A stretch of 64,000 nt of DNA, from contig NC_015416.1 of NCBI RefSeq assembly GCF_000204415.1, positions 2,294,001 to 2,358,000 on the forward strand, written 5' to 3'. This document shows positions 1-64,000 of the stretch, piece after piece; position 1 is the first letter of the stretch; the number at the start of each line of letters is the position of its first letter. The translations under genes were made by a program, and so were the position numbers. The DNA comes from Methanothrix soehngenii GP6 (GTDB lineage Archaea > Halobacteriota > Methanosarcinia > Methanotrichales > Methanotrichaceae). The notes below the pieces were generated by a model. It did not search any database. It was not told where the DNA came from and saw only the letters and a list, made by a program, of their open reading frames with translations.

Positions 1-773
1 ATCAGAATGGTGGATATGAGGGCCAGAATTCCTCCGGTGATCATGATAAACCGGATGCCTTCAGAGGTGAAGAGTGTGTCAAAGCTGATCAGCTGCAGCC
101 TGATGATATCAATCCACTTGGGGATGATCCCCACCGAGAGGCCGGCTTCGCCTGTAGCCGGATTGATCAGACCGGTGACCAGCTGCTGGCTGATTCCCGC
201 CACGATGAACAGGCCCACTCCTGATCCTACGCCCCATTTGGACACAACCTCGTCCATATAAACAATAAGGGATCCGCCAATAAAGACCTGAATAAATATC
301 AATAAGGATATTATGCCCAGGGATACGCCTAAAGCGTTCGCTACTCCCTCATCAGGCAGGAGATAGCCGCCCAGCACCTGGGGCAAGCCCTCTACGGCAA
401 CCATCAGAAAGACCAGAGCCTTTTGGGTGCCCTGATAGATGGCCTGATCCCGGGGATCGCTCAGATTGAGCTTGATGATCTCCGCGCCAACCAGAAGCTG
501 GAGCACAATGGATGCGGTAACGATGGGACCGATGCCCAAAAGCATCATCGTGCCGAAGGATCCGGCGAAAAAGGCACGGTAAGAGCTGAAGAGGTCTATA
601 GATGCCGCAGAGAGGCCAAATAGAGGTATGTTTCCAAGGATGAAGTAAAGGAGCAATATGGCCAGAGTCCAGCTTAGCTTTCTCTTAAAATGGACGTGCC
701 CTGTGGGCCGTTCCACCGAAGGGAGCCGGCGCACAAAGGGCTCTATCGCATAAAAGAAACTTTGCTGGTTCAT
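1..773 (-). CDS. secY: Protein translocase subunit SecY (partial, C-terminus outside window)
   Basis: Central channel subunit of the Sec61/SecYEG translocon in the cytoplasmic membrane. The gene runs off the left edge, leaving about 257 N-terminal residues. The translation starts MNQQSFFYAIEPFVRRLPSV and shows the archaeal cytoplasmic N-terminus, a first membrane segment (LAILLLYFILGNIPLFG) followed by a plug-like stretch, and then several hydrophobic helices. The ATG shares an ATGA with the stop of the upstream L15 gene. SecY is the usual last gene of the archaeal spc-type ribosomal cluster, so the position supports the call. Confidence 0.96.
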   Translation of the reverse strand, partial: MNQQSFFYAIEPFVRRLPSVERPTGHVHFKRKLSWTLAILLLYFILGNIPLFGLSAASIDLFSSYRAFFAGSFGTMMLLGIGPIVTASIVLQLLVGAEIIKLNLSDPRDQAIYQGTQKALVFLMVAVEGLPQVLGGYLLPDEGVANALGVSLGIISLLIFIQVFIGGSLIVYMDEVVSKWGVGSGVGLFIVAGISQQLVTGLINPATGEAGLSVGIIPKWIDIIRLQLISFDTLFTSEGIRFIMITGGILALISTIL

Positions 774-1147
774 ACTACTACTGCCTGACCACCAGCAGCC
801 TCGATCTTGCTCTTAGCCGCGGCAGTGAATCCTAAAGCCTTAACCTCCAGCTTCCGGGTTACCCTACCTCGACCGAGAACCTTCAATTCATTGATCTCAA
901 CCTTGCCGTCCTGGCCGGCCAGCTGGTCCAGCTCATCGACATTGACCACATCTACCTCCTCAGCTAAAGGCAGCCGGACGAAGCCATGCTTACCCATTTC
1001 GGTGCCAAGAAGGATGGATCTCATGAAGTGATGCTTGCATTTGCCTGAATCTCCACGGCCGCCACGGGTTCCTCCTCCGCGCATGTTCTTGTGCTTGCCG
1101 TGGTAGGTTCTATGACCTCTCTTTTCTTTGGTCTTTGGTCTAACCAT
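770..1147 (-). CDS. rpl15: Large ribosomal subunit protein uL15
   Basis: 125 aa, the usual archaeal L15 length. The N-terminus is glycine- and basic-rich (GRGDSGKCKHHF and a GGGTRGGRG run) and the C-terminus ends in the L15-typical EAAGGQAVVV. It is a core 50S protein that contacts 23S rRNA. It lies 5 nt after L30 and overlaps secY by four bases, so translational coupling is likely. Start is ATG. Confidence 0.97.
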   Translation of the reverse strand: MVRPKTKEKRGHRTYHGKHKNMRGGGTRGGRGDSGKCKHHFMRSILLGTEMGKHGFVRLPLAEEVDVVNVDELDQLAGQDGKVEINELKVLGRGRVTRKLEVKALGFTAAAKSKIEAAGGQAVVV

Positions 1148-1152
1148 TTTTT

Positions 1153-1608
1153 CTACCTCATCCTCTTGATAAGATCCGCCAAATTCTGGTGGAATCCCAG
1201 ATCTCCACCCTGTTGAGCGGTCTTCTTGGTAGTTCTTAAGCCCTTCCGAGCAGGGTGCAGCCTGAATATGGGCTTGATTTGCAGATCTTTCAGACTGGCA
1301 GAGCCGGAGTTGATGGCTTTGGCCAGTTCCTTAAAAGATGAATAAGGTGTATTCTCCTTTAAATACTGCTCTGTCAGGCGTCGGTTGGCGCTCAGCCTGC
1401 CCCTTCTCTCTAACAGCATTGCCAGAGTATCATCATCGATCTCGCCCCAGGCCACGTAGTCCTTGACCTTCTGGATCATGCCCCGGTAATGGGGGTCTTC
1501 TTTGACCACAACGCAGTGGTTGACCCTATGAATATGGAGCATAGCCAGGGTGTCCTTGATATCCGGCCTGAGGTTCACCTCCCCTCTCAATCTCACTATG
1601 GCAAACAT
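1153..1608 (-). CDS. rpl30: Large ribosomal subunit protein uL30
   Basis: 151 aa, matching the long archaeal/eukaryotic L30 form; bacterial L30 is about 60 aa. It begins MFAIVRLRGEVNLRPDIKDT, the canonical L30 RNA-binding fold start, followed by LHIHRVNHCVVV. It is located between S5 (2-nt gap) and L15, as in other archaeal spc clusters. Confidence 0.97.
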   Translation of the reverse strand: MFAIVRLRGEVNLRPDIKDTLAMLHIHRVNHCVVVKEDPHYRGMIQKVKDYVAWGEIDDDTLAMLLERRGRLSANRRLTEQYLKENTPYSSFKELAKAINSGSASLKDLQIKPIFRLHPARKGLRTTKKTAQQGGDLGFHQNLADLIKRMR

Positions 1609-1610
1609 CT

Positions 1611-2234
1611 TCAGGCCCTCACAGTTATGGTATTGATGAGCGCGTTGTATGTCGCTTTAGCGAAGTTGATGGTGGTCCTGGTGGAGCCTGCGGTCCTGGT
1701 CCAGACATCCTTGATTCCGGCCATATCCATGACCTTCTTGCTGGTATCTCCGGCCGCAATGCCCAAGCCACGAGGCGCAGGGATGAGAACTACCCGAACG
1801 CTTCCGGACTCACCCACTACCTGATAGGGCACAGTGTGAGGCTGGCCGCAACCACATTCCCAGCTGCCGCAGCCCCGGTTCACCTTCATAATGTTCCTCT
1901 TGGCGTTATCGATGCCCTTTTTGATGGCCTTTCCCACCTGGACATCCTTTCCCTCGCCCAGTCCAATGTAGCCGTCTCTGTTGCCCACAATTACTGTGGT
2001 CCTGAACTTGACCCTCCTTCCGGAGTCGGTCATCCTCTGAACCATGTTGATATCCAGAACCTCGTCCTCGAGCCCTGGAATGAGCGCATCTATCAGTCCG
2101 GCCTCTTTTATGGGCAGGCCGGATGCAATGGCCTCATCGAAAGTGGTTACCTGACCCTCATAGACCAGCTTTCCAAGCCTCGTCTTGGGGACCCACTCCT
2201 CTTGGTAAAAATCGCGTTTCTTCTTCTGATCCAT
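1611..2234 (-). CDS. rps5: Small ribosomal subunit protein uS5
   Basis: 207 aa. It has an N-terminal double-stranded RNA-binding-like S5 domain ([14 protein letters not shown] at about 84-97) and a C-terminal S5 domain ([17 protein letters not shown]). Residues 120-130 hold a cysteine-containing loop, CGSWECGC, as in archaeal S5. It is a 30S protein involved in decoding accuracy and mRNA entry. Only 4 nt separate it from L18. Confidence 0.97.
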
Positions 2235-2238
2235 ACAC

Positions 2239-2748
2239 TCACCCCAGTATCTTCTCTTTAGCAGCCTCGAACTGGGCTACGGTGTCTTTTCCAGTATAGC
2301 TCTTTATGTGCTCCCCTCGGATCCTCTCCTCATCCGGGAAGATCTCGGGGCTGTGGGGCACATCTACTCCTGCATCTACTACCCCCTTAATGGCGGCATA
2401 GATCCTGTTCCCTTTGGTGGAGGCATGCAGCCCTATGTCTGCTACTCCTCCTTCTACCCCAATAGCTAGCATCTTCTTGCCGAAGAGCAGGCCTGTAAGG
2501 TATGCTGCAGGCAGATTGCCGACAGCTGAGGAGAAGCCGAATCCTTTGAGCTCCCGGGAGTTGACCGTCAGCAGGGTCTTGTCACCCTCAAGCTCTGCCA
2601 CCACCAGCTGCAGAGTGGTGCTGGCATTGCTCTTCCTGACTACAACTCTCGGTCTCTTGGATAGCAGTAGCTTGTATCTGACATGATAGTTGGTCTTGCC
2701 CTCTTTCCTTCTGCGGAGAGGAACCTTATATCTCGGTCCAGTTGCCAA
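2239..2748 (-). CDS. rpl18: Large ribosomal subunit protein uL18
   Basis: About 169 aa, a 5S rRNA-binding protein. The family N-terminus is [21 protein letters not shown] place the start at a TTG (2748), because a GGTGA ribosome binding site lies just upstream and the protein then begins M-ATGPRYKV like other archaeal L18 proteins. An upstream in-frame start at 2766 would overlap L19e by 17 nt and add seven unconserved residues. With the TTG start the gene begins one base after the L19e stop codon. Confidence 0.96.
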
Positions 2749-2749
2749 G

Positions 2750-3211
2750 TCACTCACCCCGAGCAAGGCCCTTGGCCTTTATAAAGGAATTCATATGCGC
2801 TGTGCTCCTGTACTCTCCACCCTTGGATTTGCGGTAGAGCAGTCGGTAAGCATGCCGGTCGATCTGACCAGTATCCCGCAGCTCCCTGAGCCTCTTTCGC
2901 AGAGCCCGGATCTTGGTCATCCACAGCTCTTTGCGTGGGCTGCGAGCGCCTTTGGCACCCCTTCTGTGTCCAGGTCCCTTGCAATGGCCGTAGGCTCTCT
3001 TGGCATTCTTGGCCCTGATCCTTCCCCGGCTGTTGCCCTTCTTGGGCTTGGCTTTGATGTTGCCATCGCTGATCTGAGAGCGAATATCCTCCCGGGTGAT
3101 AGCATCGCCCAGGGCGCCTGCCAACTCAGGATCGGGATTGATCCAGACCCGACTCTCGCCGATATTCAGCTCAGATGCCGCCAGCCTTCGCTGGGTGGTA
3201 AATCCCGGCAT
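2750..3211 (-). CDS. rpl19e: Large ribosomal subunit protein eL19
   Basis: 153 aa archaeal/eukaryotic L19e. It begins MPGFTTQRRLAASELNIGES and has the very basic central helix (GNSRGRIRAKNAKRAYGHCK) and a long C-terminal helix that reaches the inter-subunit bridge. It sits between L32e (2-nt gap) and L18, the normal archaeal order. There is no bacterial counterpart, so it supports the archaeal assignment. Confidence 0.97.
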   Translation of the reverse strand: MPGFTTQRRLAASELNIGESRVWINPDPELAGALGDAITREDIRSQISDGNIKAKPKKGNSRGRIRAKNAKRAYGHCKGPGHRRGAKGARSPRKELWMTKIRALRKRLRELRDTGQIDRHAYRLLYRKSKGGEYRSTAHMNSFIKAKGLARGE

Positions 3212-3213
3212 GT

Positions 3214-3588
3214 TCAGGCCCCTCCTTTGGGATTGAGGATCTTGAGCCCCATCTCCGCAGCCTTAGCCTGAATATCCAGCCGTTTTTTCATCCCCACGGC
3301 AGAGGCAATACGCACTGCGCAACCTTGAGCGGCTGCCAGCTCTGCCACATTGTTCACCCTAATCTCAGCCATTCCGCTGGGATGATATCCTCGAACGGCC
3401 TTTGGGCTTCCAAAGCCAGGTTGGACAACCCGGCCTTTGGCAGCTATATGCTGCCTGAGCTTATTGTGCAGGCCACGGGGCTTTCGCCAACTTGTGCCAA
3501 GCTTCTTCTTTTTATGTGAATCATGAAAGTTGAACTCGGGCTTCTTGGACTTCTGCCTGGTTCTGACTCTTAGCAATCTTTCTGCCAT
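3214..3588 (-). CDS. rpl32e: Large ribosomal subunit protein eL32
   Basis: 124 aa L32e. Family signatures are SWRKPRGLHNKLRQHIAAKG and QPGFGSPKAVRGYHPSG, which bind 23S rRNA. The N-terminal extension is shorter than in halophiles and is rich in Lys/Arg. It is the sixth gene from the 3' end of the visible operon and has 2- and 6-nt gaps to its neighbours. Confidence 0.97.
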   Translation of the reverse strand: MAERLLRVRTRQKSKKPEFNFHDSHKKKKLGTSWRKPRGLHNKLRQHIAAKGRVVQPGFGSPKAVRGYHPSGMAEIRVNNVAELAAAQGCAVRIASAVGMKKRLDIQAKAAEMGLKILNPKGGA

Positions 3589-3594
3589 CCGAAT

Positions 3595-4125
3595 TCACCT
3601 CTTGTCTATCAGGTATATCCCATCCTGGAATATCCTGACATCGAAGCCATGCACCCTGGTCGCCTGTTCGATATTGGCCATGGTCTGGCCAACATTCTCC
3701 TTGTCCATGCCTGTAATCACGACTTCGTCTTTGCCTATCTCGACCTTGGTTCCCGGCAGAACTCGAGCAGATCGAGACTTCCTCTCGCCGAGGAAGTTGT
3801 TTATGATCAACTCATCGGAAGCTGCCTTGAGCTGGATGGGGAAGTGAGAGTACACGACCTTCATCCTGTACTCATATCCTTTAGTAACGCCGGTAACCAT
3901 ATTGTTTATGTGAGAGGCCAGCGTTCCCACCATTGCTCTGTGGCGCTTGCGGTCGACCCTGGAATTTACGATCACCTGAAGATCCTCTTTGCGGATCTCC
4001 AGGTCGGGATAGGAGAGCGTCCGGGATAACTCGCCTTTTGGCCCCTTAACCGTGACGACATTCCTGTCCACGGAGACTGTAACTCCTTCCGGGATCTCTA
4101 CCTGTCGCGCAATCTCTTTGACCAT
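3595..4125 (-). CDS. rpl6: Large ribosomal subunit protein uL6
   Basis: 176 aa with two tandem L6 domains. The first runs MVKEIARQVEIPEGVTVSVD..TVKGPKGEL; the second contains NNFLGERKSRSARVLPGT and ends in GIYLIDKR. It binds near the sarcin-ricin loop and the GTPase-factor site. Start is ATG. It lies 8 nt downstream of S8. Confidence 0.97.
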   Translation of the reverse strand: MVKEIARQVEIPEGVTVSVDRNVVTVKGPKGELSRTLSYPDLEIRKEDLQVIVNSRVDRKRHRAMVGTLASHINNMVTGVTKGYEYRMKVVYSHFPIQLKAASDELIINNFLGERKSRSARVLPGTKVEIGKDEVVITGMDKENVGQTMANIEQATRVHGFDVRIFQDGIYLIDKR

Positions 4126-4133
4126 CAGACCAC

Positions 4134-4523
4134 CTAATATACATACGCCAGGAGCTGTCCTCCCAGGGACTGGGCCCTGGCATCAGAGTGGGCCATGACC
4201 CCTTTGTTGGTGCTCAGTATTAGCACCCCAAAGTTCTTGGCAGGGAGGAATCTCTTCTCCCACTTCTCCATCTCCGTAGCCTTGGTGGAGAACCGCGGCT
4301 TGATGACACCGCAGCGGTTGATCCTTCCCAGGAGCTTCACCCGGAACATTCCTGACTTTCCATCATCGATAAACTCAAACTCGCCGATGTATCCCCTATC
4401 CGCCATGACCTTCAGGGCCCTGCCTATGACTTTAGAGGCGGGATGGATGATACATTCAGGCTTGCCTACGCTCTCCGCATTCTTTATAACGGACATCGCA
4501 TCGGCCAGTGGATCCAATAACAA
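4134..4523 (-). CDS. rps8: Small ribosomal subunit protein uS8
   Basis: 129 aa, the standard archaeal S8 length when started at the TTG at 4523, which gives [17 protein letters not shown]. An AGGTGG ribosome binding site lies 5 nt upstream of this TTG. A GTG nine bases further upstream is possible but less conserved. The C-terminus holds the rRNA-binding motif [13 protein letters not shown]8 binds the central domain of 16S rRNA and in some species autoregulates the spc genes. Confidence 0.96.
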
Positions 4524-4532
4524 CGCAACCAC

Positions 4533-4685
4533 CTACGAATACTTTTCAAATCCCATTTCAGGGGCTATCTCTCGGAAGCACTGCCGGCACAGGTAGATAC
4601 CGTACTTTCTAACCAGGCCGTTCTTGCGGCTGCAACGCTTGCAAACGTTTGCTCCTCTTCCATAGACCTTCTTGCCTTTCTTCAT
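4533..4685 (-). CDS. rps14: Small ribosomal subunit protein uS14 (zinc-binding type)
   Basis: A 50-codon gene that starts [11 protein letters not shown] and ends EMGFEKYS. Two CxxC pairs (CKRCSRKNG and CRQCF) form the zinc ribbon of archaeal S14. Its ATG shares an ATGA with the L5 stop, and its TAG ends 10 bases before the S8 TTG start. It fills the otherwise empty interval between L5 and S8, exactly where archaeal S14 is expected. Confidence 0.96.
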
Positions 4686-5197
4686 GCTGCCTCCAAGACC
4701 TCAACGCCGAACTTCTTTTTGATGAACTCCACGGTATCGTCCTGACCCAGCCTCTGCCTGCTTGGCAGCTTCTTTTTAGACACCCTTCTCCGGGCGATTC
4801 TGTAGCCGGCCCTCTTCAGAGCTACGGAGACATCCATGCCGAAGATGCCTATCTCCGGGTCATATCTCATCCCGGGAAAGTCGGTGTGCTCCTCGATACC
4901 AAAAGAGAAGTTGCCCTGCTGATCGAACTGGCTCATCCTCAGGCTGTTGCCCGCGGCTTTGAGGGCTATGGCCAGAAAGTCCTCCGCTGCTTTCCCTCGC
5001 AAGGTAAGCTTGGCGCCAATTGGCTCCTTCTTTTTTATGTTGAATGTGGGCAGAGTCTTCTTGGCCATGGAGCGAACTGGCTGCTGTTTGGTGATCGTCT
5101 TCATGATAGTCTCGGCGTTCACCAGCCTCTGACCGCTCTCTCCTACCCCCACATGCACGACGACCTTGTCGATGCGGGGCTCGAGCATTATATTCAT
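4682..5197 (-). CDS. rpl5: Large ribosomal subunit protein uL5
   Basis: 171 aa, 5S rRNA-binding protein of the central protuberance. Signatures are [39 protein letters not shown], and [20 protein letters not shown] in the P-site tRNA-contacting region. Start is ATG within an ATGA overlap with the S4e stop; the same overlap occurs at its own stop with S14. Confidence 0.97.
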
Positions 5198-5898
5198 CTG
5201 GCGGCCCCCAGTTTGATGACGGGACTGTCCGTTCCGATCATATAGACGTACTCCTCAATGGTTTCGAACTCCTTGTCTCCAGATATTATAACCCGGTTGG
5301 GCTGAGAGCTCTTCACCTTTATGATATCCTTGATCTTCCCAGTCTGGCCGCTGTGCTTTCCGCCCACGACCATGGCCAGATTGCCGACCTTGAACTCGAT
5401 CCTTTCATCGATATCTTTTTCGGGTATAGAGAGAACCAGAGAGTCGCCCACTTTGTAGTCACCTTCCGCCAGCTTATTCGAGCCGTCGGATAGGTTGAGC
5501 TGCTGCTTATTGCCTCTGAGGACGGTTTTATTCTCGATCCGGGCCAGCTTTCTCGCACTTCCCGGCTCAAGGAGACTCAGATAGAACATCCCCTTCTCGT
5601 CCTTCAGCATTCTGTATTGCTGATCGAGCAGCGGCAAACCGATCACATCGAATATGCCTATGGGGAGCTTATGATCCTTCTGGGATTTGCCGTCCACCAG
5701 AACCTTGCCCTCATAAAGGACCCTCTTGGCCTCGCGGGCGTTATCCACCAGCTTGAGCATATCCCTGATCACCATCAAGAGAGGCATGCTCTCCTGAGAG
5801 GAATGAGGGCCTGGGCTGCTCTTGGGGACCCATACGCTGGTCTTTCTGGCCACCGGCCAGCTAACCGGGATAGTCAGCCTCTTCTGATGTCGGCTCAT
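5194..5898 (-). CDS. rps4e: Small ribosomal subunit protein eS4
   Basis: 234 aa. The order is an N-terminal S4e segment ([20 protein letters not shown]), an S4-like RNA-binding region ([20 protein letters not shown]), the central S4e domain ([20 protein letters not shown]) and a C-terminal KOW motif ([18 protein letters not shown]). It is found only in archaea and eukaryotes. The ATG overlaps the L24 stop by four bases. Confidence 0.97.
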
Positions 5899-6254
5899 TC
5901 AGATCGCCTCTCAAAGATCTTCTCCCTCTCTGCATCCTCAAGCTCGAGCTTGACGATTACCACATTCGAGGGGTGAATGGTTCTGGGCACCTCAGTTCCA
6001 TCGGCGCGGTAGTTGCTCACTCCCGCTACCTTTATGGTGCATCTCTTGATGTCTACGTCCTCGACTGCACCTTCTGTGCCGGCGTGATCTCCACGTACAA
6101 CCTTGACCGTATCGCCCTTGCGGAGCTGAGCATTGCGTTTCTTCAGCTCTTCACGCAGGGCCCGGCTTAAGGGAGCATGCATGTACTTTTGACGCCGATG
6201 CAACGGTGCAGTGTACCTCTCTTTCCGCTGCTTTCTGGGCTGTTTTGTAATCAT
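5895..6254 (-). CDS. rpl24: Large ribosomal subunit protein uL24
   Basis: 119 aa with the archaeal L24 N-terminus [20 protein letters not shown] and a KOW motif ([19 protein letters not shown]). I chose the ATG at 6254 over an upstream TTG at 6269, because the ATG gives the conserved N-terminus, follows a GTGATG-like binding site and avoids overlapping L14. L24 is an early assembly initiator of the 50S subunit. Confidence 0.95.
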
Positions 6255-6261
6255 AGAATCA

Positions 6262-6660
6262 TCACACAATTATGGATGCCGCGGAGGCGATCTTGCCGAA
6301 CCTCTCCGCTACCTCACGGGCCACGGGTCCCTTGACCTCGGAGCCCTTGGGTACGCCCTCATCGTCCACTATGACGGCGGCGTTATCCTCGAACTTCACT
6401 CTGAGGCCGTCGGGCCTGCGAAACTCCTTCCTCTGGCGGATGATGACAGCTTTAAAGATCTGCTTTCTCATCTCAGGAGTTCCCTTCTTAACGGACACGA
6501 TCACTATATCCCCGATTCCTGCGCAGGGCTGTCTATTTTTCACGCCTCGATAGTTCTTTACCGAGATAACGTGTAGCGTCCGCGCACCTGTATTGTCTAC
6601 ACAATCCAGGTATGCGCCAGTGTTGATCGCCCTTGGGATCTTGGCCTTCTGTCCTCTCAT
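6262..6660 (-). CDS. rpl14: Large ribosomal subunit protein uL14
   Basis: 132 aa. It begins [20 protein letters not shown] and carries the L14 signature [20 protein letters not shown] followed by [17 protein letters not shown]. The start at 6660 shares an ATGA with the S17 stop; longer in-frame extensions upstream lie inside S17 and are not conserved. It forms an inter-subunit bridge. Confidence 0.97.
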
Positions 6661-6977
6661 TTCAAGACCTCCACTACCACATAGGATTTGGTCTTGGAGA
6701 GGGGCCGACACTCAGCTATTTTGACACGATCTCCGGCCTTGGCTTCAAGGCATGGAGGATTGTGCGCATGGATCTTGGACTGCCTCTTCTCAAATCGTTC
6801 GTACTTCGTTGCTTTCTTTTCAAACTTGCGCATAACTACCACGGTGTTATCCATCTTGTCGCTGACCACAGTGCAACTGAAGACCTGGCCGCGTACAGGA
6901 AGGGTACCATGGAAGGGACACTTGGGATCGTTGCACTCCTTTTCCGGGGGGGCTACGTCCAGTCCGATATCCCTCAT
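6657..6977 (-). CDS. rps17: Small ribosomal subunit protein uS17
   Basis: 106 aa. It has the archaeal S17 N-terminus with a cysteine/proline segment ([10 protein letters not shown]), then [20 protein letters not shown] and the [20 protein letters not shown]-fold motif. The ATG at 6977 overlaps the Rpp29 stop as ATGA and follows a GAGGTGG binding site. A GTG nine bases earlier is less likely. Confidence 0.96.
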
Positions 6978-7267
6978 AACTTCCACCTCGTCCTCTGCAT
7001 TCTTTTGCTTATTCTGTTCTCAGGCTGCGAGATCAAAACCGAGCCTGCGACCCTCGCCCTCTGCCCGTCGGGCAGGGTGAAGGTCAGGCTGGCATTCTTT
7101 TTTGGAATGCGCAAGACCTTGCGCTCTGTCTCCAAAAGGAATGTGTTCCTGGTCTCGTCCACAATCCTTCCCCTGAGCCCGACGATACCCGGCTCGCTGT
7201 TGGACTCGACCTGAACATCCAGGCCAATGAGCTCGTGTCTCGCCAGGTTCGTGGGGTTGAGCTTCAC
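6974..7267 (-). CDS. rnp1: Ribonuclease P protein component 1 (Rpp29/Pop4)
   Basis: 97 aa protein subunit of archaeal RNase P, which trims the 5' leader of pre-tRNA. It matches the Rpp29 Sm-like barrel: [20 protein letters not shown], then [18 protein letters not shown] and [15 protein letters not shown]. The gene lies between L29 and S17, its usual archaeal location. In several other archaea a SUI1/aIF1 gene separates it from L29; here L29 and rnp1 overlap directly (ATGA), so that gene is absent from this spot. Confidence 0.95.
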
Positions 7268-7464
7268 TTCCTTCGCTCCGTCTGGACCGTTTTGATCCGG
7301 GCAATCGTCCTGCGGATGTCTTTAATCCTCCCCGGCTTCTCCGGGGCGCCACCAGCAGTGACGACGCCTCTCTCGCGGATGAGCTCACTCTCGAGCTTAT
7401 GCAGCTCCTCGGATATCTCTTCCGCGTTCATGTTTCTTATCTCATCAATCTTGAAGATGGCCAT
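7264..7464 (-). CDS. rpl29: Large ribosomal subunit protein uL29
   Basis: 66 aa, two-helix protein at the polypeptide exit. It begins [20 protein letters not shown] and ends [19 protein letters not shown] start it at ATG 7464, which is preceded by a GTGATCC ribosome binding site; the GTG at 7473 is part of that site. Its stop overlaps the Rpp29 ATG. Confidence 0.95.
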
Positions 7465-7469
7465 TTGGA

Positions 7470-8306
7470 TCACTCATCCTTAAGGACGGACTCGCTCTCT
7501 GCCTTCTCTTCAGAAAGGGGAGCAATCTCTGTCGCGTTCTCTGCAGGCATGGATGGCTCTTCCAGGGGCTCAGGCTTGACTTCGGCCGCCTCGGGCTCTG
7601 ATTCCAGGAGCTGATCCAGTTCGCTCTTCTTCTCCTCAGCGGGCGCTGGTGTTGGCGCGGGCACAGGAGCAGGAGCGGCTGATGGTGCTGGTTCTGGTGC
7701 CGGTGGCGCCTGTGGAGCTTCAATCTGGAAGTCGTCTGGCAGCCGGACATCCGGTGGGATGATCCTGACCTGACAGCCGATGACTCCCAGCTTCTTTACC
7801 GCTACGGAGTAGCCCCGATCCACGAGGTCTATGGCCGGCTTGCCGGAATGCTTGATGTAGCCGGCGATGAACTTCTCTGTTCGGGATCGTGGACCGGTCA
7901 GCTTGCCGCTGATCACTATCTCGCAGCCCAAAGCCCCTGCGTCCATCACCCTTCGCATCATGGACTGGCCGGCCTTCCGGAAGTACCAGCCCCGTTCCAG
8001 GGATGATGCCAGACGGTTGGCCACCACTCGGCCGTTGAGGTCGCCCCGACCCACATCCTGCACATCTATCTGGGGATTGTCCAGGTGGAACCTGCGATCC
8101 AAGTCACGGGTTATCTTGCGGATGAGTTTGCCGCCTTTGCCTATGACCATTCCCGGCTTTTCCGCATAGACGGTGATCTGGGTGCCCATGGGGGTGCGGT
8201 TCATCTGCATGCCGCCGTATCCTGCTCTCTCCAGCTCATCAGCCAGATACTCATTGACCAGAGCTTTGGTTATGCCCTCGGCCACGAACTTCTTCTCGAC
8301 GGACAT
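7470..8306 (-). CDS. rps3: Small ribosomal subunit protein uS3 with long acidic Ala/Pro tail
   Basis: 278 aa. Residues about 1-205 are a normal archaeal S3: a KH domain with the motif [20 protein letters not shown] and the C-terminal S3 domain ([20 protein letters not shown]-like region ending near 200). After that comes a tail of about 75 residues, first Ala/Pro repeats ([17 protein letters not shown]), then Glu-rich sequence ending VLKDE. S3 lines the mRNA entry channel. The tail is longer and lower in complexity than the short acidic tails of most archaeal S3 proteins. Its ATG shares one base with the L22 stop (TGATG). Confidence 0.96.
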
Positions 8307-8767
8307 CAGCTCTTCACCTCGGTCAGGACCATCTCTATGGTCACGGTCTGGGTGTTCTTAGGGGTTGCTCTTCCCATGGCCCGGGGCATCCAGCCCTGGA
8401 TGGTTCTGCCCGTGAGAGTGCCGGCATGGTAGATCCTGAGTTTCTCGGACTCCATGCCTTTGTACTCGCCGTTGGCGATGGCATTATCCAGGACCTTCAG
8501 GACCTCTCGTGCCGCCTTCTCGGGATATCTGCCTGCATCCCAGCCCATCAGGCCGTGCCTGTGGGCTACATTCCTGTTGTATCGCTTGAAGGGAACTGGC
8601 CTCTTCAAAGCGATAACATCTTCCAGATAGTCTCGGGCACGGTTAGCCCGCATGCCTCTTAGCGTCCTGCAGATCTCGCGGGCATGCTTTGGTGAGATGT
8701 GAAGCTCCATCCCCATGGCCCTTGAAGAGCGTTCTGCAGGCGTAAGCGAATAGTTCAATCTGCCCAA
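8306..8767 (-). CDS. rpl22: Large ribosomal subunit protein uL22
   Basis: About 153 aa. Signatures are [20 protein letters not shown] and [20 protein letters not shown], typical of archaeal L22 at the exit tunnel. A TTG at 8767 gives [10 protein letters not shown], the conserved archaeal start, and follows a GAGGTG binding site; a GTG at 8773 is the alternative. The stop overlaps the S3 ATG. Confidence 0.95.
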
Positions 8768-8776
8768 TCTCACACC

Positions 8777-9187
8777 TCACTTCAGCGGCACATACTTGCT
8801 TGATCTGGTAGCGCCTACGCCTGCGGCTCCGTGCTGGACGCGGCCGCGCGTCATAGCGAACTCGCCGAAGAAGTGCCCGATCATCTCGGGCATGACCTCT
8901 ACCTTCTCAAAGCTCTTGCCGTTATAGATCTCGATGCTCTTGCCCACCATATCCGGCAGAATTAGCATGTTCCGGATGTGGGTTCGAACTGAGTCTTTGT
9001 TCTTCAGGTTTGCAAGGAGCTTCTTGTTCTCCTTGGCAAGACCTCTCTTGATCGATCTGCGCTGCCGCGCTGGGAACAGCCCGGCAAGCTCCTCTATGCT
9101 TAACTTGGCGAGGTCGGCCATCTTCCGGCCCCGATACAAGAACTCTTCCTTTCTCTTGGGAAGCTTGGATCCTGCTTTCTTTGCCAA
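8777..9187 (-). CDS. rps19: Small ribosomal subunit protein uS19
   Basis: About 136 aa. The conserved core includes MVGKSIEIYNGKSFEKVEVM and MIGHFFGEFAMTRGRVQHGA, ending SSKYVPLK. The start I prefer is TTG at 9187 (M-AKKAGSKLPKRKEEF), because an AGGTGAT binding site lies 3 nt upstream; a GTG at 9196, immediately after the L2 stop, is possible. It contacts A-site tRNA in the 30S head. Confidence 0.93.
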   Translation of the reverse strand: MAKKAGSKLPKRKEEFLYRGRKMADLAKLSIEELAGLFPARQRRSIKRGLAKENKKLLANLKNKDSVRTHIRNMLILPDMVGKSIEIYNGKSFEKVEVMPEMIGHFFGEFAMTRGRVQHGAAGVGATRSSKYVPLK

Positions 9188-9196
9188 AACTATCAC

Positions 9197-9910
9197 CTAG
9201 CGCTTACCGGTTCTCCGTGCGGCGATCGAGCCGACCTTTCGGCCGGGGGATGTATTCCTGCTGACCGTCTTGGGCCTGCCTGGATGCTGACGGCCGCCAC
9301 CGCCGAAGGGATGGTCTACGGCGTTCATTGCCACCCCTCTGACCACGGGCCAGTTCTTGGGCTTGGAGCGGTACTTGAAGAAGCTCTTTCCTGCCTTAAC
9401 CAGGGGCTTGTCCAGACGGCCGCCTCCCGCTACCACTCCGATGGTCGCCATGCATTTCGGGTTGAGCCATTTCATCTCCCCGCTGGGAAGCTGGACCACG
9501 GTTTGGCCTACATCATGAGCCACGAGGATGGCACAGACTCCGGAGGAGCGAGCGAACTGGCCGCCATGCCCGGGCTGCGACTCGACGTTGCAGATAGGTA
9601 TGCCCTCTGGTATCTCCGAGAGAGGGAGAGTATTTCCCGGCTCGATTGGCGCAGATATGCCGCAGGCTATCTCCTGGCCGATGCAGACCCCCTCAGGGAC
9701 CAGGATGTACCTCATCTCGCCGCTCGTCAGGGTCACCAGGCCCACGGGAGCAGTTCGAGCTGGGTCTCGCATAATATCCTGGACGATGCCCTTGACGGTC
9801 TCGTTCTGATCTCTTTTCAGGTGCTTGATGTCTGCTCTGTACCGGTGAGAGGGTGCCCTATACCTAGGACCTCCTGCGCCTCTATTTTGAGATATGATTC
9901 GATGTCCCAT
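9197..9910 (-). CDS. rpl2: Large ribosomal subunit protein uL2
   Basis: 237 aa, a core peptidyl-transferase-centre protein. It begins MGHRIISQNRGAGGPRYRAP. The C-terminal L2 signature containing the functionally critical histidine, VRGVAMNAVDHPFGGGGRQH, is intact. It ends RRTGKR. The distance to S19 depends on the S19 start chosen. Confidence 0.97.
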   Translation of the reverse strand: MGHRIISQNRGAGGPRYRAPSHRYRADIKHLKRDQNETVKGIVQDIMRDPARTAPVGLVTLTSGEMRYILVPEGVCIGQEIACGISAPIEPGNTLPLSEIPEGIPICNVESQPGHGGQFARSSGVCAILVAHDVGQTVVQLPSGEMKWLNPKCMATIGVVAGGGRLDKPLVKAGKSFFKYRSKPKNWPVVRGVAMNAVDHPFGGGGRQHPGRPKTVSRNTSPGRKVGSIAARRTGKR

Positions 9911-9920
9911 TGTATTACAC

Positions 9921-10169
9921 CTACAGCAGTCCTAGCCTTGTGGCCAACTCGTTCGCGCTGCCCTCTCCGGCCAGCTTCACCACTGCCTTCTTCTGTCCCT
10001 GAGAGGTGATCATGGTCCTGACTGCCAGGACATCGACATCATAAAGATCCTCCAGGGCCTTTTTGATTTGAGGCTTGGTGGCATTTGTGTTCACCAGGAA
10101 CTCCAGGGTGTCGTTGGAGTCGATCATGCTGGTGACCTTTTCTGTAACATAGGGGCTCTTGATAATCAT
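9921..10169 (-). CDS. rpl23: Large ribosomal subunit protein uL23
   Basis: 82 aa, the short archaeal L23 at the tunnel exit, where signal recognition particle docks. It begins [20 protein letters not shown] and contains [20 protein letters not shown]. Its ATG shares an ATGA with the L4 stop. Confidence 0.97.
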
Positions 10170-10939
10170 TGATTTGCCTCCGGGGAGCCTTTTCCTGCCA
10201 GCTTCTCAAGGGATGATTCAGTCCATACGGTAAGTCTGCCGGCACGGGTTCCAGGGGCGAGCAGCTCTGCGTTCAGCATGTCCACGGTGACGAAGTCAAC
10301 CCCTGGAAGGTTCCGGGCTGCCTTTCCCAGGCCTGCGTCGTTGCCAGCGACGATGAGCAAGCTCTTTCTGCCTTTGTATTTCCTTCCCCGCAGCTTTCCC
10401 TTGCCGGCACGGATGTGCCTTCCTGCTTTTGCCCTCAGGACGTCATCCCAGAGGCCCGCTGCCATGAGGAACTTGATGATATCCGAGGTCTTGCTAAGGG
10501 CCTCGAGATCGTTCTTGGCCACGACCGGCAGCTCTCGGGAGAACTTATGACCCCGGGCCTCGACCAGGCCGGATGAGGCGGTAGCTGCAATAGCTGAGCG
10601 GATGGCTTTTCTTCTCTCCTTCTTATTGACCTTCTCGCTGTAGACGGCGTTTGGCTGTGGCGCATGCGATCTGCGGCCGCCCACTGCCATGGGGACGCCT
10701 GCTGCTCTCCTGCCGTTCTTAAGCCTGAGAACCCTGGAGGTGCCGTGTCCCGTGCCCCAGGAGACGGCGGAGGTGTTCATGCCGGCATAAAAGTGCGGCC
10801 CATAAGCCTGAAGCCTGTTTGCTTGGGCAGCCAGAACCGCTCTCTTGATGATATCCGGTCGGTACTCCTCCTCAAAGACTGCTGGCAGCTCTATCTCGCC
10901 AGCTGCGTTTCCCGATAGATCTATAACATTGGTTTTCAT
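10166..10939 (-). CDS. rpl4: Large ribosomal subunit protein uL4
   Basis: 257 aa archaeal L4. It begins [20 protein letters not shown]. The loop that enters the exit tunnel ([20 protein letters not shown]) and the C-terminal [20 protein letters not shown]-like motif are present. It is preceded by L3 with a 3-nt gap and overlaps L23. Confidence 0.97.
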
Positions 10940-10942
10940 TGC

Positions 10943-11947
10943 TTAGACCCCCTGCTTGGATTCCTGGCTCACATGGAGCAGCTCGGGAGCTTTCACGAAG
11001 TTCTTTCCTGGCCTCATGGCATGCCTCATCCGCACGAGCCTCTTGATGGGGCCGGGGACGCTTCCTTTGATCAGGATATACTGGTTCTTGATCACGCCAT
11101 AGCCGGGGAATCCCCCGTCCGGAGTGATCTTCGATCCGTCGGTTCCGATGAACATGAGCCTCTTATTATATTCTGTCCTCTGGTGGTAGCCCATCTGGCC
11201 CAGCTGGGGAACGCGCCAGCTGATATGGGCTGGATGCCAGGGGCCAAGGTTGCCCACATGGCGGACTTTGCCTGTGCGAGCATGCTTTCTCTTGGCCATG
11301 GCGATTCCCCAGCGCCTGACCGGTCCCTGGGTGCCTTTGCCCTTGGTAACGGCAGAGGTGTCCATCAGGTCGCCCAGCTCAAATACGCTGGAAATCGGGA
11401 CCTGCTGGCCCAGCAGCGTCTGGGCAAAGGAGAGTCTGTCATTCATCGAGCCACCGTTGATCGGCATCTCCATGATCTCAGGAACCTTCTTGGGAATTCC
11501 GGATACTAGTGTGGGATTGGTGTGCACCAGGACGCGGACATCGGCGATATCATCGCCCAGGGCGACCAGATCTCCGGGAGCGGTTCCTCGGGTCTTCTTG
11601 GGAACGGTCATCGCTCGGGAGAGCTCCGGGCTTAGGTTCTCTGCCCAAAGCTCGCCTGCCGGGCGTAGGCCGCCATTGTAGCTCTCGTAAGCGCGCACAG
11701 CCACCACGTTCATGGGGGGGACCTCAAGAACGGTCACGGGGGTGCTGATCTCCATGCCCTCGGTGAGGCTGCGCGGTCGGTCATCTATCATCATAACATG
11801 GGTCATGCCTGCTTTGTAGCCGGCGAAGCCTGCTATCCTGGCCTTGTCCTCCTCGAGCCAGCTTCTGATTCTGGGGACCTCGCTCTTGGCCCTCTTTCTG
11901 GGGCTGTAGGCCAGCGAACCTCGTCTAGGTCGGTGTATTGTTGCCAT
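10943..11947 (-). CDS. rpl3: Large ribosomal subunit protein uL3
   Basis: 334 aa archaeal/eukaryotic long L3. It begins MATIHRPRRGSLAYSPRKRA. The conserved finger near the peptidyl-transferase centre, GKGTQGPVRRWGIAMAKRKH, followed by WHPAHISWRVPQLGQMGYHQ, is present. It follows the SPOUT methyltransferase gene directly: that gene's stop and the L3 ATG are adjacent. Confidence 0.97.
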   Translation of the reverse strand: MATIHRPRRGSLAYSPRKRAKSEVPRIRSWLEEDKARIAGFAGYKAGMTHVMMIDDRPRSLTEGMEISTPVTVLEVPPMNVVAVRAYESYNGGLRPAGELWAENLSPELSRAMTVPKKTRGTAPGDLVALGDDIADVRVLVHTNPTLVSGIPKKVPEIMEMPINGGSMNDRLSFAQTLLGQQVPISSVFELGDLMDTSAVTKGKGTQGPVRRWGIAMAKRKHARTGKVRHVGNLGPWHPAHISWRVPQLGQMGYHQRTEYNKRLMFIGTDGSKITPDGGFPGYGVIKNQYILIKGSVPGPIKRLVRMRHAMRPGKNFVKAPELLHVSQESKQGV

Positions 11948-12787
11948 TTAGTCCTCCAAACTCATCAGGTTGAGAAGGGCGAGGGTGGCGAAAACCGCTT
12001 CCTCCACTCGAACCGTCTCTGTTCCCTGATGGGGAATGGTGTTGATCATTTCATACCTCTTCATTGATTCTTTACTCAAGAACGCATCTAGCCCTCGTGC
12101 GGGTGAGCCAAAGGCCACCGCAAGGTCGCGTTTGTTGCCCGATTGGACCAACTCCAGAAGTGCCTGGGGCGTTATAGCCCGACCGCTTCTGGAGGCAAGA
12201 ACGATCCGGGTATCTCTCATTGATTCCAGATAGCTCTCCAGGCTATCCACTACCTCGGTCTCGTACCCCCAGTAATGGGGTATATCCTTTTGGTCAACAG
12301 GCTCAGCGGCGAGCGGTTCCTGCGAAAAGATTCTGACGTTTAGGCGTTGCCCTACCGGATACTTTTCTCCGGTGCGAAGGGGAATTGGGCGATTGATTCC
12401 GATTTCCACCCATACGCCGCCATCAGATCCGACGCTTTCAACGACTGCTCCGACGCGAAACTCGCCAATCTTGAGCGATTCTGATTTTGAGTTGATGGGA
12501 TGATGACTTGTGCGCAGCGGGGGCAGCATTCCCACGTGGCGCAGCTCCTCTTTGCGGGGGATGAGCAGCTTTCTCAGATATTGGGGGGTTTCCATGTAGC
12601 GCAGGATCATGGATATGAACCGGGAATCGTTGTATTCCTGGTCCCGGTAGATCACTATGCGGCTTACACGGAAGACTGCTGCTGCCCTTGCGATCTGGCC
12701 AACTTTGAGCGTGTTGACACGCGTATCCCTGCTCTCCATGGTGAGAGAGGACGGGATAAGGATGGCTCTCTCGCAGCGTCCAGTCAT
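11948..12787 (-). CDS. SPOUT-superfamily RNA methyltransferase (DUF171 / putative RNA uridine N3-methyltransferase family)
   Basis: About 279 aa, first gene of the ribosomal operon. It begins MTGRCERAILIPSSL, has an inserted OB-like central segment (residues about 100-170, SKSESLKIGEFRVGAVVESV) and a C-terminal SPOUT knot half with DTRIVLASRSGRAI and KRDLAVAFGSPARGLDAFL. The family is widespread in archaea and eukaryotes and is usually encoded next to L3; a role in rRNA methylation is inferred from the fold and the context. I use ATG 12787, which follows a GGAGGG binding site, rather than GTG 12805, which overlaps that site. Confidence 0.88.
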   Translation of the reverse strand: MTGRCERAILIPSSLTMESRDTRVNTLKVGQIARAAAVFRVSRIVIYRDQEYNDSRFISMILRYMETPQYLRKLLIPRKEELRHVGMLPPLRTSHHPINSKSESLKIGEFRVGAVVESVGSDGGVWVEIGINRPIPLRTGEKYPVGQRLNVRIFSQEPLAAEPVDQKDIPHYWGYETEVVDSLESYLESMRDTRIVLASRSGRAITPQALLELVQSGNKRDLAVAFGSPARGLDAFLSKESMKRYEMINTIPHQGTETVRVEEAVFATLALLNLMSLED

Positions 12788-12811
12788 CAGGTTTTCCCTC
12801 CTCACAAGAGA

Positions 12812-12828
12812 GTGGATATATAAAAAGG
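12812..12828 (-). promoter_or_regulatory. TATA-box promoter of the ribosomal protein super-operon
   Basis: On the minus strand the sequence reads CCTTTTTATATATCC, a strong archaeal TATA box with an A/T-rich core. Its centre lies about 33 bases upstream of the methyltransferase ATG at 12787, leaving only a short leader. No other strong TATA box is seen in the closely packed genes downstream, so this is probably the main promoter for the whole run down to secY. Confidence 0.75.
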
Positions 12829-13111
12829 TTTGGAAGGGAGATAACGGACGCGTTCCGATAATCGCTCAGTATGGGCTGAGCCAAAATACCTATCAACTCA
12901 CCGGAATATCAAGTTATGCTCAAAGCCAAACCAAATATTAACCGATATCTGATTTAGGATGCCAGAAGTGATTTACTAGCCGGATATGGCCGGATTGTTC
13001 GAGCGCTACCGGGATATCCTGACTCCGGAAGAGCTCACATGGATGCAGGAGGCGATTGATCGCTTCCTGTTCACCCCATGATGGAAAATAAAAAATACTT
13101 GTTATCAACAA
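12829..13111. other. Divergent intergenic region with a possible 31-codon ORF (12986-13081, +)
   Basis: The region between the ribosomal operon and the exported protein is A/T-rich. It holds one open frame on the plus strand from ATG 12986 to TGA 13081, encoding MAGLFERYRDILTP... ending AIDRFLFTP. The codon choice looks coding and the peptide looks like a piece of a larger helical protein, but no ribosome binding site is evident and I do not recognise it. It may be a gene remnant. Confidence 0.3.
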
Positions 13112-13120
13112 TTGTCATGT

Positions 13121-14044
13121 ATGAATATCGTTAATATTGCGGCCATCCTGGCATTCTTCATAATATCTGGAATTGTCGTTGCTGCTCCATTGCCACTTCA
13201 GTTGATAGTCAACAATGATACGATGCAATGTGCGAGTTTCCTGCCAGGGGATGAGTGCATGGACTGCACGCCGCCCGATGGCTGGGAGATATTGGGTCCA
13301 TATGGCCCTTGCCCGGAAGACTACACACTGGTTACTGTAAGGAGCAATTGCCAGGGCTTTGAGAATGAGCGTTGCTGCACAAAGTGGCATTCAGGGGCAT
13401 CAGGAGACTGCCAAAACCTGGTTAAAAATGATTTGACCAGGGAATGCGCCCTTGTGGACGATGCGGCAAACCGCACCCTCCTCTCTGGATGGATGAAGAT
13501 GCCCGAAAATGCCGCCAGCTGGTTATGCCCGCATGACTACAACTGGACGACACTCACAGGAACCATTCCCGCCAAGGTTGCTCAATACGGCCCAGTAAAT
13601 GTAGCCTCTGTGACAAACGAGGCTGATTTTCTTGTAAGCCTCGTCAACAATGTATCTGGCTGGACCTGGCTGACGCAACCCGGTCAATCTGCAGCCTGGA
13701 CTTTTTATAATCTGCCCACCAATCGGAGGCTTTACATTTATCTTACTCCTCTGGTAACTCGTCCTTCTGGAAACGGCGGAGGCAGCGGATATTCAACCGA
13801 TGTGAGGATAACATATGAAACTCGAACCAGGAACATAAATTCGACCGTTTCGCTGAAGAACACCCATCCTGAGTTCCAGATGCCTGCAGACACCATGGGT
13901 TGGGGCTACCAGGCAATTGGCTACTTGATGATCCCTGCCGATAAGATTCCCTTTGATGGGAAGGTCAAAGTAACTCTTACTAAGTCTGCCAATGCTGAAC
14001 ATATAGCTGTCAATAAGGAGTGCTGCACCATTGAGTATGTATGA
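13121..14044 (+). CDS. Exported cysteine-containing protein of unknown function
   Basis: About 307 aa. A Sec-type signal peptide is clear at the N-terminus (MNIVNIAAILAFFIISGIVV, cleavage near AAP). The mature protein has several cysteines in the first 100 residues (CASFLPGDECMDCTPP, NCQGFENERCC), suggesting disulfides, then a beta-rich, Asn/Thr-rich C-terminal half with likely N-glycosylation sequons, ending in a further CC pair. The ATG at 13121 is preferred over an in-frame TTG nine bases earlier. I do not recognise the family. The stop is followed about 100 nt later by another unknown gene on the same strand. Confidence 0.75.
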   Translation: MNIVNIAAILAFFIISGIVVAAPLPLQLIVNNDTMQCASFLPGDECMDCTPPDGWEILGPYGPCPEDYTLVTVRSNCQGFENERCCTKWHSGASGDCQNLVKNDLTRECALVDDAANRTLLSGWMKMPENAASWLCPHDYNWTTLTGTIPAKVAQYGPVNVASVTNEADFLVSLVNNVSGWTWLTQPGQSAAWTFYNLPTNRRLYIYLTPLVTRPSGNGGGSGYSTDVRITYETRTRNINSTVSLKNTHPEFQMPADTMGWGYQAIGYLMIPADKIPFDGKVKVTLTKSANAEHIAVNKECCTIEYV

Positions 14045-14073
14045 TCATTTACCAAAAACCGATATCTCACAAT

Positions 14074-14085
14074 CGATATATAGAA
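14074..14085 (+). promoter_or_regulatory. TATA box upstream of the 155-aa protein gene
   Basis: CGATATATAGAA on the plus strand lies about 70 nt before the ATG at 14148. It predicts a transcription start near 14110 and a short leader. This supports starting the gene at 14148 rather than at upstream in-frame codons that overlap the preceding gene. Confidence 0.5.
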
Positions 14086-14147
14086 AGACGGCAATACCAG
14101 CATTAGCATGGATTCGGGTTCATTTGATTCATGCAGAGGATTTGATT

Positions 14148-14615
14148 ATGGGAATAAAAGAGAGCTTTACCGCTGAGGAATGGAGGGGCTTGGTCAGCCT
14201 TCCTTATGCCGTATCAATGGCGATTGTCCTGGCCGCACCCTCATTACTGGGCACGTTTCACGAATCTAAGGCGCTGATCACTGAGCCGGCCAAGCTTGCA
14301 GCTTCTGCCAGCAGCGATCTGGTCGGCATACTGTCAGGCGAGATCCAATCCAGAGGAAGAGAGCTGATCGATGAGCAGAAGGATCTATTCAAGAAGGACC
14401 AGAACGGCTTTAGATCTAGGACCATCGAGGCCTGCAGGTCGGCCGCAGCCGCCCTTACCAAGGTCTCTTCAAAAGAGGCTGCTGCCTACAAAGAGTGGGT
14501 GCTGGCGATAGGACAAAAGGTTGCAGAGGCTGCGAAAGAGCAGGGCGTAGCGGTCAGCGAACCGGAAGAGGTACTCCTTAATGAGGTCTCCGCTGCTCTT
14601 GGCTCGAGCGCATAA
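14148..14615 (+). CDS. Small helical protein of unknown function
   Basis: 155 aa from ATG 14148 (MGIKESFTAEEWRGLVSLPY). The N-terminal third has a moderately hydrophobic stretch (AVSMAIVLAAPSLLGTF). The rest is Ala/Lys/Glu-rich and predicted helical (AASASSDLVGILSGEIQSRG; CRSAAAALTKVSSKEAAAYK). No catalytic motif is visible, and overall it resembles a small cytosolic helical protein. An upstream in-frame ATG at 14031 overlaps the preceding gene and lies 5' of the TATA box, so it is unlikely. Function unknown. Confidence 0.7.
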   Translation: MGIKESFTAEEWRGLVSLPYAVSMAIVLAAPSLLGTFHESKALITEPAKLAASASSDLVGILSGEIQSRGRELIDEQKDLFKKDQNGFRSRTIEACRSAAAALTKVSSKEAAAYKEWVLAIGQKVAEAAKEQGVAVSEPEEVLLNEVSAALGSSA

Positions 14616-14631
14616 AATATATAAACCCATT

Positions 14632-14871
14632 TCATCCCCTCTTTTTGGCCAGCACCCTTTTGGCGATCTTTTCCTCGTTCCAGTCCCTGAATGTCCTCCC
14701 CTTCATCGCCAGATTTAGGAATATCAATGCAAAAAACCACAGCCCCAATCCGATTATGACCGGGAACACCAGCCAGAACAAGAGCACGATCAAAACGAGC
14801 CCTAATATGAACAGACAGGCTGCTATTCCGCCATAAAGCAGCCTTCCGGAAGGATTCAGCTTCCCCGGCAT
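14632..14871 (-). CDS. Small two-helix membrane protein
   Basis: 79 aa. Two adjacent hydrophobic helices (LLYGGIAACLFILGLVLIVL and VFPVIIGLGLWFFALIFLNL) are followed by a basic cytoplasmic tail (EEKIAKRVLAKKRG). It faces the preceding gene with a 16-nt gap. A TATA box on the minus strand at 14894-14904 lies 23-33 nt upstream of the ATG, so the transcript is probably leaderless. No family recognised. Confidence 0.65.
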   Translation of the reverse strand: MPGKLNPSGRLLYGGIAACLFILGLVLIVLLFWLVFPVIIGLGLWFFALIFLNLAMKGRTFRDWNEEKIAKRVLAKKRG

Positions 14872-14893
14872 AATAGATTAATTGACCTGTAAG

Positions 14894-14904
14894 CTATATA
14901 AACC
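14894..14904 (-). promoter_or_regulatory. TATA box for the 79-aa membrane protein gene
   Basis: Minus-strand GGTTTATATAG, about 28 nt upstream of the ATG at 14871, the spacing expected for a leaderless archaeal transcript. The rest of the interval up to 15210 holds no convincing gene; a TATA-like AAAATACTTAAAC at about 15175 probably serves the next plus-strand gene. Confidence 0.5.
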
Positions 14905-15210
14905 GATCAGTCCAGTCCCCATACATCCGACAGCCGATGAATATGACCTGGCTAATAGAGCCTCAAGGCCGGTCACAATTCTTTTCAGGCCCATCTCTCT
15001 ATCTCCAGAACTGCCACCATCGCTTTTTATAAAAGCTGTCCAATCCATCCCCACTTCATTAGCAGGGCATAGAGAGCCCCTGGATTGCCTGCCCCAGAAA
15101 TCATCATTCTGTCTTTTGTATCTTATTCATACTTTCTATTATGTAAAAATGCTTTTCAGCTATCAATTTCTAGCAAAAATACTTAAACTTACACGTAGTA
15201 GATTCCCAAT

Positions 15211-15432
15211 ATGGCAGGAGTCTTCGAGCAGCTCACCAGGCGTCATAAAAGGGCAGTTCATGGAGGCCTTGAGGCAATGGAGCTGGAGGCAGCAATGGAG
15301 ATCCTGGCGGAGGTATTCAGAATCAACCTGGAGGAGGTAGAAGATATGATCTCCAGCCGCCTGCCGGAGGTACAAACCGAAGCTCGCCAGGAAGAGGGAC
15401 TGTGGCCGCAGGAGTTCTGGTTGGAGAGCTAA
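15211..15432 (+). CDS. Small acidic helical protein of unknown function
   Basis: 73 aa, MAGVFEQLTRRHKRAVHGGL and then Glu/Met-rich amphipathic sequence (MELEAAMEILAEVFRINLEE) ending LWPQEFWLES. The acidic coding-like composition and a TATA-like element about 30 nt upstream favour a real gene with a leaderless transcript. It is followed by a GC-rich hairpin and then a TnpB element. No recognised domain. Confidence 0.55.
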   Translation: MAGVFEQLTRRHKRAVHGGLEAMELEAAMEILAEVFRINLEEVEDMISSRLPEVQTEARQEEGLWPQEFWLES

Positions 15433-15474
15433 AGCATTTTTAACAGATCATGCGTTTCCGGACAGGTCAAATGA

Positions 15475-15495
15475 GGCCCGCCCTTCCGGCGGGCC
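15475..15495. repeat. Perfect 8-bp GC-rich hairpin between the 73-aa gene and the TnpB element
   Basis: GGCCCGCC-CTTCC-GGCGGGCC is a perfect 8-bp stem with a 5-nt loop. There is no T-run after it, so it is not a typical archaeal terminator. It could cap the mRNA of the upstream gene or belong to the insertion. Confidence 0.45.
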
Positions 15496-15681
15496 ATATA
15501 GCAACCGATCAACGATCTGCTTTCCCTTGCGCAGCCGCCAGATATGCTAGCTGCGACCCATCAGCTGATCTACAGTGCTGGGGCGCAGGGGTAGAGAGGG
15601 CTCCGGTCTTTAGGCCGGAGATGAATCGTACCCCGCCCTACGCTATGAACCTTAATATACTATAACAGCGTAGAACTGTAC

Positions 15682-16812
15682 ATGCTTAAGGCTTACAAGT
15701 TCAGGCTTTATCCCACAAGGTCTCAGATAACCAAGATGGAGCGAACGCTGGACTTGTGCCGATGGACATACAACCAGACTCTAGCATACAGAAAGAACGC
15801 CTGGGAGAATGAAGGCAAATCAGTTTCCAAATATGAAACGAACGCTCTTCTTCCTGGTTGGAAAGAGGATAAACCCGAACTGAGAGACGTATATGCTCAG
15901 ACCCTTCAGAATGTTCAGGAGCGGGTAGATCTAGCCTTTAAAGCCTTTTTCAGAAGGGTTAAGGCGGGAGAAGAACCCGGATATCCAAGATTTCGGGGAA
16001 GAGGTTGGTACGATTCATTTACTTATCCACAACCTGAGAAGGGCGGCAATCTTGTTAACGGCATGGTACGTCTTCCCAAGATAGGCGATATCAAGATCAA
16101 GCTCCATCGCCAGATAGAAGGCAAGATCAAACGGCTGACCGTCAGAAGGACAGCCACAGGCAAATGGTTTGCATGCTTCTCCGTCGAAACTGAAGATGTT
16201 CCTCTCCCCCCCTGGAAAGATGGGGCTGTAGTAGGTATTGATGTCGGCCTTGAGAGCTTCGCCACCTTTTCCAATGGTGAGACGATAGCTAATCCTCGAT
16301 TCTTCCGAGAAGAAGAACACGAGTTAGCTAGAGCCCAAAGGAAACTCTCTAAGGCTCCTAAAGGAACTCCAGATCGCAAGAAAGCTCTTAAGGTTGTTGA
16401 GCGAGTCCATGAGCGGATAGCTAACAAGCGATATGAGTTTGCCCATCAGGTTAGTCATAACTTGGTAGATAGATTTGGTCTAATAGCTTTTGAAGATCTT
16501 AACATCAAAGGCATGGTTCATAATCATTGCCTGGCTAAAAGCATCTCAGACGTAGCTTGGAACATGCTAGTGACTTTAACCTCTTACAAGGCTGCAAGTG
16601 CCGGTTCGGTGGTGGTCCTGGTAGATCCAAGGAATACGTCTAAGATGTGTTCCAGGTGTGGTACTCTCATTGAAAAGTCGCTGTCTGATAGAGTCCATAA
16701 CTGCACTCAGTGCGGGCTGTCGATGGACCGGGATTGGAACGCAGCGATAAATATTCTCAGATTGGGATTGCAATCTGTCGGCACAGGAAGCCGTGGAAGC
16801 CCCGCTCTTTAG
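15682..16812 (+). CDS. tnpB: TnpB RNA-guided nuclease (IS605/IS1341 family)
   Basis: 376 aa, full length. It starts MLKAYKFRLYPTRSQITKME (OrfB helix-turn-helix N-terminus). The three RuvC acidic motifs are GIDVG, FEDLNIKG and DRDWNAAINI, with a zinc ribbon (CSRCG ... CTQCG) between the last two. All catalytic residues appear present, so it is potentially active. TnpB proteins are RNA-guided DNA endonucleases that use an RNA from the element's right end; this is family knowledge, not shown here. The coding sequence ends inside the right-end hairpin region. Confidence 0.93.
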   Translation: MLKAYKFRLYPTRSQITKMERTLDLCRWTYNQTLAYRKNAWENEGKSVSKYETNALLPGWKEDKPELRDVYAQTLQNVQERVDLAFKAFFRRVKAGEEPGYPRFRGRGWYDSFTYPQPEKGGNLVNGMVRLPKIGDIKIKLHRQIEGKIKRLTVRRTATGKWFACFSVETEDVPLPPWKDGAVVGIDVGLESFATFSNGETIANPRFFREEEHELARAQRKLSKAPKGTPDRKKALKVVERVHERIANKRYEFAHQVSHNLVDRFGLIAFEDLNIKGMVHNHCLAKSISDVAWNMLVTLTSYKAASAGSVVVLVDPRNTSKMCSRCGTLIEKSLSDRVHNCTQCGLSMDRDWNAAINILRLGLQSVGTGSRGSPAL

Positions 16813-16828
16813 GGCGGGGAGCAGTCAC
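16690..16828 (+). ncRNA. Probable right-end (omega/re) RNA scaffold of the TnpB element
   Basis: In IS605-type elements the guide RNA overlaps the 3' end of tnpB and ends at the right end of the element, with the guide taken from flanking DNA. Here the 3' coding region and the terminal hairpin (GCGGGG closing before AGCAGTCAC) fit that layout, and nearly the same 140 nt is preserved in the deleted copy near 41.83-41.97 kb although the rest of that copy is gone. The 5' boundary is a guess. Confidence 0.4.
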
Positions 16829-16996
16829 TGCCAGAAACAGCACCACCCCAACGGCAAGGAAAAGAAGAGCGAGCATCCACCAGGGCAGAAAGGCCACCAC
16901 AATAATCCTGAGCCGGGAGAGGATAAACCATAACACAAACAGGGCAACGATCGCAAGCACAAGAGCGTAGAGACGCTCCTTTGTCCTACCGACCAT
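16757..16996 (-). CDS. Small membrane protein whose C-terminus is replaced by the TnpB element
   Basis: 79-codon frame. Residues 1 to about 56 form a two-helix membrane protein (YALVLAIVALFVLWFILSRL, then FLPWWMLALLFLAVGVVLFL). From about residue 57 (TAPRPKERGFHGFLCRQIAI) the reading frame runs through the reverse strand of the TnpB right end, so this tail is foreign. The native 3' end of the gene has been cut off by the insertion; I do not find an obvious continuation on the far side of the element. The remaining frame is open, so a chimeric protein may still be made. Confidence 0.6.
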   Translation of the reverse strand: MVGRTKERLYALVLAIVALFVLWFILSRLRIIVVAFLPWWMLALLFLAVGVVLFLAVTAPRPKERGFHGFLCRQIAIPI

Positions 16997-17040
16997 ACCT
17001 GGCAGATATGATCAATCATATAAATAGGTGATCTAATCCT

Positions 17041-18447
17041 TTATGCTGTCCCTTTGACCTTCATCAGCCGGGATATATAGAGCCTGGCCCATAAATAGCT
17101 CAGGAGGCTTCCTGCTATGTTTCCAAACACGATTCCCCACCATATCCCCTCCTGACCCAGCCCCAAGACCATTCCCAGGATGAAGGCTACCATTGTAATG
17201 AGAACCACATCTCTGAGGACATTGAGCAAGAGGGAGGTGAGACCTTTGCCCGCCCCCTGGAAGAGGCAGGCGGACATTATTCCCGGGGACATGAATGGGT
17301 AGAACAGGCACATCACATGCATGAATGCCACCATTGTTCCGGCAAGGTGAGCGCTCTCGGGAGTATAGGTGAAAAACATGGTTATCTGAGGGGCAAATAT
17401 GCCGGTGATGAGGGCGGTGACCGTTCCAATGGCGAAGCCAAGCTTTGTGGAATAGTTATGAATAACCGGCAGGTTGCCATATCTTCTGGCGCCGATTGCT
17501 GCTCCTGCCACAGAGATCTCTGCCGTGGCAATGGCGATCAGAGGAATGGTGGCCATCATTATCACCCGCCAGCCTGCAGTATAAACAGCTACAGCGTCCG
17601 TTCCCGAAACCCGAACCAGCATGCTGTTGATGATGATGGCATCTATGGAGTAAAGGAGGAACTCGACGCTGGCCGGAATCCCCACCTTGAGGATGTCACT
17701 CATCACTTTTCTGCTGGGGACAAAGGCATTCCGGGACAGGGAAACGTAGGTGTCCTTCTTGACGATCAGCCAGTAGATCTGTACCATGGCCACGATCAAG
17801 AGAGAGATGACTGTGCCCCATGCTGCTCCTGCTATCCCCATCCCCGCCCAGTAGATCAGAATGGGATCCAAGACGGCGTTGATCAGCGATCCCGCGCCCA
17901 TGGCGTACATGGTGCGTTTTGTATCCCCTTCTCCTCTCAGGATGGCATAAGCGATGTTGGTGAAGACCATAAATATGGATCCGGAAAAGACGATATTGCC
18001 GTACTCCATGGCCAGACCAAGAGAGGAGCCTGCACCCATTGCGGAAAGGAGAGGCTCCAGGGTTAAGAGGAGGACTGCTGTCAGTATCATTGAGACCAGC
18101 AAAACCAGCAGGAGGGCATGCATGGTGGTATTATCCGCCCCTCTTTTGTCCTGTGCCCCTATCCTGCGGGAGATGGAAGAAGAAACCCCTGCCCCCAGGC
18201 CGTTGCTCAGGCCAACCACCACCATGAATATGGGGGTCACAAATCCTACTGCAGCCAGGGCATCCGATCCCAGGCCTGCCACCCAGACGGCGTTCACCAG
18301 ATTGTAGGCGGCAAGGATCAACATGGCGACGATCATAGGGCCGGAGAGCTTCAAGAGGGCCTTTTTCGGCTCTCCGATCAACAGGGAAACCCCTCTGGTA
18401 ATCTCTTTTTGGGCCTCTTCCTCCCTCGCTTCCATCCCACCGCTCAT
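17041..18447 (-). CDS. MATE-family multidrug/cation antiporter
   Basis: About 468 aa with 12 predicted membrane helices in two similar halves. The start of the first MATE repeat is evident (GEPKKALLKLSGPMIVAMLI; LGSDALAAVGFVTPIFMVVV). The family exports organic cations and drugs in exchange for Na+ or H+. ATG 18447 is preferred because a GTGATC motif lies just upstream; a GTG at 18474 would add nine residues. The gene lies 64 nt (or 36 nt from the GTG) after the uvrB stop on the same strand. Substrate unknown. Confidence 0.9.
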   Translation of the reverse strand: MSGGMEAREEEAQKEITRGVSLLIGEPKKALLKLSGPMIVAMLILAAYNLVNAVWVAGLGSDALAAVGFVTPIFMVVVGLSNGLGAGVSSSISRRIGAQDKRGADNTTMHALLLVLLVSMILTAVLLLTLEPLLSAMGAGSSLGLAMEYGNIVFSGSIFMVFTNIAYAILRGEGDTKRTMYAMGAGSLINAVLDPILIYWAGMGIAGAAWGTVISLLIVAMVQIYWLIVKKDTYVSLSRNAFVPSRKVMSDILKVGIPASVEFLLYSIDAIIINSMLVRVSGTDAVAVYTAGWRVIMMATIPLIAIATAEISVAGAAIGARRYGNLPVIHNYSTKLGFAIGTVTALITGIFAPQITMFFTYTPESAHLAGTMVAFMHVMCLFYPFMSPGIMSACLFQGAGKGLTSLLLNVLRDVVLITMVAFILGMVLGLGQEGIWWGIVFGNIAGSLLSYLWARLYISRLMKVKGTA

Positions 18448-18510
18448 CCGATCACTGGGGCCCTTTGAATTCACAGCTCTGGAAAGAGAGATGCTGCTTA
18501 TGGTCTCTTT

Positions 18511-20487
18511 TCAAGCCACCTTCATCTCCCTCTCCAGCCTGCGGACGGTATCCCGGAGCTGAATGGCCCTCTCGAACTCCAGACGCTCCGCCGCTGCCAT
18601 CATCTCCGCCTCCAGCTCGATGATCGCATTTGGAATATCCGATTTTGGAATATGCCTGGTGTCGGTGATCTCCACCACCTTTTCCCGGATGGGTTTCTTG
18701 ATGGTCTGAGGGATGATGCCGTGCTCTTGGTTGTATGCCATCTGCAGAGATCTGCGCCTCTCCGTGGTCTCCATCGCCTTCTTTATGGAGCCGGTCATCC
18801 GGTCCGCATAGAGGACCACCCGGGAGTTGGCGTTCCTTGAGGCCCGGCCGATGGTCTGGATCAGGCTCTTCTCATCCCGGAGGAATCCCTCTTTGTCTGC
18901 GTCTAAAATTCCTATGAACCCCACCTCGGGGATGTCCAGCCCCTCTCGGAGGAGGTTGATTCCCACCAGGACATCGAATTTGCCCAGCCTCAGCTCACGG
19001 ATGATCTCCGTCCTCTCCAGAGGCTGAATCTCTGAATGCAGATAGCGGGCCCGAATATCATTCTGGCTCAGATAATCGGTCAACTCCTCTGCCAGCCGTT
19101 TGGTGAGGGTGGTAACCAGTGCTCGATCCCCTCTCGAGATCACTCCGGAGATCTCCGTCATCACATCCTTCACCTGCCCGTCGATGGGCCGGACCTCCAC
19201 CTCCGGATCGAGAAGGCCGGTGGGGCGGATGATCTGCTCCACTGGAGATTTCGAATGCTCGAGCTCATAGTCTCCTGGGGTGGCGGAGACGAATATCACA
19301 TTTCTCATGAACCGCTCAAACTCCTCAAAATCAAGCGGCCGGTTGTCATAGCTGCTGGGCAGCCGGAAGCCATAATCCACCAGGTTCTTCTTGCGGGATC
19401 GGTCGCCTCTGTTCATCGCCCTGAGCTGGGGGAGGGTCTGATGGCTCTCATCGATTATGAGCAGAAAGTCATCGGGAAAATAGTCGATCAAACAGTATGG
19501 AGGCTCTCCTGGCTGGCGGCGGTCAAAATGGCGGGAGTAGTTCTCAATTCCCTTGCAGCTTCCGGTCTCTTCTATCATCTCCATATCATGCATTGTTCTC
19601 TGCCGGAGCCGGTGGGCCTCGATCATCCCAAGCTCTTGAAGCCTCTCGTTCAGCTCCGCCTTTATGGAGTCGACCGCCGCTTTCAGCTCGTTCTCCGGTA
19701 TGACATAATGCCTGGCCGGATAGACGAAGAAGTAGCTCATATCCTCGACTCTCTTGCCGGTGATCCTGTCGACCTCAGAGATCCTCTCTACTTTATTTCC
19801 AAAGAGCTCAATTCGAATGATGTTGTTGAAGTAGCCGGGGATGATATCGATGGTCTCGCCGTTGACCCGGAAGCGTCCCGGAGAGAGGTCCAGGTCTGAG
19901 CGCTCATAGAGGATGTCCACCAGCCTTTCCAGGATATCCTTTCTGGAGATCCTTTCATTCACCTTCAGCTCAAACCCCATGCTCTGGAAGTTCTCGGGAT
20001 TGCCCAGGCCGTAGATGCATGAAACGGAGGCCACTACTATCACATCCCGGCGGGAGAGAAGCGAGGCGGTGGTGGCCAGCCTCATCTGCTCTATCTTGGG
20101 ATTGATGAGAGAGTCCTTCTCTATGTACTGATCCTTTGAGGGGATATACGACTCCGGCTGATAGTAGTCATAATAAGAGATGAAATATTCAACCCGGTTA
20201 TCCGGGAAGAACTCCTTGAACTCATTGTAAAGCTGCTCAGCCAGGGTCTTGTTGTGGACGATCACAAGGGTAGGCTTCTGAACCTGTGAAATGACATTGG
20301 CTACCGTATAGGTCTTGCCTGATCCCGTGACTCCGATAAGAGTCTGGAACCTCTCATTCCTTTGCAGGCCCAAAACAAGCTGATCTATGGCCTCCGGCTG
20401 GGAGCCGCAGGGAGCAAAGCTGGAGTGGAGGCGGAACTGCTGCTCAACCGGACGGTGCTGGGATAATGAATCTTCTGCCATGCTCAT
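18511..20487 (-). CDS. uvrB: Excinuclease ABC subunit B (bacterial-type UvrB)
   Basis: 658 aa, normal UvrB length. UvrB is the damage-verifying helicase-like subunit of nucleotide excision repair. Walker A is GVTGSGKT (about residue 52); the beta-hairpin region includes EYFISYYDYYQPESYIPSKD; helicase motifs include IIDESHQTLPQL, LVTTLTKRLAEELTDYL and QTIGRASRN. The C-terminal UVR motif (ELEAEMMAAAERLEFERAIQ) for UvrC binding is present. UvrABC is bacterial in origin and was acquired by mesophilic archaea. No uvrA or uvrC is in this window. Confidence 0.97.
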   Translation of the reverse strand: MSMAEDSLSQHRPVEQQFRLHSSFAPCGSQPEAIDQLVLGLQRNERFQTLIGVTGSGKTYTVANVISQVQKPTLVIVHNKTLAEQLYNEFKEFFPDNRVEYFISYYDYYQPESYIPSKDQYIEKDSLINPKIEQMRLATTASLLSRRDVIVVASVSCIYGLGNPENFQSMGFELKVNERISRKDILERLVDILYERSDLDLSPGRFRVNGETIDIIPGYFNNIIRIELFGNKVERISEVDRITGKRVEDMSYFFVYPARHYVIPENELKAAVDSIKAELNERLQELGMIEAHRLRQRTMHDMEMIEETGSCKGIENYSRHFDRRQPGEPPYCLIDYFPDDFLLIIDESHQTLPQLRAMNRGDRSRKKNLVDYGFRLPSSYDNRPLDFEEFERFMRNVIFVSATPGDYELEHSKSPVEQIIRPTGLLDPEVEVRPIDGQVKDVMTEISGVISRGDRALVTTLTKRLAEELTDYLSQNDIRARYLHSEIQPLERTEIIRELRLGKFDVLVGINLLREGLDIPEVGFIGILDADKEGFLRDEKSLIQTIGRASRNANSRVVLYADRMTGSIKKAMETTERRRSLQMAYNQEHGIIPQTIKKPIREKVVEITDTRHIPKSDIPNAIIELEAEMMAAAERLEFERAIQLRDTVRRLEREMKVA

Positions 20488-20565
20488 TGGCAGGCATAAT
20501 CCTTGGTGCTAATAGCTTTTGCCCTGCACAATGGCTAAATAATCCGGAGACAGAGGTCAAGAGGG

Positions 20566-21252
20566 ATGAAATCAGAAATCAAAGAAGAATTAAACCCGGA
20601 GAGTGTAAAAAGCGAGCCCCTCTCCGTCCAGGATCTGCATGAGCTCTATGATCCAATAAAAGATCAGATCGAGGAGAGACTGGCAGAGTTTCAGCGCATA
20701 TGGGAGACGGCCAGCGACGAGGACCTCTTCCGTGAGATGGTGTTCTGCCTTCTCACCCCTCAGTCCAAGGCCAGAATATGCTGGAGGGCGGTGGAGAGGC
20801 TGGAGAGAAAGTGCCTTATCGCTTCTGGTGAGCCATGCCAGGTTCAAGAAGAGCTGGTGGGCGTGAGGTTCAACCAGCGGAAGGCGGAGTATGTATGTCT
20901 TGCCCGGTCAATGTTCAGCCATCGATCCCTTCGCACCACTCTGGCAGGATTTCCCAGTCATGCCGCTGCCCGGGAGTGGCTGGTGGCGAACGTCCTGGGC
21001 CTTGGCTATAAGGAGGCCAGCCATTTCTTGAGGAACATAGGCCTGGGGGAGGATCTGGCTATTCTCGACCGGCATATCCTCAAAAATCTAGCCCTGCTGG
21101 GAGTGATAGACAAAGTTCCCGAATCGCCCACCAAGAGGCGTTACATTGAGATCGAGAGGCAAATGACCGCCTTCTCTTCCCAGGCGGGAATTCCGATGGG
21201 CCAGCTTGATCTATTGCTCTGGTACAAGGAAGCGGGAGAGATATTCAAGTAA
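20566..21252 (+). CDS. ogg: 8-oxoguanine DNA glycosylase/AP lyase, Ogg2 type
   Basis: 228 aa. Helix-hairpin-helix GPD fold: LFREMVFCLLTPQSKARICW, then VLGLGYKEASHFLRNIG carrying the catalytic lysine, and LAILDRHILKNL carrying the catalytic aspartate. The protein ends DLLLWYKEAGEIFK; a C-terminal lysine is a hallmark of archaeal Ogg2, where it contacts 8-oxoguanine. It removes oxidised guanine and nicks the abasic site. It is divergent from uvrB (78-nt gap), so two repair genes share one intergenic promoter region. It converges with the next gene with no gap. Confidence 0.92.
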   Translation: MKSEIKEELNPESVKSEPLSVQDLHELYDPIKDQIEERLAEFQRIWETASDEDLFREMVFCLLTPQSKARICWRAVERLERKCLIASGEPCQVQEELVGVRFNQRKAEYVCLARSMFSHRSLRTTLAGFPSHAAAREWLVANVLGLGYKEASHFLRNIGLGEDLAILDRHILKNLALLGVIDKVPESPTKRRYIEIERQMTAFSSQAGIPMGQLDLLLWYKEAGEIFK

Positions 21253-21936
21253 TCAAATATCCCTGGACAGTCGCGAGAGCCTGTTTATTATCCATTTGGT
21301 CAGGAAACCGGTTAAAAAGCAGATGAACATTATGCTGAAGACCCCATCTCCGATACCGTCATTCAGCGCTATCAGTCCAGAGCTAGATATCAGATAGGCC
21401 ATATAACCGAAGACCATGCTGATCAGGGGTATGGCCATATACCAGAGCCTCTTGTACCGGGTGGCCAGGCCGTAGCGGCGCAGGTCTTCTGCCACTCCGG
21501 TGAGGATCTGAGCTGATGCCCCCAGGCCGGCGAAGAACGAGGACCAGAGAGGGACATCGAGAATCTCCGCTTGAGGATGCTGATAGATCAGCATGCTGAA
21601 AAATAGGATGGCCAGTACGGCAAATACTATAGCATAAAGGCCGTAGAGCTGGAAGAAGTAGGAGATCGTTCTCAGGCTATGGAACCGGGAGCCTCTGATA
21701 TTGATCTTGGCCTCGTTGACGGCACTTGTGAGCTCATAGTTCGCCCGATCGCAGTAGAGAAATGAGTCGGAGAGGTTCTCCTTGTTGAACTCCTTTAAGG
21801 CGAGGACATAGAAGTCATAGGCATCCTTTATGTCTATAGAGCTTCTGTGAGCGGCCTGAAGCGTGCGGTCGAGCCTCTTGAGGTCTATCTCCAGCTCAGA
21901 GCACGACTGCGGGATGGAGCATGATTTGGAGTTCAC
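21253..21936 (-). CDS. Membrane protein with N-terminal helical domain, unknown function
   Basis: About 227 aa. The N-terminal ~100 residues are soluble and helical (LKRLDRTLQAAHRSSIDIKD; YDFYVLALKEFNKENLSDSF). They are followed by about four membrane helices (YGLYAIVFAVLAILFFSMLI ... IPLISMVFGYMAYLISSSGL ... SIMFICFLTGFLTKWIINRL). I choose GTG 21936 because a TATA box (CTATAAATA, minus strand) lies about 25-30 nt upstream of it and inside the longer open frame that begins at GTG 21993. The DNA upstream (21.94-22.19 kb) is very A/T-rich. Family not recognised. Confidence 0.65.
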   Translation of the reverse strand: MNSKSCSIPQSCSELEIDLKRLDRTLQAAHRSSIDIKDAYDFYVLALKEFNKENLSDSFLYCDRANYELTSAVNEAKINIRGSRFHSLRTISYFFQLYGLYAIVFAVLAILFFSMLIYQHPQAEILDVPLWSSFFAGLGASAQILTGVAEDLRRYGLATRYKRLWYMAIPLISMVFGYMAYLISSSGLIALNDGIGDGVFSIMFICFLTGFLTKWIINRLSRLSRDI

Positions 21937-22188
21937 ACTATAGTAACTCGCTAAATTAATATTTATAGTTTGCGCGGCGCAGGCCCTTTTCACATAATTT
22001 AAATAATTTTAAATGATTTGAATTTGTGATTGATAACAAATAGCTCGATTATACTCCGAATAAGCTCTTTAAGAAATTATTATTAAGTGTAATATATTTT
22101 TCATTAAATATGTTCGTTATTTCGAATGAAAGAGATTTTATTTAGAATATAAATTATATAAAACATTTAGAAGTATCACGTATTATTT

Positions 22189-22401
22189 TCAACCGACCGT
22201 AGCAAACCTCCTGGCATTTCTTATCTGCTGCATTATCTTTCTTTTGAATGAGACTTTGTTCCTTCGACCACCCGAGGGGGTGGCTATTCTCTCAGATATT
22301 GTGATCTGATGCAATTCATCGATCATGCTCTCTGCTATGAGGCAGCACTCATCCGTTCCCCGGCCAGATCCATCTCGCCCATCTTTATCCATTTTTGTCA
22401 T
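22189..22401 (-). CDS. Possible small basic protein
   Basis: 70 aa (MTKMDKDGRDGSGRGTDECC ... ending RNARRFATVG). The middle is coding-like (ESMIDELHQITISERIATPS) and the C-terminus is basic. A TATA-like AATACTTATG lies very close to the ATG; there is no strong ribosome binding site. It lies in an A/T-rich interval between two real genes. I do not recognise it, and it may be a remnant. Confidence 0.4.
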   Translation of the reverse strand: MTKMDKDGRDGSGRGTDECCLIAESMIDELHQITISERIATPSGGRRNKVSFKRKIMQQIRNARRFATVG

Positions 22402-22546
22402 AAGTATTAATTGAACATCTTGCTTAAAAAATTTTTCCTTGAATAGAAGCCGGAAGTGGATGCATAAAAGCAGTGCAGATCATCTCGCCTCCTTTTCTCT
22501 CATCATCTCCGGTCATGCTTAATACCACAAAGGACAACAGTATTCC

Positions 22547-23110
22547 ATGCTTGAAGATCAGATCTTCTGCCCAGCCTGCGGCACGGATACCGACCATACC
22601 CTGATTAAATCCGGACAGGAGAACCTAGTTCGCTGCGATGACTGCGGAACTGTTCATCCGGTTGAGGTGAAACGGGTGCGTTTGGTCAACCTCAAGGTGA
22701 TAGTCAATTGGGATGACCGCGCTCTGCCCCATTTTATAACCATCCGGGCAAATGAGTTGCTGAACGTCGGAGATGAGCTTTTGGTGGACGATCCAACAAA
22801 GGATGTGGTGATGACCCAGATCACTTCTCTGGAGACGGATCGCCGTGTCAGGAGCGCTCTTGCCGAGACTGTGAAGACCGTCTGGGCAAGGGCTACGGAC
22901 GAGGTGCCGCTGAGGATAACCGTATTTCGAGGGGGCAAGAGCCATCCCCTTAAGATCACAGTTCCGGGAGATGAGCTTCTGGAGGTGGGCGAGAAAAGGA
23001 GGGTGGAGAACTTCCAGTTCATCATAGTCAAGATCAAGCTGCGTGGAGAGGGATTTGCCGACGCAGCTGAGGCCAAAAACATCGTTCGGGTTTGGGGACG
23101 GGAGATCTGA
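22547..23110 (+). CDS. HVO_0476-family zinc finger protein
   Basis: 187 aa. An N-terminal zinc ribbon (FCPACGTDTDH ... VRCDDCGTVHP) is followed by two beta-rich repeats around VNWDDRALPHFITIRANELL and FRGGKSHPLKITVPGDELLE, ending in NIVRVWGREI. The family is archaeal and of uncertain function; zinc binding through two CxxC pairs is predicted. Its stop codon is immediately followed by the right end of the second TnpB element. Confidence 0.8.
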   Translation: MLEDQIFCPACGTDTDHTLIKSGQENLVRCDDCGTVHPVEVKRVRLVNLKVIVNWDDRALPHFITIRANELLNVGDELLVDDPTKDVVMTQITSLETDRRVRSALAETVKTVWARATDEVPLRITVFRGGKSHPLKITVPGDELLEVGEKRRVENFQFIIVKIKLRGEGFADAAEAKNIVRVWGREI

Positions 23111-23111
23111 T

Positions 23112-24385
23112 TGTCAGTTACCCGCCCCCTGAAGGAAGCGGGCTTGCCTCCTGGTTATATCGAGGCTTCAGAGGATACTGACTGATCCTCACTAGCCCTT
23201 GAGCTAGTAAATCTGTTTCGAATATTATAAGCGGCATTGAGGTCTGCATGAATCGAGAATCCACACTTAGGGCAATTGAAGGAATGTCGCTTCCTGGTCC
23301 CAGGAAGACCACACCTAGAGCAGTTCTTGGAAGTGTTCCTAGGATCGACTTTAGCAACTATGCCCTTTCCTTGGATCTTATAGCTGGTCATATTGAATAT
23401 CATACCACGAGGCCAGACGGAGAACCGTCTGTCCCAAGCCTTAGATCCATGCTTGCCTTGACCGAAATTAAGATCCTCGAAGACAAGAACACAATTATCA
23501 GGAGCCCATTCGATCAATTCCTTAGAAGCGCAATTGCAGAAATCCTTAGTTCTACGAGATCGCTTAGCTCTCAGCCGTTTGAGGTCTCGAACAACACTTC
23601 GAGTATTCTTTCCCTCTGCCTTTCGTTGAGCAAGCTTTCTCTGAAGTCGCTTGATCGTCTTAGAAGTGCGCTTGTTCTTGATTTTCCGATCCAGGCCGCT
23701 TATAAAAAGCTCGTTACCATCTGCATCGACAGCCACAATAGCGTTAGTCTCGTTGAGATCGATTCCAACTGGGTGAATCCCCTCAACATCAGGAAATTCA
23801 ATTGTATAGGCTACATAACCAATAATCTTGTCTCCAAGATTCTTGACTATGATGCTATCGATCTCAGTGGCATTACAGAATTCTTCCCTAAATGCATAAG
23901 GAACCGTGTACTTAATGTGTTTCCTGCCATCGATTGTAGAAATGCTCAGGAGACCATCTCTCATGAAACTGGCATCACGCCCCCTCTTTCCTACAAGAAA
24001 GAGGGCAAAAGGCCGATGCCAGTTGAAAGGATGATCCAAGTCGTGTCCGTTCTTTTTGGCAGAAGCATAAGCACCAGCAGTAAGCCTGATGCTTGTGCAG
24101 GTGAGCTGGCTAGATACGGTTCCTTTGATATTATCGTAGACTCTGCGATGCAGATCCAGAGCTTTAAGAGGTTTACCGGAGTTCCAGGCAGTCTTAGATA
24201 TGCTATTGCATATCTGAGTAAAGCTATCGAGAGTCTTGATGAGAGATTCATCCGGCTCGATAACTATCTGCAAGGTTCTTTGAGCAAACATCAATTAGGA
24301 GATACCACATGAGAATAAATAATTTGCAGGTTAGTGGAGGTGACTAGGCACAATTCCTCCCCTCCCCTAAAGGAGAAGGGTCCCC
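23112..24385 (-). mobile_element. Second TnpB-only IS605-superfamily element, different lineage
   Basis: Read on the minus strand, the element begins with the hairpin TCTCCTTTAGGGGAGGGGAG near 24385-24357 and ends with AGCCCGCTTCCTTCAGGGGG followed by CGGGTAACTGAC near 23145-23112. One tnpB lies inside and TnpA is absent. The right end abuts the stop codon of the zinc-finger gene and the left end is about 14 nt before the pcm ATG, so the insertion fills the whole gap between those two genes. Confidence 0.7.
23155..24294 (-). CDS. tnpB: TnpB-family RNA-guided nuclease (divergent from the 15.7-kb copy)
   Basis: 379 aa. RuvC motifs are GIDLNETNAIV, LVFEDLNFGQG and HADLNAAYNI; the zinc ribbon is CSRCG ... 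CPKCG. Catalytic acids are all present. The N-terminal half (RTLQIVIEPDESLIKTLDSF) is unlike the first TnpB apart from the fold, so the two are separate lineages. The usual basic linker is present (KRTSKTIKRLQRKLAQRKAE). It is probably functional at the protein level. Confidence 0.9.
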   Translation of the reverse strand: MMFAQRTLQIVIEPDESLIKTLDSFTQICNSISKTAWNSGKPLKALDLHRRVYDNIKGTVSSQLTCTSIRLTAGAYASAKKNGHDLDHPFNWHRPFALFLVGKRGRDASFMRDGLLSISTIDGRKHIKYTVPYAFREEFCNATEIDSIIVKNLGDKIIGYVAYTIEFPDVEGIHPVGIDLNETNAIVAVDADGNELFISGLDRKIKNKRTSKTIKRLQRKLAQRKAEGKNTRSVVRDLKRLRAKRSRRTKDFCNCASKELIEWAPDNCVLVFEDLNFGQGKHGSKAWDRRFSVWPRGMIFNMTSYKIQGKGIVAKVDPRNTSKNCSRCGLPGTRKRHSFNCPKCGFSIHADLNAAYNIRNRFTSSRASEDQSVSSEASI

Positions 24386-24398
24386 TTGCGCCTACGAT

Positions 24399-25034
24399 AT
24401 GGAACCAGGCAAAAGGCTTCTTGACGGCATGCGAGGCAGGATAAATGAATCAGTCCTGAAAGCCATGGCCCGCGTTCCCAGAGATAGATTCGTTCCCGCG
24501 CAGCTTCGAGATAGGGCTTATGAGGACCTCCCCCTGCCCATAGGATTTGGCCAGACCATCTCCGCCCCACATATGGTGGCTATAATGTGCGACCTTCTTG
24601 ATGTCAGGCCGGGAATGAAGATCCTGGAGGTGGGCGGTGGAAGCGGCTACCATGCGGCCGTGCTGGCAGCTCTTGCAGGTCCCGAGGGCCAGGTCTTCTC
24701 TGTGGAGAGGATGCCTGATCTCGCTCTTGCCGCCAGAAAAAATCTGCAGGCGGCAGGAATTGCAGGTGTCACCGTGGTTGAGGGCGACGGCAGCCTGGGC
24801 CTTCCAGAGCATGCTCCCTACGATAGAATCAGCGTTGCAGCATCAGCTCCCAGAGTTCCCGAACCCCTAAAAGAGCAGCTCCGGGTGGGAGGCAAGCTGA
24901 TACTTCCGGTTGGAGAGACATCACAGGAGCTGGTCTTAGTCACCAGGAAGAACGGCTTTGCCGTGGAGGAAAAGATGGGAGTGATCTTCGTCCCCCTCAT
25001 CGGCAAAGAGGGGTTTGGAGAACGGCAGATTTGA
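24399..25034 (+). CDS. pcm: Protein-L-isoaspartate O-methyltransferase
   Basis: 211 aa. It uses S-adenosylmethionine to methylate isoaspartyl residues and so starts repair of aged proteins. Motifs are PIGFGQTISAPHMVAIMCDL (substrate loop) and the SAM site ILEVGGGSGYHAAVLAAL, then VEGDGSLGLPEHAPYDRI. The ATG lies about 14 nt after the left end of the TnpB element, so the native promoter may have been displaced. No clear ribosome binding site is seen. Confidence 0.95.
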   Translation: MEPGKRLLDGMRGRINESVLKAMARVPRDRFVPAQLRDRAYEDLPLPIGFGQTISAPHMVAIMCDLLDVRPGMKILEVGGGSGYHAAVLAALAGPEGQVFSVERMPDLALAARKNLQAAGIAGVTVVEGDGSLGLPEHAPYDRISVAASAPRVPEPLKEQLRVGGKLILPVGETSQELVLVTRKNGFAVEEKMGVIFVPLIGKEGFGERQI

Positions 25035-25064
25035 TATATTCGGCTGAATGATCAATCTGACAAG

Positions 25065-26594
25065 ATGAGGCCAATAGCGATAATAATCATGGACGGCTTC
25101 GGCATAAGCCCCACCCAGGAGGGAAATGCCATTGCTCATGCCCGCAAACCCAACCTGGAGCGATTGTGGAAGGAATATCCCACCACCACCCTCAAGGCAT
25201 CCGGCCTGGCGGTGGGTCTGCCCCGAGGCCAGATGGGAAACTCCGAGGTGGGACACCTCAACCTGGGCGGGGGAAGGATCGTCTATCAGGACCTGACCAG
25301 GATCAGCCTGGCGGTGGAGAAGGGCACATTTGCCAGTAATCCCGTTCTGCATGAGGCCATGAATCTGGCCCGGAAGGGGGGCAGTAAGCTTCACCTGATC
25401 GGCCTTCTCTCCGACGGTGGGGTGCACAGCCACATCACTCACCTTTACGCCCTCCTGGAAATGGCAAGATCCATGGATCTCTCCCGGGTATTCGTGCATG
25501 CCATTTTAGATGGCCGGGATGTGCCTCCACGCAGCGCTCTTGGCTATTTCCGGGATCTGGAGGAGAAATTCTCTCAGACGGGCACCGGCAGCACGGCCAC
25601 TGTGAGCGGCCGCTACTACACCATGGACAGGGACCGCCGCTGGGAGAGGGTAGAGAAGGCCTACCGCTGCCTGGTTTATGGCGAGGGTCTGCGGGCGGAC
25701 AGCGCAGAAGAGGCGGTCAGAAAGGGATACGATCGGGGGGAGAACGACGAGTTCATCATGCCCACAGTGGTGGATGATAAGGGCATGGTGGATGATGGGG
25801 ATAGCATCATATTCTTCAACTTCCGGCCGGACAGGGCCCGAGAGATAACCCGCGCTTTTGTGGATAAGGATTTTCAGGAGTTCGCCACCAAACCGATCCG
25901 GGTCCATTACACCTGCATGACCCAGTATGATGCCACCCTGAACGCACCGGTGGCCTATCCAGCGGAGAACCTCATTGATACCCTGGGAGAGGTGGTCAGC
26001 CGGGCAGGATTAAAGCAGCTGAGGATAGCTGAGACTGAGAAGTATGCCCATGTCACCTACTTTTTCAATGGGGGAAAGGAAGAGGTCAATCCGGGAGAGG
26101 ATCGGGTGCTGATACCCTCGCCGAAAGTGGCAACCTACGACCTGCAGCCCCAGATGAGCGCTTATGAGGTCCGGGACGAGCTCCTTGCCCGTCTCGATTC
26201 CGGCCGGTATGATTTGGTCGTACTCAATTTCGCCAATCCGGATATGGTCGGCCATACCGGCATATTTGAGGCAGCGGTGAAGGCAGTGGAAGTGGTGGAC
26301 GGCTGCGTGGGTGAGATCGTTAACCGGATACTGAGCCTGGGCGGAGCGGTCCTTCTGACCGCAGATCATGGCAATGCAGAGAAGATGCAGGATTCCGATA
26401 CAGGCCAGCCCCATACTGCCCATACCACCAATCCGGTGCCCATCTCTTTGATCACCTCTGACCGGAAAAGCTACCGCTTGCGAGAGGACGGAATTTTGGC
26501 TGATGTGGCACCGACTGCATTGGAGCTAATGCATATTCCCCAGCCCGAGGCCATGACCGGAAGGACTCTCATAAATCTCAGAAGCATTTTATAG
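25065..26594 (+). CDS. gpmI: 2,3-bisphosphoglycerate-independent phosphoglycerate mutase
   Basis: 509 aa, normal for iPGM. It interconverts 3- and 2-phosphoglycerate in glycolysis/gluconeogenesis using two Mn2+. The phosphatase-like domain motifs are IIMDGFGISPTQEGNAIAHA, MGNSEVGHLNLGGGR (catalytic serine) and LLTADHGNAEKM. The insertion domain carries LLSDGGVHSHITHLYALLEM and ILDGRDVPPRSALGYF. Methanogens need it to make sugars from acetyl-CoA. It lies 30 nt after pcm on the same strand. Confidence 0.97.
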   Translation: MRPIAIIIMDGFGISPTQEGNAIAHARKPNLERLWKEYPTTTLKASGLAVGLPRGQMGNSEVGHLNLGGGRIVYQDLTRISLAVEKGTFASNPVLHEAMNLARKGGSKLHLIGLLSDGGVHSHITHLYALLEMARSMDLSRVFVHAILDGRDVPPRSALGYFRDLEEKFSQTGTGSTATVSGRYYTMDRDRRWERVEKAYRCLVYGEGLRADSAEEAVRKGYDRGENDEFIMPTVVDDKGMVDDGDSIIFFNFRPDRAREITRAFVDKDFQEFATKPIRVHYTCMTQYDATLNAPVAYPAENLIDTLGEVVSRAGLKQLRIAETEKYAHVTYFFNGGKEEVNPGEDRVLIPSPKVATYDLQPQMSAYEVRDELLARLDSGRYDLVVLNFANPDMVGHTGIFEAAVKAVEVVDGCVGEIVNRILSLGGAVLLTADHGNAEKMQDSDTGQPHTAHTTNPVPISLITSDRKSYRLREDGILADVAPTALELMHIPQPEAMTGRTLINLRSIL

Positions 26595-26636
26595 GTTGCT
26601 GAATTGGTAATTAGCTGTTTAGAGAAGGGATTAGAG

Positions 26637-27884
26637 ATGCGAGAAGATTCAAAGCCCGAAGAGACCATTCTTCCAGATCGAGATTATCTTATGGATCTGC
26701 TCAAGAATATCATAAGTTTCAGGACGGTCGCCCCTCCAGGAGACTGCTATCAGGAGATAGTGGAGTGGCTGGAGCCCATATTCAGGGATATGGGATTTGA
26801 GACGACCAAAATGAAGATGCCCGCGGAGGTATTTGCCGCCAAATGCAGTGATAGCCGGCTGGTAGGAGACCGGTACAACCTCCAGGCCGATTTATCGGTT
26901 GGAGCGGAAAAGACCCTGGTGATATATGCCCACCTGGATGTGGTGCCGGCAGAGGGCGAATGGGACACCGATCCATTCTGTGCGGTGCAGAAGAACGGCC
27001 GGGTCTATGGCCGGGGGGTCTCAGACTGCAAGGGATCGGTCGCGGCCCTCGTCGCTGCTCTGAAGGCGCTTTTGTCCAAGAAAAAGCCCAAGTACAATCT
27101 GAGCATTCTCTTGACCACCGATGAGGAGGTTGGAGGCTACTCCGGCCTGTGCTATCTGACTGATCTGGGCCAGGTGAAAGGGGATCTGATGCTCTGCATG
27201 GATGGCTTTTCCGATGACGTGGGGATCGGGAGCAATGGCATCATAACCTGGGATGTAATGGTTAAAGGTCGGTCGGCCCACAGCGGATCGAGCTTCCTGG
27301 GGGTCAATGCGGTAGAAAGGTCGATTTTGGTCATGGAGAGGCTTATAGACCTGAAGAAGGTGGTACAAGCCAGACGGTCCCGCCTTCCCGCCAGCTCGCC
27401 GGTGAAATCGGTGGGAATAGAGAACCTCATGCCAATCCTCAATATCACCATGATCAATGGAGGGGTCAAAGAGAACATAGTGCCCGATAGGTGCGTTCTC
27501 CGGGGGGATCGCAGGGTGATACCGGAGGAGAGGATGGAAGAGGCGATGGAGGAGATCGAGAGGGCGCTGGAGCCATTGAGGTCAGAGGGTATCGACTTTG
27601 AGCTGAAGTTCTATCCCGGATATCCGCCCATGAGCGTTGACCCGGAGCATGCCTGGGTGAATGAGGTGAGGGAAGCAGTGGAGAGGAGGATGGGATTTAT
27701 GCCCCAGCTCTCAGCAGCCCAGGGAAGCTTAGACCAGGCCTATGCCACAGAGAAGACGGGGATTCCCACCTGCGTCTACGGCGTGGGCCGGCAGCTGGAG
27801 AGCAATATCCATGCTCCAAATGAGAACGTGCGCATAGCTGATCTGGAAGGGTATACCAAATTCTTAATTGAGCTATTGCAGTAG
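26637..27884 (+). CDS. M20-family metallopeptidase/deacylase (ArgE/DapE-like)
   Basis: 415 aa from ATG 26637, preceded by GAAGGG. The di-zinc site motifs are IYAHLDVVPAEGEWDTDPF, GRGVSDCKGSVAAL and TTDEEVGGYSGL; the dimerisation domain lies around KGRSAHSGSSFLGVNAVERS. Relatives include acetylornithine deacetylase, succinyl-diaminopimelate desuccinylase and carboxypeptidases; substrate cannot be assigned from sequence alone. It is cotranscribed with gpmI upstream and mobB downstream (6-nt gap). Confidence 0.88.
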   Translation: MREDSKPEETILPDRDYLMDLLKNIISFRTVAPPGDCYQEIVEWLEPIFRDMGFETTKMKMPAEVFAAKCSDSRLVGDRYNLQADLSVGAEKTLVIYAHLDVVPAEGEWDTDPFCAVQKNGRVYGRGVSDCKGSVAALVAALKALLSKKKPKYNLSILLTTDEEVGGYSGLCYLTDLGQVKGDLMLCMDGFSDDVGIGSNGIITWDVMVKGRSAHSGSSFLGVNAVERSILVMERLIDLKKVVQARRSRLPASSPVKSVGIENLMPILNITMINGGVKENIVPDRCVLRGDRRVIPEERMEEAMEEIERALEPLRSEGIDFELKFYPGYPPMSVDPEHAWVNEVREAVERRMGFMPQLSAAQGSLDQAYATEKTGIPTCVYGVGRQLESNIHAPNENVRIADLEGYTKFLIELLQ

Positions 27885-27890
27885 TCTGAT

Positions 27891-28325
27891 ATGAAGGTCA
27901 TAGCGGTTGTCGGGACCAAGAAGACGGGAAAGACCACCCTGGTGGAGGCGCTGGTAAGATCCCTGGCAAAGCACGGAAAGGTGGGGACAGTCAAGAACAT
28001 GGTCGATCATCCCGTGGACCGGGGGGACACCAGAAGGCACTTCGATGCTGGGGCGGATGTGGTCATAGGTCTGGGCGAGGCGCGCCTTTTGGTAAGACGG
28101 GATCGGGGAGACCTGGAGTCTGCCCTGGCGGAGCTGGAGAGAGAGGGGATGGACTATGCGGTGGTGGAGGGCTTCAAGAACAGCTCTCTATTCAAGATCG
28201 TCATGGCGGATATAGAGGTGTCGAACATGGTGCGAAGGGTGAGGCTCCCTGAGGTGGACGAGGACCTGGTGGCGGAGCTCGCTGAGATGGTCCGGGGGAT
28301 GGAGGACTACAAAACAGCGGGCTAG
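27891..28325 (+). CDS. mobB: Molybdopterin-guanine dinucleotide biosynthesis protein MobB
   Basis: 144 aa GTP-binding accessory protein for MGD cofactor assembly. The P-loop is VVGTKKTGKTTLVEAL; it then has GKVGTVKNMVDHPVDRGDTR and DYAVVEGFKNSSLFKIV. It serves molybdo/tungsto-enzymes such as formylmethanofuran and formate dehydrogenases. It lies 6 nt after the M20 gene. A MITE-like element begins 28 nt after its stop. Confidence 0.9.
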   Translation: MKVIAVVGTKKTGKTTLVEALVRSLAKHGKVGTVKNMVDHPVDRGDTRRHFDAGADVVIGLGEARLLVRRDRGDLESALAELEREGMDYAVVEGFKNSSLFKIVMADIEVSNMVRRVRLPEVDEDLVAELAEMVRGMEDYKTAG

Positions 28326-28352
28326 AGAATTGACCTCAGCGAAAAAAATTGT

Positions 28353-28504
28353 GGCTCCTCGCTGTTTGTTATGGGTGAACTTGAATCGCAAATTCTCTGT
28401 ATCTTTTGTGCCTCAGTGATGAATCACGATGCACTGGCCCAACCACAGAGTCACAGAGGCTACATTCTCTGCCTGAACTCACCTGCATAATTCAGCGAAG
28501 AGCC
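28353..28504. mobile_element. MITE-like element, copy A (152 bp)
   Basis: It begins GGCTCCTCGCT and ends AGCGAAGAGCC, an 11-bp terminal inverted repeat with one mismatch that extends imperfectly to about 26 bp (ATGGGTGA against CAGGTGA). The interior is about 85% identical by eye to copy B at 47.35 kb. No coding potential. No target duplication is visible here (flanks AAAATTGT and GCCATTAT). It lies between mobB and a decayed ferredoxin gene. Confidence 0.75.
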
Positions 28505-28528
28505 GCCATTATTAGCATGCGGTGCTCA

Positions 28529-28996
28529 TCATAGAAAACATTCCGGCTCCTTTCGCTTCCAGTGCCGGAGATGCAGCCTCTTGGACGCGCGTCCCTGACC
28601 AGGCCAGGTTTCATCGTCCTCGCATTCTCCGGGCAGAGCTTGATACAGGCGCAACAAGTGATGCATTTATTTGTATCGATCACCTCGCTGTGGTCCGGGC
28701 GATGGCACCTACAGGGCATGCCTCTGCACAGATCCCGCACTGGATACAGGCATCACTCACCTCGAGAATGAATGCTCTCCGATCCAGGCCCTTCCGACGA
28801 CCTTGACGCATCCGTCCTTCGCCAGGATATCCTTAATTTCGGGAGAGTGCATCTTCTCGAACGTCTGGTTGCCATAAACGATTACGCAGACCGCAGGGTA
28901 TGGCAGGCCCTGATTGTATGCAGCCAGTCGGTTAGGAGTGCCGGCCCCCTTCCCATGTACACCGGCACGCCCACGATGAGCAATTCCTTACATAAG
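28529..28996 (-). pseudogene. Remnant of a flavodoxin-ferredoxin fusion (EFR1-type)
   Basis: Read on the minus strand, pieces in several frames line up into one decayed protein: a flavodoxin segment (KELLIVGVPVYMGRGPALL, then AVCVIVYGNQTFEKM and VVGRAWIGEHSFS), a first 4Fe-4S motif (CIQCGICAEACPVGAI), a second one (CITCCACIKLCPENARTMKP) and a tail KRLHLRHWKRKEPECFL. At least three frame changes are needed and the N-terminus is missing, so it is not functional. It starts immediately after the stop of the binding-protein gene upstream; copy A of the MITE lies just beyond its 3' end. Confidence 0.75.
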
Positions 28997-28999
28997 AAA

Positions 29000-30505
29000 T
29001 TACTGCAGTATCTTGGTGATGACCAGCCTCCATTCCCTGCCATGCAGCCCAGCTGTAGTCCAGTATGTGTCCTTGGTCACTGCCTTCTTATCTTCTTCAG
29101 TGACCTGGAAGCTATAGCTTCCGTGCCCGGACCTGTCCACGATTATCCTCTCTCCCAAGGCCAGCAGGCCGGGATATGGCGCATAAAGCGGGTCCTCGAA
29201 TAGATACTTCCCTATCTGGCTCTCATCTCGGTCGTGGGCAATTAGACCATCCAGATGCATTGACCAGAAGCTGTAGTCAGTGATATTGCTCCTGTTAGAG
29301 ACATCATAGTAGAGATGGGGTGCTACAATGGCATCTAGCAGTTTGTCTGGTTCAATGATGGCACTGATGCCCCCCAGGAATTCCCCATGCGGGGAGAATA
29401 CCGGATACGCAATTGATGTGCCGTTGTATCCCTCTACCAATGGCAGCTGTTTGCTAAACACAGGGATTTTGGTCTGCAATAAGCGGGCAATATGTTCCTG
29501 GTTACTTATATCGGCTCCTTCGGCTCTCTCGCTTCCTCTGCCTTCAGCTACGATGATCTTTCCATCCTTGCCAATTGTGACTGCATTGCTTATGTTTGAG
29601 TTAGTCCCTATCAGCTCACCAAGAACTCTGCGAGCAGCATCTCCCTCGAGGCCTGCTGTTGAGAGATTTTGAGCAGCATTAGCAATATCCGAATCTAAAT
29701 CATTCAGGCTTCCCTGCAAATCCGCCTGAATCTGAAGAAGCATAAAGACACCGTTTGCATCTTTCTCCTCTCTGATGCTATCCAGAGCTTCTTGGAAAGA
29801 CCGCACTACTGAATCAGGAGTCTCTTTATTAAATGCGAAGTAGGCATCGTTTTGGGCGAGTACGTATGCTATCTCGTAATTGCTTACATTTGCACCAGCC
29901 TCCTGGATAAGCACGATACCTGCTAAGTCATTATATGCCCAGGCATCAATGCTACCATCTTCCAGCTTCTCGATAATCGGTGCAGATGCGTTCTCAAGAA
30001 TCAGATCCTCCCTCATCAAGCCGCTGTTAAGAAGCCTTTCGACCACCACATCATCCTTGATAGCCCCTATTTTATATTTTTTCAGATCTTGTGGATCTGC
30101 AATGGTGACATTTTTATCCCTCTTTGCCAAGAGAACATCCCTGCCAGAGGCAGCAGGCCCCACCCACTTGAATAGCTGCTCTCTCTCGGGAAGCCTGGCC
30201 GTTGTAAAGAGAACGGTATTATTTTCGCTTAATGTCCTCTGATAGCCTTCTGTCCAGGGAAGAAGCAATATTATGCTCCTATTAAGGTCAACGCCCATTT
30301 TTTGCCATATCCTTTCGAGAAGATCTACGGAAATCCCCTGCAATTTGCCGTCTTCTTGAAAAGTGTAAGGTGGATATTGCTCGGTAATATAGGTCAGATC
30401 CTCCGCTGACGTTGTCTGATCAGCAGCCAAGCATGGGATATTAGCTATCGAAATATTCACTAGAAGCAATATTGCTATATATCTTAATGCACAAAATACC
30501 CTGAT
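29000..30505 (-). CDS. Exported solute-binding (SBP_bac_3-like) / Cache-domain fusion protein
   Basis: About 500 aa. After a signal peptide (RYIAILLLVNISIANIPCLA), residues about 35-255 are a family-3 periplasmic-binding-protein fold (LTYITEQYPPYTFQEDGKLQ; ILLLPWTEGYQRTL; WAYNDLAGIVLI; AYFAFNKETPDSVVRSFQEA). The C-terminal ~220 residues look like a Cache-type sensor domain (TIGKDGKIIVAEGRG; GEFLGGISAIIEPDKLLDAI; ITDYSFWSMHLDGLIAHDRD). There is no kinase or anchor at the C-terminus. TTG 30469 is the first standard start, but it truncates the signal peptide. An ATC at 30503-30505, 7 nt after GGAGG, gives a complete one, and I place the start there tentatively. Confidence 0.75.
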   Translation of the reverse strand: MRVFCALRYIAILLLVNISIANIPCLAADQTTSAEDLTYITEQYPPYTFQEDGKLQGISVDLLERIWQKMGVDLNRSIILLLPWTEGYQRTLSENNTVLFTTARLPEREQLFKWVGPAASGRDVLLAKRDKNVTIADPQDLKKYKIGAIKDDVVVERLLNSGLMREDLILENASAPIIEKLEDGSIDAWAYNDLAGIVLIQEAGANVSNYEIAYVLAQNDAYFAFNKETPDSVVRSFQEALDSIREEKDANGVFMLLQIQADLQGSLNDLDSDIANAAQNLSTAGLEGDAARRVLGELIGTNSNISNAVTIGKDGKIIVAEGRGSERAEGADISNQEHIARLLQTKIPVFSKQLPLVEGYNGTSIAYPVFSPHGEFLGGISAIIEPDKLLDAIVAPHLYYDVSNRSNITDYSFWSMHLDGLIAHDRDESQIGKYLFEDPLYAPYPGLLALGERIIVDRSGHGSYSFQVTEEDKKAVTKDTYWTTAGLHGREWRLVITKILQ

Positions 30506-30679
30506 ATCTCTCCCTCCTGGAATTGTCAGTATTAATGACGGGCACTACTGCATTTTAACATTTCGCAACCATTTTTGTATCGGGCTCCATACGATTTGAG
30601 GTGCATGCAAAAGTTCAAATTGCAGATGCCATAATGCGTTTGGCTTGTCTTTAGTAATCAAAAAAAGGAGGTTCGCGTC

Positions 30680-31876
30680 TTGAGTTCAGATATTTGTAGA
30701 ATGGCATCTGCTTTCGCCTTTATTGCACTCTTGGAGATATGCATCATAGGTTCAATGGCATTAGCTCAAACAGATCGGGATCAATTTGCTATGGAGGGAG
30801 CATCTGAACAGACGGTAAAGATCGGGGCGATATACAACCAGGTGGGGTCGCAATCGCCCTTGGATCTGCCGTCCGCCAGGGGAGCTGGGCTTGCAGTTGA
30901 TGAGATCAACAGACTTGGTGGAATCGATGGCAAAGAGATCGAACTGATCTTATGTGATGGCAAGAGCGATACTGCAAATGTTGGTGAATGCGCAAAAGCC
31001 CTTATCGCAGAAAACGTCTCGGCAATAATAGGCCTGAGTGACACAGATATGGTCCTAGCAGCAGGACCAATCACATCTGCCGCAGGGATACCTTTTGTCA
31101 CATCAGGAGCAACTTCTCCCAGACTGGCAGAGGAGAATGAAGGCCTGTTCTTGGCATGCTTTGGCGACAATGTCCAAGCCAGAGCGGGGGCTGAGTATGC
31201 CTTTAATGAGATGGGAATCAAAACATGCTCACTTCTAGTGGATGGGGATATGGAATTCGCTCGCCTCCTGGCCTACTATTTCAAGGAACGATATGCAGAT
31301 CTGGGAGGAGAAATCATCATGGAAGCCTTCATCAATGATTCAGATCAGGCGATTCTGAGCCAGGAAGTCTCTGATGCGCATTCTGAGATGATTTACCTTG
31401 CAGCAGGACCGGAAGAGGCCAAGGCTGTGATCGAAGCTCTGCGGAAGGCCGACATTGATAGTCCTATATTTGGCGGCGATAGCCTCGATTCGCTTGACTT
31501 GAGGCGAGATGGGATGGGAAGGATCATCTTTTCGACACATGCCCTTCTGGATGAAAACTCCTCCCGCACAGGTGAATTCGTTCGGGCCTACAAATCCGAG
31601 TACGGATATCCTCCTGAGAACGCCTTCTCTGCTCTGGGATATGATGCAGTCAAACTTCTGGCCGAGGCCATTGACAGGGCTGGATCGAGCGATCCGGAGG
31701 CGATTTTTCAGGCCCTTGGAAATACTTCAGGGTTTAGTGGAGTGACAGGGGATATAAGCTACCAGGATGACTGTCGCATACCTAACAAGGACGTAACCAT
31801 AGTATCGCTGATAGATGGGGAAATTGCTGATTTGGAAGTGATGCAATCCACGAATATGCCGCTTATATCTGGATAG
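30680..31876 (+). CDS. Branched-chain amino-acid-type ABC substrate-binding protein (Peripla_BP_6)
   Basis: 398 aa. The signal peptide is FAFIALLEICIIGSMALAQT, with no lipobox. The mature part has two lobes of the Leu/Ile/Val-binding-protein family: VKIGAIYNQVGSQSPLDLPS, ELILCDGKSDTANVGECAKA, VSAIIGLSDTDMVLAAGPIT, IPFVTSGATSPRL, and FGGDSLDSLDL. The start is TTG, placed 8 nt after a perfect GGAGG site. No permease or ATPase genes are nearby. It is divergent from the binding-protein/Cache gene, and the pair may sense or capture related solutes (inference). Confidence 0.88.
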   Translation: MSSDICRMASAFAFIALLEICIIGSMALAQTDRDQFAMEGASEQTVKIGAIYNQVGSQSPLDLPSARGAGLAVDEINRLGGIDGKEIELILCDGKSDTANVGECAKALIAENVSAIIGLSDTDMVLAAGPITSAAGIPFVTSGATSPRLAEENEGLFLACFGDNVQARAGAEYAFNEMGIKTCSLLVDGDMEFARLLAYYFKERYADLGGEIIMEAFINDSDQAILSQEVSDAHSEMIYLAAGPEEAKAVIEALRKADIDSPIFGGDSLDSLDLRRDGMGRIIFSTHALLDENSSRTGEFVRAYKSEYGYPPENAFSALGYDAVKLLAEAIDRAGSSDPEAIFQALGNTSGFSGVTGDISYQDDCRIPNKDVTIVSLIDGEIADLEVMQSTNMPLISG

Positions 31877-31995
31877 GAGTCCTTCTCCCCGTGGTCATGC
31901 GCTTCTGTCGGGCGATGAAGGAGAAATCCGTGATCCAGCTCAAACATAAACCTCTCCAGCACCTGAGAATACCCGCCCCCAGGTCCCGCTCGCTG

Positions 31996-32103
31996 TTGGC
32001 GTCCCCCAGCCCCAGGAAGCCCATGAGGTATAATGTTAGAATCGGCTTCTGTGACCACCTGGCCCGGTTGGCGTCCTCCAGCTCCAGGAAGCCCATGAGG
32101 TAT
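31996..32103. repeat. Two direct copies of a 36-bp sequence, 72 bp apart
   Basis: TTGGCGTC(C/T)(C)CCAG(C/T)CCCAGG-type sequence ending CCCATGAGGTAT occurs at 31996-32031 and 32068-32103 with only a few substitutions. The 72-bp period equals 24 codons and both copies encode the MGFL.L.DAN peptide on the minus strand. It is an internal repeat of the decayed gene rather than a mobile repeat. Confidence 0.6.
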
Positions 32104-32114
32104 GGGATCCCATA

Positions 32115-32173
32115 GGCTCCTCGCTATGTTGTATGGTTGAACTTGAATCCACCACAAAATTCAGCGAAGAGCC
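32115..32173. mobile_element. MITE-like element, copy C (59 bp, internally deleted) with 8-bp target duplication
   Basis: It starts GGCTCCTCGCT and ends AGCGAAGAGCC like copies A and B, but keeps only the ends (GGTTGAACTTGAATCC left-inner sequence joined to ACCACAAAATTC). It is flanked on both sides by ATCCCATA (32107-32114 and 32174-32181), a perfect 8-bp duplication. Removing the element and one duplication rejoins the decayed host gene. Confidence 0.85.
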
Positions 32174-32281
32174 ATCCCATAAGACCAGATCCAAGGTTAT
32201 GCGAACCTCCTCGTGAAGGGCTTTATGCCCCTGCCTGGCCAGCTCCTCCGGCTTCCGGTAGATGGCACTTCAGAGGATCCT

Positions 32282-32583
32282 TGATGTAGATGATTTATAT
32301 GAAATGTGATCAGGAGAGCTGTGCAGACAGTGTCTGCACTGTCTTCTCCTCTTCAAAAGGTATTCCCCATCCGGATCAATTGAAGATATTATCATTTTTA
32401 CGAGAAAAGAAAGAATTAGCTCGAAATATTTGACGGTTTTTGGAATCGGCAAGGGGATATTTTATCATGAGATTTTTGATAAAATCACCCCTATTATACT
32501 CTCAATAATGTGTTTTTGTCAGGATCACCGGACGGATAATTATCTATACCATGATGCATTCCTTGGATTAAGGAGGAATACTA
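32282..32583. other. Non-coding region upstream of the sulfatase
   Basis: About 300 A/T-rich bases with no credible gene. It contains a short palindrome-like stretch (ATCATGAGATTTTTGATAAAAT) near 32463-32485 and TATA-like CTATTATACTC near 32491, which is a plausible promoter for the sulfatase. A strong AAGGAGGA ribosome binding site ends at 32577. Confidence 0.4.
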
Positions 32584-35202
32584 ATTCCAAATCAAGCCAC
32601 AGTGACAATGGCTTTTTTGATTTTTTTATTCGCAATAGCAGCATCAGATAGCTTTTCTGCAGATAGCAGCAATTCTGCTGAAGCATCAGATGCTTTAGCG
32701 ATTTCTGATAGCCAATTGATCACCCAGACGATAGCAGCCGACGCCAAGGGTCGCTCCAGCAACGGATTGCTGGAAGACTCTGGCCTGGAACTGGTTACGA
32801 ATAGAAGAAAGGTCTTATCCGAGAGTTCGACCCTGGCAGATGTGTCCAATGAGGACGTAATCTCGCCCGAGCAGGAGACCGTACTGGTCATCAAGTCTGA
32901 AAAGAGCGAATCTACGTCCGCTTCTTCTCAGGGCACAACCGAGGCAAGTGAGAAATGCGTACCTCAGATTGGCCTGACTTATGCAGACTCAACACCATGT
33001 CCCATTGAGACCGTAAAGGCTCCAAAGGGGTCGCCCAACGTCGTGTTCTTGGTTTTAGATGACATTGGATATGGTGGCCTTGGATGCTTTGGCGGACCTG
33101 TCGAGACTCCAAATATAGATCGATTGGCTCAAGGAGGGCTCAAGTACACCAACTTCCATACCACTGGCATCTGCTCTCCCACCCGTGCCTGCATGCTCAC
33201 GGGCAGAAATCTTCATTCTGTAGGGGTCGGTTCTTTAATGGAGTTTGCATCGGGCTACCCCGGATATACGACTTATCTATCTAAAGAAGCAGCGACCATG
33301 CCTGAGATGCTGGTTGGGCAAGGGTACGATACGTATTGCGTGGGCAAGTGGCACCTTGCGCCTTCCGATTCTATCAACGCAGCAGGACCTTACGACCAGT
33401 GGCCAATGAGCAGGGGATTTGAGAGGTTCTACGGATTCCTTGAGTCCCACACCAGCCAGTGGTATCCTGACTTGGTTTCCGGCAGTACCCGCATAAAGCC
33501 GCCCGCCACCCCAGAGGAGGGTTACCATCTCTCCAAGGACCTGGTGAACCAGTCCATACAGTACATAAGCGACGGAAAATCCCTCCAGCCGGACAAGCCT
33601 TTCTTCCTTTACCTGGCCTTCGGTGCTGGCCATTGGCCGCATCACGTTCCCAAGGCCTACATCGATAAGTATAAGGGCAGATTCGATATGGGCTGGGATG
33701 CCATGAGAAACCAGACTCTGGCTAAAGAGAAGGAATTGGGAGTCGTACCTGAGAACACCGATCTGGCGCCACGTGACCAGTGGGTAAAAGCGTGGGACAA
33801 CCTAACAGAAGACGAGAAGAAGGTTTATGCAAGGTTTGCTGAGGTTCACGCCGCATACATCGATTACACTGATGAGCAGATTGGAAGGTTCTTGGATTAC
33901 CTGGAGGACAGCGGCCAGCTCAATAACACCATGATAGTGGTGATATCTGATAACGGCGCATCTCCAGAGGGTGACGCCAATGGTTTTACTAACACGGTCA
34001 TGTGGGCAAACTCGGTTTCCGAAGGAGGAGACTCGACCGGATTCCAAAACGACTTCCTGCCCATTCGCAATATAACCAATATCAGCACTATGCTTTCCAA
34101 GATCGATGAGATTGGCGGACCTCTGTCGTACCCGACCTATCCTCTGGGATGGGCTATGGCCGACAACACCCCCCACAAGCTCTACAAGTGGACCAGCCAT
34201 GAAGGCGGAACTCACGACCCAATGATAATATACTGGCCTGATGGCATCAAGGAAGAGGGCGGTATCCGGTCGCAGTTCTGTCACGCTATCGATGTTGTGC
34301 CAACTGTTCTTGATGTCCTGGAATTCGATGCTCCTGAGGTTTACAATGGCGTCACCCAGAAGCCTATCGAAGGAATTAGCCTGGCCTATACCTTCGCTAA
34401 CTCCACCGAGCCTACTCATAAGAAGGTCCAGTACTTCGAGATGATGGGAACCCGCGCCATATGGTACGATGGCTGGAAGGCGGTTGCGTTCCACCACCTG
34501 AACTATGGCCCTGACTTCCAAAACGATACCTGGGAGCTGTACAACCTCACCGACGATGTCTCTGAGGTACACAACCTGGCAGACCAGTATCCTGCCAAGC
34601 TTGAAGAGATGAAGGATCGCTGGTGGGCCGAGGCCAGTAAGTATAACGTGCTGCCCCTGGATGACCGCGCAGGCGCAAGGTACTCCGCTCTCCAGGCAAG
34701 AGGAATATCGACCTTCACCTACCTGCCCGGAGTAGAAAAGATCATGGAGCCAGCTATCCCCGACACGCGCAACAGCTCCTACACTTTGACTGCATATGTG
34801 AACACCTCCGGAAACGATAGCGAAGGCGTTCTCTTCTCCATAGGTGGCAGGTTCGCAGGATTGTCGCTCTATGTCAAGGATAAGCACCTCATCTTCGACT
34901 ACAATCTCTTCAACATGAAGCATTACAGAGTCTCCTCGATAAATGAGGTACCTGAAGGAGAGGCCACCCTGGGCTTTGAGTTCGAGAAGACCGGAAGGTG
35001 GAAGGGCGAAGGCAGGCTCTTCATCAATGGCAATGAGGAAGGAAGCGTGGATATGTCTTTCACAGTGCCCGCACGCTATTCCTTCGAAGAGGGTTTGGAG
35101 GTTGGACAAGATCCGCAGACGCCTGTGACAGACGACTACCAGAGCCCGTTCAAGTATACTGGAGATCTGGAGAAAGTGGAAATGACTGTCGCTAACGACT
35201 GA
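32584..35202 (+). CDS. Exported arylsulfatase-type sulfatase (Cys-type, formylglycine-dependent)
   Basis: About 872 aa. A signal peptide (MAFLIFLFAIAASDSFSA) is followed by about 110 Ser/Ala/Glu-rich residues, then the alkaline-phosphatase-fold sulfatase domain. The metal site is VFLVLDDIGYGGLG. The activation motif GICSPTRACMLTGRN contains the Cys (residue about 197) that must be oxidised to formylglycine, with WHLAPSD and VVISDNGASPEGD further on. A beta-sandwich domain of about 150 residues ends the protein. A GTG (32602) and ATG (32608) are available, but the GGAGG site lies 7 nt upstream of an ATT at 32584, which I use as a tentative start. The maturase is encoded convergently just downstream. 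Confidence 0.9.
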   Translation: MPNQATVTMAFLIFLFAIAASDSFSADSSNSAEASDALAISDSQLITQTIAADAKGRSSNGLLEDSGLELVTNRRKVLSESSTLADVSNEDVISPEQETVLVIKSEKSESTSASSQGTTEASEKCVPQIGLTYADSTPCPIETVKAPKGSPNVVFLVLDDIGYGGLGCFGGPVETPNIDRLAQGGLKYTNFHTTGICSPTRACMLTGRNLHSVGVGSLMEFASGYPGYTTYLSKEAATMPEMLVGQGYDTYCVGKWHLAPSDSINAAGPYDQWPMSRGFERFYGFLESHTSQWYPDLVSGSTRIKPPATPEEGYHLSKDLVNQSIQYISDGKSLQPDKPFFLYLAFGAGHWPHHVPKAYIDKYKGRFDMGWDAMRNQTLAKEKELGVVPENTDLAPRDQWVKAWDNLTEDEKKVYARFAEVHAAYIDYTDEQIGRFLDYLEDSGQLNNTMIVVISDNGASPEGDANGFTNTVMWANSVSEGGDSTGFQNDFLPIRNITNISTMLSKIDEIGGPLSYPTYPLGWAMADNTPHKLYKWTSHEGGTHDPMIIYWPDGIKEEGGIRSQFCHAIDVVPTVLDVLEFDAPEVYNGVTQKPIEGISLAYTFANSTEPTHKKVQYFEMMGTRAIWYDGWKAVAFHHLNYGPDFQNDTWELYNLTDDVSEVHNLADQYPAKLEEMKDRWWAEASKYNVLPLDDRAGARYSALQARGISTFTYLPGVEKIMEPAIPDTRNSSYTLTAYVNTSGNDSEGVLFSIGGRFAGLSLYVKDKHLIFDYNLFNMKHYRVSSINEVPEGEATLGFEFEKTGRWKGEGRLFINGNEEGSVDMSFTVPARYSFEEGLEVGQDPQTPVTDDYQSPFKYTGDLEKVEMTVAND

Positions 35203-35208
35203 ACCTTA

Positions 35209-35255
35209 GGTACGGGCAGTCTTCAGACTGTCCATACCTTTATTTTTATTTTATG
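35209..35255 (+). terminator. Hairpin plus T-rich tail after the sulfatase
   Basis: GGTACGGGCAGTC-TTCA-GACTGTCCATACC forms a 13-bp stem with G-U pairs at two positions, followed by CTTTATTTTTATTTT. It begins 6 nt after the sulfatase stop and also lies beyond the 3' end of the convergent maturase gene, so it may serve both. Confidence 0.65.
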
Positions 35256-35288
35256 ACTTGGTCAACGATGACTGGAACAGGAATTCAT

Positions 35289-36575
35289 TCATCCCGCCCT
35301 TCCATGGCATTTCTTGTATTTCAGCCCACTGCCACAGGGGCAGGCATCGTTCCTTCCTGGCTTGAAGATGACCTGGGGAATCTTGCCGTCCTTGGTGTAT
35401 TTCATAATGCTAGCTGGAGCCCGGCCCAGGCGGAGTTCATGAGCCATGAACCGCATCGGCCCGTCAATGTGCCTGAAGAACTCCTTGTAGCCGGCGCACA
35501 GATAGTTTAGACCAGATTTTCCGTCAGGCGTTTTTATAAAGCGGTTCTTAGGGCATTCGCCATTGCAGACGAATCTCACCTCGCAGCGGCGGCAATATTC
35601 CGGCAGCGCGTCGAGCTTATCCCGACCGAACTTCTGCTGCTTTGTCGATCTGGCCAATCCGGCCATGTCCCTCTTCCAGATATTGCCCAGAAGGTATTTC
35701 GGTTCAACAAAGTGATCACAAGAGTACATGTCTCCGTTATGCTCCAAGGCCATGGCCGTGCCGCAAGTCTCTGAAAATGCGCACATTCCGGAAGGCATTC
35801 CAGACCAGGCGGCTAAAGCCACATCGAATATCTGAACAAAAATCCTCCCTACATCTCTGCACACCCATTCATTGAAGACAGAGATCAAGAAACGGCCATA
35901 CTGTTCCGCTTTCACTGAACGATCGGTGACGACATCTCCCTCCTGAAAGCCGGTGTCGTTTTCTCTCTCCACTATGGGTATAAACTGGATGAAATTAGCT
36001 TTCACTTCATCTCTGAGAAAACGGTAAACCTCCAGTGGATGATCGCCGTTGGCGGCATGAACTGTGGTAAGGATGTTGTAGTCCACCTTATGATGCCGCA
36101 GGAGTCGGGCCGCCTTCATCACCCTGTCAAAGGTAGGCTTTCCTGTCTTGTCCACTCGATAAGCGTCGTGAAACTCTCTGGGCCCGTCCAGGGATAGACC
36201 TATGAGAAAGTTGTTTTCGCGGAAGAATTCGCACCATTCGTCGTCAAGCAGAGTGCCATTGGTCTGCATGGTGTTCTGGATAATCATATCCGGACGGCTG
36301 TACTTATGCTCGATCTGGACCGAACGCCGGAAGAAATCCAAGCCCATCAGCGTGGGCTCGCCGCCCTGCCAGGCGATGGTAGCCTGTGGAATTCTCTGCG
36401 CTTCCAAGTACTGGCGGATATATGTCTCCAGCAGTTCATCGGACATCCTGAAGCTGCTGCCAGGATAAAGGCTCTTCTTTGAGAGAAAGAAGCAGTACTT
36501 GCAGCCTAAATTGCATGCTGCTCCCGTGGGCTTGGCCAGCAGATGAAAGCCGGGCAATGAGTCTGTCTTTCCCAT
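35289..36575 (-). CDS. Anaerobic sulfatase-maturating radical SAM enzyme (anSME)
   Basis: About 428 aa. The radical SAM motif is CNLGCKYCFFL (residues about 26-36), followed by IAWQGGEPTLMGLDFF and LSLDGPREFHDAYR. The C-terminal SPASM region binds auxiliary clusters (CAFSETCGTAMAL; YSCDHFVEP; YCRRCEVRFVCNGECPKNR). The extreme C-terminus carries a zinc-binding SEC-C motif (NDACPCGSGLKYKKCHG). This family oxidises the sulfatase active-site Cys or Ser to formylglycine; the neighbouring Cys-type sulfatase is the obvious substrate. ATG 36575 gives the conserved N-terminus; a TTG at 36596 is possible. Confidence 0.93.
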   Translation of the reverse strand: MGKTDSLPGFHLLAKPTGAACNLGCKYCFFLSKKSLYPGSSFRMSDELLETYIRQYLEAQRIPQATIAWQGGEPTLMGLDFFRRSVQIEHKYSRPDMIIQNTMQTNGTLLDDEWCEFFRENNFLIGLSLDGPREFHDAYRVDKTGKPTFDRVMKAARLLRHHKVDYNILTTVHAANGDHPLEVYRFLRDEVKANFIQFIPIVERENDTGFQEGDVVTDRSVKAEQYGRFLISVFNEWVCRDVGRIFVQIFDVALAAWSGMPSGMCAFSETCGTAMALEHNGDMYSCDHFVEPKYLLGNIWKRDMAGLARSTKQQKFGRDKLDALPEYCRRCEVRFVCNGECPKNRFIKTPDGKSGLNYLCAGYKEFFRHIDGPMRFMAHELRLGRAPASIMKYTKDGKIPQVIFKPGRNDACPCGSGLKYKKCHGRAG

Positions 36576-36691
36576 TGATGGTGGAAATTTCCTCAAAGCA
36601 AATCAATCTTCCCCCAATTAGGTTTTCAGCTCCACTAGATGCTCTGCCGTTCTGGTCATCTGGGAGTAGGACTGGCGCTGCAATACGCTCT

Positions 36692-37117
36692 CTAATCGGG
36701 CAAAACCAAGCAACCCTGCTCAAGTTCGAAATGAGGATTCCAGGCAATCTCCCAGGGATGCCCATCTGGATCGGCAAAATATCCTGAATAGCCACCCCAT
36801 TCGGGTGCCTGGGCTGGCTTAAGGATGCTACCTCCGGATTGAATAGCTTGAGATAAAACCAAATCCACCTCTTCACGGGTTGCTACATTATGGGCAAGGG
36901 TGATTCCGCCAAATCCTCCAGGATCCCTAACATTGGCATCTAAGGCCAGCAATTCTCTGGGAAATAAAGCCAATGCAGTGCCTGTGCTCAATTTGAATAT
37001 CGCAAAATCTCCTGCGCTAACGCTGGACATTGGCCATCCAAGACCATCTCGATAGAATCGAATGGCTTTATCCAGATCTCGAACCCCTAGCGTGACGATG
37101 TTCAATCGTGCTTCCAT
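36692..37117 (-). CDS. VOC-superfamily (glyoxalase/dioxygenase fold) protein
   Basis: 141 aa with paired beta-alpha-beta-beta-beta modules: LNIVTLGVRDLDKAIRFYRD and GLGWPMSS at the start, and GGYSGYFADPDGHPWEIAWN at the end, with a Glu likely at the metal site. The superfamily includes glyoxalases and fosfomycin-resistance enzymes, and the function cannot be fixed from sequence. It stands alone between the maturase and an exported protein gene, both on the same strand. Confidence 0.82.
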   Translation of the reverse strand: MEARLNIVTLGVRDLDKAIRFYRDGLGWPMSSVSAGDFAIFKLSTGTALALFPRELLALDANVRDPGGFGGITLAHNVATREEVDLVLSQAIQSGGSILKPAQAPEWGGYSGYFADPDGHPWEIAWNPHFELEQGCLVLPD

Positions 37118-37180
37118 ATTTAACTCCTCTGAATTAGAGGGTTTAATGCTGCCAGAGGCATTAAAGGCTCCTCTCCGAAC

Positions 37181-37873
37181 CTAACCTTGATCCGAATCAT
37201 CAAACACGATCTTCTTCTGGGTCTGGAATGATCCCGAATAGGACTGTTTGCTTCTATTCATATAGATCGACCACCCACGTCTGTTCTCGAGGTCCCACTT
37301 TCCGTCAAAGGCGAGCGCTGTGTCGTAGATCATAGAATTATTGAAGCGGTCAAAAGACCTGATCGCATTGGTCTCACTCCGGTCCACATGGCTCAGATTG
37401 AACCTCTCCCGGACAGTTGCGCCGGTGCCGTTCTCGAATAAGGGCAGGCTCATGCTTTTCCTATTCTTGAGCTGTCCGCCAGCGAAGACCAGATCGTCCT
37501 TCTGGGTGAATTCCACCTCCTGGCGAATCTTGCTCATGTTGCGCAGAGATTCGAGGCTGATCGATCCAGAGCCTTTCATCCAGCCGCTGGAATCCACTCC
37601 AGTATCGTGAAATGATCCCTTGATGGAAACCTCGCCCGAACCCCTCACCGTTGATGATTCTTCAAAACGAAACTCCATATCCGCAACAGTGCTCTTACAT
37701 ATGGGATTATTATGGCCAAGGTCGGGAGTTGAATTGAGAAGATTGGCGCCAAGATCTTCTATTTCGGTTGCTGCTGCTTCTCCAGTATCGCAGAAAAAGC
37801 CTGCCGCAAGAGCCGTTGCCGCCACACTCACGATGAGCATTAGACAGAATGAATTCCCGATCACTGGAATCAT
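37181..37873 (-). CDS. Exported protein of unknown function
   Basis: 230 aa. The signal peptide is NSFCLMLIVSVAATALAAGF. The mature protein is beta-rich with repeated Gly/Ser-flanked strands (RGSGEVSIKGSFHDTG; MKGSGSISLESLRNMSKIRQ) and several N-x-S/T sequons, consistent with a secreted or surface glycoprotein. Start is ATG. No recognised family. Confidence 0.65.
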   Translation of the reverse strand: MIPVIGNSFCLMLIVSVAATALAAGFFCDTGEAAATEIEDLGANLLNSTPDLGHNNPICKSTVADMEFRFEESSTVRGSGEVSIKGSFHDTGVDSSGWMKGSGSISLESLRNMSKIRQEVEFTQKDDLVFAGGQLKNRKSMSLPLFENGTGATVRERFNLSHVDRSETNAIRSFDRFNNSMIYDTALAFDGKWDLENRRGWSIYMNRSKQSYSGSFQTQKKIVFDDSDQG

Positions 37874-37953
37874 AATTGAAAGATTAGATAATTAATCTTT
37901 TGATACCTTCAGATCTGTTCGTGACCTGGGTTCCGACCCTGTATGCTGTAACC

Positions 37954-38649
37954 TTATTCGGTCAGCTCGAAGTATACTCGTCGGTTGGCCTTTCCCTTGT
38001 TCTCTGCCTTTACCAGCTTAATTCCCTTTATCTCACCAGTTCTGCCGACATGAGTCCCTCCGCATGCCTGCCGGTCCACGCCCTCGATCTCAACCACCCT
38101 TATCTCCTCTCTATCCGGGACATCCATGGCAAGACGCACCAGATCCGGTATAGCCATGGCCTCAGCTCTTGGCAGCAGGCTTATCCTTACAGCATGATCC
38201 TCGGAGATCAACTGGTTGGCCTGGTCAACATATTCGGCTATCTTCGATTTGTCAAAGGCTTCCAGGCTGAAGTCCACCCTCGACCGGGCAATATCTATCT
38301 GGTTTCCAGTTATCCTGGCGCCAGTTTTATCGAATATTACCGAGCTGAGAATATGGCAGGCGGTATGGCTGCGCATAAATCTGTAACGTCGATCCCAATC
38401 TATTCTTCCCGATACCCTATCTCCCGGAGCAAGGCCGGTCCTGTCCATGATGTGGATTGGTCCTGACGGCTCAACTCTCAAGACGCAAAACTCATCCTCA
38501 TCTCGAAATAATGACCCCAAATCCGATGGCTGTCCACCTGATTGAGGATAGAATGCAGTCTCTTCAAGGATGACGCCATCCCCCTTTACATCAGCAACAG
38601 TCGTATCAAAAGATCGTATGTAACTATCTTCGATATAGATTGACTTCAT
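37954..38649 (-). CDS. alaX: Alanyl-tRNA editing protein AlaX
   Basis: About 231 aa, matching the stand-alone AlaX-M trans-editing proteins that hydrolyse Ser- or Gly-tRNA(Ala). It has the N-terminal barrel (ETAFYPQSGGQPSDLGSL) and the zinc-binding editing site HTACH (SHTACHILSSVIF), with the second half of the site in RQACGGTHVGRTGEI. ATG 38649 is chosen; a GTG two codons earlier is equivalent. It lies 18 nt after the truncated UbiA gene. Confidence 0.94.
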   Translation of the reverse strand: MKSIYIEDSYIRSFDTTVADVKGDGVILEETAFYPQSGGQPSDLGSLFRDEDEFCVLRVEPSGPIHIMDRTGLAPGDRVSGRIDWDRRYRFMRSHTACHILSSVIFDKTGARITGNQIDIARSRVDFSLEAFDKSKIAEYVDQANQLISEDHAVRISLLPRAEAMAIPDLVRLAMDVPDREEIRVVEIEGVDRQACGGTHVGRTGEIKGIKLVKAENKGKANRRVYFELTE

Positions 38650-38667
38650 CGCCACAATGTTAACCCA

Positions 38668-38931
38668 TTATTTTATCAGCTTATCGGCGGGGTGATTCAC
38701 CCGATCCACCTCCAGGTCAAAATAGTCGTTGGTGATCATGGCGGTGCCGGAGATGAAAAAGCCGGCAAGAAAGCCAAGAATTCCAATAGAGGCTTCTGGC
38801 ACTGATCCGGATGCTATCACCTCGCCAGCCACAACGCATACCCCAGCAGCACTTGGCAGCTCGGGCTTCACCAGATCGTGCACTGCTTTTGCCTTTGCTG
38901 CAATTCCAGTGCCAGGAGAATTGTCACTCAT
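38668..38931 (-). pseudogene. Truncated UbiA-family prenyltransferase
   Basis: An 87-codon frame holding only the first part of a UbiA enzyme: a leading helix with HDLVKPELPSAAGVCVVAGE, a membrane helix (EASIGILGFLAGFFISGTAM) and the first Asp-rich motif NDYFDLEVDRVNHPADK. Intact archaeal homologues (digeranylgeranylglyceryl phosphate synthase group) are about 280 residues with a second Asp motif; here the frame stops just after the first motif and alaX follows. An intact paralogue presumably exists elsewhere, since archaeal lipid synthesis needs one. Confidence 0.8.
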
Positions 38932-38949
38932 GGAAAAGGGGTTTAGTGC

Positions 38950-40362
38950 TCAGCTCTCGCTCCACTTCCCATTCTTCCTCAGCCAATGGTCTATATCCGC
39001 GGCAGCGATCTTGCCCGCTCCCATGGCACTGATCACCGTCGCTCCACCGGTGGTGATGTCTCCTCCTGCCCAGACCCCTTCCATGGTGGTCCTTCCACGT
39101 TCGTCCACCACTAAAGTCCCCCACTTTGTCGCCTTGAGCTCAGGCGTGCTGGAGGTGATGAGGGGATTGGGCACCGTTCCCACGGCGATGACCACTGTAT
39201 CCACGTTCACTATATGCTCTGAGCCCTTCTTCACCCTGGGGCTTCTCCTGCCGGAGGCATCTGGTTCGCCCAGCTCCATTTCCACCACCTCCATGGCATT
39301 GACCATGCCCCGGTGGTCGCCCAAAAACCGGGTAGGATTGGTGAGGAAGTCGAAGATCACTCCCTCTTCCATGGCGTTTTCCACCTCCTCCAGGCGAGCA
39401 GGCATCTCCTCCCGAGAGCGGCGGTAGATTATGTGCACTTCATCTGCTCCCAGACGCAATGCCGACCGGGCGGCGTCCATCGCCACATTTCCTCCTCCCA
39501 CCACGGCCACCTTCTTACCCTTTTTAATGGGAGTGTCATAATCGGGGAATTTGTAGGCCTTCATCAGGTTGACCCGGGTGAGGTACTCATTGGCAGAGTA
39601 GATGCCGCTCAGGTTCTCGCCGGGGACATTGAGAAATCGTGGTGCTCCGGCGCCGATCCCCAGGAATACGGCATCGTAGCCGCCCTTGAGAAGCTCATCT
39701 ATCTGGACCTGTTTGCCCACCACAGAGTCCAGCTCCAGCTCAGCGCCGAGGGACTTGACATACTCGATCTCCGAGCGGACGATCCCCTTGGGCAGGCGGA
39801 ACTCGGGAATTCCGTAGACCAAGACCCCTCCGCCCTCGTGCAGGGCCTCGAAGATGGTGACCTTGTGGCCCATTCTGGCCAGGTCTGCAGCGCAGGTGAG
39901 CCCTGCGGGACCGGAGCCCACAACAGCAGCGCTCTTGCCTGAGGGAGGCAGCAGCTCGCAGGGCGGGCACTTTTTCGTCACCCGCTCCCAGTCGGCCACA
40001 AAGCGCTCCAGGCGACCTATGGCTATGGGCGCGCCCTTCTTTCCAAGAACGCAACGGCTCTCGCACTGCACCTCCTGGGGACAGACCCGGCCGCAGATCC
40101 CGGGTAGGCTGTTTTTTCCTTTTAGCGATAATGCCGCTCCGGGCATATCACCATCCCGCAGGGCGAGGATGAATTCGGGGATGTTCACTCCCACGGGGCA
40201 GCCTTCAACGCATTTGGGCTTCTTGCACTGGATGCACCTGTTGGCCTCTAGAGCCGCTTGCTCTGGAGTGTAGCCCAGGGCAACCTCCTCGAAATTGCTC
40301 CTCCTCTTCTCTGGAGATTGCTTGGGCATCTCCACCCGGTTTAACTTCAACTTTTCTGCCAT
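38950..40362 (-). CDS. gltA: GltA/NfnB-type NADPH-dependent oxidoreductase (glutamate synthase small-subunit family)
   Basis: About 470 aa. The N-terminal ferredoxin-like domain has CIQCKKPKCVEGCPVGVNIP and CGRVCPQEVQCESRC. It is followed by FAD binding (AAVVGSGPAGLTCAADLARM), a NADPH-binding domain (VAVVGGGNVAMDAARSALRL; IIYRRSREEMPAR) and the FAD C-terminal motif VWAGGDITTGGATVISAMGA. The family includes archaeal GltA and the large subunit of electron-bifurcating NfnAB. A SudB/NfnA-like gene lies divergently 307 nt away, so an Nfn-like complex is plausible. ATG 40362 follows a GGTG site; GTG 40371 is the alternative. Confidence 0.92.
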   Translation of the reverse strand: MAEKLKLNRVEMPKQSPEKRRSNFEEVALGYTPEQAALEANRCIQCKKPKCVEGCPVGVNIPEFILALRDGDMPGAALSLKGKNSLPGICGRVCPQEVQCESRCVLGKKGAPIAIGRLERFVADWERVTKKCPPCELLPPSGKSAAVVGSGPAGLTCAADLARMGHKVTIFEALHEGGGVLVYGIPEFRLPKGIVRSEIEYVKSLGAELELDSVVGKQVQIDELLKGGYDAVFLGIGAGAPRFLNVPGENLSGIYSANEYLTRVNLMKAYKFPDYDTPIKKGKKVAVVGGGNVAMDAARSALRLGADEVHIIYRRSREEMPARLEEVENAMEEGVIFDFLTNPTRFLGDHRGMVNAMEVVEMELGEPDASGRRSPRVKKGSEHIVNVDTVVIAVGTVPNPLITSSTPELKATKWGTLVVDERGRTTMEGVWAGGDITTGGATVISAMGAGKIAAADIDHWLRKNGKWSES

Positions 40363-40417
40363 TTCTTCCACACCGCGCCTCAGAGGCTATGATCTCTTAG
40401 CGCTGAGCATCGCCCTG

Positions 40418-40431
40418 CTATATAAAAAAGA
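40418..40431 (-). promoter_or_regulatory. TATA box for the gltA-type gene
   Basis: Minus-strand CTTTTTTATATAGC lies about 60 nt upstream of the chosen ATG, predicting a leader of about 30 nt. It is in the divergent region shared with the SudB-like gene. Confidence 0.65.
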
Positions 40432-40495
40432 TTTTCCTTTCAGAGCAACCTACTAATACGATCAATCCGCATCATCTTCTGGTGCGGTCGGGAAC

Positions 40496-40648
40496 ATGTC
40501 GGAGTTCAAGCTTGCCAACGATGGGCGAGAGGTTGTGGTCTTGAAGGGATCGACAATTCCAGAAGCGGCCCAAAAAGCTGGCTTTTATGCGCTAGCGCTC
40601 TATGCCGCTGCGCCAAAAAGTCCCCGGCGGGAGTGGTCTATTCGCTGA
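40496..40648 (+). CDS. Possible 50-aa protein upstream of the SudB-like gene
   Basis: ATG 40496 to TGA 40648, beginning MSEFKLANDGREVVVLKGST and ending AAAPKSPRREWSIR. Codon choice is similar to neighbouring genes, and it ends 20 nt before the SudB-like ATG on the same strand, so it could be cotranscribed. No ribosome binding site or family is evident. Confidence 0.4.
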   Translation: MSEFKLANDGREVVVLKGSTIPEAAQKAGFYALALYAAAPKSPRREWSIR

Positions 40649-40668
40649 ATAAAGTTCGAGGAGGCTAG

Positions 40669-41595
40669 ATGTACGAGATAGTAACCAAGGAGACAGTGGC
40701 TCCCAATATCATCCATATGAAGTTCAAGGCGCCCAAGATCGCCAGCAGCGCGAAGCCCGGTCAGTTTGTGATCATCAGGGTGGACGAGAAAGGGGAGAGG
40801 ATTCCCATGGGCCTTGCCGGCTGGGACGAAAAAGAGGGAACAGTAGATATCGTCTTCTATGTCCTGGGAACCAGCACTGCAAAGCTATCCACCATGTGTG
40901 AAGGCGATTCTCTGGCCAACATCGCCGGCCCCCTGGGCAAGCCCTCGGAGATCGAGAACTTCGGCCGGGTGATATGCGCCTGCGGCTGCTTCGGCGTGGG
41001 GCCCTCGCTACCACTGGTCAAGGCCCTCAAGGAGAAAGGCAACTATGTCATCACCGTGGTGGAGGGCCGGGGCCCGGATTTCGTCTTCTGGACGGACAGG
41101 CTGGGAGAATTCAGCGACGAGGTTCATGTGGTGACAGGCTGCGGCAAGACCGCCTGGGCCAATGACTTCATCGAGCAGGAGCTGCAATCCGGAAAAAAGA
41201 TCAACAGGATCTTCGCCCACGGCTGTCCCTTTATGATGAAGGTCTCCTCGGATGCATCTCGTGCTGCGGGAGTGGACACGACTGTGAGCCTGACTCCGAT
41301 CATGGTTGACGGAACGGGGATGTGCGGAGCCTGCCGGGTGGAGGTGGGAGGAGAGACCAAGTTCGCCTGCGTGGATGGGCCGGAATTCGAGGGGCACGAT
41401 ATTAACTGGGATGGGCTGGTACTGAGGCTGCGCCAGTTGATACCGGAGGAGGACAAGTCCTTCAACATTTGGGAGAGAGACAACTGGCATAAATTGATGG
41501 ACTGCCGGCATAAGAAGAGCTTCAACCCTGCAAAGAGAATGAGCGTCGAGGAGATAGAGCATACCGAGGCCAACTGCAAGCTGGCGGGGGTTTAA
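40669..41595 (+). CDS. Sulfide dehydrogenase/NfnA-like FAD-NAD(P) oxidoreductase subunit (SudB family)
   Basis: 308 aa. It has the ferredoxin-reductase FAD domain (SAKPGQFVIIRVDEKGERIP), a NAD-binding domain (CACGCFGVGPSLPLVKALKE; VVEGRGPDFVFWTDRLGEF) and a C-terminal 2Fe-2S cysteine pattern (DGTGMCGACRVEVGGETKFA CVDGPEF region). It pairs with GltA-type proteins in NfnAB, SudAB and related complexes that move electrons between ferredoxin, NAD(H) and NADP(H). A GAGGAGG site lies 5 nt before the ATG. The partner-like gene is divergent. Confidence 0.9.
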   Translation: MYEIVTKETVAPNIIHMKFKAPKIASSAKPGQFVIIRVDEKGERIPMGLAGWDEKEGTVDIVFYVLGTSTAKLSTMCEGDSLANIAGPLGKPSEIENFGRVICACGCFGVGPSLPLVKALKEKGNYVITVVEGRGPDFVFWTDRLGEFSDEVHVVTGCGKTAWANDFIEQELQSGKKINRIFAHGCPFMMKVSSDASRAAGVDTTVSLTPIMVDGTGMCGACRVEVGGETKFACVDGPEFEGHDINWDGLVLRLRQLIPEEDKSFNIWERDNWHKLMDCRHKKSFNPAKRMSVEEIEHTEANCKLAGV

Positions 41596-41620
41596 TGCAA
41601 CGGGAGTGCGGAGGGTCACG

Positions 41621-41966
41621 AATTCCCCATCCTTTAGGTTGGGGATGAAGTGAACCCTCGCCCGGATTTCATGTTTTCCTGAGACTGATTAGCTGGCGAT
41701 AATGCAACCGAACGCTGATACGAGATTATTCTGATGTACAGATCCAGGAAACCGAAGGTTCGGATGTTTCTGAAATCCGGCTAACCGGGCGCGCGGCCCG
41801 AAGCATACCCCATCCCGCTTTCTGATCGCATCCATAACTGCACTCAGTGCGGGCTATCCTTGGATCGAGATTGGAATGCGGCAATCAATATTCTCAGATT
41901 GGGACTACAATCTGTCGGAATCAAAACCGTTGAAGCCTGCCCCTTTTAAGGGGTGGGAGTAGTCAC
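41621..41966 (+). mobile_element. Internally deleted TnpB element (non-autonomous remnant)
   Basis: The left end CCCCATCCTTTAGGTTGGGG followed by ATGAAG and the right end CCCCTTTTAAGGGGTGGGAG followed by TAGTCAC match the ends of the 15.6-16.8 kb element in form. Between them only about 180 unrelated or strongly diverged bases and the last 43 codons of tnpB (41821-41949) remain. It was therefore derived from the same lineage by a large internal deletion. Confidence 0.8.
41821..41949 (+). pseudogene. C-terminal fragment of tnpB
   Basis: It encodes SDRIHNCTQCGLSLDRDW then NAAINILRLGLQSVG, differing from the intact copy at 16.69-16.81 kb by only a few residues, and ends IKTVEACPF. The final zinc-ribbon half and the third RuvC motif survive; everything upstream is lost. 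Confidence 0.88.
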
Positions 41967-42127
41967 CCACTGCAAACCGCAAGCCTTTTACGTCATATCC
42001 CGGCAAGGAGTGTCCACAATTGCGAGCGATTCACTGAGCAGTTCGTCCGGGAGCAGCATAGATCAAGGAATGAAGTATCTGCAGCTCCTGGTCGGGACTG
42101 CACTCGCCCGTCTGGGAGGGAGAGACA
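41967..42127. other. Leader region of the formate/nitrite-family channel gene
   Basis: There is no credible gene here. An open frame through it on the plus strand crosses the ribosome binding site and ends inside the next gene, so it is probably chance. The sequence ends in GGGAGGGAGAGACA, a strong ribosome binding site for the downstream gene. Confidence 0.4.
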
Positions 42128-43042
42128 ATAGCATTCAAAGTTCCCGCTGATATCGCTAAGGCAGCAATAGCTGCCGGATGCACGAAATGCAATATGACCT
42201 GGCAGAAGCTGCTGGTTTTAGGCTTTTTGGCCGGGGCCTATATCGCCTTTGGAGCCCTTTTGAGCGAGATTGTGGCCGGAGGCCTCTCCAACGGCACCAT
42301 AACCGGCCCAGACGGCGAGATCTGGAAGATCGCTATGCCAGGGGGCCTGGTCAAGTTCGCCGCCGGAGCGGTCTTCCCCGTGGGCCTGATGCTGGTCGTC
42401 ATCGCCGGATCGGAGCTCTTTACCGGCAACTGCATGTTCGCCCCCATCAGCGTCCTGAACGGAGAGGCAAGCCTGGGAGGCCTGGTCAAGAACTGGTCGC
42501 TCGTCTACGTAGGCAACCTGGTGGGATCGGTCTTCGTCGCCTACTTCCTTGCTTACCAGTGCGGACTGTTCGATAACCTCCCCTGGGCGGGCTGGGCGGC
42601 AACCGTGGCCAACACCAAGTGCGGCCTGGACTTCAGCACCGCCTTCCTGCGAGGGATAGGCTGCAACTGGCTGGTTTGCCTCGCCGTCTGGCTGGCCATC
42701 AGCTCAGAGGACGTGATAAGCAAGATCTTCTCCTGCTGGTTCCCCATCATGGCCTTCGTTACCATTGGCTTTGAGCATAGCGTGGCCAATATGTTCTTCA
42801 TTCCTCTTGGCATCTTCGCCGCCAACGATCCGGCCATCGCCGCTAATTTGGCGACCGCTGGAGTGGCTACGACCAACCTCGCCGGTGGAATGGGATGGTA
42901 CAACTTCTTTATCACCAATCTTATTCCAGTAACGCTGGGCAATATCGTGGGAGCGGCCCTCTTCGTGGCGGCGCTCTACTGGTATGTCTATCTCAAGGGG
43001 CCAGTCTGCAAGGCAATCCCTGAGAAGGGAGCAAAGAAGTAA
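42128..43042 (+). CDS. fdhC: Formate/nitrite transporter family channel (FdhC type)
   Basis: About 304 aa with six membrane helices. FNT motifs are [41 protein letters not shown], and [16 protein letters not shown], with the pore histidine region in EHSVANM. The first ATG (42194) would remove the conserved N-terminal amphipathic helix. The frame extends upstream through [16 protein letters not shown] to an ATA at 42128, 8 nt after GGAGG, which matches the family start [11 protein letters not shown]; no ATG, GTG or TTG lies between that site and 42194. Transport of formate (or a similar small anion) is inferred. It is followed by an OFA-type transporter. Confidence 0.93.
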
Positions 43043-43077
43043 CAATGCCCGGCAGTTCTATTGGCTGCAAATAGAGC

Positions 43078-44328
43078 ATGAATCAAAATAACGGAGAGAG
43101 GAATGGAGCCCTGGCTATAATCGGCTGCTGCATCGCTATTTTCTGGCCGGGCGCCCTCACCTTCGGCTTTCCCGGAGTGATGGCCTCCCTATGGCAGGAG
43201 ATGTTTCATGTTGGCAGCGGGGCCACTGGGTCTACCATCTTCTTCATGCTCTCTGCCGTGGGCATCTTCATGTTTCTGGCGGGCCGCTGGCAGGAGAGAT
43301 ATGGCATCAGGAGGATGATAATTCTGGGAATCCTCCTCACCTCCATCGGCTGCATCCTCGCCGCTTTTGCAAATTCGATTACCATGGTCTATGCCTGGGC
43401 TTTTCTCAACGGTGCAGCCTCATGCTTTGTCTACATCCCCGCCCTCACTCTGGTGCAGCAGTGGTACCCTCAGAGGAAGGGGCTGGTCTCGGGAACGGTG
43501 AGCATGGTATTTGGTCTGGCCGCTGCCATCATGTCACCAGTATTCGGCCTGATGCTGAATGCATTCGGCTACAGGAACATGAGCCTGGTCCTGGCAGTCC
43601 TTACTCTGACTGCAGGCCTGCTGGGCGCATATTTCGCCCGGGAGCGGGATGATGAGACGATAAAAAGGCAAAACGAAATGAGGGACGCCTTGAAGCGGCA
43701 AATCAGAGAGGGGAATGAGATAGATAAGGATGAGCAGAGGCGACCACTCACAGTATCTGAGACCCTCCACACTCGAAGCTTCTGGTTTCTCTGGACAACC
43801 TGGATCCTGGCCGGAGCGGCGGGAGTCTCCATGACCGTCCTCTCCACCGGCTATGGATTATCTTTAGGCCTTCCTCTGGAGGGTGCGGTTCTCATTCTCA
43901 CCGCCTTCAACCTCACCAATGGCACCGGGAGGCTGGCAAGCGGATACTTCTCCGACCGGTTGGGAAGAAGGAGGGTCATGAGCCTGGCCTTCCTTGCTGC
44001 TGGTCTTGCATATTTTCTCTTTCCCCTGGCAGGAGATCTGCCTACATCGGCAATCCTGGCAGCAGTGGTGGGACTCTCTTTTGGCACCTTATTCTCCGTC
44101 TCTGCTCCATTGGTGGCGGACTGCTTCGGCCTGGACCATTTCGGTGCCATATTCGGACTAACCTTTGCAGCCTACGGATTTCTCGCCGGACCACTGGGGC
44201 CCACCCTTTCAGGATATCTGTTGGATCTGAATGGCGGCAATTTCATCCCCATCTTTCTCTATCTGGGAGCATTCAGCCTGCTGGCCGCTCTCTCCATCCG
44301 GCAGGTAGTGTCGCCAGAGCGGCGTTGA
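43078..44328 (+). CDS. MFS transporter, OFA (oxalate/formate antiporter-like) family
   Basis: 416 aa, twelve predicted membrane helices. MFS loops include WQERYGIRRMIILG (loop 2-3) and FSDRLGRRRVMSLAFLAAGL (loop 8-9), with GAASCFVYIPALTLVQQWYP and RKGLVSGTVSMVFGLAAA typical of OFA members. The substrate is probably a small carboxylate such as oxalate, formate or a relative. The ATG lies 35 nt after the FNT channel gene, so the two transporters are likely cotranscribed. Confidence 0.88.
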   Translation: MNQNNGERNGALAIIGCCIAIFWPGALTFGFPGVMASLWQEMFHVGSGATGSTIFFMLSAVGIFMFLAGRWQERYGIRRMIILGILLTSIGCILAAFANSITMVYAWAFLNGAASCFVYIPALTLVQQWYPQRKGLVSGTVSMVFGLAAAIMSPVFGLMLNAFGYRNMSLVLAVLTLTAGLLGAYFARERDDETIKRQNEMRDALKRQIREGNEIDKDEQRRPLTVSETLHTRSFWFLWTTWILAGAAGVSMTVLSTGYGLSLGLPLEGAVLILTAFNLTNGTGRLASGYFSDRLGRRRVMSLAFLAAGLAYFLFPLAGDLPTSAILAAVVGLSFGTLFSVSAPLVADCFGLDHFGAIFGLTFAAYGFLAGPLGPTLSGYLLDLNGGNFIPIFLYLGAFSLLAALSIRQVVSPERR

Positions 44329-44387
44329 AAGGCATCAAAAAAAGGTCAGGATGATCAAGTCATGAAGAGATGACCAAAGGTCAGCCC

Positions 44388-45026
44388 TCATGCGCACCCG
44401 CCGATCAGCTCCACTGCTTCCCTCAGGTCGCCTATGACCTCGGGGCCCTGGCGCTCGCCCCTGCGGTCCAGGAAGAGGGCATCAAGGCCGGCATCCAAAG
44501 CGGACTCATAGTCATAGCTGTAGTGGTCGCCGATATGCAGAACCTCAAAGGGCCTGGCATCCAAATGAGCGCAGATGGCTCCATAGAGGAGAGGCGATTT
44601 CTTCACCTCCCTGAAATCGCTGGTTGCAGAGAAGACCTCCCGGAAGTAGCCCTGCAGGCCATCCAGCTCGATGTCGATGAACTCCCGAGCGGCATTGGAT
44701 GTCACCACCAGCTCATAGTTCTCGGAAAGGAGCTCCAGCACCTCCTCTACCTCGGGATATACCTCGATCTCGTCCTCGTAGAGCTCTAAAAGCTCCTCTT
44801 TGCCTATGGAGAGGCCGAACTTGTCTATCCAGAACTTGAGGTCGTACCACTCCAGGTGATCGCTGCCGATTTTCATATACTCGCCAATCACGTATTCTCT
44901 GGCTGCGGGAAGGTCCAATCCCGTACTCTCGGCATAAAGCCTGGGCATGCCTTCCATCCAGACCTTGTCCACAAACCTCGAATTTACCAGGGTGCCATCC
45001 ATGTCCAGGGATATTATGCGAATCAT
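44388..45026 (-). CDS. HAD-superfamily hydrolase
   Basis: 212 aa. Motif I ISLDMDGTLVNSRF (nucleophile Asp), motif II LVVTSNAAREF, motif III Lys near EVKKSPLLYG, and motif IV HIGDHYSYDYESALDAGLDA are all present, so it is a likely phosphatase. The helical cap is inserted after motif I. The substrate is not predictable. It converges with the OFA transporter (60-nt gap). Confidence 0.88.
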   Translation of the reverse strand: MIRIISLDMDGTLVNSRFVDKVWMEGMPRLYAESTGLDLPAAREYVIGEYMKIGSDHLEWYDLKFWIDKFGLSIGKEELLELYEDEIEVYPEVEEVLELLSENYELVVTSNAAREFIDIELDGLQGYFREVFSATSDFREVKKSPLLYGAICAHLDARPFEVLHIGDHYSYDYESALDAGLDALFLDRRGERQGPEVIGDLREAVELIGGCA

Positions 45027-45152
45027 CTTGAACTCCTGTTGAAGAGGAAATAGTTGCCTATTAGGTTTATTATTCTTTTGGATGGGATCATGAGATCGCC
45101 TTGCGGGGTGGCAAGACGAACATAGCGCTCAGTCACATCTGCATTGGCCGGC

Positions 45153-45920
45153 TCAAAACGAAGAGCTGGATGTGGCCTGGCTCATGGAACCCCCACCATC
45201 CATCATGCTGATGGCTGTCTTGGAGCTTATCCTCTTGTCGCTACCTGCTGATCCAGAAAGCTGCACAGGTGCAGGCGTTGCATCGAACCTATCCGATGAC
45301 TCATGCGATACAGGCTTGAATATATTGGTGGTGGCGGTGAATGCAAGCTCCCCAGACCGGCTGCTACCGTTGGTCATATAAGTAGTATAGCTCCCTATTC
45401 CCAGGGTGGATAAGGATAGATTGAGTTGATACATGTCTAAAGATCCTGAGGGAACCACAACCAGACTCATTTCATCCCCTGATATTGATCCGCTGGCGGT
45501 AGCGTTCTGTCTCCCATCTCCTCTGATTATCGCTCCCTGGCCTAAGATCGCATCATCTTTCTGGAAGAGATAAAGCTCCATCTGCTCTAAAGATGCGCCG
45601 TATAGATTGAGGAGCCAGTTGCCGGTTACATTAATATGAGCTGGGTTGAATGCCTCTGCCTCCGATTTAGGCCTGACGGAAATAGAAGTCTCGCTGATAT
45701 CGGGTTGGTCAAGCGAATCTGAATCTGCTATCACTCCCGCTTTCACTGCATTTAATAATAGCTCCTGGGGCAGGGGCATAGACATCGATTCTCCGAGCTG
45801 GCCTGGGTCGAGGGGATCGGCAGCGTCGGCATTTGCCTGGATCAGGAAGGCGGCAATCGTTATGCATGAGATCAATCTATGGCATATTATACTCACATCA
45901 TTGGATTTCGTACTAACCAC
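45153..45920 (-). CDS. Exported protein of unknown function
   Basis: 255 aa. The N-terminal signal peptide is CHRLISCITIAAFLIQANAD. The mature part is Ser/Ala-rich with a central beta-rich domain (NVTGNWLLNLYGASLEQMEL; AIIRGDGRQNATASGSISGD; LSLSTLGIGSYTTYMTNGSS) that recalls the 'NVTGNWxL' style surface proteins of this lineage, and a low-complexity C-terminus. The start is GTG 45920; a TATA-like TCATATAATATA lies near 45980 on the minus strand. Confidence 0.65.
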   Translation of the reverse strand: MVSTKSNDVSIICHRLISCITIAAFLIQANADAADPLDPGQLGESMSMPLPQELLLNAVKAGVIADSDSLDQPDISETSISVRPKSEAEAFNPAHINVTGNWLLNLYGASLEQMELYLFQKDDAILGQGAIIRGDGRQNATASGSISGDEMSLVVVPSGSLDMYQLNLSLSTLGIGSYTTYMTNGSSRSGELAFTATTNIFKPVSHESSDRFDATPAPVQLSGSAGSDKRISSKTAISMMDGGGSMSQATSSSSF

Positions 45921-46138
45921 ACTCCAAGGCCCTTATCACACAGACTCTCTGAAAGCCAATTGAGCAGTCTATTATGATTATATTATATGACGATTTCGGT
46001 CTCGTCAATGGTCGAATTGGCCGGATATCCAGGAAATTAATAGGCAAAAGCGCCTTTTGTCCACCATACTATCATATGCAGAAAATGAGCTTGAGGCATT
46101 TTCAGCCAGCATCCCAGGCAGACAATTAAAGGTCAAAA

Positions 46139-46149
46139 GCTATAAAGTG
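46139..46149 (+). promoter_or_regulatory. TATA box for the small ORF/trmY transcript
   Basis: GCTATAAAGTG lies about 35 nt before the ATG at 46180, predicting a very short leader. The rest of the region 45921-46138 is A/T-rich and shows no gene. Confidence 0.55.
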
Positions 46150-46179
46150 GCCCATGCCACTTAGTCCCAGTGAAAAAGG

Positions 46180-46347
46180 ATGTCACGGAAAAATATAATG
46201 GCGAAAATTTTGATGCATTCCATGCTTATAATCCAGGCCACTCAGGGCACAGGTATTGCCGACCTGGTCAGACTGGGCTACGAGGATGGCAGGGCGGAGG
46301 ATGCAGTGTGGATGTATAACCTATTGCGAATCAATGGAGATAGATAA
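46180..46347 (+). CDS. 55-aa protein cotranscribed with trmY
   Basis: ATG 46180 to TAA 46347, starting MSRKNIMAKILMHSMLIIQA and containing GIADLVRLGYEDGRAEDAVW, ending NLLRINGDR. The stop codon is directly followed by the trmY ATG, and a TATA box is correctly spaced upstream, so a real small gene is likely. The sequence is helical with no recognised motif. Confidence 0.55.
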   Translation: MSRKNIMAKILMHSMLIIQATQGTGIADLVRLGYEDGRAEDAVWMYNLLRINGDR

Positions 46348-46962
46348 ATGCGCATATTCGTCGTCGTCGGCCACAAGGCTACCACCCAGCCCAGCTTCTC
46401 TTTAGAGGATATCCCCGGCACCTCCGGCCGCCTGGACATCCTCTGCCGCTCCGTTACCGCCGCTTTTGTCCTCTCTCACGGCATCAGAAAGGATGTTCTG
46501 GTGTACCTGGTACTGCTCGGCGGAGAGACCCCCAAGACCATCCGGCTGGTGGGCGAGACCCTCCGCCACCTCAATCCCGATGAGAGAACAACTGCTGCTC
46601 TCCTCAAAAAGGCCCTGGCAGTAGAGGCCACGCCAGAATGGGCCATGTCCACCTCGGGCATATTCGTCCGCACCGGTGGCCTGGAGAAGCTGCTGGAGGA
46701 TTTGAAGCAGAGATCGGTCCGGCTGGTGTACCTGAGGGAGGATGGACGGGATTTCCGCTGCCTGAAGGATGAGCCCCTGGAGAGGGAGATGGCATTCGTC
46801 CTGGGAGACCACACAGGAATGACTGCGGAGGAGGAGTCGCTCCTCGCCTCAGCCGGGGCAGAGGTTGTTGCCCTCGGGCCGACCAGCCTGCACGCCGATC
46901 ATTGCATAGTGGTCACGAACTGGCTGCTGGATACCAATGCCTTTATGTCAGATTGCGGATAA
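46348..46962 (+). CDS. trmY: tRNA (pseudouridine54-N1)-methyltransferase
   Basis: 204 aa SPOUT methyltransferase that makes m1-pseudouridine at position 54 of archaeal tRNA. It begins [20 protein letters not shown], with the SAM-binding knot region [20 protein letters not shown] and [20 protein letters not shown] at the C-terminus. It acts after Pus10, which makes the pseudouridine and is encoded about 0.7 kb downstream. Confidence 0.94.
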
Positions 46963-47000
46963 TACAGGCTAACGAATCAACTATCATCTGGAGATGCTGT

Positions 47001-47246
47001 ATGGCGAATTCAAAGAGCGCAATATTTGCGGTTATATTGAACCTCCTCATTGCAGGACTGGGCCACATTTATCTGGGCTACCCCAGGAGAGGAATAATTC
47101 TCTTCCTGTTGAGCTTCCTGATAGGCGCCATGAGCGCTGGATTGGGATGGATCGTGGCCGTCATCTTCTGCTCATACGATGCCTGGCAGCTGGCCAAGGG
47201 CAGACCCGCTCCATTCGACTTCCTGAGTGAATATATTGGCGAATGA
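47001..47246 (+). CDS. Small two-helix membrane protein (TM2-like)
   Basis: 81 aa from ATG 47001, preceded by GGAG at 7 nt. It begins MANSKSAIFAVILNLLIAGL, continues GHIYLGYPRRGIILFLLSFL and GWIVAVIFCSYDAWQLAKGR. The Gly-rich first helix followed by a short basic turn and a second helix is typical of TM2-domain and similar small membrane proteins. Longer frames beginning upstream overlap trmY and are not needed. Confidence 0.75.
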   Translation: MANSKSAIFAVILNLLIAGLGHIYLGYPRRGIILFLLSFLIGAMSAGLGWIVAVIFCSYDAWQLAKGRPAPFDFLSEYIGE

Positions 47247-47348
47247 CCATTCTATTGGCAAATGACGATCTGTACTGAATAATCCGGTATCAAGCCAGAT
47301 ACAGGGAAGTCCCAGTGATCCTGGCGAGGTGCCGGGAAATCTCTATTT

Positions 47349-47508
47349 GGCTCCTCGCTATTTGGAATGGGTGAACTTGAAATCGGGAATTCTCTGTATC
47401 TTTTCGCCTCTGTGGTGAACCGCGATGCACTGACCCAACCATAGAGACACAGAGGAACAGAGGCCATATTCTCTGCCGGACCTCACCCACATGATTCAGC
47501 GAAGAGCC
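47349..47508. mobile_element. MITE-like element, copy B (160 bp)
   Basis: It begins GGCTCCTCGCT, ends AGCGAAGAGCC, and has 26-bp imperfect terminal inverted repeats matching at about 18 positions. It is flanked by CTCTATTT on the left and CTTTATTT on the right, an 8-bp duplication with one mismatch. The interior shares long blocks with copy A, for example ATTCTCTGTATCTTTT and GCGATGCACTGACCCAACCA in B against closely similar sequence in A. It lies in the gap before pus10. Confidence 0.8.
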
Positions 47509-47687
47509 CTTTATTTTTTCATCAGAAGATAGACCGTCAGGATTCTCTGTGCGCCCGATTCCCATGAATTTGCTTGCACCACGCAGAAATTCGGGAAAAA
47601 GGCCGGGAGAAAAGACCATTCCTGGATTGGCATGTGGCAAGATCTAATAAACCAGTAGCTCGATCTCTCCGGAAAAGAAGAGTCATT

Positions 47688-49043
47688 ATGAGTGAAGAGA
47701 TCATGGAAAATCCCAAAGATGATATCCTGGAGACGGCCAAGAGGATCGTCCGCCTGGGTCCCATCTGCGACAGCTGCCTGGGAAGGCAGTTTGCCATGCT
47801 GGCCACCGGCCTTACCAATGCTGAGCGGGGTCGATCTATAAAGACCGTCCTGGCCATGCAGGCCTCCGCAGAGGGTGACATATCTTTGCTGGAAGATCTG
47901 GCGCCTTCTTTCCAGTCAGCCCGGCTCAAGCTGGGCCGCAAGAGCGAAAAGGACGTTCGCTGCACCGTCTGCCTGGGAGAGATATCGCCAGAAATGCTCG
48001 ACAAGTGGGCGGAGAGGGCAGCCGCCGCCCTTGCCGGCTGGGAGTATTCCACCCTGTTGGTGGGCACAAAAGTGTCCGGCCTTCTTGCAGAGAACGAGGA
48101 GCTACTCCTCGCGGACGGCGGCTCTCGCCATGCCGAGCCTTTCAAGTCCGAGCTGAACCGGGAGGTCGGCAAACGCCTCTCCGCGATCACTGGAAAGGAG
48201 TTCGACCTGAAAGATCCGGATATGGTGGTGCACCTGAACCTGGAGACGGGCGAGGCAGAGCTGCAGGTGGCATCTTTATTCCTCCGCGGCCGCTACAGAA
48301 AGCTCGTCAGGGGCATTCCCCAGACCCGCTGGCCCTGTCGCGAGTGCCGTGGCCGGGGCTGCCCACGATGCAACGGCACGGGCCGCATGTACCAGGAGTC
48401 AGTAGACGAGCTCATCCGACCAGCGGTGATCCGGGCGGCTGAGGCTGACGATACCGTCTTTCACGGAGCCGGTCGAGAGGATATCGACGCCCGCATGCTT
48501 GGCAGCGGCAGGCCGTTCATAGTAGAGGCCGTCCGGCCGCGGATAAGGACCATCGACCTGGCGGGGCTGCAAGAAAATATCAATCGTCATGCAGAGGGCA
48601 AGGTGGAGGTTATTGAGCTTATTGTGGCGGATTCCGCCATGGTGGAACGGCTCAAAGAGGCCACTTTTCTGAAGACCTACTCCGCTCTGGTCAGATTGGG
48701 AGCAGAGGTCGCAGAAGAAAAGCTTAAATCTGGCTTGAAGAGAGTAGTTGGACAGGTCGATCAGCGTACGCCAACTCGGGTGTCTCACCGAAGGGCAGAT
48801 AAGCTCAGGGTGAGGAAGGTTTATAGCGCAGATCTTATTGAGGTAGTAGGCAATCTGGCTCGAATAAATATAAAGGGCGACAGCGGTCTTTACATCAAGG
48901 AGCTGATCTCCGGAGATGGAGGCAGAACCCAGCCGAACCTCGCGGAGATCCTCAGAGTGGACGCGGTCGTTGAAGAGCTAGATGTAATAGATGTAGGTGG
49001 AGAATCAGATGGCACATCATCACGGAATGCGGAAGAAGTCTAG
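47688..49043 (+). CDS. pus10: tRNA pseudouridine synthase Pus10
   Basis: About 451 aa. It makes pseudouridine 54 and 55 in archaeal tRNA. The N-terminal THUMP-containing region has two CxxC pairs (GPICDSCLGRQF; RCTVCLGEI) for zinc. The catalytic domain contains HGAGREDIDARMLGSGRPFI, where the Asp is catalytic, and a zinc-like insertion WPCRECRGRGCPRCNG. ATG 47688 follows a TATA-poor leader; longer frames upstream are not conserved. The 3' end overlaps the eL21 start by 35 nt. Confidence 0.94.
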   Translation: MSEEIMENPKDDILETAKRIVRLGPICDSCLGRQFAMLATGLTNAERGRSIKTVLAMQASAEGDISLLEDLAPSFQSARLKLGRKSEKDVRCTVCLGEISPEMLDKWAERAAAALAGWEYSTLLVGTKVSGLLAENEELLLADGGSRHAEPFKSELNREVGKRLSAITGKEFDLKDPDMVVHLNLETGEAELQVASLFLRGRYRKLVRGIPQTRWPCRECRGRGCPRCNGTGRMYQESVDELIRPAVIRAAEADDTVFHGAGREDIDARMLGSGRPFIVEAVRPRIRTIDLAGLQENINRHAEGKVEVIELIVADSAMVERLKEATFLKTYSALVRLGAEVAEEKLKSGLKRVVGQVDQRTPTRVSHRRADKLRVRKVYSADLIEVVGNLARINIKGDSGLYIKELISGDGGRTQPNLAEILRVDAVVEELDVIDVGGESDGTSSRNAEEV

Positions 49044-49299
49044 AGACAAGCTGAGCAAGACTGTCAGGAGCAGTGGAATATCTCCCGTTGTCAGAGCTAT
49101 TCAAGAGTTCGATACGGGATCAAAGGTTCACGTGCTCATCGATCCCAGCATACATAAGGGCATGCCTCACCCCAGGTTCCATGGGAAGACTGCCGAGGTA
49201 GTTGGAAAAAGGGGCAGAGCATTCGTCCTGAAGGTCACAGATGGCGATGCAACCAAGACCTTGATCACACTGCCTGAACATCTTAAGGCGCAAAAATAA
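49009..49299 (+). CDS. rpl21e: Large ribosomal subunit protein eL21
   Basis: 96 aa, archaeal/eukaryotic L21e. It begins MAHHHGMRKKSRDKLSKTVR and includes GSKVHVLIDPSIHKGMPHPR and FHGKTAEVVGKRGRAFVLKV. ATG 49009 lies 8 nt after a GGTGG site; an ATG four codons upstream is less likely. The pus10-eL21-rpoF-DUF655-rsmA order is common in Euryarchaeota. Confidence 0.96.
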   Translation: MAHHHGMRKKSRDKLSKTVRSSGISPVVRAIQEFDTGSKVHVLIDPSIHKGMPHPRFHGKTAEVVGKRGRAFVLKVTDGDATKTLITLPEHLKAQK

Positions 49300-49300
49300 G

Positions 49301-49645
49301 ATGATTGTCAAGAGCGTATTAGAAGAGGAATTCCTGACCCTGGCGGAGGTCAAGGAGATGCTCGACCAGATCCGAGAGAAGCGAGCTGATGAAGAGGAGC
49401 TGGGCTATGAGCTTCGCCGGGCGATAAGGCATGCTGAGCTCTTTTCCAAGGGCAGCGCAGAAGAGAATACGGCAATGGTAGCTGAGCTTATGAAAATGGA
49501 GAAGATGACGAGGACCATAGCGGTTAAGATCGCGGATATCAGGCCCGTCACCAAGGATGAGCTGAGGGCGATCTACGCCAAGGAGCGATTCAATCTCAGC
49601 GAGGAAGAGCTCAGCAATATTTTAGAAATTGCATTCAGGGGGTAA
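49301..49645 (+). CDS. rpoF: DNA-directed RNA polymerase subunit Rpo4 (RpoF/Rpb4)
   Basis: 114 aa. Together with Rpo7 it forms the polymerase stalk. It shows the Rpb4 helical pattern: VLEEEFLTLAEVKEMLDQIR and a C-terminal HRDC-like region RPVTKDELRAIYAKERFNLS. The start follows the eL21 stop by 1 nt. Confidence 0.94.
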   Translation: MIVKSVLEEEFLTLAEVKEMLDQIREKRADEEELGYELRRAIRHAELFSKGSAEENTAMVAELMKMEKMTRTIAVKIADIRPVTKDELRAIYAKERFNLSEEELSNILEIAFRG

Positions 49646-49650
49646 GGCGC

Positions 49651-50232
49651 ATGCCTGAGGGGAGACCGCCGAAGAGAGAAGAGATAGCCAGGGTTCTCGA
49701 TTATCTCCCCTATGGCCGCACTCCGGACAGCAGAACCTATCAGAAGCAGCCTTTGGTTCAGGCGGTGGGTGAGACCAATTTCGTGCTCATGGAGATGACT
49801 CCCAAAGAGGGAGTGGTCCCTGTAGCTGGAGCCCGGGTGTATATCGGCAGCGGTAGCCGTGATGTGATCGATCATGTCAACCGCAGGATCGACTACTCAG
49901 AGCTCTCTAACAGCGCCAAGCTGGAGCTGCCTTTTGTCATCCAGACCATAGTGCTTGAGGATGAGCCCAGGTTCATCCGCTACTTCAATGATGCTGGCCC
50001 CATCACCACCCGCATGCACGCCCTGGAGCTGTTGCCGGGCATAGGCAAGAAGCTTATGTGGTCGGTGCTTAACGAACGCAAGAAGGGTCCCTTCAAGAGC
50101 TTTGCCGATCTGGTGGAGAGAGTGAAAGGCCTGCACAATCCAGAGAAGCTCATAGCCAAGCGCATAGAGGACGAGTTGATGGACGACCGGATCAAGTACC
50201 GGGTCTTTACCACAATGCCTCGCATAAGATGA
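49651..50232 (+). CDS. DUF655 RNA-binding protein (OB fold plus helix-hairpin-helix)
   Basis: 193 aa archaeal protein, N-terminal PKREEIARVLDYLPYGRTPD, an OB-like middle (VVPVAGARVYIGSGSRDVID) and C-terminal helix-hairpin-helix motifs (RMHALELLPGIGKKLMWSVL; FKSFADLVERVKGLHNPEKL). It is always found between rpoF and rsmA in many euryarchaea, suggesting a ribosome or RNA role (inference). Its stop overlaps the rsmA ATG. Confidence 0.88.
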   Translation: MPEGRPPKREEIARVLDYLPYGRTPDSRTYQKQPLVQAVGETNFVLMEMTPKEGVVPVAGARVYIGSGSRDVIDHVNRRIDYSELSNSAKLELPFVIQTIVLEDEPRFIRYFNDAGPITTRMHALELLPGIGKKLMWSVLNERKKGPFKSFADLVERVKGLHNPEKLIAKRIEDELMDDRIKYRVFTTMPRIR

Positions 50233-50972
50233 GACTGGGCCAGCATTTTTTGATCGATCGCTCGATTGTGGATTCTATCGTGAGCCATGCCGATCTTGGG
50301 CTGGAGGATTGGGTGCTGGAGATAGGGCCCGGGGAAGGCATCCTAACACGAGAGCTGGCTGCCCGGGCCGGCCGGGTATATGCAGTAGAGATCGATCCCG
50401 ATCTGGCAGCCAGTCTATGCAATACGGCCCCAAATGTGATGGTTATACATGCCGACGCTCTGACCGTTCGATTGCCCCAGTACAATAAGATCGTCTCCAA
50501 CCTTCCCTACAATATCTCCAGCAAGATCACCTACCGCCTGCTCAGCCGGCCCTTTGACCTGGCGGTGCTGATGTTCCAAAAGGAGTTTGCCCAGCGATTG
50601 AAGGCCGAGCCTGCCAGCAAAATTTACGGTCGGCTGGGGATGGTCGCCGGCTTTTTCAGTCATATCGAGATCCTGCAGAACGTCTCCAGAAAGGCCTTCC
50701 GCCCGGTTCCCGATGTAGATTCGGCGATAGTCCGGCTCCGCCCGCGAACAGAGAGGCCTCAGGTGGATCCCAGGGCCTTTATGAGGCTGGCGGATATTCT
50801 CTTCAGAAACAGGCGCAAGAAGGTAAAAAAAGGCCTGGCAGCATACGGGGTAGATAAGATGACTCTGGCCGAGCTGGACCAGTCTCTGATCAATATGCGG
50901 CCCGAAGAGCTGACCCCGGACCAGGTGGCAGGTCTGATATTGGCGATCGAAAAGAAGAGCGATTGGGTCTGA
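50229..50972 (+). CDS. rsmA: 16S rRNA dimethyladenosine transferase
   Basis: 247 aa KsgA/Dim1-family enzyme that dimethylates two adjacent adenosines at the 3' end of 16S rRNA. It begins MRLGQHFLIDRSIVDSIVSH, has the SAM site VLEIGPGEGILTRELAARAG and the catalytic motif IVSNLPYNISSKITYRLL (NLPY). The ATG is inside an ATGA overlap with DUF655. The C-terminal helical domain is complete. Confidence 0.96.
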   Translation: MRLGQHFLIDRSIVDSIVSHADLGLEDWVLEIGPGEGILTRELAARAGRVYAVEIDPDLAASLCNTAPNVMVIHADALTVRLPQYNKIVSNLPYNISSKITYRLLSRPFDLAVLMFQKEFAQRLKAEPASKIYGRLGMVAGFFSHIEILQNVSRKAFRPVPDVDSAIVRLRPRTERPQVDPRAFMRLADILFRNRRKKVKKGLAAYGVDKMTLAELDQSLINMRPEELTPDQVAGLILAIEKKSDWV

Positions 50973-51008
50973 TCGGGCAAAGGGGCCCTGTTGCTTCATC
51001 CCCTCTTA

Positions 51009-52442
51009 TCAAATCCCCAGACGGATGTGCTTTATCTCCAGGAATGACTCCAGGCCATAGTGCCCCAGCTCCCGACCGATGCCGCTCTCCTTCCAGCCAC
51101 CAAAAGGCATCTGATAGTCCATCACATTGTTTATGTTAACCCCCACCCCTCCCGCCTCCAGCCTTTCTGCTGCCTGAATGCCCGTGGCAATGTCGCTAGT
51201 GTATATGTATGCGGCCAGGCCGTAATTCGAGTCGTTAGCCAGCTTTATGGCCTCGTCAACGGTCTCGAATCTCATAATCGGAGCTACTGGGCCAAAAGTC
51301 TCCTCTCTCATGATCTTCATCTTGTGGTCGGCCCGATCCAGGACGGTGGGCAGGAAAAAGTAGCCCTTTTCGAATGCCTCCCCCTCCGGCTCCCGGCCGC
51401 CGCAGAGGAGCTCTGCTCCCCTATCAAGGGCGTCCTTCATATGCTCTTTGGTCTTCTCACGCTGCTCATTGCTGAACATCGGCCCCAGGTCCACATTCTC
51501 TTTCAGGCCGTTGCCAATCCGCAGCCGCTCGGTCTGATGGACCAGTCTATCGGTGAACTCCTCTGCCACCTCATCTGCTACATATACCCGGTTGACGCTG
51601 ATGCAGATCTGCCCCATATTGGAAAAAGCTCGCTGAGCGCAGGCAGCAGCCGCTTTTTCGATATCGGCATCGCCACAGACTATGAAGGGCGATTGCCCTC
51701 CCAGCTCCAGTGAGACGCGTTTTATATGAAGGGCAGCCTGGGCCATTATCCATCGTCCGGTCTCTGTCTCTCCGGTGAAGGCGATCTTCCTGGAGATGGG
51801 GTTTTCCACCAGCTCTGCTCCCACCTCACTACCCGGACCGTGTACCACATTGACCACTCCTGCAGGAAGACCGGCGTCATAGATCGCCCGAACGAATTCC
51901 GTGGCGGCGACGGGAGCGCGGCTGGGCGGTTTGGCCACAAAAGTGCAGCCCGCAGCCAGGCACGGCCCCACCTTCCAGGAGAGAAGGTCCACCGGATAAT
52001 TCCAGGGGGTGATGAGGGCAGCGACGCCCACAGGCTGGCGGAGGACAACGCTCCGGCCACGGGATGTGGCCAGCCATTCCCCGACGTTCCTCCTGCCCTC
52101 TTCTGCATAATAGTCCAGGATACCAGCAGATGATAGGATCTCCGCTCGAGCATTTTTCAGGGGCTTTCCCTGCTCCTGAGTCAGCAGTCGGGCTATGGAC
52201 TTCGCCCTCTCTCGCACCAGATCCGCGGCAGAATGCAATAGCTCTGCCCTCTTCTCGCAGGCGGTCTCAGACCAGAGAGGAAATGCCTTCTTTGCCGCCT
52301 CCAAAGCCATCCGGGCATCCTGGCGAGTTCCTACGGAGACCAGAGCCACAGGCTCCTGGTTTGCTGGATTGCAAATCGTCTCCACCTTATGGGATGAAAT
52401 GGGGAGCTGTTCCCCGTCGATTATCATATGAGTCTGATGCAT
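51009..52442 (-). CDS. NAD(P)-dependent aldehyde dehydrogenase (succinate-semialdehyde/lactaldehyde dehydrogenase-like)
   Basis: About 477 aa. Key motifs are TPWNYPVDLLSWKVGPCLAA, KPPSRAPVAATEFV, VHGPGSEVGAELVENP (nucleotide loop), VSLELGGQSPFIVCGDAD (general-base Glu) and AFSNMGQICISVNRVYV with the catalytic Cys. EETFGPVAPIMRFETVDEAI is near the C-terminus. Substrate is uncertain within the family. ATG 52442 follows GGAGG at 6 nt. It converges with rsmA (36-nt gap). Confidence 0.92.
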   Translation of the reverse strand: MHQTHMIIDGEQLPISSHKVETICNPANQEPVALVSVGTRQDARMALEAAKKAFPLWSETACEKRAELLHSAADLVRERAKSIARLLTQEQGKPLKNARAEILSSAGILDYYAEEGRRNVGEWLATSRGRSVVLRQPVGVAALITPWNYPVDLLSWKVGPCLAAGCTFVAKPPSRAPVAATEFVRAIYDAGLPAGVVNVVHGPGSEVGAELVENPISRKIAFTGETETGRWIMAQAALHIKRVSLELGGQSPFIVCGDADIEKAAAACAQRAFSNMGQICISVNRVYVADEVAEEFTDRLVHQTERLRIGNGLKENVDLGPMFSNEQREKTKEHMKDALDRGAELLCGGREPEGEAFEKGYFFLPTVLDRADHKMKIMREETFGPVAPIMRFETVDEAIKLANDSNYGLAAYIYTSDIATGIQAAERLEAGGVGVNINNVMDYQMPFGGWKESGIGRELGHYGLESFLEIKHIRLGI

Positions 52443-52641
52443 GAAAGACCTCCGCATCGCCTATTTTATCCCTCCTGGCTGATAACCTTTGGGCCGGACC
52501 GATCAGAATGAATCGCCCCATTCATCTCCTTCATCCGGGGATGCATCATCCACAGACTGCTATAACATTTATATGGGTATAGGTTATGATAGAAAGCCAA
52601 AGATAATGATCGATCAAACATAGATTTGAGGTTTATGATAG

Positions 52642-52968
52642 ATGAAGTCGCCATGTGAGGAGATCGTCTGGAATGTGCTTCCCAGCATCAGAGCGGCTAT
52701 TGCCGAAGAACTGATCAAAAGAGGAATTTCTCAGAAGGATGTGTCCAAAATGCTGGGAATCACCCCCCCTGCGGTATCCCAGTATGTCTCGAAGAAGAGG
52801 GGCTACAATATCGAGTTCAGAGAGGATATCAGGGAGGCGATAGGAGGGCTTGCGGAAGATCTTATCGATGGAAAGGTCGATGATCTGGTGAGGAGGATCT
52901 GCGATATCTGCTGCATGCTTCAAGATGACGAGAGCGCTTGCATCTCAGGTCGATGCAAAGGGAAGTAA
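52642..52968 (+). CDS. HTH transcriptional regulator with C-terminal cysteine cluster
   Basis: 108 aa. The helix-turn-helix is ELIKRGISQKDVSKMLGITP followed by PAVSQYVSKKRG (residues about 24-56). The C-terminal helix carries cysteines (RRICDICCMLQDDESACISG RC), four or five in about 20 residues, which could bind a metal or Fe-S cluster. The gene lies about 80 nt upstream of larE on the same strand, so it may regulate the sulfur-transfer genes (inference). Confidence 0.82.
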   Translation: MKSPCEEIVWNVLPSIRAAIAEELIKRGISQKDVSKMLGITPPAVSQYVSKKRGYNIEFREDIREAIGGLAEDLIDGKVDDLVRRICDICCMLQDDESACISGRCKGK

Positions 52969-53047
52969 GAATCAAATCCAAATAGATCTCCAATGAATCC
53001 CAGATCTCCATATTCTCTATGCCCTCTGGAGAAGGAATGTTTTTGGA

Positions 53048-53854
53048 ATGTTAAAAATGAGCCATGACGGCAAGCTAAAAGATCTCAAAGATCGTATCCG
53101 GGAGAAAGAACGGCTGCTTATCTCGTATTCCGGTGGGGTGGACAGCAGCCTCCTGGCAAAGCTGGCTCATGATGTCTTGGGTGAGGGGGCGGTGGCAGTG
53201 ATCCTGGACAGCGAGATCTATCCCAGAAGCGAGCTGGAGGAGGCGGTTGCCCTGGCAGAATCCCTCGGTCTGGAGCTGAGGGTGGAGAGGTTCTCTATTC
53301 TCGATGACCAGGCTTTTTCTCAAAATCCATCCACTCGCTGCTATATCTGTAAAAAGAGGTCCAGTGCCATTCTCAAGAGGGTGGCTCAGAAAGAGGGTAT
53401 GAGCTGCATCGCCGATGGGGTGAACGCCGACGACCTCGATGACTATAGACCGGGCATTGCGGCCTGCAGCGAGGAGGGGATCTGGCATCCATTTGTCGAT
53501 TCGGGGATCACTAAAAAGGATATTCGCACCCTGGCTCAGGATATGGGACTGCCCGTCTGGGACAAGCCCTCTTCCGCCTGTCTGGCCTCGCGCATTCCCT
53601 ATAATGAGAGGATCACACGGGAAGGCTTACGAATGGTGGAAGAGGGGGAGGAATATTTGAAGAGCCTGGGATTTGGCCAGTTGCGGGTGAGGTCGCAGGG
53701 AAAGACGGCGCGAATCGAGCTGGAAGAGCAGGAGCTGGAAAGGGCGCTGGCTTGCAGGCAGGAGATAGTGATGAGGCTGAAGTGCATTGGTTTTGAATAT
53801 GTGACCCTGGACCTGGAGGGCTATAGAAGCGGTAGCTTAAACGAGGTTTTGTGA
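53048..53854 (+). CDS. larE: LarE-family ATP-dependent sulfur transferase
   Basis: 268 aa PP-loop pyrophosphatase (LLISYSGGVDSSLLAKL, residues about 23-39). LarE thiolates the nickel-pincer cofactor precursor in lactate racemase maturation. Cysteines lie at 98 and 101 (RCYICKKR) and 178 (SACLASRIPYNERIT). The last is the position of the sacrificial Cys in bacterial LarE; the three together resemble the Fe-S-binding LarE subgroup. larB and larC are not in this window, so its substrate here is uncertain. Stop overlaps the next GTG start. Confidence 0.88.
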   Translation: MLKMSHDGKLKDLKDRIREKERLLISYSGGVDSSLLAKLAHDVLGEGAVAVILDSEIYPRSELEEAVALAESLGLELRVERFSILDDQAFSQNPSTRCYICKKRSSAILKRVAQKEGMSCIADGVNADDLDDYRPGIAACSEEGIWHPFVDSGITKKDIRTLAQDMGLPVWDKPSSACLASRIPYNERITREGLRMVEEGEEYLKSLGFGQLRVRSQGKTARIELEEQELERALACRQEIVMRLKCIGFEYVTLDLEGYRSGSLNEVL

Positions 53855-55140
53855 AAGTTCAAGAGATTCGATCCGATTTTCCCATTCTCGATGATCTCAT
53901 CTATCTGGATAGCGCCGCCACCAGCCTTACTCCTGAGCCCGTCTTAGAAGCTGTCCTGAGCTACTACCGCAGCTACAGGGCCAATGTGGGCCGGGGGGTC
54001 TACCGCCAGGCCCAGATCGCTGACCAGAGGTACAGAGACGCTCATCTCAAGGTGGCGGGTTTTGTGGGGGGAGAAGATGGAACTGCCGTCTTCACCAGGA
54101 ACACAACCGAGTCGATCAACCTAGTGGCCAGGGGCCTGGACTGGAAGAGGGGGGACCGAATTGTGACCACATTGCTCGAACACCATTCCAACCTCCTGCC
54201 CTGGATGAGGCTGAAGGAGGTGGGGATCGATCTGGAGGTCATAGCTCCGGATAAAATGGGGAGGATCGATCTGGCCGACCTTGAAAGAGCCATAAACAAG
54301 AAAACCAGGCTGGTCGCCATGAGCCATCTATCCAATGCCCTTGGCACCATTCTGCCTGCAAGAGAGGTCGGCCGGATCTGCCGTGAGCGGGGAGTTCTCT
54401 TTCTGCTGGATGCCGCCCAGTCCCTGCCCCATATGGCAGTGAATGTTAAAGACATAGATTGCGATTTTTTATGCTTTTCCGGCCACAAGATGCTCGGGCC
54501 CACGGGATCGGGAGTGCTCTGGATCAGGGAGCTGGAGGATGGCAAGAGGAATGGAGAGCAGAGGAGGGCAAAAGGGCAGAGAATGAGCAGTCATGCCAGC
54601 AAGAACCAGGACTCCGGGAAGAAGCTGGGTGGCACGGAACTGGCGCCCCTATTGGCAGGAGGAGGGATGGTAGAGGACGTCTTTGACGACGGATTCACCT
54701 TTAAGAGGGGCTATGAGGGCTATGAGGCGGGAACGCCGGACATCTCCGCCGGCATTGGTCTGGGCGCTGCAGTGGACTACTTAGCCCGGATAGGGATCGA
54801 TGAAGTTCACGATCATGAGATGAGTCTCACCAGGAGGCTGCTTAAAGGATTGGATGGGATCGGAGGCCTGGAGGTCTACGGACCGGGGGCTGATAGCCCC
54901 GTGGAGCGGGGAGGAGTGGTCTCATTTGGGATAGAGGGCCTCTTGCCCCATGAGATCGCCCTGATGCTCGACCAGGCCTCCAACATCTGCATTCGCTCGG
55001 GGCACCATTGCTGCATCCCCCTGATGAGGCACCTGGGATTAAAGCATGGCACCGCCCGAGCATCGCTGTATCTTTATAATACCGATGAGGAGATCGAGAA
55101 GCTCCTGGGGAATTTGGAGCAAATCGCCAGGATGGCTTAA
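53851..55140 (+). CDS. Cysteine desulfurase (SufS/CsdA-type, class V aminotransferase)
   Basis: 429 aa. PLP lysine K213 lies in CFSGHKMLGPTGSGVLW, and substrate/PLP motifs are LEHHSNLLPW and LLDAAQSLPHM. The catalytic Cys is C387 in IRSGHHCCIPLM. Residues about 231-262 are a charged, low-complexity insert (GKRNGEQRRAKGQRMSSHAS) between the PLP site and GGGMVEDV that other family members lack. The GTG start overlaps the larE stop (GTGA), implying coupling. It releases sulfur from cysteine, probably feeding LarE, FdhD or the thiolase nearby (inference). Confidence 0.92.
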   Translation: MKVQEIRSDFPILDDLIYLDSAATSLTPEPVLEAVLSYYRSYRANVGRGVYRQAQIADQRYRDAHLKVAGFVGGEDGTAVFTRNTTESINLVARGLDWKRGDRIVTTLLEHHSNLLPWMRLKEVGIDLEVIAPDKMGRIDLADLERAINKKTRLVAMSHLSNALGTILPAREVGRICRERGVLFLLDAAQSLPHMAVNVKDIDCDFLCFSGHKMLGPTGSGVLWIRELEDGKRNGEQRRAKGQRMSSHASKNQDSGKKLGGTELAPLLAGGGMVEDVFDDGFTFKRGYEGYEAGTPDISAGIGLGAAVDYLARIGIDEVHDHEMSLTRRLLKGLDGIGGLEVYGPGADSPVERGGVVSFGIEGLLPHEIALMLDQASNICIRSGHHCCIPLMRHLGLKHGTARASLYLYNTDEEIEKLLGNLEQIARMA

Positions 55141-55156
55141 GGGAACGCATGAGAAG

Positions 55157-55912
55157 ATGATAAAAGACTTTGAGTGCCTTAAGGTGGACGAGATCAAGGT
55201 CGAGAAAGCCATCTGCCCGGTGGCGGAGGAGGTTCCCTTATCTATTTTCATCAACGGCCGCCATTTCGCCACCGCTATGATCAGCCCCCAGATGAGAAAA
55301 GAGTTCGTGGCGGGGCACCTTTATTCCGAGAGGATCGTCTCTGCCGTCGAGGAGATAGAATCTATAGAGGTGGAGGGAGATGTGGCCAGGGCAATAGTCG
55401 CCAATCCCATTCGAGCGATAGTCCCCAGGAGGCCCATTGTGAGCGGCTGCGGGGGCATAGCCTCATTTCTCGATGAGTCAAAGCTCCCCCGGATAAAATC
55501 CGATCTGACGATCAATAAAAAACAAGCTCAGGAGGCGATGAAGGCCATATCCCTCTCCGAGACGCACATCGCTACGGGCGGGGTTCACTCAGTTGGGCTC
55601 TTCGATCAATCCGGGCCTGTATCGATCATCGAGGACATAGGAAGGCACAATGCCCTGGATAAGGCCATAGGCAGCCTGATCATCAAAGGGGAGAGATTCG
55701 ACCTGGGCCGGGCGTTTGCCGCCTGCACCGGCCGGGTCTCCTCGGACATGGCCCTGAAGTGCTCTGTAGCCGGCATCCCCATAGTCGTCTCCCGGGGGGC
55801 GACGACGGGCCTGGCCATAACCATTGCTCAGAGGACGGGTCTTGGCATCATCGGTTTTCTGCGGGGGAAGAGGCTGTCCGTTTATGCCAATCCGGAGAGG
55901 TTTGTGATTTGA
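55157..55912 (+). CDS. fdhD: Formate dehydrogenase accessory sulfurtransferase FdhD
   Basis: About 251 aa. FdhD moves sulfur from a cysteine desulfurase to the molybdenum or tungsten bis-MGD cofactor. Conserved parts are EEVPLSIFINGRHFATAMIS, RKEFVAGHLYSERI, VSGCGGIASFL, and SIIEDIGRHNALDKAIGSLI, GRVSSDMALKCSVAGIPIVV. The bacterial CxxC active loop is reduced to a single Cys (SGCGGIA). ATG 55157 lies 14 nt after the desulfurase stop. MobB and the FNT channel elsewhere in the window fit with formate dehydrogenase maturation. Confidence 0.93.
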   Translation: MIKDFECLKVDEIKVEKAICPVAEEVPLSIFINGRHFATAMISPQMRKEFVAGHLYSERIVSAVEEIESIEVEGDVARAIVANPIRAIVPRRPIVSGCGGIASFLDESKLPRIKSDLTINKKQAQEAMKAISLSETHIATGGVHSVGLFDQSGPVSIIEDIGRHNALDKAIGSLIIKGERFDLGRAFAACTGRVSSDMALKCSVAGIPIVVSRGATTGLAITIAQRTGLGIIGFLRGKRLSVYANPERFVI

Positions 55913-55936
55913 GGTTGACTGAATGAGGTCGCCTAA

Positions 55937-56863
55937 ATGATCTGCTCCCTCTGTCAGGAACGGGCGATCGTTTCCCAGCGCTACCTCGGCCGGCACCTCT
56001 GCCAGGATCATTTCATCCAGGATTTTGAGGGGCGAATGGTCCAGACAATCGTTGTGAACCGGATGATCGAGAAGGGAGAGCGGATCGCAGTGGCGGTGAG
56101 CGGAGGGAAGGACAGCACTGCCCTTCTATTTGCCTTAAGCCGGGTTCTAGCCGAAAAAGAGGTGGAAATGGTGGCGTTGACTGTAGATGAAGGCATCGCA
56201 GGCTACCGGGATGATACCATCGTGGCTGCAAAGAGGATCGCCCGGCAGATGGGAGTGGAGCAGGTGATCATCTCATTCCAGGAGGAGTACGGCTGGAGCC
56301 TGGACGAGATGGTGGTGGGAGCAGAGGTCGCGCCCTGCACCTACTGCGGGGTATTTCGCAAGAACGCATTGAACTGCGCTGCCAAAAGCCTGGGGGTGAC
56401 AAAGCTCGCCACCGGCCACAACCAGGACGATGAGGCCCAGTCGGTGATGATGAACTATCTGAAGGGGGATATGGAGCGTCTGATGCGCTTTCGGCCCAGA
56501 AGGGAGCAGCCGGGGCTGATTCCCAGGATCAAGCCCCTGCGAGACATTCCTGAAAAGGAGATCGCCCTCTATGCCATGGTTAACGGGATCTATTTCGAGT
56601 CCAGGGAGTGCCCCTATGCCCGGCTCTCTTTAAGAGCAGATGTGCGGGATATGATGAACCGGATGGAGAGCCTCTTTCCCGGAACCCGGCAGAAGACGCT
56701 GCAGGGATTTGAGAGGATCGAGGAGCTGTGCCGAGGAGACTGGGCGCAGATGGAGCTGGCGGAGTGTAGGGAATGCGGCGAGCCATGTGTGGGGAAGAGG
56801 TGCAAGGCCTGCGAGCTCTTGGGAAGGCTGAGACCTAACCTCCCGGATCAAATAGGAGCATAA
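55937..56863 (+). CDS. tRNA 2-thiolation protein (Ncs6/TtuA/CTU1 family)
   Basis: 308 aa. An N-terminal zinc finger (ICSLCQERAIVSQRYLGRHL CQDH) is followed by the PP-loop VAVSGGKDSTALLFALS, the Fe-S cysteine motif EVAPCTYCGVFRKNALNCAA, TKLATGHNQDDEAQSVMMNY, and a C-terminal zinc ribbon (CRECGEPC ... RCKACELL). It adenylates the target uridine and inserts sulfur into tRNA wobble or T-loop uridine. It is the last gene of the sulfur-transfer run (25 nt after fdhD). Confidence 0.9.
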   Translation: MICSLCQERAIVSQRYLGRHLCQDHFIQDFEGRMVQTIVVNRMIEKGERIAVAVSGGKDSTALLFALSRVLAEKEVEMVALTVDEGIAGYRDDTIVAAKRIARQMGVEQVIISFQEEYGWSLDEMVVGAEVAPCTYCGVFRKNALNCAAKSLGVTKLATGHNQDDEAQSVMMNYLKGDMERLMRFRPRREQPGLIPRIKPLRDIPEKEIALYAMVNGIYFESRECPYARLSLRADVRDMMNRMESLFPGTRQKTLQGFERIEELCRGDWAQMELAECRECGEPCVGKRCKACELLGRLRPNLPDQIGA

Positions 56864-56894
56864 ACCGATCAATATCAATTATGAAGCCTCTATT

Positions 56895-58575
56895 TTGAGA
56901 AATAACTCATATTAGCCTTGCGTGGCGAAAGGTATTTATACTTTATGCGCCTACTTATATTGAGGCACATAATGAAACCCACTAGAAGAATCAAAGTGAA
57001 AAATGGTATCGAATATTGGTATGAAGAAACACCCTATTATGATAAGGAGAAGAAGCAGATCAGACATAGATCAAAATATTTAGGCAGAAATGTCGATGGC
57101 CAGCCGGTCCGGATGCGTTCCGCTCCATCTGAGATCAAAGAGAAGACAAAGAAGAAAACTGCAGAAGTCAAGTCATCTTTTGATTATGGTTCTATACTTG
57201 TGCTCCAGTCAATAATGGAAGAACTTAACTTAGATCGCTATCTAGAGAACCTATTACCCTCAACCGAGGCGTCCATGATTCGCGCATTGGCATTCAACCG
57301 AATCATAAGACCTACGGCAATGAAGAACGTCGATTCATGGTACGAAGGGACCGCTCTTGCTCTTGAATCTCCTCAAATCGACCTTGCCAGCCAGCGAGTA
57401 AGTGAACTTCTCTGCCGGGTGGGTGAAAGCAATATCCCTGACCGCTTTATGTCCCAACTGATTGAAGGAACCAGCACCAAAAGCACTCTCATTTACGATA
57501 TTACAAGCCTATCAAGTTACTCTCAACTTATCAACCTTCTTGAGTATGGATATAATCGCGATGGAGCGGATCTTCCGCAAATTAATATGTCCTTGATTAT
57601 GGATAAGGACAAAGGAATCCCTGTGATGTATGACATCTTCCCTGGAAGCATTTCTGATGTCAGTACGCTTTCCGGCACTTTGAAAAAGATTAAAGCTCAC
57701 GGAGTCCAAAACTATGTTGCTGTGATGGATCGGGGATTCTTTAGCTTGGGCAATCTCTGTGAGTTGTTGGACAATAAAATTTCGTTTGTCATGGCTGCTA
57801 AGTTGCAGTTGAATGATCTGAAGCAACTAATGACCGAAGCGCAAAAGGACATCGATGACGTAAAATACCTGCATAAGTTTAACAACGAGCCAATTTTTGC
57901 TAAGCCAATTACATATAATATTGATAATATGGAAGTCCGCGGGTACGTGTATTATGATCCTAAATTGGAGCAAAACGAGAAGCAGACCCTTCTTAGCAGG
58001 TTGTACGATATTCGAGAAGAGCTGCTCAAGGTTCGCTTGAAGAAGAACAGCAGTCCTCAAGTGGCTTTTAAAGAGAAAGCGCGAGGATTCGGAAACTTCT
58101 TTGAATGGAATGTGGTAGATAATCGCTTTGATGTTTCGATTAAACAGAATGCTGTGACTCAAAGAATGAATAAAATGGGTAAGTATATCCTGTTCTACTC
58201 AGGGGACTTCGACTGGCTAAATTGTCTTTCTCTTTATCGGGAGCGCGATGAAATCGAAAAAAGCTTTAAGGCTCTGAAGAACGAAATCGATATCCTTCCG
58301 CTGAATACTCATAGTGAAAAGACAACAAGAGGCTTCATCTTCGTCGCTTTCCTGAGTCTAATCATTAGGACGAGGTTGATCAATATGATGAGAGAAGCGA
58401 AGCTACTGGATAAGTATTCTGTTGAACTCTTGCTTCTGCAATTGGAGAAATTGAGAAAAATCACTTTGGCGGACGGACAGATATTAGTCACCGAAATGAC
58501 AAAAAAACAGAGGGAAATACTTCAGGCGCTAAACCTGTGCGCCTGAACTTTTCGGGAGGTTAGGCTGAGAGGATG
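56895..58575 (+). mobile_element. IS1634-family insertion sequence (ends approximate)
   Basis: A single transposase gene makes up most of the element. The left flank (about 56.90 kb) and the right flank (about 58.57 kb) share only short matches (AGCCT and CGAAA in inverted order), so I cannot fix the terminal repeats or a target duplication. The base composition is more A/T-rich than the neighbouring ncs6 gene, consistent with recent acquisition. Confidence 0.6.
56972..58546 (+). CDS. IS1634-family DDE transposase
   Basis: 524 aa from ATG 56972, which gives M-KPTRRIKVKNGIEYWYEE; an in-frame start at 56918 adds unconserved residues. First catalytic Asp in LIYDITSLSSYSQL, second in VAVMDRGFFSLGNL, and the YREK motif with the catalytic Glu in YRERDEIEKSFKALKNEI. 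RIRxRLxNMM-like C-terminal region (TRLINMMREAKLLDKYS) is complete. The gene appears intact and could be active. Confidence 0.92.
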   Translation: MKPTRRIKVKNGIEYWYEETPYYDKEKKQIRHRSKYLGRNVDGQPVRMRSAPSEIKEKTKKKTAEVKSSFDYGSILVLQSIMEELNLDRYLENLLPSTEASMIRALAFNRIIRPTAMKNVDSWYEGTALALESPQIDLASQRVSELLCRVGESNIPDRFMSQLIEGTSTKSTLIYDITSLSSYSQLINLLEYGYNRDGADLPQINMSLIMDKDKGIPVMYDIFPGSISDVSTLSGTLKKIKAHGVQNYVAVMDRGFFSLGNLCELLDNKISFVMAAKLQLNDLKQLMTEAQKDIDDVKYLHKFNNEPIFAKPITYNIDNMEVRGYVYYDPKLEQNEKQTLLSRLYDIREELLKVRLKKNSSPQVAFKEKARGFGNFFEWNVVDNRFDVSIKQNAVTQRMNKMGKYILFYSGDFDWLNCLSLYRERDEIEKSFKALKNEIDILPLNTHSEKTTRGFIFVAFLSLIIRTRLINMMREAKLLDKYSVELLLLQLEKLRKITLADGQILVTEMTKKQREILQALNLCA

Positions 58576-58778
58576 ATGGATCTAGGTGCCTGTACCTCGC
58601 GGGATAATAATGAGAGATGCTCGGGAAAATACCTTCCACTTATATCTCGAAGAAAGGCTAATGCATCTTAACTGAGATATGCCACCCCTCCCCGAAGACA
58701 TCCTGCCCGGCCAAGGGAAAGACAAATGGCCGTTGCATAAATAAGGAGATGAAGATTTCTTGCATTCATCTGACTTCG
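58576..58778. other. Intergenic region with a 21-codon frame
   Basis: A plus-strand frame from ATG 58679 to TAA 58744 reads MPPLPEDILPGQGKDKWPLHK, possibly the first residues of a lost gene. There is otherwise nothing convincing. Confidence 0.25.
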
Positions 58779-59126
58779 CTACCGGTCCATATCAGCCAAT
58801 ACATTTTCCAGCATGGATCGAAGCTCAGGAAATTCTATGGTCACAGTTGTCCAGACGATCGACAGGTCAACCTTGAAATAGCCATGGACGAGCCGATCTC
58901 TGATTCCTGCCATATCGCGCCAGGGAATCTCTGGGTATCTTTCTCTAATTTGATCCGGGATATGTTTTGTTGCCTCGCCTACAACCTCTATGCACTTTGT
59001 CACTGAAAGAACAGTCTTTTTATCGCTTTTAAATTCATCAAATGTCATATCTCTAATAAATTCTTCAGCGTAGTTCATGTGCTCAATGATATCCTCGAGA
59101 TAACTCCCATAATCCCGTTTCTTCAT
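58779..59126 (-). CDS. hepT: HepT-family toxin (DUF86 RNase-like)
   Basis: 115 aa helical protein. The HEPN active-site motif is RDRLVHGYFKVDLSIVW (Rx4H with a following Tyr). The family cleaves RNA unless it is AMPylated by its partner MntA. It starts MKKRDYGSYLEDIIEHMNYA, and its ATG overlaps the mntA stop by four bases, so they form one operon. Confidence 0.93.
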   Translation of the reverse strand: MKKRDYGSYLEDIIEHMNYAEEFIRDMTFDEFKSDKKTVLSVTKCIEVVGEATKHIPDQIRERYPEIPWRDMAGIRDRLVHGYFKVDLSIVWTTVTIEFPELRSMLENVLADMDR

Positions 59127-59416
59127 ACGTAAATTACCTCTTTGAGGATATGCCCGCTTACCCTCGGTTTGAGGCCCGACTTTGTGACCAGATCTACCTT
59201 CTCACCAATCTTGTCGCTCAAGTAATTCTGCAAACCCACGTATTGTACCAGGCCAATTGGCTCCTCAAAATCAATCAGCAAATCGAGATCGCTGGTATCC
59301 TTTTGCTCGCCTCGCACGAAAGATCCGAAGATGCCGATCTCCTTTACTTTAAATTTTTTTTTGAGGATTGGCTTTTGATCTTTAAGGACTCTCTCGATCT
59401 CTTGAAGGGTTTTCAT
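59123..59416 (-). CDS. mntA: MntA-family nucleotidyltransferase antitoxin
   Basis: 97 aa minimal nucleotidyltransferase. The motif GIFGSFVRGEQKDTSDLDLL contains the GS and DxD residues. It transfers AMP to the Tyr of HepT, blocking toxicity (family knowledge). ATG 59416 follows a GGTGG site at 7 nt; GTG 59431 is less likely. It precedes hepT. Confidence 0.92.
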   Translation of the reverse strand: MKTLQEIERVLKDQKPILKKKFKVKEIGIFGSFVRGEQKDTSDLDLLIDFEEPIGLVQYVGLQNYLSDKIGEKVDLVTKSGLKPRVSGHILKEVIYV

Positions 59417-59478
59417 TTTAGTTGCCACCATCCAATCGAGCAGGTTTCAGGATCTCTTATCTCAACCAGGATTGCTAT

Positions 59479-59646
59479 CTAAATCTTAGATTCAGATCCT
59501 CGACCGCGTAGATCAGGCTCATTTCCCAGAAGCTGGGCTAGAACTCTCTCGGAAAGCCTCATAAGGCCTCTCGTAATTGCTCTATCTTCACCATGCTCCA
59601 ACAGATCACCAGGAATTTGCATGCAGCTTCTGGCACTCTCACCCAT
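59479..59646 (-). CDS. Possible 55-aa protein upstream of mntA
   Basis: ATG 59646 to TAG 59479, reading MGESARSCMQIPGDLLEHGE then DRAITRGLMRLSERVLAQLL and ending RGRGSESKI. A TATA-like TTTAAATATC on the minus strand (about 59664-59673) lies about 22 nt upstream, fitting a leaderless transcript. Codon usage is coding-like. It ends 62 nt before mntA on the same strand, so it may be part of that transcript. Family unknown. Confidence 0.5.
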   Translation of the reverse strand: MGESARSCMQIPGDLLEHGEDRAITRGLMRLSERVLAQLLGNEPDLRGRGSESKI

Positions 59647-59769
59647 GATACTGCTTTTGGATTTCTTGATATTTAAAGCATGGGCTGAAAAATTTCAACG
59701 ATCCGAGAAACCGATCCAGAAGACTTATCTTTTTATCCCGCCAAACACTCCTCCAAGGATGTGTTGCAG

Positions 59770-60771
59770 ATGGACCGGTTAACCCTGGCCTCAGTAGCCG
59801 CCCCCTTCCTGGCGAAAGGGGCGGAGGCTTTCTCCAAGAGCGCAGGTGAAACGCTGGGCGCAAAGGTGGGCGAGCTGTGTCAGGCAGTTGCAGACAAGTT
59901 CAGGGGCGACTCCGATGCAGAGGAGACCCTGGCCCTTGGCAAAAAGAGGCCGGATTCAAAAAGGCAAGAGAATGCTCTGCGGGAGGTCCTGGCAGAGAAG
60001 CTGGAGGCTGACCCGGATTTCGCCGTCAGTGAGCAGAGGCTGGTGGATGAATTAGAGAAAGGAGGCAGCAGGACGGTCTTCGACAAGCGAGGCCAGACCA
60101 TGCACGGCTCCCAGACCAATATTGCCGGCAGCTTCAGCGGGAATGTTCTTTTCAACCAGTTCAATGGTCCAGTATCTCTAGGAAGAGAAGCGGTAGACAT
60201 GCGGGGCTCGACGGGCGCAATCTACAAACCCTCCGGACCGGTCAACCAGCAATATCGATACTATTCTAAGGCGCGGGATGTATCCAGCAAAAGCGAAGGC
60301 CAGAGAAGGATAAAATGTATATTTCTGGCAGCCAATCCGAAGGGCACTCAACTTTTAGAGCGGGACAAGGAGATCTGGGAGATCACTGCTATGATTAGGG
60401 CTTAGAAGTATCGCGATTCTATCGATCACTCATCCGCCTGAGCTATCAGGCCTGATGATCTGCTCGAATTGGTAAACCAGCACAAACCCCAGATTGTGCA
60501 TTTCAGCGGACATGGCAGCGAAAAGGGTATGTTCTGCGAATATATCCAGGCTGCAATCTCCAAGGCGGTATATGAAGTCATAGATGACCAAGAGCCTTAT
60601 TCCGGCGAAGTGCCCGAATTAAAGGGCATTTGGGCAACTGGCAAAACTCAGCAAGAGTACCAGGATAATTTGAGGATGGCCATAGAAGACTGGATTGCGT
60701 TCAGTCTGAGATTCGATTTACCCATCCCGGTTATTGAAGGCCAAACCTTAAGAGCAGCAATCGAGGCATAA
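59770..60771 (+). pseudogene. CHAT-type protein gene with two in-frame stops, joined to a HicB-like antitoxin gene
   Basis: One frame runs the whole length. Residues 1-211: MDRLTLASVAAPFLAKGAEA, an alpha-helical N-terminal region, a low-complexity middle (GSQTNIAGSFSGNVLFNQFN) and the start of a CHAT-like domain (RIKCIFLAANPKGTQLLERD). An in-frame TAG (60403) and TGA (60439) follow, yet the same frame continues with RPDDLLELVNQHKPQIVHFS and GHGSEKG, the conserved CHAT motif with the active-site His. It then changes at about 60529 into HicB-like sequence. The gene is decayed and its 3' half was replaced by recombination. Confidence 0.75.
60529..60771 (+). CDS. hicB: HicB-family antitoxin-like protein
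   Basis: 80 aa from an ATG that lies inside the CHAT-like frame (MFCEYIQAAISKAVYEVIDD). It has QEPYSGEVPELKGIWATGKT and then DNLRMAIEDWIAFSLRFDLP, ending IPVIEGQTLRAAIEA. This is the partial RNase H fold of HicB antitoxins, minus the usual DNA-binding tail. No hicA toxin gene is adjacent, so it is an orphan. It may not be expressed, because it lacks its own ribosome binding site. Confidence 0.5.
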   Translation: MFCEYIQAAISKAVYEVIDDQEPYSGEVPELKGIWATGKTQQEYQDNLRMAIEDWIAFSLRFDLPIPVIEGQTLRAAIEA

Positions 60772-60836
60772 AGTACGTCAAAGCTGGCAAAAAGAGTTTC
60801 AGATTCGTTTGCACACTGCCTTTCTTTCACAATCCT

Positions 60837-61739
60837 TCAAACCTTCACCCGCAGCATCCTCTCGATCGCCCCTCTCGCCCGCACAGCGATCTCCTCTGGC
60901 ACAACAACCCGCGGCTCGAGCGTCTGCAAAGCCCGGAGGACATCGGGAAGGGTGGTTTTCTTCATATTCTGGCAGATGGCCTCATCGCTCAGAGGATAAA
61001 ACTCTCTATCCGGATGGGCCTTCTTCAGCCGGTAGATCATGCCCACCTCCGTGCCGATGATGTACTCCCGCGCCCGGTTGATATCGGGATGCTTGCACAT
61101 TCCTGCGGTGCTGTAGACGAAATCGGCCAGGTCGATCACCTCCGGCCGACACTCCGGATGGACCAGAACCTCCGCCTGAGGATGAAGCTTGCGAGCTGCC
61201 TTCACCATCTCCGGGGTGAATTGGTCATGAACATAGCAGTAGCCATCCCAGGGTATGATCTTCTTCTTCGTATGGCGGGCCACATAGGCAGCCAGGTTCC
61301 TGTCCGGCACGAATATGACCTCGTCTTCAGATAGCGATTCTACCACCTGCACCCCATTAGCAGATGTGCAGCAGATGTCGCTCTTCGCCTTGATCTCCGC
61401 AGTGGAGTTCACATAGCATACCACCGCTGCCTGAGGATAGAGAGCCTTCAATTCATCCAGTTGCTGGGGGGTGATCATGTGGGCCATGGGGCACCAAGCC
61501 CCTTTCACCGGCAGGACCACCCTCTTTTGCGGGGATAAGATAGCGGCCGTCTCCGCCATGAAGTCCACTCCGCAGAAGACTATAACCTCTGAGTCCAGGG
61601 CCGCTGCTGCCCGGGAAAGCTCCAGGGAGTCGCCCGCCAGATCCGCTATATCCTGAACCGCCGGTATCTGATAATTGTGGGCCAGAATCGTCGCCCGGCG
61701 TTCCTTCTTCAAAGCTTGAATCTCTTCTATCATAGCCAT
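60837..61739 (-). CDS. nadA: Quinolinate synthase A
   Basis: 300 aa. It condenses iminoaspartate and dihydroxyacetone phosphate to quinolinate for NAD synthesis, with a [4Fe-4S] cluster. Three cluster Cys candidates are in VIVFCGVDFMAETA, VLVHPECRPEVIDLADFVYS and EAICQNMKKTTLPDVLRAL; YVNSTAEIKAKSDICCTSAN is a conserved active-site region. Start is ATG 61739. It stands alone; the region upstream (61740-61872) is A/T-rich. Confidence 0.95.
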   Translation of the reverse strand: MAMIEEIQALKKERRATILAHNYQIPAVQDIADLAGDSLELSRAAAALDSEVIVFCGVDFMAETAAILSPQKRVVLPVKGAWCPMAHMITPQQLDELKALYPQAAVVCYVNSTAEIKAKSDICCTSANGVQVVESLSEDEVIFVPDRNLAAYVARHTKKKIIPWDGYCYVHDQFTPEMVKAARKLHPQAEVLVHPECRPEVIDLADFVYSTAGMCKHPDINRAREYIIGTEVGMIYRLKKAHPDREFYPLSDEAICQNMKKTTLPDVLRALQTLEPRVVVPEEIAVRARGAIERMLRVKV

Positions 61740-61872
61740 CGAGAACAGTCCCAGGGAATGGGAAACTATTATTTCAATCTATTTAGATAGGTTTTATGAA
61801 TATTATTAGCTCAATTAAACTGTAATTGATCCTGATCTGCATCATTTGAACTTATCGAATACCATCGGAATA

Positions 61873-62151
61873 TCATCCACCAATAACAGCAGTGAACAGG
61901 GCCAGCTCATCCCCATCCGCCAGCGGGGTCTCGAGCGACTGCAGGCTCTCGATGTTCTTTCCCGAGAGAAAGATGTTTACGTCCTCGCGCAGCCTTCCTT
62001 CCTTGAATAAAAGCGGCTCCAGCGAGGCGTGATCATGGCATAACAGGTTCAGAAGATCTCTTATCATTGCCCCCTCGCCTGGAAGATCGATATCTTTCTC
62101 CTTTCCCAGAATATTTCGAAATCCGGCAAACGACCTGATCTTAATCCTCAT
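61873..62151 (-). CDS. ThiS/MoaD-family sulfur-carrier protein
   Basis: About 92 aa beta-grasp protein that ends in the Gly-Gly needed for thiocarboxylate formation (ALFTAVIGG). Other features are MRIKIRSFAGFRNILGKEKD and FLSGKNIESLQSLETPLADG. The ATG overlaps the tfuA stop by 11 nt, so it is cotranscribed with ycaO-tfuA. It could deliver sulfur for thioamide formation in McrA or for molybdopterin or thiamine; the context favours the first, but this is inference. Confidence 0.85.
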   Translation of the reverse strand: MRIKIRSFAGFRNILGKEKDIDLPGEGAMIRDLLNLLCHDHASLEPLLFKEGRLREDVNIFLSGKNIESLQSLETPLADGDELALFTAVIGG

Positions 62152-62794
62152 CAATAGCTATCTCCTTTGCCCTCTCCAGGGCCCGGATGGCGTCCTCCAT
62201 CTTGAAGTCTCGCCGGTTGGAGGCCAGGAATGCGCGAAATCTCTCTATCTCCTCCTCTGCCACAAAGTCCCGCGCCCTCTCCATCATCATCTCATAGCTC
62301 CTCTCAGGAAAGTACAGAGCCTGTGCGCAGCGAAGGAGCCTGTCTTTTCCGACGGTGCCGATCGCTCCCTTCTGCCAGGCCTGCTCCAGATTGAAGCGGA
62401 TGTTCACCAGAGGCTCTGAATGCGGCTCAAACGTGAAAGGATCAAAGGTTAGCGCCACCTCATCATCTGATACCAGCATTCCTTTCTTATAGGCCTGATA
62501 GATGAGCCCTACTCCCTCCATGCCATAAACATCCAGCTCCGAGGCCCGCAGGGCTCCCATGCTCGACGCCCCCAGGACCCTCGCTCCTGCGTCCAATGCG
62601 TATATGACCTCTTTATGCGCCACAGAAGAGTCCTGAAAGAAGACCCCATCGATGAGAACGATGATCCGCGCTCCATCCTGGGCAGCCCGATAAACGTCAC
62701 CCCGCCGGGCAGGAGGCCGCCATTCAGCCTGCAGAATCTCCTCTGCCCTAGCTCTGGAGAGGCTTGGCCCTAGGAAGACGACGACTTCTGGCAT
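62141..62794 (-). CDS. tfuA: TfuA-like McrA glycine thioamidation activator
   Basis: 217 aa TfuA domain: [60 protein letters not shown] and GLIYQAYKKGMLVSDDEVAL. In methanogens TfuA works with YcaO to install thioglycine in the alpha subunit of methyl-coenzyme M reductase. Its start overlaps the end of ycaO by 47 nt. Confidence 0.93.
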   Translation of the reverse strand: MPEVVVFLGPSLSRARAEEILQAEWRPPARRGDVYRAAQDGARIIVLIDGVFFQDSSVAHKEVIYALDAGARVLGASSMGALRASELDVYGMEGVGLIYQAYKKGMLVSDDEVALTFDPFTFEPHSEPLVNIRFNLEQAWQKGAIGTVGKDRLLRCAQALYFPERSYEMMMERARDFVAEEEIERFRAFLASNRRDFKMEDAIRALERAKEIAIDED

Positions 62795-63968
62795 TCTTTA
62801 TCCTCTTGCCCACCCTTTCCCTGTCCACCCCAGCGATCTCAAGACCCGGGACGATCACCCTCACCACCGGAACGCCGATCTCTTCTCTGGTTAAATCGAC
62901 CACCACTGCTCGCTCCAGGCCCGCCTCTTCCAGCTTGCTGATCATGAACTTGATATCCAAAAGGAAGTCATTGCTCTCAAAAGACTGAATATCAGCAAAG
63001 CTCTTTTTCTCCCCGATATCAAACCAATAACGGTTGAGCCTCTTGGTCCTTTCGTATCCGATTTGCCGGCGGAAATCGGCGGTGACGGTATCCTCTCTTG
63101 CCCCGTGGATCTGGGTGAGCCGGCTCTGCGCCACCTCAGTCAGGGCGCGCAGCACCGCCACCCGGGCGCTGGTGTGGGTACCCATCCCAGTGGTGAGCAG
63201 AGTGGGATCGCGCAGCTTTATATCATCGGCAGCAGCCGCGCAGGTGGGGATGTCGATATCGCTGGTGATATCCCGCAGGTAGACATCCACCTCTGCTGCG
63301 GCGAACCTCTCCAGCAGGCCTTGTGCCTGTTCGTCAACAACATCAGATATCAGCGGCCCCATGTGCCTCGTCGCCTCCACTATTGCCCAGGCGTCTCTCT
63401 CTATAACCTCAGCTAGACCGTGGAATATCGCCTCTTCCATCATATTCCCTGAGGCGAGACCGCTGGTGTTGGTCCGAAAGAGCCTCTTGTAGTCAGAGGA
63501 CAGAGGATGAAATACCGCATTGGCTGGGACCTGTATCTCTTCGTCATTCATAATATCCCAGCCCAAAACCCAGGGGATCTCAGCGTCTGCATCCGCGACT
63601 GCTTCTGTGGGGAGTATCAGATCGACAGGGTTCAGAGCCTCGGCTTTCAGGCTGGAATAGCGGGCAATTGTCAGCTCCCTGTCTCGCACCTCTCCAGAGT
63701 AGCGCTCGAGCCCCTCCATCATCGCCGAGACCCTGGCCTCGACAGGAGTTGCCCCTTTGCCATTATAGACGGAGACCGCTCCCCGATCGGCCATCGGCCG
63801 GATGGAGGAGAAGACTGGTATACCGATTCGGTCCAGATTGGTTATATCGGCCACTCTGGTGATCCCGGCAGCGGGCAGCTTGGCCTCGATTCGCTTCTCA
63901 GTCTCCTCCGGGGATGCCGCCCGGTGAGTGTCCTCCTTGTATCTCTTTATGCAGGGCCCTAGCTTCAT
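62748..63968 (-). CDS. ycaO: YcaO-family McrA-glycine thioamidation protein
   Basis: 406 aa ATP-dependent YcaO enzyme that activates a peptide amide for thioamide formation at the McrA glycine. It begins [20 protein letters not shown], with the conserved [20 protein letters not shown] and [12 protein letters not shown] regions, [20 protein letters not shown] and [14 protein letters not shown] (metal/ATP-binding Glu residues), and [20 protein letters not shown]. Very tight 3' overlap with tfuA suggests coupling. The window ends just upstream, with a TATA-like GAATATAAA at 63992-64000. Confidence 0.95.
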
Positions 63969-64000
63969 CGCCAGATCCTTGGGGAGCTATGGAATATAAA

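Follow-up and report, generated by a model that had tools for sequence, protein, structure and literature searches.

A 59-bp MITE copy in a decayed nuclease gene of Methanothrix soehngenii and its probable ISL3 transposase partner

The window analysed here is a stretch of 64,000 nucleotides, C1:2294001-2358000 of the host genome (G000; 3,026,645 bases in 2 contigs), and carries copies A, B and C of a MITE. Copy C is a 59-bp element on the plus strand at 32115-32173 with termini GGCTCCTCGCT and AGCGAAGAGCC. It is flanked by the octamer ATCCCATA at 32107-32114 on the left and by a perfect match to that octamer at 32174-32181 on the right, with coordinates and repeats exactly as a preliminary description of this DNA had given them. 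Copy A (28353-28504, plus strand, 152 bp) has no clear target duplication (4/8), and copy B (47349-47508, plus strand, 160 bp) is bordered by a 7/8 target duplication, CTCTATTT/CTTTATTT. The 11-bp ends of C match those of A and B exactly, and C aligns to both as a left arm of ~35 bases (about consensus 1-35) and a right arm of ~24 bases (about consensus 136-159) with the ~100-bp middle absent, in agreement with the earlier statement that C shares these ends and is otherwise deleted. Identity of C to the family consensus is 91% across 58 aligned bases. Both subterminal TGTGGGT boxes are altered in C, to TATGGTT and TGTGG-T, and family-wide nearly every base of these boxes is 82-96% conserved. 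When up to 2 mismatches are allowed, the window contains 5 occurrences of TTCAGCGAAGAGCC where 0.9 are expected, and GGCTCCTCGCT alone at the same tolerance shows no excess over chance, so that the evidence rests on the pairing of ends together with the duplications.

C lies inside a decayed gene of the YhcG/DUF1016 family (PDDEXK nuclease, PF06250) on the minus strand at 31872-32384, limits that are approximate and derive from blastn comparison with intact homologues. The decayed sequence matches PF06250 (YhcG PDDEXK nuclease domain) with an E-value of 4e-4, under the curated cut-off of the family. Measured against intact homologues, which are proteins of 366-380 amino acids, the gene is frameshifted, lacks internal sequence to the right of C and is partially duplicated in tandem to the left of C, confirming that the element sits in a degraded gene. 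The tandem duplication occupies the left flank at 31979-32114, involves ~45 bp with the second copy at 32067-32111, and is found in none of the homologues compared. Seven homologous genes preserve the empty site for C, six of them in congeners and one a paralogue in the host itself (from C1:1289304 onward), and in each the octamer occurs once only (ATCCCGGA or similar) with no insert. An example of an empty site reads through as GATAGGGATCCCGGAAGACCAGATC, compared with GGTATGGGATCCCATAAGACCAGATC for the C locus after removal of the insert and one octamer. C does fold well as a hairpin (z -3.9), as would be expected if its short palindrome were a transcription terminator or a chance inverted repeat, but this reading has a negligible probability given the kinship of C with A, B and dozens of further copies and its target duplication, and the empty sites rule it out.

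The 11-bp sequence GGCTCCTCGCT has 57 exact sites genome-wide versus 2 for a reversed control, and the right end TTCAGCGAAGAGCC with up to 1 mismatch has 85 sites versus 1 for the control. We analysed ~309 kb of DNA around every end match, a sample that under-represents copies whose ends are badly degraded, and blastn with the family consensus recovered 88 similar loci in this DNA, 60 of them near full length (~160 bp). After removal of spurious or overlapping pairs, 60 end pairs were kept. An exact 8-bp flanking repeat borders 26 of these 60 pairs and a 7/8 match borders 8 more, compared with 0.5 exact repeats on average, and never more than 4, when right flanks were shuffled; flank lengths of 3-7 and 9-12 bp gave 0-2 repeats each in the same 60 pairs, with no clear excess over shuffles. 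A search of the genome with the MITE ends therefore recovers the 8-bp duplications anticipated from the window. The target duplications are AT-rich and follow no fixed motif. Family members are short (59-233 bp, typically 147-162 bp), multi-copy and devoid of a transposase gene, and diverge from the consensus by about 5-20%. Their classification as MITEs draws further on the exact duplications, on the empty sites for C, and on the 11-bp ends and TGTGGGT box held in common with an autonomous 1302-bp ISL3 insertion sequence (IS). A search with the MITE interior only returned 40 scored matches, nearly all at known MITE loci or end-anchored remnants, and included one match at 2969138. Among 26 congeneric genomes, 8, this one included, have MITE matches at E <= 1e-10.

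Three copies of the 1302-bp ISL3 IS reside in the genome at C1:174905-176206, 1978578-1979879 and 2943445-2944746, each with GGCTCCTCGCT at both ends and each flanked by a different perfect 8-bp duplication (GTTTATTG, AAATTCCA and TAATTTAG). These are the full-length ISL3 elements with matching ends whose existence elsewhere in the genome had been suggested. One copy differs by 1 base from the other two, which are identical; this near-identity suggests recent spread, in contrast to the more divergent MITE copies. All three hold a complete open frame of 417 codons. The encoded protein covers PF01610 (DDE_Tnp_ISL3) from 1 to 240 of 240 positions (E 1e-75), and also has the ISL3 helix-turn-helix and zinc ribbon domains, HTH_Tnp_ISL3 and Zn_ribbon_ISL3 (PF13542, 1e-15; PF14690, 5e-10). 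PF01610 matches nothing else genome-wide, making this the sole ISL3 transposase of the host, and the 8-bp duplications and imperfect GGCTCT/C-type inverted repeats of the IS agree with its placement in the ISL3 family. The IS and the MITE have the same 11-bp ends and the same duplication length, and 18-21 of the 26 terminal bases are alike, among them those of the TGTGGGT box (positions 18-24). In contrast to the MITE, the IS has a transposase, an unrelated interior and GGCTCC at both ends, where the right end of the MITE reads GGCTCT, a difference indicating that the source of the MITE was a related IS and not directly the resident copies.

An ISL3 IS in a congener (G011), with 75% amino acid identity and an 8-bp duplication GAAAAGGA, displays the left/right asymmetry of the MITE. 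Its left end is GGCTCCTCGCTA...TATGGGT (GGCTCC) and its right end is GGCTCTTCGCTG...TGTGGGT (GGCTCT), each agreeing with the MITE at 23/26 positions. The mismatch between MITE ends and resident IS ends would be compatible with mobilisation by a non-ISL3 enzyme that also generates 8-bp duplications. However, we regard such an enzyme as very improbable, because the only ISL3 transposase of this genome belongs to an element with the same terminal 11 bp, TGTGGGT box and duplication length, and because the end asymmetry of the G011 IS is that of the MITE. Judged from these sequence comparisons, the MITE was very probably moved by the resident ISL3 transposase or a close ancestor, and the original attribution of its ends and 8-bp duplications to the ISL3 type stands. 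G011 also contains 159-bp MITE copies of identical sequence that occupy different sites and are bordered by 8-bp duplications, which makes recent mobility of the family probable for at least one species.

MITEs linked to ISL3 are a kind of element already reported in Methanosarcina and Microcystis, and C is in this respect ordinary mobile DNA. Microcystis aeruginosa has an ISL3-linked 187-bp MITE with GGCTCTTCG ends and 8-nt duplications that, like the Methanothrix MITE, is non-coding and high-copy with imperfect ends of this type, shares its ends with a partner ISL3 IS of its own host, and has insertions within genes (PMC11448079). The two differ in host domain, interior and length, and recent movement of the Microcystis MITE was seen by strain comparison whereas the Methanothrix MITE is known from sequence anatomy (PMC11448079). 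Methanosarcina acetivorans has a 179-bp MITE in 6 copies that was assigned to ISMac21 (ISL3) (PMC3852290, Table 4). Compared by description, that element resembles the Methanothrix MITE in being short, multi-copy and attributed to ISL3 in an archaeal methanogen, with 22-bp inverted repeats, and is unlike it in having 6 copies and 7-bp repeats as opposed to at least 60 copies and repeats of exactly 8 bp (PMC3852290). We found no publication on a MITE family in Methanothrix or Methanosaeta (including Methanosaeta concilii) in a search that lay outside most subscription papers and ISfinder, and the family has apparently not been described so far. Our search of the literature found few reports of ISL3 MITEs, and the present results connect a large MITE family of Methanothrix, a major methanogen that uses acetate, with one particular ISL3 transposase whose frame is open, providing a ready natural substrate set to define the end requirements of ISL3 transposases.

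Elements with ends of this type differ widely in what lies between them. The 1302-bp IS, the ~160-bp MITE, a 326-bp MITE and a 470-bp composite are all found with 8-bp duplications and have mainly their ends in common; exact duplications also border the 326-bp MITE and its 156-bp derivative, as well as a 233-bp form and the composite. The idea that interiors are dispensable is better supported by this comparison than by C. The 326-bp element at C1:2027004-2027329, with target duplication ATCCAACT, represents a second non-autonomous family that recurs, whole or in part, near 490 kb, 502 kb, 1524 kb, 2375-2377 kb and 2714 kb, and the 156-bp form at 2714174-2714329 is an apparent deletion between internal direct repeats of this element with an 8-bp duplication of its own. 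A 159-bp MITE at C1:502752-502910 is nested in a copy of the 326-bp element, where it offers a second empty-site comparison with the low-complexity duplication AAAAAAAA. In the composite at C1:996168-996637, a 154-bp segment lies between two MITEs of the same orientation, and a perfect 8-bp duplication, AAAAGAAA, brackets the whole arrangement, so that the MITE pair seems to have carried the intervening DNA along. Similar loci lie at approximately 412214-412581 and 2771310-2771667, with outer repeats judged 7/8 by eye, and the 154-bp segment is also repeated in tandem near 748 kb and near 754 kb.

The preliminary description had gone further and taken C as showing that the ends alone are enough for movement, a claim that is not sustained: C is a single copy with damaged boxes, and no further short copy bearing a duplication was found in this genome, in 25 congeners or among GTDB genomes sampled at one per species. 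If C was already 59 bp when it moved, two ends 59 bp apart would be a minimal ISL3 substrate, and one of the smallest that occur naturally for a transposase of this family. Such movement would be consistent with the perfect duplication and the intact 11-bp ends of C, with the replaceable interiors of the elements above and with two 147-bp copies that have internal deletions in common and different flanks, a pattern indicating that a slightly shortened form moved. Yet we consider movement at 59 bp unlikely. No other element with exact ends and a length of 42-72 bp was found in the 26 congeneric genomes, pairing of two ~24-bp ends within 59 bp would probably be sterically tight, and the subterminal boxes of C are damaged. 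A search of GTDB with one genome per species yielded 15 short end pairs, none with an 8-bp duplication, and about 7 such matches are expected by chance (a rough estimate from pattern length), so these pairs lend no support to short mobile elements; viral contigs contained no short end pairs. Loss of the interior after insertion would be the simpler history in a region visibly losing and duplicating DNA, and the altered TGTGGGT boxes and missing siblings point the same way. Deletion after insertion accounts for C equally well or better, although one copy cannot decide the order of events.

With high confidence overall, we interpret C as a member of a genus-wide ~160-bp MITE family moved in trans by ISL3, its interior probably lost after insertion. 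In the proposed mechanism, an ISL3-family (DDE) transposase would recognise imperfect terminal repeats of ~24-26 bp, in which five or six variable bases separate GGCTCYTCGCT(A/G) from a following TRTGGGT, and would insert the MITE at AT-rich sites with formation of an 8-bp target duplication. One MITE entered the YhcG-like nuclease gene and doubled ATCCCATA, the ~100-bp interior of C was afterwards most probably lost through local deletion, and the surrounding gene likewise decayed through deletions, frameshifts and tandem duplication.

The 15 short pairs from GTDB were rejected as relatives of C on the basis of their lack of 8-bp duplications, and several proved to be palindromes, perfect or nearly so, built from ISL3-like ends. 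Five loci (L202, L205, L208, L213 and L214), from several bacterial phyla, are near-perfect palindromes of 45-68 bp with ISL3-like ends including the GTGGG box and without target duplications, and are candidate terminators, fused ends or assembly artefacts.
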